Shown here in pieces: positions 1 through 64,000 of a stretch of 64,000 bases of DNA. Numbering within the stretch: position 1 is the stretch's first letter; each line of letters starts with the position of its first letter. The notes under the pieces were generated by a model. That model was not told where the DNA came from, searched no databases, and saw only the letters and a list, made by a program, of their open reading frames with translations. The position numbers were made by a program, and so were the translations under genes. Origin of the DNA: Bolinopsis microptera (taxonomy: Eukaryota; Ctenophora; Tentaculata; Lobata; Bolinopsidae); contig NC_087079.1 of the NCBI RefSeq assembly GCF_026151205.1, positions 622,001 to 686,000 of the forward strand, written 5' to 3'.

Positions 1-305
1 TTGATGAGGCGAATTTTTAGCATTAAAGGATGAGGGGACCTTAGAATTGACTGATAACAATTTGAACTAGTATTGGGCTTAGAACTAAGAAAGAAAATGT
101 GTGGTACGAAATTACAAGAATCGTAAGAGTCTGGGTGGCAATAATTTCCTCGAAAAACCGTGGAATATGTGGATATTTACTTTTTCACATATTGTTATAA
201 ATCTAATGTTATTGTAACACATCTGAACTGTACTTAAATAGTTATATAATAACAATTTTCTTATCTTCCACTACGATTTGCCAGTTTTAATGTTATAAAT
301 TCCAG

Positions 306-3300
306 AGCCGTGTGGAGAAGGAACATATCGGAATGATGCTATGACAAGCTGTGAGACATGTGACGCTGGATTGACACCAAACTCTGATAAAACAGCCTGT
401 GGTAAGATAACTTTGAAGCTTATTAAATTTAATATTATTGTTATGTTTTAAATTTGAATTAACTGTGCTATAAAATGAAAACCGAGGACATTGGTACTCA
501 CAATAACTTCTTGATATTAACATACTTATATAATAACGATTTTCTTATCTTCCACAAAAATTTGCCATTTATAACGTTATAATTGTAGAGCCGTGTGGAG
601 AAAAATTATATCGGAATGATGCTATGACAAGCTGTGAGACATGTGACGCTGGATTGACACCAAACTCTGACAAAACAGCCTGTGGTAAGATTACTTTAAA
701 GCTTATATTTAATATTATTGTTGTGTTTTAAATTTGAATTAACTGTGCTATAGAATGAAAACCGAGGATATTGTTACTCACAATAACTTCTTATTATTAA
801 TAAGGTAGTTCAAACGAATTGCTGCTTAAAGATATCCCAATTCTTCAGAGCCATGTCCAGCTGGAAGCTACAAGAATATTGAGATGAACACATGTGAAGA
901 ATGTCCTGATATTACGATCAGTTCAGAAGGAGCAGCCTTGTGTACAACTTGTGAACTTGGCCAGGAAAGAAACTCAGGGAGAACAAAATGTGGTAAGAAT
1001 TGTTAATAAGAATCGAGCTGAGATGATTATATCTACATAGATGGGCAAAGATAGGATAAGGGTTAAGACGGGCTTAGGATAAGGCGCCAGATAGGACTTA
1101 GAATCAAGAAGACAAATTTGTGGTATGAAAAGACAAGAACCATAAAAGTTTGGGAGGTAATAATTCTATCAAAAAACTGTGGTTGTTTGGATATTTAATT
1201 ATTCACAAATTGTTTTAAATCTAATGTAATTGTAACACATCTAAACTGTACTTAAATACTTATATAATAACGATTTTCTTATCTTCCACTACGATTTGCC
1301 AGTTTTAACGTTATTAATTCCAGAGCTGTGTGGGGAAGGAAAATATCGGAATGATGCTATGACAAGCTGTGAGACATGCGAAGCTGGATTGACACCAAAC
1401 TCTGACAAAACAGCCAGTGGTAAGATAACTTTAAAGCTTATGTTTAATATTATTGTTGTGGTTTAAATTTAATTAACTGTGCTATAGATGGAAACCGATG
1501 ATATTGGTACTCACAATAACTTCTTAATAATAATAAGGTAGTTCAAATGAATTGCTGCTTAAAGATTCTCTAATTCTTCAGAGCCATGTCCAGCTGGAAG
1601 CTACAAGAACATTGAGATGAACACATGTAAAGAATGTCCTGATAACACGATCAGTTCAGAAGGAGCAGCCTTGTGTACAGCTTGTGAACTTGGCCAGGAA
1701 AGAAACTCAGGGAGAACAAAATGTGGTAAGAATTGTTAATAAGAATCGAGCTGAGATGATTATATCTACATAGATGGGCAAAGATAGGATAAGGGTTAAG
1801 ACGGGCTTAGGATAAGGCGCCAGATAGGACTTAGAATCAAGAAGACAAATTTGTGGTATGAAAAGACAAGAACCATAAAAGTTTGGGAGGTAATAATTCT
1901 ATCAAAAAACTGTGGTTGTTTGGATATTTAATTATTCACAAATTGTTTTAAATCTAATGTAATTGTAACACATCTAAACTGTACTTAAATACTTATATAA
2001 TAACGATTTTCTTATCTTCCACTACGATTTGCCAGTTTTAACGTTATTAATTCCAGAGCTGTGTGGGGAAGGAAAATATCGGAATGATGCTATGACAAGC
2101 TGTGAGACATGCGAAGCTGGATTGACACCAAACTCTGACAAAACAGCCTGTGGTAAGATAACTTTAAAGCTTATGTTTAATATTATTGTTGTGGTTTAAA
2201 TTTAATTAACTGTGCTATAGATGGAAACCGATGATATTGGTACTCACAATAACTTCTTAATAATAATAAGGTAGTTCAAATGAATTGCTGCTTAAAGATT
2301 CTCTAATTCTTCAGAGCCATGTCCAGCTGGAAGCTACAAGAACATTGAGATGAACACATGTAAAGAATGTCCTGATAACACGATCAGTTCAGAAGGAGCA
2401 GCCTTGTGTACAGCTTGTGAACTTGGCCAGGAACGAAACTCAGCGAGAACAACATGTGGTAAGAATTGTTAACAAGAATCGAGCTGAGATGATTATATCT
2501 ATATTGTATAGATGGGCAAAGATATGCTAAGGGTTAAGACGGGATAAGGATAAGGCGCCAGATAGGACTTAGAATCAAGAAGGCAAATTTGTGGTATGAA
2601 AAGACAAGAACCGTAAAAGTTTGGGTGGTAATAATTCTATCAAAAAACCGTGGTTGTTTGGATATTTAATTATTCACACATTGTTTTAAATCTAATGTTA
2701 TTGTAACACATCTAAACTGTACTTAAATACTTATATATAAGTATTTAATCGTTATTATATATAATAACGATTTTATTATCTTCCAGTGCGATTTGCCAGT
2801 TTTAACGTTATTAATTCCAGAGACGTGTGGGGAAGGAAAATATCGGAATGATGCTATGAGAAGCTGTGAGACATGTGAAGCTGGATTGACATCAAACTCT
2901 GACAAAACAGCCTGTGGTAAGATGACTTTAAAGCTTATATTTAATATTATTGTTGTGTTTTAAATTTAATTAACTGTGCTATAGAATGAAAACCGAGGAT
3001 ATTGTTACTCACAATAACTTCTTATTATTAATAAGGTAGTTCAAACGAATTGCTGCTTAAAGATATCCCAATTCTTCAGAGCCATGTCCAGCTGGAAGCT
3101 ACAAGAATATTGAGATGAACACATGTGAAGAATGTCCTGATATTACGATCAGTTCAGAAGGAGCAGCCTTGTGTACAACTTGTGAACTTGGCCAGGAACG
3201 AAACTCAGGGAGAACAAAATGTGGTAAGAATTGTTAATAAGAATCGAGCTGAGATGATTATATCTACATAGATGGGCAAAGATAGGATAAGGGTTAAGAC

Positions 3301-6300
3301 GGGATAAGGATAAGGCGCCAGATAGGGCTTAGAATCAAGAAAGCAAATTTGTGGTACGAAAAGACAAGAACTGTAAGAGTCTTGGTGGTAATAATTCTAT
3401 CAAAAACCGTGGTTGTGTGGATATTTAATTTTTCATCTATTGGTTTAAATCTTATGTAATTGTAACACATCTGAAGTGTACTTATATAATAACGATTTCC
3501 TTATCTTCCACAACGATTTACCAATTGTAATAATATATAACGTTATAATTCCAGAGCTGTGTGGGGATGGAACATATCGAAATGATGCTATGACAAGCTG
3601 TGAGACATGTGACGCTGGATTGACACCAAACTCTGACAAAATAGCCTGTGGTAAGATAACTTCAAAGCTTATATTTAATAGACAGTTTTTGGGTTTTCCA
3701 AATAGTTTCTGATTATTCTGATTTGCGACAAATGATATTGCACTGTTAGGATAAACGACGTTTCAAAGTAACAACTTCTTATTCATATTATATTTAATAT
3801 TATTGTTATGTTTTAAATTTAAATTAACTGTGCTATAGAATGAAAACTGAGGATATTGGTACTCACAATAACTTCTAAATAAGGTAGTTCAAACGAATTG
3901 CTGCTTAAAGATTTCCTAATTCTTCAGAGCCATGTCCAGCTGGAAGCTACAAGAACATTGATATGAACACATGTAAAGAATGTCCTGATAACACGATCAG
4001 TTCAGAAGGAGCAGCCTTGTGTACAACTTGTGAACTTGGCCAGGAACGAAACTCAGGGAGAACAAAATGTGGTAAGAATTGTTAATAAGAATCGAGCTGA
4101 GATGATTATATCTACATAGATGGGCAAAGATAGGATAAGGGTTAAGACGGGATAAGGATAAGGCGCCAGATAGGGCTTAGAATCAAGAAAGCAAATTTGT
4201 GGTACGAAAAGACAAGAACTGTAAGAGTCTTGGTGGTAATAATTCTATCAAAAACCGCGGTTGTGTGGATATTTAATTTTTCACCTATCTTACTATATAT
4301 AAAGCGAGACGATATATATATGGATATATCCGTGCCATTTTACTGACACCAGGGCATCAACTTTAACGCGACTTTCCGCAAAAACCGTATAAGATATACA
4401 ACTGAAACTAAAAGATATGCAACTGAAACTTTTTTGACTGGGTCAAATGCTTTAATGGCCTTCAAATCAGCATGAAAAAATTAAAAATTGGCCAAGGAAT
4501 AAGAATTTTAGTGCCCAAAATTTGGACTCCCAAGTGGTGTCAAAAACGCGAATTAAATAGGTAATAATTATTTTATTCTCTCTAGTCTTGACACCACTTT
4601 AGGGCAGATGGGTTCCTGCTAGTTGTTTTAAATCTTATGTAATTGTAACACATCTAAACTGTACTTAAATACATATATAATAACGATATTCTTATCTTCC
4701 ACTACGATTTGCCAGTTTTAACGTTATTAATTCCAGAGCCGTGTGGAGAAGGAAAATATCGGAATGATGCTATGACAAGCTGTGAGACATGTGAAGCTGG
4801 GTTGACACCAAACTCTGACAAAACAGCCTGTGGTAAGATAACTTTAAAGCTTATATTTAATATTATTGTTGTGTTTTATATTTAATTAACTGAGCTATAG
4901 AATGAAAACCGAGGATATTGGTACTCACAATAACTTCTTAATAATAATAAGGTAGTTCAAACGAATTGCTGCTTAAAGATTTCCTAATTCTTCAGAGCCA
5001 TGTCCAGCTGGAAGCTACAAGAACATTGATATGAACACATGTGAAGAATGTCCTGATAACACGATCAGTTCAGAAGGAGCAGCCTTGTGTACAACTTGTG
5101 AACTTGGCCAGGAACGAAACTCAGCGAGAACAACGTGTGGTAAGGATTGTTAACAAGATTTTATTATAATAAAATTATTAATTATTATTAGGGCTTAGAA
5201 TCAAGAAGGCAAATTTGTGGTACGAAAAGACAAGAACCGTTAGAGTCTGGGTGTAGGGTAATAATTCTATAAAAAAACCGTGGTTGTGTGGATATTTAAT
5301 TATTCACCTCTTGTAAAATCCGGATTGGAGTATTATTTATGAGTCGCATTGTTGTAATGTATTCTGGGTAAAATTATCTTTATCCCGGTTGTTGCGACAA
5401 GTAAAAATGCTCTTATTAGGGAAAGGAGATTACTCTACGTTTCAATGTAACTACATCGTATTCATGATCTAAAAACAAGTGTTAAAAATTCAAAACGTAA
5501 AAAACATATATCTGAGGCAAAATTTGTGTACATTAATTTATTTTTAATCAATCAACTTTATCCAAAAATTCGATACAAAAAAGTCATAACAAAATTCATA
5601 ACAAAATTAGTTTATACGACGACAAACTTTTATAGTAAATACTGTACATTCCTAAAACTACTACTAAATATACTACACATGATACAGAAGCATGGAGTGC
5701 TACAACGGTGAACAGGTGCATGATGTGAAGTGTGTAGGTATGTATCTAGTGTGGAGTGAAAATGGCGGGAATCGTACTGACCAATGAGAAGTGTGAAACG
5801 TGGGAGCCTAATATGGTTTGATTGATGTTATAAGGGTTAGTGTGTTGAATAGGAGGCGGAAGTGTGCGTGTGTGAGATGTGGTCCCTGTACTCAGAAAGT
5901 AAACAAAACCTATAAATATCACTAAATATCACTACATATGTGTAGACAATCCCCTGTCTGTAAAGTATGAAATAGTAGTAGTTTTGGGAATGTACAGTAT
6001 TTACTATAAAAGTTTTTGTATCACGTTGCTACCCCCACGGTCGTTTCACTATGTAGCGTCTTCACTATGTAGCGTCTTCACTGTAGCGTCTTCGACAGCG
6101 GCGGGTCATACAACGTATGACAAAAAAGTTTGTCGTCGTATAAACTAATTTTGTTATGAATTTTGTTATGACTTTTTTGTATCGAATTTTTGGATAAAGT
6201 TGATTGATTAAAAATAAATTAATGTACACAAATTTTGCCTCAGATATATGTTTTTTACGTTTTGAATTTTTAACACTTGTTTTTAGATCATGAATACGAT

Positions 6301-6981
6301 GTAGTTACATATTCACCTCTTGTTTTAAATCTAATTAAATTGAAACAGATCTGAAGTGTACTTATATAATAACGATTTCCTTATCTTCCACAACGATTTA
6401 CCAGTTGTAATAATATATAACGTTATTATTCCAGAGCCGTGTGGGGAAGGAACATATCGGAATGATGCTATGACAAGCTGTGAGACATGTGACACTGGAT
6501 GGAAACCAAACACTAAAAAAACTGCCTGTGGTAAGATAACTTTAAATCTTATATTATTGTTATGTTTTAAATTTAATTTAACTGCGCTACAGAATGGTAA
6601 ATTGTATACAGTATGTGAGACTTGGACCCCCGAGCAAACGATAGTATAGTTATATTTGAGGTTGCTTGAAAGGGTTCGGGTTGGGACAGGAAAACTACAT
6701 CGCGGAACTGCGGAAGAGAACACAAGAAACCGTCAAAATAACCCTTATTAATCAGTTTAACGTGATTTAATATGACATATCGACAGTGAGCTGTACGGGA
6801 CTGAAGGTTGAGTGGAGAACTGTGATCAGAACAACAACACAGTTCCCAGTAGTCCCAGGAACCGTGGTGGAAGTGAATTGTATTGAATCCAGAACTCTCA
6901 ATAAAGGGAGCAGCGAGGTGACCTGCACCTCAGGAACGGAATTTATTTTCGATTTTAATGAACCCGAGTGTATAAATACAG
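306..6981 (+). CDS. Ephrin-receptor-like Cys-module protein with sushi-like exon (partial)
   Basis: Fifteen exons are readable. Type A (96 nt, 32 residues, 4 Cys): 306-401, 589-684, 1324-1419, 2057-2152, 2821-2916, 3555-3650, 4737-4832, 6435-6530. Type B (144 nt, 48 residues, 6 Cys): 849-992, 1582-1725, 2315-2458, 3080-3223, 3928-4071, 4996-5139. A final exon at 6787-6981 has four Cys in a sushi/CCP-like arrangement (VSC, VNC, VTC, PEC). Every exon starts after AG and ends at GT, and all are phase 1-1, so any number can be added or skipped without a frameshift. Type A opens PCGEGTYRNDAMTSCETC and type B opens PCPAGSYKNIEMNTC, the pattern of ephrin-receptor-like/GCC2-GCC3 modules, which occur in extracellular proteins. 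The start of the gene lies left of the window and no signal peptide or kinase domain is seen. One type A module (1324-1419) has its last Cys changed to Ser. Exact function is unknown. Confidence 0.75.
993..2458 (+). repeat. Near-identical 733-bp tandem duplication
   Basis: Positions 993-1725 and 1726-2458 have the same length and look almost identical through both introns and both exons. Visible differences are the Cys to Ser change near 1416 in the first copy and a few changes at the 3' end of the last type B exon, near the likely duplication edge. This is the youngest step in the module expansion. A collapsed or expanded assembly cannot be excluded. Confidence 0.75.
4288..4622 (+). mobile_element. 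Non-autonomous Helitron-like insertion
   Basis: A 335-bp block interrupts an intron of the module gene. It begins TCTTACTATATATAAAG and ends CTGCTAG, inserted between A and T, as expected of Helitrons (5' TC, 3' CTRR, A/T target, no target duplication). Removing it restores the intron sequence seen in sibling units (compare 3431-3450). A weak GCAG/CTGC hairpin lies just before the 3' CTAG. No Rep/helicase coding is present. Confidence 0.7.
5315..6309. mobile_element. Foldback-type insertion with long inverted repeats
   Basis: A 995-bp segment is flanked by a 14-bp direct repeat (TATTCACCTCTTGT at 5301-5314 and 6310-6323), suggesting a target-site duplication. Inside it, a left arm (about 5445-5668) is repeated in reverse complement by a right arm (about 5968-6310), apart from a 116-bp interruption by a smaller element. 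The spacer 5669-5967 has no convincing coding potential. The left edge (5315-5444) lies outside the inverted repeat and vaguely resembles intron sequence near 3720-3790, so the true element border is uncertain. Confidence 0.55.
6016..6123. mobile_element. hAT-like MITE copy 1, nested in the foldback arm
   Basis: A 108-bp element with imperfect terminal inverted repeats beginning TTGT (left TTGTATCACGTTG; right end reversed TTGTCATACGTTG). It is flanked by an 8-bp target duplication AAAAGTTT (6008-6015 and 6124-6131). The empty site is visible in the opposite arm of the inverted repeat near 5625, so the insertion postdates that repeat. Eight-bp duplications are typical of hAT and P superfamilies. 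Confidence 0.75.
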
Positions 6982-7129
6982 GTATAATTGTAAAAGCGGA
7001 TATGCTAAATGACCATAGCATCACTACAAAAGGATAACTAAACTCTTCATACAACCAGGGTAGTATCAGCATTCAGCATAACCGACGAAAGGGGGTAAAA
7101 TAATGGCGTAAGGGGGAGAGTTGGTTAAT

Positions 7130-9720
7130 GGTTATATTACTATAGAAAACTGATTTATTTAATCTTACAGTTGATGGGCTATGACAAATAGCTCAGATGA
7201 TACTGCAATCTAACTTAGATATCTAAATAAGAAAATGTATGTTTAAGTTTTCCGGGTGGAAAAGTATGGCAGCAGAAACCCAAATACCCATAAGTCCCCA
7301 GAAAAGTTATCGAGGTAACCTGCTCTGAGATCTCAACACAACAGCATTTGACAAAGCAAAATAAAATGTAAAATCAATTTAAATTCAAAAATTTAACAAA
7401 GAATGCATTTTCATTATAACATAGTAAAACACTTTGTTTCATAAATATATTAAATTAAAATAAAACACTTAATGCAATCGTGAGATGTACGTAGAATCTA
7501 GCTCAATGTTACAACATAAACCCTTGATAATATAGTCTAGCAAATATTAGAAACTAACCGCAAATCCGGTGATTTCCATTTCAAATGAAAAAAACCAGAA
7601 GATCTTCATAAGGTCTAATGATAATCTACTCCTATCTCAAGTTACTAATTAACAAACCCAGGAACAATGACGATGATGTATAAAGTCTATACGAATGTCG
7701 ACAGAATAGAGATGAACAGGAAGAAAGAGAGAGAATATCAGCTCCAATTAATCTATGAGAATTCAAGGTTAGTAAGAAAAATGTCCACTTAAAGTGTTTG
7801 TTTTTTTTTTCGTCATATACTGCAAAGTGCAACACTTCTATTGTGCTGAATTCCTAAAATTCAATTGCTATTTAAAACACATTGCTATTATCTAAATTAT
7901 TTTCAATTTAACTGTGACCAAATTTTACATTTTGAACATGAACCGTGTTGATTACCAGAAATTACATGTACAATACCAGAAATAATGTGTCACTCAGCAA
8001 CCAAATCACCATTTCAGAATACAGATTACAGAAACAAGCTTCATGGCATTGATAAGTGATTAATACCCTGAAAAAAGACACATAACTCCATCACTGTGAG
8101 ACATATTTGTGTTTTTAAACATTCATAAAAATTATTCAATGTTAAATACATATTATTTATAAATATGTATTGAACATTAAATTAAATTCAAAATCTATTC
8201 AAAGATTTAACAAAGGTTTGATGTATTGCTATTATATCATATTATAACAATTTGTTTCAGACCCTTACTCAGTAGGAACGAACCTTTCAACTGAAAAGAT
8301 GTGAATCCTTTGTTGACAATTTTATGAGCTGTGAGCAGTAAGTACTTAAGAAGCGGAGGATTACTCTTTTCGTCGATATCTTTCAAAAAACTGCTCAATC
8401 AATATCCACAAAATTTTAACATTATTAGGCTTATTCTTCTCATACAAAGTTACAACAAAGTCTTCATGTTATGTATCCTGGGTTTGGATAGGATAATATT
8501 ACCCGCTTAAAATATTTCCATCGCGTTACATAATACTCAATAAATGTAATAGATTTGTAGTGTTGTAATTAGTTTTGAACTGCTGAAGTTTATGGCCAGC
8601 CCTGATATATAACAACTTTAGAAAAGCAAACCTATTTGCCTTCGTTTTTAAACTTACTTTCAGCTTTTATCAGCAGCTACAATTACGGTACGTACCTATA
8701 CTTAATACGTAGAATCTAGTCAATTGTAATAACATACACCATTGATAGCTTGGTGATACTGTCTAGCAAATATTAGAAACTGACTGGAAATCCGGTGCTT
8801 TCCATTTCAAATGGCAAAAGCGAGAAGATTTTTATATCGTCAATTAATGATAATTTACTCTTATTTTAAGTTATTAATAACCAACTCCAGGAACGAAGAC
8901 GATGCTGTATATTAAAGACTATACGAATGTTCAACAGGAAGAAAGAGAGGATATCAGCTTCAACCAATTAATGAGAATTGAAGGTTAGTAAAAAATGACC
9001 CTTTTTAAAGTGCTTTTTCGTGATAACACTTCGTTTGTGCTGAATTCCTAAAATTCAATTGCTGTTTAAAACACACACTATTATCTAACTTATTTTGAAC
9101 TTGACTGTGATCAAATTTACTTTCGCATTTTCGCTGTGCGGGGGGGGGGGGGGGGGGGGTTGTCTTAGGGGGGCGCCAAATCGTCGTTTGAATGTGGGAC
9201 AATTTCGAAAACTTAACTAAAGTACTAGCAAAACTGCGCGTTTTGCTCTAGATATACACTTTTTTAGAGATTTTACCGGCGTATCCTCTAAAATCACCTA
9301 ATTTGTTCAATTTTAGGGAGGGGCAAAATTAAGGAAGGGGGCGCCAACAGGGGGGCGCTTTTTTGGCAGGGGGCGCCGACAGGCAACGTTACGCCACTGG
9401 TTGCATTGATATGTAATGAATATCCTGAAAAAGGCTCATAACTCCATCACTGTGGGACATATTTGTGTTTATAAACATTTATAAACATTATTCAATGTTA
9501 AATACATATTATTCATAAATATGTATTTAACATTAAACAAAATTCAAAATCTATTCAAAGATTTAACAAAGTTTTGATGTTTTGTTATTACATCATATAA
9601 TAACGCTTTATTTCAGATTCTTACTCAGAAGGAAAAAACCTTTCAACTGATAAAACAAAATGTGAACCCTTTGTAAACCTTTTTAGGCAGCTGTGAATAG
9701 TAAGTACAAGAAGTGAAAAT
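7130..9720. repeat. Two diverged copies of a gene-distal segment
   Basis: A block at about 7490-8350 recurs at about 8705-9700. Shared stretches include the TCTAGCAAATATTAGAAACT region (7540 and 8763), the GAGAGAGAATATCAGCT-like stretch, and the lead-in to the candidate terminal exons at 8261 and 9617. The second copy carries an inserted hAT-related fragment (9140-9401). No longer reading frame is convincing here. Confidence 0.55.
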
Positions 9721-11720
9721 ATTCTTCTCGTTTAAATTTTTCTACAAACTGTTCAATAATTATTATTTTATGAAATGTGATCATTTCTACTTTTACGTTC
9801 CAAACACGAACTGTGGTGTTTACCAAAGACTTTTATATAAATAATACCAGATTTTTGTCACTCTACCATTTCAGAATCCATGAACGAGCCTCATGATATT
9901 GAAACGAAGATCTCGAGAAAAGACACAGACCTCCGCCACTGTGAGATACTGCTGTACTTACTTCTTCGTTGAGTTCATCCGTGGAGCCGGAAGGGTCATC
10001 AGATATCTGACCACCTGGTACGGTGTAACCAGACATTTTAAGCTATCTCAATAAACAATTTGACTAGTAATAGTATCAACCTACCACTGAAAATGGTAAA
10101 CATTGTACACCGTACCGAACAGTAGAACCGGTGTCCCTTTTAACATTTTAAGAAATGCAACCGATTGATAAATGGAACCGGATTAATCATTTTAAACGTT
10201 TTCATAAATCTGCATGTATTGCTATTATATCATATTATAACAATTTATTTCAGACCCTTACTCAGTAGGAACGAACCTTTCAACTGACAAAACAAAATGT
10301 GAACCCTTTGTAAACCTTTTTAGGCAGCTATGAATAGTAAGTTAAAGTACAAGAAGTGAAAATTATTCTTCTCGTTTAAATTTTTCTACAAACTGTTCAA
10401 TAATTATTATTTCATGAAATGTGATCATTTTTACTTTTACGTTCCGAACACGAAATGTGGTGTTAACCAAAAACTACATAATAACAGATTTTTCTCTGTC
10501 ACTCGACCATTTCAGAATCCAGGAACGAGCCTCATGATATTGAAACGAAGATATCGAGAAAAGACACGGACCTCCGCCACTGTGAGATACTGCTGTAACC
10601 AGACATTTTAAGCTTTCTTAATGAACAATTTGACTAGTAATAGTATCAACCAACCACTGAAGATGGTAAACATTGTACACGTACCGAACAGTAGAACCGG
10701 TATCCCTTTTAACATTTTAAGAAATGCAACCGATTGATAAATGGAATCGGATTAATCATTTTAGACGTTTTCATAAATCTGCATGTATTGCTATTATATC
10801 ATAATATTATAACAATTTATTTCAGACCCTTACTCAGTAGGAACAAACCTTTCAACTGACAAAACAAAATGTGAACCCTTTGTAAACCTTTTTAGGCAGC
10901 TGTGAATAGTAAGTACAAGAAGTGAAAAATATTCTTCTCGTTTAAATTTTTCTACAAACTGTTCAATAATCATTACTTCATGAAATGTGATCATTTCTAC
11001 TTTTACGTTCCAAACACGAACTGTGGTGTTTACCAAAGACTTTTATATAATACCAGATTTTTGTCACTCTACCATTTCAGAATCCAGGAACGAGCCTCAT
11101 GATATTGAAACGAAGATCTCGAGAAAAGACACAGACCTCCGCCACTGTGAGATACTGCTGTAACCAGACATTTTAAGCTATCTTAATGAACAATTTGACT
11201 AGTAATAGTATCAACCTACCACTGAAGAGTGAAGATGGTAAACATTGTACACCGTACCGAACAGTAGAACCAGTGTCCCTTTTAACATTTTAAGAAATGC
11301 AACCGATTGATAAATGGAACCGGATTAATCATTTTAAACGTTTTCATAAATCTGCATGTATTGCTATTATATCATAATATTATAACAATTTATTTCAGAC
11401 CCTTACTCAGTAGGAACAAACCTTTCAACTGACAAAACAAAATGTGAACCCTTTGTAAACCTTTTTAGGCAGCTGTGAATAGTAAGTACAAGAAGTGAAA
11501 AATATTCTTTTTGTTTAAATTTTTCTACAAACTGTTCAATAATTATTATTTCATGAAATGTGATCATTTCCAAACACGAAATGTGGTGTGTACCAAAAAC
11601 TACATAGTAACAGATTTTTTTCACTCGACCATTTCAGAATCCAGGAACGAGCCTCATGATATTGAAACGAAGATCACGAGAAAAGACACGGACCTCCGCC
11701 ACTGTGAGATACTGCTGTAA
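8261..11720 (+). other. Tandem array of short stop-containing candidate terminal exons
   Basis: Two exon-like cassettes alternate in units of roughly 560-640 bp. Cassette D starts after a TTTCAG acceptor at 8261, 9617, 10254, 10826 and 11399. Entered in phase 1, as left by the sushi-like exon, it reads DPYSVGTNLSTDKTKCEPF then about ten residues and a stop (ends 9696, 10333, 10905, 11478). The copy at 8261 stops early. Cassette E starts after TTTCAG at 9875, 10516, 11081 and 11638 and, in phase 1, reads ESRNEPHDIETKI then about 15 residues to a stop (10598, 11163, 11720; longer in the 9875 copy, about 9972). An AATAAA lies at 10050-10055. I infer alternative 3' ends of the upstream module gene; a relic array is equally possible. 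Confidence 0.45.
9140..9401. mobile_element. hAT-related dispersed repeat fragment
   Basis: Sequence ending GCAACGTTACGCCACTG matches, in opposite orientation, CAGTGGCGTAACGTTGC at 46958-46974. CAGTGGCGTAAC is a typical hAT terminus. The internal part (9165-9330) is also repeated at 46710-46865. The left border is blurred by a G homopolymer (9139-9160). Confidence 0.6.
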
Positions 11721-11849
11721 CCAGACATTTCAAGCTATCTTAATGAACAATTTGACTAGTAATAGTATCAACCTACCACTGAAGATGGTAAACATTGTAC
11801 ACCCTACCGAACAGTAGAACCGGTATCCCTTTTAACATTTTAAGAAATG

Positions 11850-12480
11850 CAACCGATTGATAAATGGAATCGGATTTTTTTGAGAGATAACTTTAAATCA
11901 TTCTAAACGTTTTTATAAATCGGCATTCACCGAGAAATTTAGAGATTTATTTTGAAATTTAAAAAATAAATGTTTTGCGGGGTGTGATTATTTTTCTTTA
12001 AGGTGTACATTATTACTTACCATTTTTAACTGATGTTTTTTAAAACAAGAAATTTAAATAAATTTTACCTTACAATTTACATTACTTTTTTAAAGTACTA
12101 ATTTAAAAGCACATAGTTGCATTATTTTTGACTTTTCAGTTTTAAATTACTTCGTTAGTTATGACTATGATTTGTTTCAAACAGGTGCAATAATTAAATG
12201 TGTAATCTCACAACTCTCTTTCGAATAAAACATTTCAGCAAGGCCATAAAATAATACATCATATACATATAATAAACAAATAAATAATTGAACAAGGTAC
12301 TGTAAGTGCTTCTAAACTCACCATTTAAAAAAATGCCACTATAACACCCAAAATTAGTGGCTCACGACATGAACTTATTGGCCAAAATTAAAGAGAGAGA
12401 AAATTTTCTGTTTAAATCATTTATGGCAGAAATCGACCAAAATATTGCGTAATTTACTGTTTAATAATCTCAACGAGATA
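11850..12480. other. AT-rich spacer without recognised features
   Basis: No reading frame, RNA gene or repeat that I recognise; simple AT-rich sequence leading into the minisatellite at 12485. Confidence 0.6.
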
Positions 12481-12484
12481 CTAT

Positions 12485-13080
12485 TTAGATTATTTTGCTT
12501 ATTATGTTTAATTTACTAATTTCGCTAATTATAATAATTTTGCTAATTATAATGAATCTATTAGTTCTACTAATTTTGCTAATTATATTAATTTTGCTAA
12601 TTACACTAATTTCGTTAATTACACTAATTTTGATAATTATACTAATTTCGTTAATTACACTACTTTTGATAATTACACTAATTTTGATAATTTCACTAAT
12701 TTTTCTAATTATACTAATTTTGCTAATTATACTAATTTTGCTAATTATACTAATTTTGCTAATTATACTAATTTTGCTAATCAACTAATTTTTCTAATCA
12801 ACTAATTTTGCTAATTATACTAATTTTGCTAATTATGTTGATTTTAATAATTATACTAATTCTGATAATTTAACTAAATATGCTAATTATATTAATAATG
12901 CTAGATTAACTAATTATACCAATTATACTAATTTTGCTAATTATACTTATCATATTGATCATACTAATTATGATAATTATACTTATTGTACTTATTATAC
13001 TGATTGCATTAATTACACTAATTATAATAATTATACCAATTTAAATACTTATTATACTAATTTAAATACTAATTATACTG
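12485..13080. repeat. 18-bp AT-rich minisatellite
   Basis: About 33 degenerate units of the type AATTATACTAATTTTGCT. The open frames on both strands are by-products of an in-frame 18-bp unit lacking stops and give low-complexity Leu/Ile or Ile/Ser peptides. Units decay toward the right end. Confidence 0.9.
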
Positions 13081-13670
13081 TTTACTCACCACACTGATTT
13101 TAATATGGATGCATACGGTGTTACTCCGACTCCTGCTCCAATTAAAACCGTAGTCTTGTACTTGAATATGTTCTGAGATCATAGAATGTAAGGTGAAACT
13201 CGTGAGGTTTAAGGTGTAAGGTTTCTCGTGAATAATATCTGATACATTCTTATCAATTATTCTTTGGTTGACTGGTTGGGCTATGAGTTTATTATAGGAT
13301 ATAAAGCAAGTCGAGTTTGCACAGAAAATGTGGACTAAGTTCCATCAACTGCTATCTTAAAGTTCAGCTCTACTCTCTTTCCCTCTTTGGTAGTTTTGTT
13401 TTTAGAATGACCGGCTACAGCTTTCAGTAGGGAAGCTGTATAAATAATTGGGTTACTGTTAGGCAATATGTTTAGTTTTCTTCAAACTATGTCTCCAAAA
13501 ACTAAACGAAAGCTTAAAAAGATAAACTGGAGAGAACAGGACATATTAATTGACACAACAGTACAATATACTACTAACACCAGGTAAACATCCCGGTAAT
13601 AACTCACCTGTCCAGTTACCCGATTTCCTGGTATGCACGGAGAGCTAGAGATAGTCCTCTTTAGGAGCTG
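13081..13670. other. Spacer between two minisatellites
   Basis: No coding or RNA feature recognised. Composition is more mixed than in the flanking AT array. Confidence 0.5.
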
Positions 13671-14525
13671 AAGTTAGGGTGAAGGGATGCCACTCAAATA
13701 TAGACAACTCACTACATTGCAGGAACACGTTCTGGGGACGGTGTAGTGGGTTAGGGTGAAGGGATGCCACTCAAATATAAACAACTCACTACATTGCAGG
13801 AACACGTACTGAGGAGGATGTAGTGGGTTAGGGTGAAGGGATGCCACTCAAATATAGACAACTCACTACATTGCAGGAACACGTACTGAGGAGGATGTAG
13901 TGGGTTAGGGTGAAGGGATGCCACTCAAATATAGACAACTCACTACATTGCAGGAACACGTACTGAAGAGGATGTAGTGGGTTAGGGTGAAGGGATGCCA
14001 CTCAAATATAGACAACTCATTACTTTGCAGGAACACGTACTGGGGAGGGTGTAGTGGGTTAGGGTGAAGGGATGCCACTCAAATATAGACAAATCACTAC
14101 ATTGCAGGAACACGTTCTGGGGACGGTGTAGTGGGTTAGGGTGAAGGGATGCCACTCAAATATAAACAACTCACTACATTGCAGGAACACGTACTGGGAA
14201 GGGTGTAGTGGGTTAGGGTGAAGGGATGCCACTCAAATATAGACAACTCACTACATTGCAGGAACACGTACTAGGGAGGGTGTAGTGGGTTAGGATGAAG
14301 GGACGCCGCTCAAATATAGACAACTCGCTACATTGCAGGAACACGTACTGGGGAGGGTGTAGTGGGTTAGGATGAAGGGATGCCACTCAAATATAGACAA
14401 CTCGCTACATTGCAGGAACACGTACTGGAGAGAATGTAGTGGGTTAGGGTGAAGGGATGCCACTCAAATATAAACAACTCACTACATTGCAGGAACACGT
14501 ACTGGGGAGTGTGTAGTGGGTTAGG

Positions 14526-14630
14526 TTGGAGGACTTCGCCGCTTCGACGCGCCGCGCGAACTAGCATTCTTGCTTCGCATCGAAGCATCGTCGATCGTTG
14601 ATCGTCGATCGTTGCTCTGCTTCGCGAAGG
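14526..14630. mobile_element. GC-rich insertion in the 77-bp array
   Basis: About 100 bp is inserted in one repeat unit. Its left part, including TTCGACGCGCCGCGCGAACT, matches the reverse complement of 48970-49005. The right part is a run of CGATCGTTGATCGTCGATCG-type direct repeats. The family is unknown. Confidence 0.5.
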
Positions 14631-14708
14631 GATGCCACTCAAATATAGACAACTCACTACATTGCAGGAACACGTACTGTGGAGGGTGTAGTGGATTAAG
14701 GTGTAGGG

Positions 14709-14791
14709 TTACCTGGGGACCTTAGGCTATTATGTTCATAAATAAATAAATAATAAAGATTCGGCGGAATGACAGGCTGAGCGCCGCCCAA
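14709..14791 (-). mobile_element. Short retroposon-like element, copy 1
   Basis: An 83-bp insertion inside one 77-bp unit, flanked by a 12-bp target duplication TAAGGTGTAGGG (14697-14708, 14792-14803). Its reverse complement contains CTCAGCCTGTCATTCCGCC and GGTCCCCAGG, as does copy 2 at 17914-17993, which has its own duplication. Variable-length duplications suggest target-primed retroposition. Confidence 0.7.
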
Positions 14792-15232
14792 TAAGGTGTA
14801 GGGATGCCACTCAAATATAGACAACTCACTACATTGCAGGAACACGTACTGGGGAGGATGTAGTGGGTTAGGGTGAAACTGAAGGGATGCCACTCAAATA
14901 TAGACAACTCATTACTTTGCAGGAACACGTACTGGCCGGGAGGGTGTAGTGGGTTAGGGTGAAGGGATGCCACTCAAATATAGGCAAATCACTACATTGC
15001 AGGAACACGTACTGGGGAGGGTGTAGTGCCAGTGGGTTTTTATTTTTATTTTTATCGAGAGGTCTGATATTGAGATGACTTGGCAGTAGTTTAGAAACTG
15101 TTAAAATAGCTTAAATAACTTGGATTGAGTATTAATCATTTATTCTGTATGATTCATGAACTATAACCATATTAACATGAATTAACTATAAATGTGACTA
15201 GTAGATTCGTCACCACTATCACTACGCGTCAT

Positions 15233-16336
15233 TTTTTTTTTTTTTTTTTTAAATGTTGGGGCACCCACTTTACCTCCCTATTGGGAGGCTACGTCCGTCA
15301 GTTAGTGACTAACGTCTATTGGGGTTCCTCTGGTTGTAGGTGTCAGTAGGTTTGGGTCACTTGGCATGGGCTAGTGATCCCGCCCCTCCAGAGGATAAAG
15401 CCTGGTGAGCGACGTTTCCCGTAAGGGAAACTGTCATAATGCTCGTTCACGGGAGAACACCACCCATGCCTGGATGTTCTCCCGGGTACTCGATAGAACA
15501 GGCTGCCCCCTGTCATTCTAGTGGGCTGACAGGAACCTACCAGGCATGCCTGAGCCTCCGATGGAATTCACCCATATCTTTGTTGTTTTTGTGTTATATC
15601 TTTGTCTTTGCGCGGCTCAATTTCCGCGCTATACTAAAGTGCTGATTCACGAATTTACATGCGATATTTGAATTTTGAGTAGACCCTTTTTTGTCGCAAT
15701 TTGGCAATTTCTTTGTTCACGTAATTATTGCTAATTTTACGTTTGCTGGTAATAATCTAAGTGCTATATCTCCAATAGCTGGCAGTTTGTCTGATTGTTA
15801 GATCCCCTCTAACTGGTAACGGCCCTAAGGCTGGCAGTTTGTTTGATTGTTAGATCCCCTCTAACTGGTAGCGGCCCTAAGGCGGCATGTGAGTGAATGA
15901 GTGAGTAATAAAGTGAGGTGTAGGAGAAGTGGGGAAGAAAACATGAATATGAAAGTATGGTACACTGTTGCCAGCTGACTCACCAGCACAATGCAAGTCC
16001 AAGAAGAAAGAAGGAGAGACACTGTCCGTTATCTGGGTGTGCCACCACCGACAGTGCTCCCACTTCTGTGGGGCCGAGGGTGTTGGCTCCAAGAACCAGC
16101 CGTGAGCGAACAGCGCCTGACCCCCTCTATGGTTAACTTTAGAATAACAGGACTATGCTTTTCTCCAGGCCAATCCGTTCAGTAACCAGCTGACCCAGCA
16201 CCACCTCTGATGGAAGATGTGGTTCGGATTGGACTTCGCTAGGATTTGTCAGTTTTTCTGTAGACACTAATGCTCCCTCGAGGAAAGACATGAGCCCCGG
16301 CGAAGCTGACCAAAAACGTGGCAGGGATTCTCACCC
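15233..16336 (-). mobile_element. 5'-truncated LINE or retroposon with poly-A tail
   Basis: A 1104-bp insertion flanked by a 13-bp target duplication CACTACGCGTCAT (15220-15232, 16337-16349). A T run at 15233-15250 is the poly-A tail of a minus-strand element. Internally, a segment of about 52 bp is tandemly duplicated (about 15779-15884). No intact reverse transcriptase frame is visible, so it is a truncated or non-autonomous copy. Confidence 0.75.
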
Positions 16337-16349
16337 CACTACGCGTCAT

Positions 16350-17900
16350 GTTGTGCTGTATTTCTCATCTGGCCAGCATGCTGTTTCCAGCCATTCTTCC
16401 TCATCCTTAGTTCCAGACAAGGTCCAGGATGCTCAATAGCCTTGTACACATCCGCCGGGTTGAACCGCCTTGACCACCGTACAATCTTGTAGCGCGATGC
16501 GTTACTGTGCCGCGCCGTGCACTCAATGATATGAGGCTTCTCTAGATCGGCAAGATGCGCTACTGTGCCGCGCCGAGCTGAGATGAATTGACATCGTCAA
16601 TTAACGTACAATCCGGTCAATAGTGTAGATTATCAGGGGCACTCCGACCCACCAATACGACTGACGATTTAATGTAAGAGACGAATGAAGTTTTCTGTGA
16701 AGAAAATATACAACAGTAATCTCATTACAGCATCTTTAAAATACTTAAATGCGACAAGGACCAATAATTGGTGAGATGAGGAACAATCGAAAAATTATCA
16801 GACACACTAGTCATTGAGTCACGACGAGACTAATATTTCCAAAAGAGCTAGACCACAGTTAAACCAACCTTGGAGTAGTTGACATAGCCAGGACCCTTAA
16901 AAGTTAGATCTTTACAGATGGTGGATTGGTGGTCCCCGGCCCGGCAGACACTGTTTTGTCGTGAGTGTCACAGACACCACTCCTTGCCCTCCCCAATCAT
17001 ACACTTTGGTCCTTGCAGTGATTTTATCATCTGACTGAATATAAACAAGAATTGCGCCGGTTAGCGGACACTAAATTTCCATCAACCGTAGTGATTGCTA
17101 TGCCTTGCTCTAACCAGAGCCCTCTCGCTTGCAGTAGCGCGCGACCGCCGCAGTACGCGTAGACACATGGCTATGTGAATGCTATGCCTTTTAAAATTTA
17201 AAATTTAAATTAACGATAGTTTCATGTTGGTCAAAATATTACCTTTTTGGAAAGATCAGTGTGTTTCGCCTAGGTGCCATATTTGATGGTGCGCGGCTTT
17301 TGAAGCAAAAGAAGCTGTAAAAGTACTTTAAAAGTTGCGTAATTTGACCAAATTCGTTGATTTTTGTCGTATTATTCGGATATATCTTCAGTTCCTTGAA
17401 TGAGATCATTCTTAAAATTGGCGACGATCTTCCAATAGGGCTTTTACAACTGTCCGAAAAGTTTGGTGGATATCGGAGTTGATATAGTGATCAAAATGGG
17501 GCAAAATACGCTGCTTTTAGCTGTAACATAATGTTTGATGGTTTGATATGCTTCAAATTTTTCAGACACTTTCCTTGTAAGTCTATGACTAAGCTTACCA
17601 ATTTTTGTTGTATTCGGAGGTCGGAAAGAATACTCAATATTTAATTGTTTGAAGAAAAGTGTGCTGGCCGAAATTAGCGCTAAAAAACCATCCTACAGTC
17701 GGCACGCGCGGCTCACTGTCGATGGCGCACTACCTAGTACTACTACTATACTAGTAGTATACTACTACTACTAGTCTTCTGAGCGGATCAATCATCAATG
17801 TAATTGTTATTTTTATGAAACAAGCTTAATCATAATGAATTACCAAGTGATAAAATTCAGTAAGTCAAAACTGAAAACAAATAAAATTATGATATCAGCT
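16350..17900. other. Gene-poor stretch with dispersed-repeat fragments
   Basis: No credible coding exon. A motif near 16490-16590 (TGTGCCGCGCCG, GCACTCAAT, CTTCTCT) recurs near 48345-48400, so at least part is dispersed repeat. A local palindrome of alternating ACTAGTAGT-type sequence lies near 17735-17775. Confidence 0.5.
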
Positions 17901-17913
17901 GATAAAGTCGCGG

Positions 17914-17993
17914 TTACTAATATTGGGCCGCGCTCAGCCTGTCATTCCGCCTAATCTTTATGTTTATAAAAATGATAGCCTGAGGTCCCCAGG
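17914..17993 (+). mobile_element. Short retroposon-like element, copy 2
   Basis: An 80-bp element flanked by an 11-bp target duplication TAAAGTCGCGG (17903-17913, 17994-18004). It shares CTCAGCCTGTCATTCCGCC and GGTCCCCAGG with copy 1 in opposite orientation. Confidence 0.7.
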
Positions 17994-18060
17994 TAAAGTC
18001 GCGGCTGATTATTTAATAGTTTGGTAAACAGCGATCACATAATTAAAACAGATGTTACTT

Positions 18061-18158
18061 TTGTCATACGTTGTATGACCCGCCGCGCACGAGTGCGCGG
18101 CTCCCCTGTATCGTAGAAACTATAGTGAAGCGACAGTGGGGGTCACCACGTGATACAA
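18061..18158. mobile_element. hAT-like MITE copy 2
   Basis: A 98-bp element with terminal repeats TTGTCATACGTTG and, reversed at the other end, TTGTATCACGTGG. It is flanked by an 8-bp duplication TGTTACTT (18053-18060, 18159-18166). Same family as 6016-6123. Confidence 0.75.
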
Positions 18159-18169
18159 TGTTACTTTAC

Positions 18170-19105
18170 ATTTACATTCAATGAGCAAATAAGATTGCGG
18201 CATTCTTTTAAAGTATCTTATAGTTATATCAAATCAAAGGCTCGATAGTCGATGGTGCTGTAAAGTGAAGATGTGTCGAGTAAGCATCAAAATTTATTAG
18301 TTTATGTTAGATACAAATAATAACTAAGATGAGAGAGATTATTAAACAGTCAATAAAGTTGGCATACGATACAATAGTTATATGACGTGACATTGCGCAT
18401 TGTTAACACAAAACAAAACCGCGCAAAATATGAAGTGGTACGTCTACAACCAAACCACAAATCGACGTGACGGCGACACGTTTTGGAATCAACATCAAGA
18501 ATACATCTAATGATGCTACTATCAATATCATATTATGTAAATGTTCAGGGCCCTTCTGTAAAAACATTAAGAATCATGCATCTCATTTCTCCCAATGCCA
18601 ATTCTCTAATCTAAAATAACCGATCCAAACTATTTAAGGGGTTAGGGGTGGGTTGGGTTGTGGGTTGGGTTTTTAAAAAGTATTGTATGATATAATCTAT
18701 TTCATTAAAAAGTTAACAAATTATTAACATTATGATATTTTATGCACGCTGTATTTTATTATTGCACAATCATCTCTATTACTATATATCTTACATTTAT
18801 ATGTGTTGATTGTATGAAATGTTTTGTCAGGGACCATATTTTGTAGGTGTAATTTTTGCACGAACTACGTTCTGGTTTCCCGTCATTATAGTACATAGAA
18901 ATCACTTTTTGACCGTGTTATTTTCATGCAATTACTATGAAAAGATTTTCAATTTTTATAGGCGAGTGATTTAGTTGGATTTTTGACCGTAGAAAAAATA
19001 TGTTGGATTGTTTCCTAAATTAATTATCAAACAGTTCAGCTAATACACTATTCTAAATTAAAATAAATGGACAGAGATAATTAGACAATTCCACTTTCAA
19101 ACAAA
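18170..19105. other. Intergenic DNA downstream of the oxidoreductase
   Basis: No gene recognised. A G/T-rich stretch with TTAGGGG and TGGGTTGGG motifs lies at 18636-18672. The part closest to the gene (about 18960-19105) is copied in degenerate form at 23500-23690. Confidence 0.5.
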
Positions 19106-19106
19106 T

Positions 19107-20586
19107 TTACTTTTTGTAAACAATTCTAAAATCGATTTCATCTAAATCGTAATCCCACTCCCCCTTCACAATGCTATTGGCACAAATTTTCCCAATTTCA
19201 AGTCCCATTTTTGCCGAAGCCCCATTGCCGCCAGCCGCCACCAGAACATTTTCAGAATCAAACCCAATATACTGTTTACCCGTTTTAGTGAGTGATATGA
19301 CACAGTGGTCTAGCTGCACTGAGACGGGAACTATTGAGGGGAACATCTGTTTGAAATGTTTAGTGAAGTGATCCCTAGCGGGAGTATAATCCTCCATACA
19401 GTACCAATCTTTAACCTCCTCCAGCGTCCCCAAACTCTGTTCGAACCCCTCCGCAGGGTAGTTCACAGTGTGTCCTAGTTTTATGTAATATTTACCGTTT
19501 GGGTATTGGATTGGAGGTAGGATGTAGAGATAGACATCTCCGTTCTTTGGATCGTATCGATAGTTCATTGACGGGAAATCTTTAGTCAGTTGGTAATCCT
19601 GTTCACTTACTTCAAACTTCATGACAGAGTGGCCAATCAACTCCAGTTGGAGAGGTTTTTGAAGGGGGAAATCGAAAAAGTTTGTGAAGGAGCCACATGC
19701 GAGGACAATCTTTTTACTGTTGATTATCGTGTCATCAGCAAGTTTTATCTGGAACATGTCACCTATCTTGTGAATACTAGTTGCTACGATGTCTTTGTAG
19801 TGAACCCCATTATTACTAGCAACTACTTGAGCAGCTCTTACAAGGTTCCTTATACTCAGATATCCACTCAGCTTCCCAACCAACCTTCCTGTAAAGTTTT
19901 TCGGGGGAACAAAATAACTCCATTTTTCGCTGGCACACTTTTCATCCAAAATCTCGTAATCAATGCCATTCTTGTCACAAAATTCGTCACCATATTTCAC
20001 CTCGATAGCGAACGCTCCGATTAGAACACCCACAATACCGTATCCTACTTCGGAGAAGATCTTGAGCCCAGACTCTCTCTCCAACTGGTTGAACTTGAGA
20101 GTGCTGCGGTACGCTAGCAACTGGTCCGTTTGAACATCTGATACGACTCGTGTTATCCTGCCTTCGTCGTAGTGGCATCCGAACACTGCTTCCTTCCTGC
20201 TCTTCTTTTCTGGTTCTCCTGCAATTTTACATCAGATGATTTCAGTTCTGTATATTGTTGAGATTTTTTCAATTTTTTAAAACAATCCAAAAGGTTATTG
20301 GAGGGGTAAGTGTATTAATACTCTAGAATTTGTTTTCTGTTATTTAAAAAAAATTAGGAATAAAATTTAAAATAAAAATCTGAATGAGGCAGCCGCAATC
20401 AATTATCATATATATAATATGAAAATGAAATGTATACATTTACTAACCAGGTCCCACCAGACAGATATCCAAGTCCGGGAATTTAGAGAGTTGGTATGCA
20501 GTACACGAGCCAAACACTCCCGCACCCACAACACAAACATCGTACGAAATATCTGATCCAGGAGACTTTACTTTCTTTTGACACAT
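19107..20586 (-). CDS. FAD-dependent oxidoreductase, DAO-type
   Basis: Two exons: 20448-20586 (ATG, 46 codons plus 1 nt) and 19107-20218, giving 416 residues. The donor (CCTG/GTTAGT) and acceptor (TTGCAG) agree in phase 1. The N-terminus carries a Rossmann dinucleotide-binding motif, VVGAGVFGSCTAYQLSK at about residues 17-33. The C-terminus carries AAGGNGASAKMGLEIGK, the usual second FAD-contact region of D-amino-acid oxidase/sarcosine-oxidase-like flavoproteins. These enzymes oxidise amines or amino acids at flavin; the substrate cannot be told here. No clear mitochondrial presequence is visible, and the C-terminal YKK does not look like a peroxisomal SKL signal. Length suits the family. A broken copy of the 3' end lies at 23325-23700. 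Confidence 0.85.
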
Positions 20587-20855
20587 GATTTTCTGATGAA
20601 TTAAACAGGAATTAAACATGAAATGACCAAGGAGAACACTAACGAACTCGTCTTGGTAATACAGAAATTCATAAAGACGATCAGAACTCTAAAAATCGAG
20701 AGAATGCTATTTTAAAAAATTTTAAAAATTTAAAAATTAGCCGCGTTACAATTTCAGTTTCACGAAAAAAAAAGATCGAATATAATAATTTAAATACGAG
20801 TAAAAAAGTCATGGAGATGAGTTAATGACGATGAGTAGGAGATGAGAGGTGATTA

Positions 20856-21239
20856 CTAGGACTTCTTTTCAGGAGGATGTCGAAGGAGAAAGGATTCTGT
20901 GAGGTACGTTCCAAATTCTGTTGCATGGAGTGAGTTCATGATGGCCCCATATTCTTTGAGCATTATGAGGCTTTTAAGGTTGTCTGAGAGGTTAAAGCGG
21001 AGGGAGTTGTAGCTGGGGCATTTATTCATGACGTGGTCCTCGGTTTCAAGGATAGGTGTTTCAAAGAACGGTAGTTCTTCGAAGAACCGCATGACGTCGG
21101 TGTCTGAGGAGCAGCAAAAAATGTTTGATGTGAAGTTTGAGATGACGAGATCTTCACTTTTATTTACGTTATATTCCAAATCACATAGGCCTTTGTCATG
21201 ACATGACAACAGATCAAACAAATAAGCAACTGGGAACAA
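20856..21239 (-). pseudogene. Non-LTR retrotransposon ORF2 C-terminal fragment
   Basis: A 127-residue open frame contains ETEDHVMNKCPSYNSLRFNL, the ETxxHxxxxCPxYxxLR motif found near the C-terminus of many LINE ORF2 proteins after the reverse transcriptase. Upstream RT motifs are absent, so it is a 5'-truncated remnant, not a host gene. A nearby sequence (about 21258-21300) is repeated at 22632-22680. Confidence 0.6.
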
Positions 21240-21880
21240 CCACCGAACTATAGTCTAATTTGTTTTATCTCTTAAATAGGCCATGTGATTGTTGAACGGG
21301 TAGGTAAACTGGTACAAATGACATTTGTGATAGATTATAATAAGTTATTAGCCCTGATCGACCTGTTGTTTTAACTCTAATGATGGATGTTTTTATAATC
21401 TGATTGCTTATTAAGAGTAATTTTAGTCTTAATTTAGCTGTAAACCCGCCGATGCGGAATAGTGTAACTTCGTTTAGCTTGGATTTCTTGTTAAGATGAT
21501 CTGGAAAGTTTGTCTAGAAAAACAGACGAATAGTGGCGGCTGAGGAAATAGACCTAGTATTTTAAAACAGGATGCAGGATAGTTGGCATATGATGCGGTT
21601 GGTTTGGGATAGCTTTTGCATTGGGGTATGGACAGTTGGCGGCATCAATTATGGCATTTGCATTGGACCTTGGAGGGACGTTGGGCGTTGCATGGTCCGA
21701 TGAGTTTCCCAAATGATTGATGGGAGTTGGCTCCAAGACTCCGTCATTTTGGAGTCCATTTGAGATATCATTCCATCTTTAAGGTTTTCTAAGCATATCT
21801 TTTAAAAAGCACCGGCTTTTTCAGGCTTTGTGTCGTCTTAGATTTTCGACAGTGTGCGGATATGCAAACTGTAGACTGAG
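21240..21880. other. Spacer without recognised gene
   Basis: Short frames only. A TTTATCTCTTAAATAGGCCA motif at 21267 recurs at 22642, indicating a local duplication. Confidence 0.5.
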
Positions 21881-21885
21881 TAGTA

Positions 21886-22072
21886 CAGTAAAACCCCGAT
21901 TAGATATAGTAATAGTATATACCGCGCCCCAATTTACCGCAAACCCCGATTTACCGCGGCCATTTTCTTTCCCCCAAATAGGGCTAAACATACATAATGT
22001 AAACCAAACAAAACCCCGATGTACCGCGGATGTTTCTTTTCCTCCAAACTCCGCGGTGAATCGCTTTTACTG
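21886..22072. mobile_element. TA-flanked MITE with CAGTAAAA termini
   Basis: A 187-bp element: left end CAGTAAAACCCCGATT, right end reversed CAGTAAAAGCGATT, flanked by TA on both sides (21884-21885, 22073-22074). The interior repeats CCCCGAT and TACCGCGG. Short inverted termini plus a TA duplication fit a non-autonomous Tc1/mariner/pogo element. Confidence 0.65.
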
Positions 22073-22079
22073 TAAAAGC

Positions 22080-23320
22080 TTTTCAGGGTCACCGGTCATA
22101 GGAGTTAAAAGGGGCCCACTGTCCTATACTATTTTGGTTGTTATGTCTTCATGGTCTATCCTGTAAGTGTAATTGCTCCTGTTGTTGTTGCCGCAGAGAA
22201 TTCTGTCTGTCGATTGCTGCCATCGCCATACAAACAGTTTTTCTGTTAGAAAAAAAGACTAGCAAATGCATGACTACAAATGAATTTACCGATAGGCGTG
22301 AGCAAATATTAGTTGATGTGGTAGTAGTGTCATGTCTCAGAAGCGGCTCTGTCGTGTCTTTGTGTGACTTACAGCTCGCTGGTATTTTTATTTATAAGAA
22401 CAATGGAAATTACCCGTTGCAGCCTAGCGATGCACAAATTGCTTGTTCAATAATTAATTTTAGCTGCCTGAAAAGAATATTTGAAAATAATGTTTTATTG
22501 TGTGTGAGAAGATTGCATTCATCTTTTAAGAAGACAGTTAATTAGACCCTGCTAGGACACCACGCTTTACGTGATCTATTATTACTATATGAGAGTCTTT
22601 GTTCCAGATTCAGCTACACCAGAGACAACATATAATTTATTTTATCTCTTAAATAGGCCATGTCATGTCATCGTTGAACGGGTGAGATACATTATAATTA
22701 TATTTAGCTATTAGCAAAATTTATCCAACCAAGACAGATCATGACGAAGGGTGGTTCAAGAAATAAAATGGAAAAACCGACAAGAGTTTGAAGGTTGAGA
22801 AAGTTGTAAAACTAGAAGGGTCTGTTGCTTAATTCTCAATGCTTAGTCGTACGTAGCATATTCAGTATGATTATAAATAGGACGGCTTCGTTGCACCCCT
22901 GACTTTTTAACTAAAAGATAAGAGACGTATATATTAGGACATTTGTAATCTGATAAAATTTAAAGTTTTGGTGTGTGAATTAAAGCTTGGTGTGAGAATA
23001 AGTGTGGAAATAAAAGAGATTCATTTTATTACATCATATATCTTAATTAAGTGACAGTAAGTATTATTATTTTAACTACAGATTATATTATTTCAGTTAG
23101 TATTGACATGAATGTTACGATTTCAGTTTATTTATATATTATATTGTCAATAAACCGGTTTCAAAGCCCTTAAGGGCGGCCCTCGGGTCTTTAAAACAAA
23201 CTTTAGTCTTTTATACCATAGTAGCACAAAGTGAGCTATCAGTTTCGCGACGATAATTATATGACATGAAAAAGTGAATATACTGTAAAAGGTTATTAAA
23301 TATGATAATAGTTGTCACTC
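22080..23320. other. Intergenic stretch, no supported gene
   Basis: A 135-codon open frame (22138-22545) has no family resemblance that I recognise, starts in a Cys-rich low-complexity stretch and has no splice context. I do not call it. The rest is AT-rich. Confidence 0.4.
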
Positions 23321-23324
23321 ACTA

Positions 23325-23700
23325 AAACGGGCAAACAGTAAATTGGGTTTGATTCTGAAAATATTTTGGTGGAAACAGGGCTTCAGCAAAAATGGGACTT
23401 GAGATTGGGAACATTTGTCCAATAGCATTGTGAAGGGGGAATGGGATTAGGATTTAGATGAAATCGATTTTAGGATTGTTTATAAAAAGTAAATCTGTTT
23501 GAAACTGGAATCATTGCTCACAGTCGAGTCACACTGTTGACTGTGCACTGTCCATTTATTTAGAAAACGTGTATTAGTTAAATTAATTAGTTTTACTTTT
23601 GGGGGAAGAAAAAAAAACCAACATACTTTTTTTTTCTACGGTCCAGTTAAATCACTCGCCAAGAATTTGAATTTTACCATCTTTAGTTTAGAACTTTTTA
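23325..23700 (+). pseudogene. Degenerate copy of oxidoreductase 3' end
   Basis: On the plus strand this region parallels the last ~50 codons and 3' flank of the minus-strand oxidoreductase: ACGGGCAAACAGTAAATTGG (parent ACGGGTAAACAGTATATTGG), then GGGTTTGATTCTGAAAATAT, an indel-damaged glycine-rich segment, and a match through the LDEIDFRIVYKK codons to the stop. The copy has an in-frame TAA in place of TAT, a deletion after the GGTGG region, and a partly conserved 3' flank. It is in inverted orientation about 2.7 kb from the parent gene's ATG end. Confidence 0.8.
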
Positions 23701-23957
23701 TCCTTGCGGAACGGAATTTCCGAAAACTGAGATTGTTCCCAAAGATCAAATTAATTCAGAAATAAGCGTTGTTTGATGATATAATTAATAAATAAACGTG
23801 TAAATATTTATCATAAACAACATCTGGTAATTTAAAAACGCAATTCTTGTATCCCAAATTCAACGATTTAAATAACATTCTTTCAGCAGACAACATTTCA
23901 ACAAACACTGAAGAGCACTTGCTGTATCTCAATCCAAAATTTAGTCTGAGGAAGTCT

Positions 23958-46498
<22,541 letters not shown>

Positions 46499-46699
46499 TA
46501 TATTGTTTTGATATTAACTCAGAGCGTTTTACTGATGTACTTTAGTGTTCACTAAAATCAATTGCATGCAAGTTTACAAAATAGAGTGTATAATATTATT
46601 TACAAATGAGGGCACCAAAACACATAGAATAAGTGCAAATACAACTTTTCTTCATCATCGTAGAATGATAGTAGAATAGAATGGAATTGTAGTCTATAG

Positions 46700-47070
46700 A
46701 AAATGCACCATCTTAGGGGGGCAAAATCGTCGTTTAAATATGGGACAATTCTGAAAAACTTAACTGAGGTACTAGCAAAACTGCTCGTTTTGCTCTAGAA
46801 ATACACTTTTTTAGAGATTTTACCAGCATATCACTGAAATGACCTAATTTGTTCAATTTTAGGGAAGGGTGCCAAAAGGGGAGTGGGTGCGAATAGGGGG
46901 GCGCTTTTTTTTTTCAACACGAAATGTTGCTCCTGACTCTTTAAATCAGTTGTTTGCAGTGGCGTAACGTTGCTTGTTGGCGCCCCCGCCAAAAATGCAA
47001 CATTATGTTTCTAGAGCAAAACAAGCATTTTTACTAATATGGAGCCTTCCTCCCCCAAGACACCCCCTCC
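46700..47070. mobile_element. hAT-related repeat fragments, two in opposite orientation
   Basis: 46710-46915 parallels 9165-9360 (for example GGTACTAGCAAAACTGCTCG versus AGTACTAGCAAAACTGCGCG). At 46958 a second fragment begins CAGTGGCGTAACGTTGC followed by GGCGCCCCC, the reverse complement of the 9.4 kb terminus. No transposase coding remains. Confidence 0.6.
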
Positions 47071-47208
47071 CCCAGCGGGCCCTTTGATACCCATTTTTCT
47101 CCACATCTGTCCAACAAGCATGAGATTGTTTATCTCCTTGCTGTCGTCAAGCCCCATTTCCCCCCGCAGGATGTATACATAAATGTGGTCCCCTTGTTTA
47201 GGTGGAGT

Positions 47209-47406
47209 CTAACTGAGCTGGTCGCCAGACGCCAGTTCCAGACTCTTGAGGAAATCTTGGGCCTCTGCAACACTATCTGTAATTATTTTTTGCATCAGTG
47301 ACCGGACGGCTTCGGTTTCTTGTGGGCTGGAGGGTAAATCCATAGTCCTAGTCCTTACCTTAACCCTCATAATGTAGTCGATTACAATTATGAAAAGATA
47401 GGGCAC
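47209..47406 (-). pseudogene. LINE reverse transcriptase fragment
   Basis: The minus-strand frame contains PYLFIIVIDYIMR, the strand/turn upstream of the YADD region in many LINE reverse transcriptases, followed by DLPSSPQETEAVRSLM, which resembles the sequence after the catalytic region. The catalytic Asp pair itself is missing, so the fragment is inactive. Confidence 0.5.
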
Positions 47407-47423
47407 CAGAGAATCAGCAAGAT

Positions 47424-47839
47424 CAGTTTGGAATGCGTTGGAAAGAGCATTTTTTGATGTAAGAGTGTTTCACGCTCCTGCTCCAACCAACGCCGCTAAA
47501 CCAATTCCTATGATGTATTCGGCTCACGAGACTGAGAAGAAAAGAGCATATAATGCAAGGGTCCTAGAAGTGGAAAAAGCTACCTTTACACCTTTAGTTT
47601 TCTCCACAATAGGAGGCATGGGAGTTGAAGCGCAACGCTTGATTAAAAAGCTTGCACAAAAGATGGAATCTCCAACGGGTCAGTGTTATTCAGACTCAGT
47701 TACATATCTTAGAAAGCGCTTGCGCTTTGAGGTATTAAAGACAACGGTTATTTCGATAAGGGGGGACAGAGGGCCCAAGTTGCGATATAAACCGGACAAT
47801 ATTGAAGATTTAGATTTAAATATTGAGCCCTTTGGCTAG
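47424..47839 (+). pseudogene. Retrotransposon ORF C-terminal fragment
   Basis: An open plus-strand frame running from WNALERAFFDVRVFH through HETEKKRAYNARVLEVEKAT and FTPLVFSTIGGMGVEA to a stop at 47837-47839. This is the C-terminal block of a LINE polyprotein common in invertebrate genomes. It starts abruptly next to a minus-strand RT fragment, so the element is rearranged. Confidence 0.6.
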
Positions 47840-48339
47840 AGAATACTTTCTTGAATATTTTCGATAGTTCTTAATATTGGTAATGTTAATAATAATATAT
47901 AATGAATTGTAATTGATTGATATGTAATATTTAGGCCCGTAGCCAGTTTTCAAACCAGAGCACAGAGTGTCTCCCTGCATTATTCTTACCAGAATAAGGA
48001 ATCCTTTAGACAGACCTGAGGGCTGAGACCATCTTCAGTGATGACACGGGCGAAAGTATTTGCATAAACCATCTCTATCAGGCTCACAATATAATTAATA
48101 AGGAGTCCACGGTGGACGCTGTTAAATGCTTATAGAACACTAATAATGAATATGGCAAGGTTCTTTTTTTACTAGTCGACTTAAAAAGAGGGTGTTTGCC
48201 ATGTCTGGACAACATTTTTGATTGCATCCTTATATGGCAAAGAAGCATTTTGTAAATATTCATTCCAGTGATGGGTATAAACAAGTTTTTTGTGATATTT
48301 TATTTATAAATATAGATATGACTGCTGATTTATTTGTAG

Positions 48340-49700
48340 CGTAATGTGTTACTGTACCGCGCCGCGCACTCAATTATGCTTCTCTCAACCACATTTCGTT
48401 ACATTGGCGAAATGCGCAACTGGGCCTCAGCAAACCCTACTTGGGGTTTATGTTTATCTCCAAAAGTAGGCTCTTACTAAATCGCTCGCCCAAACATTTC
48501 ACGTGACTTTGGTTTTTTTGGTTTTGCAGCCGTACAAAACGGTGTTACATAAACCCTAATCCCAACCCTAACCCTAACCATAACCCCGAAGCTATCCATA
48601 ATCTTAACCACAACCCTAACCCTAACCCGAGCCCTAAATAATCGAATTCACGTTTTACTAGCCTGTCACGTGACCAAAACGGTTTTTTGCCCATAACTCT
48701 GCAGGGAAGCATTTTAACCCTACGTCATAGGGGGTGATTCAGAATCAGCGTCCAAAAATACACCGATCTTGATCACTTTCATGCCTAAAGGGCCTTTTCA
48801 CAAGAATTTTCTTAAAATTTGGGCGAGCGATTTAGTAGGAGCGCCAAAAGTAAAATAAATAGAACCTTTTGATAGTTTGATTTTAGGCCAAATAAATGAT
48901 AAAAGATCGCAGCTTTTTAACTTTGCAAAGTAATGATTGTTACTTCGTAAAATTGAAGAAATAGGAATGATAGTTCGCGCGGCGCGTCGAAACGGCGTCG
49001 TCTTCCAAAACTGCAGTTAAATTGTTAATGTTGGTGAAACAAAAATCTTTTCCTTTAGCTTTGAAATTAATTAAGTATTAAACATTTTTGTAAAGCGTGC
49101 ATATGGCTGGTCAAACGTTAGTTTGAGTGTTTAAGTGTTAAAACTTAAAATATTGGTTAATAATTTTGTTTTAGATGAAACAAAAATTACATTGTATTAC
49201 TGATTACTTACCCGTACCTAAAGTCAATACCATTTTGTGAAGCTGATGGAGATGCAATGTTTATTAAAGCTAAGAACGTCGCACTCTACGCATTATCACG
49301 TGACCAAAATAGTTGTTTGCCCATAACTCTCCATGAAATCATTTTTATTTTACTCGTCATGGTGAATGATTCGAAATCAGCTTCCGAAAATACACCGATC
49401 TAAATTACTTTCATACTCTAATGCTGGAGTGGGCCGGTGGCACGTGCCTCTGACGCGCTACTACTTGGCGGTGGAGATGCAAGGCATTCTTGGCCTGGTA
49501 GCACTCTAGCTCGGAACCCAACCTAAGTAACCCAAGTAAAGTAAGGTCCTTTTCACGTCACAATTTTTAAAAATTTTGTCGAGCGTGGAGCGATATAGTG
49601 AAAGCGCGTTTTGTGACGAGATCGCATCGAACCTTCGAGCAGGAAATGTATTAAAGCCTCGATTTGACAAATTAGCATTATCAATCAACGATGTCAATCC
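48340..49700. other. Dispersed-repeat debris with interstitial telomere-like motif
   Basis: Segments at 48690-48800 and 49300-49420 are diverged copies of each other (CCATAACTCTGCAG/CCATAACTCTCCAT, then AATACACCGATCT in both). CCCTAACCCTAACC-type repeats lie at 48557-48640. The motif at 48345-48400 also occurs near 16500. No gene seen. Confidence 0.55.
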
Positions 49701-50020
49701 TGTCCTTACTTTCTTTACTTTATAATGTGATCATAATAATTTGAAGAGATTTGTGTGATGAGATGACTGACGATATAATACCTAACTTCATCATATATGT
49801 GATAATTTGAGTGTGGAAGTACTGAAGGTCCACCGATTTATTATTAAAAGGAGTGATAAATAAACTGAACAGACATTTCGCCTTCGAAACTAACTTCAGT
49901 GTAAAATGTACTCTTATTGATAATTTCAATTTTTATATTGAGTAACCAGTTGGGTTTAAAGTTCTCCACTCTAGCAACCTGATTTCTTAAACGTTGTCGT
50001 TAATTCAGTGTTTTAGTTTC

Positions 50021-51363
50021 ATGGCAGGAGTTTACTTTTTCATCGGCCTTGGCTGTGCTATGATAACCATAGGTATTTCTGGATACCCACCAATTCAGCC
50101 ATGCCCTGGTGAAGGTAAATATCATGCAGTTTACACATTTAAACTATCCCATATAATGCTCTTGTTCACTTCTATCGCAAAATTTATAATAAGTGTTTCA
50201 AACTAGTAGAAGCGATGAAGAGGTCACAGCAGCCTTCTTGAAATCCAAAGATCTTGAGACATGGCATCTAAAAGTGGATTGACAATTAACAGTACAGTTC
50301 GTTCATTTTCAAACTCTGTTGCCAATGTGCTGAGTAAGATAGATCCTAACCGCTCAGTTAAGACTGCCAACGTGATAAAAAATATCAGCAGCTGGAACAA
50401 CAGTAATCTTGCCGTTTGTCCTGGTGAAGGTAAAATCCATAAATTGGCATCTTTGGGAGTCAGCTTGTCCTTTAAATTTAGTGATTGAGTGACCTTCAAC
50501 TTGCGGACAGACGAAAATTATTTTGACATTTGACTGCTCTCACAGGCCCTCGATACGGTGATTTCAAGTGCAACCATGACCGAACGCACAGAGTCTGTGC
50601 TCAGCTTGTAGACAACTCTGAAGGACAGTGCAAAGAGTTGGCTTGGAATGATGATCAACAGAGCTTTTGGCAAATCACAGGTTCAGTTTTTCCCTGTGAC
50701 ATTGACTGTAGAGTTGATAGGAAGTGGTTTCGGTAATGGTAGGAAAAACTTGTGTGTTTTTATGTCTATTTTGATTGGCTGACATCACCAAGATACTCGA
50801 TCAAACTGGTGATACTAAATCGGTTTACCGTAGTGAGTAACTCTTCAAGTAGAGATTTCCAGGAATACTGATAATTCTTTTTTAAGGGCAACAAAAGTGG
50901 AACTGGAAGACTAACATATGTAATCCTCCTAACCCTGGTGACAGCTGGTGTATCTGTATGTGGGCCACTGAAAGTCTCATAGCCAAGGTGAAGATGTTTA
51001 ATATTTAGTTTAAGAAACAAATCGGAAGATGAGTATCAATTGAATTGAAAAGGTATTAGGTACAAATATATAATAGAAATATGTACAAATGTATGATTTA
51101 TGACATGTTGCACTAAACTTATAACTGTTCGACTGACTGATTCCTTCTAGGTTGGCTGTGACAATGTGCACATTAATTGTGAGGCTACGGACATCCCCTA
51201 TCTTCTTAGATCCGTTTCTGACGGTGGATGGGATCTCTCCACATCAAGGGAATGTATTAAGAAAAAATGTCCAGAACCCAAAAACCGGCCAGAGCCCCAT
51301 CTGAACCCCAATCCTAACAAATCCTCTGGCTTGTCAGGCATCCATACACACGAATCATTGTGA
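50021..51363 (+). CDS. DUF2237-like secreted Cys-rich protein, copy A
   Basis: Exons 50021-50114, 50546-50680, 50887-50987 and 51151-51363 give 180 residues. The first exon encodes a hydrophobic signal peptide (MAGVYFFIGLGCAMITIG) and ends at CPGE/G in phase 1. A second possible first exon, 50261-50429 (MASKSGLTINSTVRSF start), also ends CPGE/G in phase 1 but lacks an obvious signal peptide; using it gives 205 residues. Core: YGDFKC, THRVCAQLVD, FWQITG, WNWKTNIC, NPGDSWCICMWATESL and VGCDNVHINCEATD. The order HxVCA, PGDxWCxC, then a Val/Glu-Ala-Thr strand matches the DUF2237 family; biochemical function is unknown. Extracellular location is inferred from the signal peptide and even Cys spacing. 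The C-terminal tail is a Pro/Asn-rich extension absent from copies B and C. Confidence 0.75.
50261..50429 (+). CDS. Possible alternative first exon of copy A
   Basis: An open exon of 56 codons plus 1 nt from ATG to GTAAAA. It ends with VCPGEG across the splice, like the first exons of copies A and B. It carries a basic, Ser/Asn-rich N-terminus with three possible NxS/T sites instead of a signal peptide. It may be an alternative first exon under its own promoter, or a remnant of a duplicated gene. Transcripts would decide. Confidence 0.45.
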
Positions 51364-51990
51364 CTAGTCTGTGTAGCTTGGTGCATCATGGGGATTTTAC
51401 TTTGAAAACATTTTATCGTTGTTTTATCTACTATCAATTATATTATAACAAATTAGCTATGAACCATACAGAACTGCTGGTGTGCAATATATTACTTGTT
51501 TTATAACGGAAGCTAGATTTATATGGAGCTTATTTACCTATTATAAAGATTGATGGTTTAATTTCTATATTAAAGCAATTTTTTGTTACTAGGTGAAATT
51601 ATTTATGATTGCCATCTATATCTTGACCCTCTTTAACTATTTGGCATCATGAATACTATTTTTATTTGGGGCTCATTTAATTAAAATAAATTGAAGTTTG
51701 ATAACACCACTATTATAATATCATCATATATTATGGTGATAAGTGGTATAATTTTTATATTTAAGCGATTGTGTTTTCCTAATATCATATTATTTATGGT
51801 TGCCATCACATCTTGACCCTCTGCATTATTTTGGCATTATGTTATTGATTTTATATTGCTATCTATCTTTATTTATATCAATGTTTTCATTACTTACTGA
51901 AAACGACTTTGGCTGATTCTGCTGGCTAATTTCATGATGCATACTTCTTGTGCTAAACCTGGAATTAACCTAATCATTATCTAGGTAGAA
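51364..51990. other. Spacer between copies A and B
   Basis: Contains a duplicated segment: ATCTTGACCCTCTTTAACTA near 51619 and ATCTTGACCCTCTGCATTAT near 51809, within roughly 190-bp repeats. No exon seen. Confidence 0.55.
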
Positions 51991-54725
51991 ATGAGATTAA
52001 CATCATCCCTCTTCTTCTTTGGAGTGGTTGCAGTTTGTACTGCTGATCTTTACTACAATCCTGCTTCACCTATAGAGGAGGTGGCAGTTTGCCCTGGGGA
52101 AGGTAACTCTGACATTCAGTTCATTTACTGCAATAGATCATAAGTTTGTTTCTGAAGTAACATTGAAATTGTATTCCAATTAAATTTTCTTTTTTTGAAG
52201 TCGCTAGAAGTCCATTCCTATCCTCAGGTCCAAGATACCAAGACTACAAGTGTAACCATGACAGTACTCACAGAGTCTGTGCTAGGCTTGTAGATAATAC
52301 TGATGGGAAATGTGATGAACTGTCGTGGGATGATGAAGACCCTGACCACCCTAGGAGTTTCTGGGATATCACTAGTAAGAACATTTGTTATTTTAATACT
52401 TTCAACACTACACACAACACATTTGTTATTTTAATACTTTCAACACTACACACAACACATACGATATAAATTATATTACAAATAATTTGAGCTCACTATG
52501 TATCAGGGCGTAAATTTAGATATTTTCATAGTACTCGTTTAAATCACTAAAATGTATCTTTTTTTGGGTATATTTTTATCGTCGAAACGTGTAACAGATG
52601 TTAGAATTTATTTATTTATGTGTGCATCATTGTAGACCAAGAACGATGGAACTGGAAGGACAAGGTGTGTGCAGCTCCCAACCCTGGTGACAGCTGGTGT
52701 ATCTGTATGTGGGCTACTGCTAGTCTTATCAAGAAGGTTAGTTTCACTTTCACTACTGCTAGTCTTATCAAGAAGGTTAGTTTCACTTTCACTACTGCTA
52801 GTCTTATCAAGAAGGTTAGTTTCACTTTCACTACTGCTAGTCTTATCAAGAAGGTTAGTTTCACTTTCACTACTGCTAGTCTTATCAAGAAGGTTAGTTT
52901 CACTTTCACCACTGCTAGTCTTATCAAGAAGGTTAGTTTCACTTTCACCACTGCTAGTCTTATCAAGAAGGTTAGTTCACTTTCACTACTGCTAGTCTTA
53001 TCAAGAAGGTTAGTTTCACTTTCACTACTGCTAGTCTTATCAAGAAGGTTAGTTTCACTTTCACTACTGCTAGTCTTATCAAGAAGGTTAGTTTCACTTT
53101 CACTACTGCTAGTCTTATCAAGAAGGTTAGTTTCACTTTCACTACTGCTAGTCTTATCAAGAAGGTTAGTTTCACTTTCACTACTGCTAGTCTTATCAAG
53201 AAGGTTAGTTTCACTTTCACTACTGCTAGTCTTATCAAGAAGGTTAGTTTCACTTTCACTACTGCTAGTCTTATCAAGAAGGTTAGTTTCACTTTCACTA
53301 CTGCTAGTCTTATCAAGAAGGTTAGTTTCACTTTCACTACTGCTAGTCTTATCAAGAAGGTTAGTTTCACTTTCACTACTGCTAGTCTTATCAAGAAGGT
53401 TAGTTTCACTTTCACTACTGCTAGTCTTATCAAGAAGGTTAGTTTCACTTTCACTACTGCTAGTCTTATCAAGAAGGTTAGTTTCACTTTCACTACTGCT
53501 AGTCTTATCAAGAAGGTTAGTTTCACTTTCACTACTGCTAGTCTTATCAAGAAGGTTAGTTTCACTTTCACTACTGCTAGTCTTATCAAGAAGGTTAGTT
53601 TCACTTTCACTACTGCTAGTCTTATCAAGAAGGTTAGTTTCACTTTCACTACTGCTAGTCTTATCAAGAAGGTTAGTTTCACTTTCACTACTGCTAGTCT
53701 TATCAAGAAGGTTAGTTTCACTTTCACTACTGCTAGTCTTATCAAGAAGGTTAGTTTCACTTTCACTACTGCTAGTCTTATCAAGAAGGTTAGTTTCACT
53801 TTCACTACTGCTAGTGTTAACAAGAAGGTTAGTTTCACTTTCATTACTGCTAGTCTTAACAAGAAGGTTAGTTTCACTTTCATTACTGCTAGTCTTAACA
53901 AGAAGGTTAGTTTCACTTTCACTTTCACTACTGCTAGTCTTATCAAGAAGGTTAGTTTCACTTTCACTACTGCTAGTTTTATCAAGAAAGTTAGTTTCCC
54001 TTTCAGTTATACTTCGTAAATTCTATCACATTAGTACTTTTTTGGCCAACTTAAATGATTTATGTTAAGTTTAAACCATGTAAGAATAATATTGTATTAA
54101 TGTATAATGTATAATGATTAATGTATATATGTCTAATATTGCAGGCTAAGTCTGGTTAAAACTGCTCTTCAAGATCATGAACAAAATATCCAAAACTTTG
54201 TTGTGATTTGAACCTTCCAACCTGCAAGGTTATAATTATAAAGTTGCACAAATAAGGGGGGGGGGGGGGGGCAAATAACAAAGTTATCCTGTTTCAACTC
54301 CCTTCAATTTGTAAGCACATCGGTAGCCTTTCACAGCCTATCACAGCCTTTAGCATTTTTAATTATTATATCAAACTGCTGCGCACCGTATAAATAGATT
54401 ACCAATTACCATCTACATGCAAATAAAATATGGGTAACTGTACCTCGGAAGTAAAAGTATGCAATATCATTAATTGCACTCTTTAAGTTCATCAAGATGG
54501 AATTTACGCCGACGTGAGGTGAAAGAGATATGATGTAAAAACGAACATATCAAATTAAAACATGTAAACTTAATAATAATAACCTAACTTAATCAGGTTG
54601 GGTGCGACAATGTTCACATCCGCTGTGAGGCTACATCAGTAAACTATATGATGGAGAAATACACAGATGGCGGAGTGGACCTGGCCGATGCTAAATTGTG
54701 TCTCCAGAAGAAATGTCTGCAATAA
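51991..54725 (+). CDS. DUF2237-like secreted Cys-rich protein, copy B
   Basis: Exons 51991-52102, 52228-52374, 52636-52736 and 54597-54725 give 162 residues if the first donor after exon 3 is used. The signal peptide is MRLTSSLFFFGVVAVCTA. The core repeats the copy A pattern: CPGEG, THRVCARLVD, FWDIT, NPGDSWCICMWATASLIKK and VGCDNVHIRCEATS, ending KKCLQ. Exon sizes match copy A in phase throughout. Exon 3 is followed at once by about 32 copies of a 39-bp unit that repeats the exon end (TASLIKK) and its donor (AAG/GTTAGT). The first seven donors keep the frame and would add 0-6 units of 13 residues; a 1-nt deletion in the seventh unit puts later donors out of frame with exon 4. Confidence 0.78.
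52737..53998 (+). repeat. 39-bp minisatellite made of an exon end plus splice donor
   Basis: About 32 units. Each contains GCTAGTCTTATCAAGAAG followed by GTTAGT, the last codons of exon 3 of copy B and its 5' splice site. The unit at 52971 is 38 bp (one T lost), and one near 53906 has an extra CTTTCA. Similarity is near-perfect in the centre and lower in the last few units (ATTACTGCTAGTCTTAACAAG variants), as expected for a slippage-grown array. The 482-codon frame through it is a by-product of stop-free units. Confidence 0.95.
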
Positions 54726-54726
54726 A
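54721..54726 (+). terminator. AATAAA overlapping the copy B stop codon
   Basis: AATAAA is formed by the CAA-TAA stop context. As a poly-A signal it would give an almost absent 3' UTR, so a downstream signal is equally likely. Confidence 0.3.
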
Positions 54727-55934
54727 ATGATGGGAGTATGGACTTGGTAGAGTACTAGCATGCTTTAATTTTGGGTTTAGTTCAAATTATGAGAATCCAC
54801 TGAATCTTTGAATTCGATTAAATTTCCGGTTTTCAAATGTTGAGACCGACACTGGTAATTGTTTTTAGTTTACAATTTTGCAGTTGATGTAACTGTTATA
54901 AGTACAGACATTACAGAGTACAGAGTTTAATATATATTTTTTAGATGTAATTGTAAATTAGATTTTTCTTAAATTGATTATTATATTTTTGTTGTGACCC
55001 TTTGATAATCTGTGACCTTCAGATTTTTTCTTTTTTCAATTTCGTGCAACTGATCTGTGACCATCAGATGTTTTTTTTTCAATTTCTCGCAATTTGTTTT
55101 GAATGAATTTTAATTTTGGGATGGACTTATTTGAAGTTTGATTAATGCTATTTGGGATTTTAATGAAATTAAACTGTTTTAAATTTCAACTTTTTCTGTA
55201 TCATAGGTTATATTATCAAGTTAACTTCGTCATATGTAAACAGATAATGCGTCTAGATCTGAATAATTACACTCTGGCTGATTACCAAAGCAAGCAGATG
55301 CTACGGATAGTAACCATGGTAACTAGTAGTGTAACCATGGTAACTAGCAGTGTAACCATGGTAACTAGCAGTGTAACCATGGTAACCATACTTGCTTTGG
55401 TTGAAAGTGTTAACCAAGTTGGTTTAATAAAACATATCTTAAGAATTAATACACAGGGCAGCTGTTAATCGAACTTTTTAGTTTATAGAATAGAATATGA
55501 TAAACGCCTTTGTTAAGTTGTTTATTTATATAATGATAAAAAGCACTTTATATGCTACTGGAGTATAAGTAAGTAATTGTTATTTTCCGCATGCAACGGA
55601 CTGTGTGAGGTTATTTTAATGTATTGAATTGGTTGGAATTCTTAGCTCCTCTATGGATGAATGAATGGGTAAATAGATGAATGAATATATATATATAGGT
55701 ATATAATATAAGTCACGAATTGGTCGGCATTTCCGTGACCCAATCAAATCTGTGCCGACTTTTTTTATATAATCTCAAAACTTGACTTTTATTGTTTATA
55801 AAAAATGTAACATAACCATGTATCAACAATCTTTACTCTCATTCTCAAATCTCATCACTCAACTAGACACTAAACCTCACTGTTAATTGTTATATTTAAC
55901 TAGACACTAAACTTCACTGTTAATTGTTATAGCT
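54727..55934. other. Spacer between copies B and C
   Basis: Four copies of a 21-bp unit containing GTAACCATGGTAACTAG lie at 55310-55386. No exon recognised; the 107-codon frame across them is not supported. Confidence 0.5.
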
Positions 55935-56811
55935 ATGAAGTACACGCTATCCCTGCTCCTCTGCTTGGTTTCTGTCTGTAGCGCGGCTTACCCTCCTCTA
56001 GAACCCTGCCCCGGAGAAAACCGTGGTCACCCACGTAAGTAACCATGGTAACCAATAGTGCTGCATACTATTCATATTATCATTTGTAAATGTGCCGAAA
56101 TTGTTTTTGATATGATAGTTATATATGCAAACCTAGCTTAACCTGTGTTAATCTCCAACATTGCTGTATTAAATGTAAAACCAGCACCTCCCCATCAGGT
56201 GGCAAGTACGGAGACGAGAAGTGCCACCACTCCCGCACTCACAGAGTGTGCGCTAAGATAGTTGATAAGAGCAGCGGGCAGTGCACAGCTGTAGAGTGGG
56301 GGGAGAGGAACTTCTGGGAGATTACCAGTCAGGAGAGGTACAACTGGAAGAACAGTGTGTGTTACGGCAGGAACCCTGGGGAGCACTGGTGTATCTGTAT
56401 GTGGGCTACTGCCAATATGATAAACCAGGTCAGTTGTAACCCCCCCCGGCCCCCCCCCCCCAGTTGTACCCCCCCCCCCCCCCCCCCCCCTCCCCGGCGC
56501 GCCCCCCCCCCCCATTTAACTTAAGGTTGGTGGTGTTGTTTTTACCATTGTTAGAGTTGGCTCAAAATGTGTAATTTGCTACCGCCTACCACCCGTATAC
56601 ACGGTGCAGATTGTAAAGTACACGATGTTAACTCGATTTAACGCTGCAGGTGGGGTGTGATAATGTGGATATAAACTGTGCTGCTACTGACATTCCGTAC
56701 GTTCTTTCCCGGATGGAGGACAGTCGGGGTCGCTGTTCAGGTTCTACTCGCTGGGATTTGAAGGAAACCAAGGAGTGCTTGCAGAGGAAGTGTCCTGAGC
56801 CGGAATCCTGA
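55935..56811 (+). CDS. DUF2237-like secreted Cys-rich protein, copy C
   Basis: Exons 55935-56034, 56199-56428 and 56650-56811 give 163 residues. The signal peptide is MKYTLSLLLCLVSVCSA. The mature part runs CPGENRGHP, YGDEKCHHSRTHRVCAKIVD, FWEITSQERYNWKNSVC, NPGEHWCICMWATANMINQ, VGCDNVDINCAATD, ending KCPEPES. The region encoded by exons 2 and 3 in copies A and B is one exon here, so an intron has been lost or was gained in the other copies. PGD of the family motif is PGE in this copy. The donor after exon 2 (CAG/GTCAGT) leads into a C-homopolymer tract in which CAGTTGTA is duplicated (56430 and 56460). Confidence 0.75.
56430..56515. repeat. Poly-C tract at the copy C donor
   Basis: Two C-rich runs separated by a second CAGTTGTACCCC, a duplicate of the intron start. 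Sequence accuracy in the homopolymer is doubtful. Confidence 0.7.
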
Positions 56812-57444
56812 TCTGAGCAAAATTGAACAAAGGAATGTAACTCGCAACCACACGTTCTATGAACGTTTATTTAAACGTTTTATAGATAGAATAATCAAAT
56901 TTATATGATATATAATGTGATTTGCATGATATATAATATGATTTATATGATAGAGTTTGGAAAGTTTTCAGATGAAATATTTTAATTTTATATCACAGAT
57001 TTTCTAAATTTATATCTAGTACAGTTTTTATACGGACATAATTTTATATGATGATTTTATATTGCAAATTAAAATATTGATTGATTATTGATTTGATTAA
57101 ATTAGAGCCATGATATTATGGATCTACGGGATTGTGACCTTCCGAACTTTTTAAATATTTTGTACCAATTTCTTTAATCATTGTTTTTTATTTTTTAAAC
57201 TAAGAAGTTTTTTATTCTTCTAATGTTTAATCGTGACCTTCACTTGTGACCCCCAGTGTACAGGATTGTATTTCATGTATTTTTATACATTTTGTTGTTA
57301 TTTTACCAACATGACATTGTTTTGCTGAGTTATCCAAGATTTTCGAATATTATTTAAATATAAATTGTCTTCATAAGTTCCTTCAAGGTTCCTTCGAGTC
57401 TGATATCTAACATTTAATCTCTATATTTAGCTGCAAGACTCACA
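56812..57444. other. Spacer before the phosphate carrier
   Basis: AT-rich. The stretch from 57420 to 57444 may be the 5' UTR of the next gene. Nothing else recognised. Confidence 0.5.
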
Positions 57445-60400
57445 ATGGTGTTTGAACGACAAAAGGAGGCGTTTTTCGCTCAGTCTGCCCAAAAACAGCT
57501 AGTAGCCGCTTCAGGTAAATAATTATCACGACTTTAACTAAAATGTTTTCTAACGTTTGTAACTTGCCCGGTATTGATAGGGTTGGCGGGTTGCCAACCC
57601 CAAATCCCAATCAGCTAGAATAACCGACCTCACACCCAGGCTCACAATACAGCTGTGAAGTTGGAAGTGGTAAGTTCTACGGACTCTGTGCTTTCGGTGG
57701 TCTCCTCAGTTGTGGCCTCACTCACACTATTGTCGTGCCATTGGATCTTGTCAAGTGCCGTATTCAGGTAAACTGTGCATTCTATCGTGCTTGTTATTTT
57801 TTAGTTTCACTTGTATTTTTACTTATAAGTATCATAATTCATATAAATATAATATTTTTTTTGTATTTAAATATTTAACTGTTTATTCAATTTGTGGTGT
57901 TTGTTTTATTCTTAATTTTATCTAGATAGTTTACTTTTATCTATATTTGTACCTAGCTGGTTCATAAACAGCAAAGCACTGCAGATTAGAGATTACTAAT
58001 TCATTGTACTCTACTCTACTCTACTCTGTATTCTAATCATTGTAACGAATGTACTACCCTGCCTTATCTTTGTCCTGACGTGTATAATTGCTCTCAGTAA
58101 CTCAGTAATGTGTGTAATACAGTGCCTTCATACTAATTACAATTACATAAATGTTATCCACGTACTCAAATGAGTTGCTAATTATCTCCATTACATGTCT
58201 GGTTGCTATAACAACTATAAATTATATAAAGTAAGTATCATATGTCCACCCCGGCCCTGCTTTGAGTGTAATATTTTAAGTGCCAAATTATTGCTCAATA
58301 AAAATGTGTTACCACTTTAATGTACTTTAATGTATAATATATACCTGCTGTCTAATATAGTACCGTATATATAATATTAATATATACAGGGTGGCCCATA
58401 AGTGACTACCCACACGCAACCTCTTAATAACTCACGTAATTCGTCTCCAAATTGCACCAAAATTTCAGAGATTATAGATATGGGTCAAACTTAGATTTCA
58501 TGAAAGTTTCGTAAGCCACGCCCAATTACAGTGGGCGTGGCGTGACACTCCCTCTTTTTCACTATTGTCTTCATAAAATGAGAACGCTTGAAGCTAAGAA
58601 CTCAAAATTTTTGGCACACATTTGGCTTGATAATTGAAAACCTTTCCCAAAGTTTCAAGTTCATATATTGGTTAAAATATGGCTAAGTTATGACCATTTC
58701 AAAACTCATCGGATACGTGATCCGAGCACTCAGTCAGTGATCTCGTCACTTGGTTAATGGCCTGTTTGGCTCACATGCACCGCTTGATTGGTTGCAGCCT
58801 GCTTATGGGCCGGCCTATACAGCTGACTGCACCTAAAACGCTATCACACGAATTTATGGTGGTGTCACCATTTCAGGGCTTGTTAGCCCTGCTAGTCACA
58901 GGTTCCTTACAATCAATAAAAATGGTTCACTATCCTCCCTTTACTGCAGAACAACGATTGTTCGTCTACCTGAAGAAAGAAAATGGGGAGTTCTACCCTC
59001 AGATTAAACGACAATTTCAGATGAAATTCAACCGACCACCCCCTTGCCGGAAAAGCTGCTTTGACATTCATCACAAGATCAAGTTTACGTTTTCTGCACA
59101 CGATCGGCGAAGAGTCGGCAGAAGACGAACTGCGAGGACTGTAGAAAACATCACGATGGTTGTTGGTGACGTGATGGACACACCTAAGATTGGCACACGG
59201 AAACGAGCTCCTGCCTTAGACATCAGCAGAACCCTTCAGCGAATCCTAAAGCAAGACCTTTCTAACCGGGCCTACCGAATCACAAAGAAACACAAACTTT
59301 TGGACCGTGATTTCCAATCGAGGATAGATTTCGCCAACACATTCCTGTCCAAGCAGAATGTGGATCCCTACTTTGAGGACGAAATCTGGTACAGCGACAA
59401 GGCCATATAAACGGATATGCAACTCCCAGAATGCAATTCACTGGGGCTCTACTAGACCGGATGAAGTGGTGGAGAGAACGGCTTTTCCTGAAAAGGTCAC
59501 GATCTGGTTTTTATCCTAAAAATTTGTGTTTCCCTTTCTAGCAAAGTCATCATCGGTATCCAATCAAAGCCTAATGAACCTCATTAATACACGCTAACGC
59601 CTTACTCTTGATCAGATTGGGTGAATTTTGAGTTCTTAGCTTAAAGCGTTCTCATTTTATGAAGACAATAGTGAAAAAGAGGGAGTGTCACGCCACGCCC
59701 ACTGTAATTGGGCGTGGCTTACGAAACTTTCATGAAATCTAAGTTTGACCCATATCTATAATCTCTGAAATTTTGGTGCAATTTGGAGACGAATTACGTG
59801 AGTTATTAAGAGGTTGCGTGTTGGTAGTCACTTATGGGCCACCCTGTGACTGTATTAAGAACGTTCTCGTAGGGCACACTATATCATTCTTTTAAAATAA
59901 CAGCGAAGCTATTGTAATTACTATTACTCTTGTAATATCCTTAACGTATACACAAGTAAGTGGACGGCATGTTTAATGTTACATAGCACAAATTGTATAA
60001 TGTATTATATAACGCATTTAACTTAACCCATCTTTTTAAACCCTGTAACAGGTCAATCCTGACAAGTACAAGAGTCTTGGTAACGGGTTCAAGGTGTCCG
60101 TTGCAGAGGGAGGCATGAAGGCCCTCACTCTGGGATGGGCTCCAACCCTTGTAGGATACTCTATGCAGGGAATCGGAAAGTTTGGGTTTTACGAGGCTTT
60201 CAAAAACTTCTACGGTGGATTGATGGGAGAGGTCAGTCGCAGTTTTCATTATAACATTATGTATCTTGAAGTTTGGGAAATTGGGACGCGAAATTAATAT
60301 TAAGTCTCTTGTTTGATGCATACATAATACAAGTTAATAATTTTAATTCGTGCAAGTTAAGAATCTTAAAAAACGGTAAATATTAAATAAGTAATTTACC

Positions 60401-61737
60401 AAATTAAACTAATTTTGTGTCCCCAGGAGAACGCCTTCCTGTACAGAACCACAATGTACCTGGCTGCAAGTGCCTCAGCTGAGTTCTTCGCTGATATCTT
60501 CCTGTGTCCCATGGAGAGTGTAAAGGTCAGGATTCAAACCACCCCCGGATGGGAGCAGACTCTTAGGGCAGGTAACAAATAATCATAATCTTAAGCATTT
60601 ATAGCATTTATAGCTACATAGCCCGTAACATTGCCAGCACGCAACGTTACGCCACTGACAATGGTCAAACGTTGTCTTAACACGATGATATTGAACAATA
60701 GATATAATAGAGTATAGTTTTCTTGTATTCATGAAGATAACATCAACGTGCCACTTAGAGATTGTTACAGAAAATGTATCATCGCATGGTGTAAAAGTCA
60801 CGTACGATTTCAGGTGCCCCAAGGATCATGAGGGAAGAAGGTATCAACGGTTTTTACAAAGGACTCGCACCCTTGTGGGCCAGACAGATCCCTTACACTA
60901 TGATGAAGTTCGCGTGCTTTGAGCGAACCGTAGAACTTCTTTATAAGTGAGTAGACGGATATCAGTGTTTAAAAGTTCCCGATCATTCCATTGGACAGTG
61001 GAAAATCCACTTTCCACGCACGTTTGCGCACAACGACTAGCAGAATCTAGCCATATTCGCAATTCTACTTTTTATGTTGTGAGCAATTTTTCGCTCGCGC
61101 ACGAACGAATATTTTGAATGCGTGTAGAATTCACCGGAAGGTGACGTTTTTAAAACTTATAACTTCATCCGTATTCGGTTACCATGGTTGATGGAAGTTT
61201 TCGAATCTATAGAACAGTCTATAGATTATATTCTTGGAACTAAAGCAGTAAACTTAACTCCTGTTCTTTTCAGATACGTAGTACCCAAACCAAGATCAGA
61301 TTGCGGCAAAGGAGAACAGCTTATGGTGACATTCATTGCTGGATACATTGCTGGAGTATTCTGTGCCATCGTGTCTCACCCTGCCGACTCTATAGTCTCT
61401 AAACTTAATGCTAACCCTGGAGGTGGCGTAGTTTCGGCTGCTAAAGAATTAGGTGGGTACATTGTACAATCATCAACTCCAGAGCATGTTTTTTTAAAGA
61501 GTAATAGTTACAATTTTGCCGGCTCAATTTACAATTAACATTTAGGATAACAAGTGAATTGTTTCAGGACTTGCCGGTTGTTGGAAGGGACTCGGACCTC
61601 GTATCATCATGATCGGAACCCTGACCGCCCTCCAATGGTTCATCTACGATTCAGTCAAAGTCGCCTTCCGTCTTCCTCGACCTCCTCCCCCAGAGATGCC
61701 CGAATCTCTGAAAAGAAAGCTCGCAGCTGCTCAGTAA
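57445..61737 (+). CDS. SLC25A3: Mitochondrial phosphate carrier
   Basis: Seven exons: 57445-57514, 57640-57767, 60052-60231, 60427-60571, 60814-60946, 61274-61452 and 61568-61737; 334 residues, all phases agree. Three mitochondrial carrier repeats carry the signatures [16 protein letters not shown] and [10 protein letters not shown]. Blocks diagnostic of the phosphate carrier are [51 protein letters not shown] and [19 protein letters not shown]. It imports phosphate with protons (or in exchange for hydroxide) across the inner membrane to feed ATP synthase. The start gives [16 protein letters not shown], with no long cleavable presequence compared with the vertebrate precursor; an upstream coding exon cannot be excluded. 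The second intron (57768-60051) contains a broken mariner-like transposon. AATAAA lies 18 bp after the stop. Confidence 0.95.
57768..58380. other. Phosphate carrier intron 2, left part
   Basis: Intron sequence with a short CTCTACTCTACTCTACT repeat near 58010. No nested gene. Confidence 0.5.
58387..59846 (+). mobile_element. Degenerate IS630-Tc1-mariner element with 224-bp inverted termini
   Basis: Long terminal inverted repeats (58387-58610 and about 59623-59846) begin CAGGGTGGCCCATAAGT. The left flank is TA and the right flank TG, so one side of the TA duplication has mutated. A transposase remnant lies between them. The element sits in phosphate carrier intron 2 and is 1.46 kb long. Confidence 0.85.
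58925..59410 (+). pseudogene. Broken mariner-like transposase
   Basis: From [20 protein letters not shown] the frame encodes the N-terminal helix-turn-helix region, an Arg-rich linker ([15 protein letters not shown]), the second HTH-like region ([16 protein letters not shown]) and the start of the catalytic domain ending [10 protein letters not shown], where the first catalytic Asp is expected. A stop follows at once. After a frame change the next 90 bp still encode [13 protein letters not shown] and FPEKVTIW, typical of this family. The rest of the DDE/D domain is deleted, so the gene cannot be active. Confidence 0.8.
59850..60051. other. Phosphate carrier intron 2, right part
   Basis: Short AT-rich intron remainder ending in the exon 3 acceptor. 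Confidence 0.5.
60630..60662. mobile_element. hAT terminus fragment in intron 4
   Basis: GCAACGTTACGCCACTG here matches the terminus found at 9385-9401 and, reversed, at 46958. Only the end of the element is recognisable. Confidence 0.5.
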
Positions 61738-61754
61738 TGATGGTGCCATCTGTC

Positions 61755-61760
61755 AATAAA
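61755..61760 (+). terminator. Poly-A signal of the phosphate carrier gene
   Basis: AATAAA 18 bp downstream of the stop codon at 61735-61737. Confidence 0.7.
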
Positions 61761-61789
61761 AACATTTTGATATATGCTCACTGTTAATT

Positions 61790-62776
61790 CTTGTTCGTTC
61801 TGAGTCTAAGGCTCAGTTCTGCCAGTTCGATTCCTGTTTGTAAAGATTTTATTGTTAATTTATACCGATCTTGAAGTCGCCATATGAAATTGCTGTTTTA
61901 TTTCTCGCTGGTTTGGGATGGTGCTGAATTAAAAGATATGTCCTTCAATATCACAAAACATAACGTGCCGCTTGATTCAAAAAATTTGTCAATTAAAATA
62001 AAAAACGAAATGATTTCGTCTTGTTTTGTACAGTTTACCGCCACAGGAAATGTATCACCTAATAGCTTCCTTCGATTCATAGCATAGAAATTACGATTGA
62101 AGCCTGGCTAAAATTACTTGCATTATAGACAATAATCACGGCCCGATTATAGACGGGCTCCGCCATTTCATGAAGCCCGCCACAACATTTAAAGTTGTCT
62201 TTTAGGGCTTGGGCTAATTCAAATTGCTATTGACAATCACTTTTTTTTCCATTCTGAGAAGGCTAAAATTTCGTCTTGGTCGATAGCTGGTTCATTTCTC
62301 ATTAAGTTTTTAGAATCAGATCATCTAGCTCCAATATTTATTTTAATTCAGCAACAATTTAAAATCAAATTCGTTTTCAAAATGATGATATAGAAATGAT
62401 TCAGCGCTTGTGATTGACAACAAGATAAATCCTTGACCACAGTAATTTCTCAAACGCATAAAATGTTAATTTACAGTCTACAAAGCTAAGTGAGCTGATG
62501 ACAAATATTATAATGACTGCATCGCACCTAATGCATTTGGAATTGTTAACTCAAAACTGAGACAGTTGATACTGAATAAGTGTACAAAATTTAAAACTAA
62601 AATTAAATCTAAGTTAAAAATTTATCAACAATAAATTCCACAGTCAGCTGCACCCAATTTGGTTTTTTAAAGCCGGATAGACTGCTTTAGTAAAATTAAA
62701 AGTAGATAAATTGCTGTGATTGAGTAAGCTCGAATGATCATGAGTCTGAAGTCCTGGTTAAGTTAGCATATAACAA
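61790..62776. other. Spacer between convergent genes
   Basis: No exon recognised. The 60- to 67-codon frames on both strands (61884-62087) overlap each other and lack support. Confidence 0.5.
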
Positions 62777-63319
62777 TTACATCACGCCACTTTCTGCAAA
62801 AAAGGTGTCTCGGACGATCCTACTTTTTCCATAGTGCACCTCCTTGATATCAGCCGTTTTTGCAATCTCACTGATATCCCATCCAACTTCCAATGCACTT
62901 GTAAGTGGATATTCGAACTTCTTCTCTGGGGCCAAACCTTTGCGTTTTCCGAGGTAAGCTACCCGTCCATTACCTTCACAACTTAATCCTGTGTAAATCA
63001 TCTTTTTCGTTTCAGGAGTGGGAGGCCTCATTTCTGGACCCGGTGCCACTGCAGATTCAGACTCTTTCGCAGCTGGAGATGCTCGTTTTGGCGGAGTAGC
63101 AGGGGCAGGTTTTATCTTTATGAAGGTTGGTTTACCACGATTTCCAACTTTCTTCTCTGGTTCGGGGCTTGTAGACGATTCTGCTCCCCCTACACCTGCT
63201 GGTAAAGCATCTGACCCAAAGTGCTCTCTAAACCATTTATTTCGAAGTGTGTTCTCTTTTCTGTACGATTCCTTCAAGAATTCTTGTCTGGTGGTATCGA
63301 TGTTAGACTGTCGTGCCAT
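62777..63319 (-). CDS. SPMIP1: SPMIP1-like sperm microtubule inner protein
   Basis: A single-exon gene of 180 residues. The N-terminus MARQSNIDTTRQEFLKESY and following basic helix (KWFREHFGS), then a Pro/Ala/Lys-rich low-complexity middle (about 45-105), then MIYTGLSCEGNGRVAYLGKR and KFEYPLTSALEVGWDI. The same two conserved blocks at both ends, with a variable Pro-rich middle, characterise vertebrate SPMIP1 (ATP6V1FNB), which lines the inside of axonemal microtubules in sperm. The homology call rests on those two blocks. Length fits the family. It is convergent with the phosphate carrier gene and its promoter would lie in 63320-64000. Confidence 0.78.
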   Translation of the reverse strand: MARQSNIDTTRQEFLKESYRKENTLRNKWFREHFGSDALPAGVGGAESSTSPEPEKKVGNRGKPTFIKIKPAPATPPKRASPAAKESESAVAPGPEMRPPTPETKKMIYTGLSCEGNGRVAYLGKRKGLAPEKKFEYPLTSALEVGWDISEIAKTADIKEVHYGKSRIVRDTFFAESGVM

Positions 63320-64000
63320 CTTTAAAGTTTTAGAGAATCAACTTTATCGAAAATTTAGGGAAACTTGATGCTTCAAATCGTTCAGTATTGATGTATTTTA
63401 GCGGTTCAAAAGCGAGCACAGGAAACGTATTAACGAAGATTTAGATTCACAATGATTATACTCGTTACTGTGTGCCGATAACATCTAACAAGCAACTATC
63501 ATGCAATTGTGAATAACTGGAAAACGCCACCGCTGGACAATACAAGCATGACTGCAAAACGAGTTTAAAATGTTTACGAAGGAGCAGATAATTTTAAAAT
63601 CATGTCTTGCAAGCATAACCACTACACTTATCTCAGTTACACGTTGTCACCCAAACTTCATTTGTTAAGAGCAGATGATGAAATTGAAACGATTCCTGAT
63701 CACTATCTACTAATCACATTTGATTCATAATTTAAATTAGCTGGCCAATTTACGGCATTGTACATCACTTAATGAGTTTATACGAAGGTCATCGTTTAAG
63801 CATTCAAGAATAGAATTTGACGCCGAAATAATTTCCAGCTGCGGAACACTCTGTTTGATAAGTGTCAAGCACAAAATGGCATGAAGTGATTTGGAAAATT
63901 AATGCATCATCTGCTCTAAGATTACAGCCGTGATAAGTCCTTCGCCGTTGCCATAGCATTACATATATCGCTAATACCCAAAACAGCGAATTAATAGCTA
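63320..64000. other. Upstream region of the SPMIP1-like gene
   Basis: No further exon recognised up to the window edge. I see no clear X-box palindrome in this promoter-proximal stretch. Confidence 0.45.

Follow-up and report, generated by a model that had tools for sequence, protein, structure and literature searches.

A minisatellite of tandem 5' splice sites at an exon end in Bolinopsis microptera, and similar arrays at other exon ends of its genome

The copy number of minisatellites varies between individuals, and the human gene IFI6/G1P3 reportedly carries one at an exon-intron junction, with repeat units that contain splice donors. The human IFI6 repeat unit is short. Two of its downstream units are reported to serve as donors (PMC4526556). 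In human segmental duplications, minisatellite expansion at exon-intron boundaries, with units of 30 bp on average, is described as shifting the exon/intron limits (PMC2812944), and tandem genomic duplication is named as an origin of new intron sequence (PMC4974935).

Here we describe a minisatellite in a gene of the ctenophore Bolinopsis microptera, referred to as gene 2 in the following, and document the anatomy of this array, the phases of its donors and the recurrence of such arrays at other exon ends. It resembles the IFI6 minisatellite in that it straddles an exon-intron junction and in that its units carry a 5' splice site. The two cases differ in that IFI6 is a single gene in humans for which the use of several donors is reported, whereas the present array is known from genomic sequence and its anatomy recurs at other exon ends. 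With the human segmental duplications (PMC2812944) it shares the position at an exon-intron boundary; the arrays there are short (~4 units) and form novel introns or lengthen exons, whereas the one in gene 2 is long, belongs to an old intron and is probably intronic.

What may be new is the frequency of such arrays in one genome; the same anatomy is already known from human IFI6. A literature search for earlier reports returned no genome-wide class of such arrays among the matches listed, and the words ‘tandem repeat’ and ‘minisatellite’ are absent from the main text of PMC12221973 and PMC10232365. One donor minisatellite by itself is a curiosity already on record. Should such arrays be as frequent as our counts suggest, this genome would be a natural experiment in splice-site choice, with many exons that are each followed by almost identical donors, from 3 to more than 100 of them, evenly spaced and in all three phases. 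It would then allow a direct test of whether splicing invariably prefers the donor closest to the upstream exon, and would bear on the birth of minisatellites and the lengthening of introns.

Gene 2 and its 39-bp array

The window, a stretch of 64,000 nucleotides from contig NC_087079.1 (positions 622,001 to 686,000), contains gene 2 on its plus strand. Exon 1 (51991..52102) encodes a signal-like N-terminus and is placed by the open spliced reading frame and the GT-AG introns, exon 2 (52228..52374) by paralog matches; exon 3 (52636..52736) contributes its last 23 bases to the repeat unit, and exon 4 (54597..54725) follows the acceptor taatcag/ and includes the stop codon (a slash marks the splice junction in all motifs). 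The spliced coding sequence of 489 nt is open, encodes 162 residues and has GT-AG borders at all introns. Its product looks like a small secreted protein. A possible alternative acceptor, tattgcag/, read from sequence and translation, would instead add the short tail AKSG-stop (54145..54159).

In a protein search of the genome, the only relatives of gene 2 are its neighbours, genes 1 and 3. Its W-C-x-C region is one that we take to resemble DUF2237, the label under which a sequence-only reading had placed the gene. This label found no support and was dropped: Pfam gave no family for genes 1, 2 and 3 at E up to 10, and the PF09996 (DUF2237) model has no match anywhere in the genome. A PDB sequence search returned chance matches only (E 1.4 and above).

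Intron 3 lies at the identical site and in phase 0 in all three genes, and measures 163 bp in gene 1, 1860 bp in gene 2 and 221 bp in gene 3. In genes 1 and 3, both sides of the splice site between exons 3 and 4 are joined without insertion; gene 3 has a single exon in place of exons 2 and 3. Given that intron 3 is present in both neighbouring paralogs, the array grew inside a pre-existing intron.

This array is a minisatellite across the junction of exon 3 and intron 3 (52714..54005, plus strand), for which TRF reports a period of 39, 33.0 copies and 98% matches. The repeat unit consists of 23 exonic bases, that is, the last seven codons plus two more bases, and 16 intronic bases. From 52737 to 53990 there are 33 GTTAGT donors, every one of them preceded by AAG or AAA (AAR/GTTAGT in 33 of 33 units). 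Tandem 5' splice sites at the end of exon 3, as first noticed from the sequence, with an estimate of about 32 copies of the last seven codons and the donor, are thereby borne out. The first donor (AAG/GTTAGT, 52737..52742) is probably the working 5' splice site, as judged from an intron position and phase that agree with introns 3 of genes 1 and 3, and the 32 further copies extend over 52776..53995. The spacing of the donors is 39 bp throughout, save for one step of 38 bp (from 52971) and one of 45 bp (from 53906). Between the donors, 24 of 32 units are identical, the eight variants being units 5-7 and 28-32. The acceptor-like stretch TTTCACTTTCACTACTGCTAG, on which the sequence-only reading had not remarked, is found in 27 of 32 array units, where its role as an acceptor is putative.

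When joined to 54597, donors 1-7 (52737, 52776, 52815, 52854, 52893, 52932 and 52971) are in frame and lead to the native C-terminus after 0-6 additional repeats of 13 residues, giving products of 162, 175, ... 240 aa. Translated joins of the later donors 53009, 53048, 53087, 53906, 53951 and 53990 to 54597 change the frame, and for the donors between 53087 and 53906 the change follows from the 39-bp steps; the 38-bp unit at 52971 puts the last 26 of the 33 donors out of frame. Both the in-frame set and the break had been predicted correctly. The repeat unit of gene 2 has no stop in the exon frame. We dismissed the open frame through the array as a sign of coding, because the 39-bp period is divisible by three, and most of the array is spanned by four long ORFs, two per strand.

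Donor arrays at other exon ends

Two further exon ends in the window are repeated, both in a TBC-domain gene on its minus strand (RabGAP-TBC, Pfam E 4.3e-36). At the exon 27014-26837, the junction AACAGTAACCC/GTAAGTTATAA is repeated over 25711..26847 (minus strand; TRF and sequence), with 49 copies of GTAAGT or GTTAGT that are mostly 21-22 bp apart. At the exon 28385-28300, TGTAAAG/GTGAGC occurs three times within 28183..28306 (minus strand; from the sequence, TRF reporting just 28183-28286), with donors at 28299, 28269 and 28215.

The genome searched is a 264.65-Mb assembly of 232 contigs, in which C1-C13 measure 15-26 Mb each and sum to ~258 Mb; this fits the published account of B. microptera, which gives 13 chromosome-scale scaffolds with 97.23% of bases and a 1n of ~254 Mbp (PMC10232365). 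Repeats on C11 and C12 are reported at 70-72% identity. Besides gene 2, we found 11 exon-end arrays in this genome, ten firm and one probable. The 12 that we compare comprise the three in the window, one case from thirteen 10-kb stretches picked by position alone (L025), seven firm cases found by motif and the probable one. They contain 3 to 117 donor copies each; the 3' end of the array is seen in four of the 12 only (gene 2, the two TBC exons and the EGF-like exon of L025), and the intron side is unread in the other eight. In L025, the repeated end, with 117 GTAAGT copies, belongs to an EGF-like exon, for which the Pfam EGF match is weak and under its cut-off (E 0.024-0.036). The same stretch has an intron between coding stretches (694-1346) that is almost wholly made of the 10-bp satellite ACATATTACT, from near the donor through to the acceptor.

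For the cases found by motif, the 5' flanks of all 16 donor-motif arrays among the matches listed were taken, and gene identity played no part in this choice. The training set of the coding score was 5.7 kb of coding sequence from the window, and an exon was called where the score exceeded 12 at the array edge, a threshold that was fixed after the scores were seen. Among the matches listed, seven of the 16 arrays exceed it. Four of these firm siblings have a Pfam match: sushi-like (E 0.023), C2H2 finger (E 1.7e-5), WD40-like (E 0.0056) and homeodomain (E 2.7e-13). The remaining three gave no Pfam match and were read by eye as coiled coil, F5/8C-like and Ig-like. In the homeodomain case (L044, G000:C10:4506150-4506900), the exon is cut at model position 45 of 57, and the donor array behind it has a 35-bp unit; a further TAAGT lies 35 bp upstream, within the exon. 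L038, with a score of 4.3, is the probable exon-end array, L036 (11.2) was judged to be coding on the other strand, and no exon was found at the array edge in L030, L040, L041 and L042. In L033, L034/L046 and L045 the array filled the fetched flank, and these were left out of the 13 resolvable arrays.

Tandem arrays are frequent in this genome, with 119 merged arrays occupying 40.5 of 194 kb. Genome-wide, AGGTDAGT triplets with gaps of 6-36 gave 2326+2923 matches vs 133+163 for the reversed motif, and CAGGTAAGT and AAGGTAAGT gave 149+282 and 186+243 matches, respectively, vs 0. These numbers are matches, not arrays. The 100 AGGTDAGT matches listed represent 7 arrays, and the CAGGTAAGT matches listed represent 9, so that, by rough extrapolation, there may be some hundreds of AGGTDAGT arrays in the genome, some of them not at exons. 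A more far-reaching proposal would be that minisatellites in this genome arise preferentially at 5' splice junctions, and that in hundreds of genes, including a homeobox gene, the exon end and its donor may have been amplified 3- to 120-fold into tandem U1 sites, with a copy number that could vary between individuals and tune splicing; we regard this as possible but doubtful.

It is conceivable, if unlikely, that the donor arrays are a by-product of composition, that is, that many repeat units in this genome contain GT and AG and some of them lie beside exons by chance. Arrays also abound in the dinucleotide-matched permutation AGTDAGGT (1279+1248 matches vs 117+136 genome-wide), in which AGGT and GTDAGG are themselves present, so that the 18-fold excess of AGGTDAGT triplets over the reversed motif shrinks to only 2.1-fold over the permutation. 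Outside arrays in the 194 kb, the three 8-base motifs are about equal (AGGTDAGT 14, AGTDAGGT 18, reversed donor 18). Likewise, random placement would be expected, roughly, to put one array or so across a donor in a window of this size, and within our window three of 21 homology-supported donors are repeated vs none of 20 acceptors in a TRF array, which is not significant (p 0.12); TRF covers two of these three donors, the one at 28299 lying 13 bp beyond the TRF row and being counted from the sequence. The neighbourhood of the arrays argues against composition, however: a coding exon adjoins the 5' edge, on the motif strand, in seven of 13 resolvable donor arrays vs none of 12 controls (Fisher p 0.004, with the threshold set post hoc), or in seven of 16 vs none of 12 if the unresolved arrays are counted as negative (p 0.01). 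The controls were the 12 arrays listed on C1; with each motif scored in addition to the listed start, none of them exceeded 7.0.

Origin of the array and use of its donors

We consider it probable that the gene 2 array is a minisatellite that arose by tandem duplication across the long-established donor of intron 3, and that splicing uses its first copy and treats the remainder as intron. A short segment straddling this site would have been duplicated in tandem, presumably by slippage or microhomology. The donor consensus itself may have acted as the microhomology, as suggested by L039 and L044, where an AAGT-like stretch within the exon aligns with the donor of the following unit and the repeated exon part measures 29 and 34 nt. 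The first, 5'-most donor would go on splicing exon 3 to exon 4, and everything downstream, including the 32 donor copies, would be removed as intron. A duplication across a donor does not alter the first donor or its exon and so may cost little, and because the array downstream of this donor would be spliced out, it could grow in a nearly neutral manner. The array is probably harmless, since its first donor copy presumably still works. Near-neutrality does not by itself account for the roughly 2:1 excess of donor-motif triplets over the dinucleotide-matched control.

If splicing occasionally turned to donors 2-7, the protein would gain 13 residues with each step, and such minor use is possible. 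That the array serves as a functional, splice-selected segment of variable length, with 0-6 x 13 residues after the WCIC motif, is improbable, and the protein domain proposed by the sequence-only reading finds no support in the sibling arrays; the donor sink that it offered as an alternative is hypothetical. Seven donors do keep the native C-terminus, the unit lacks a stop, and two downstream units of human IFI6 are described as donors (PMC4526556). Yet both paralogs are without such a segment, the 38-bp unit takes most donors out of frame, and the siblings show no corresponding pattern. The first spacings of the 12 exon-end arrays are 39, 21, 30, 35, 44, 34, 31, 20, 41, 29, 32 and 35, of which three are divisible by three (chance expectation 4), and in eight of the 12 a stop is met in the next unit in the exon frame; in the TBC array near 28.3 kb this holds with a spacing of 30 or 54. 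Gene 2 alone is both in frame and open. This lack of a frame preference among the siblings fits the use of the first donor and speaks against a general coding role.

Equally improbable is a role as a multi-site U1 snRNP platform that makes splicing at the weak GTTAGT donor robust or protects the intron against 3' ends being formed too early: it would agree with the 33 intact donor hexamers and with the recurrence of arrays of three or more consensus donors in the genome, but array homogeneity alone can keep donors intact, and copy numbers from 3 to 117 give no sign of a target number. Finally, the gain of an intron by tandem duplication, with which the preferred reading shares the duplication itself (PMC4974935), is ruled out, since gene 2 gained no intron and its intron 3 is common to genes 1 and 3 at the same phase and site.

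Acceptor-type arrays and other repeats

A duplication across an acceptor should cost more than one across a donor if splicing selects the AG that comes first behind the branch point. Genome-wide, TTTYCAGG triplets gave 184+107 matches vs 35+105 for the reversed motif, and our sample covers 12 of at least 17 arrays among the matches listed. Two of these 12 have an exon-start score above 12, namely L067 (19.3), which reads as an exon, and L068 (13.6), whose reading is ambiguous, and lower scores were obtained for L060 (10.9) and L069 (8.0). Exon starts are thus repeated too, at a lower rate than donors, in a sample that is small and less specific. One of the controls, L058 (G000:C1:25460870-25461620), has an acceptor-type array on its reverse strand, with CTAATCTCCCCTCCCCCAG repeated directly before an exon with a coding score of 37.

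Within the TBC-domain gene, GTAACCCAG/GTAACT occurs four times at 28744-28807 (minus strand), just upstream of an exon possibly beginning CTCAG/GTAACGG, and acceptor and donor signals abut in this stretch. Elsewhere in the window, an ORF (58721-59410) is flanked on both sides by a CAGGGTGGCCCATAAGTGACTACC-like end, the two copies in inverted orientation; the whole element (58394-59845) looks like a DNA transposon and sits in the long intron 2 of a gene that we named SLC25A3-like by eye. The palindrome GTAACCATGGTAAC forms short arrays at 55310-55386, at 33311-33353 and in L017 (4813-5128). An (ACAG)n run of 399 bp (31860-32258) is perfect, with 100% matches in TRF, and L029 (925-4686) contains two adjacent arrays of 465-bp units with about four copies each.
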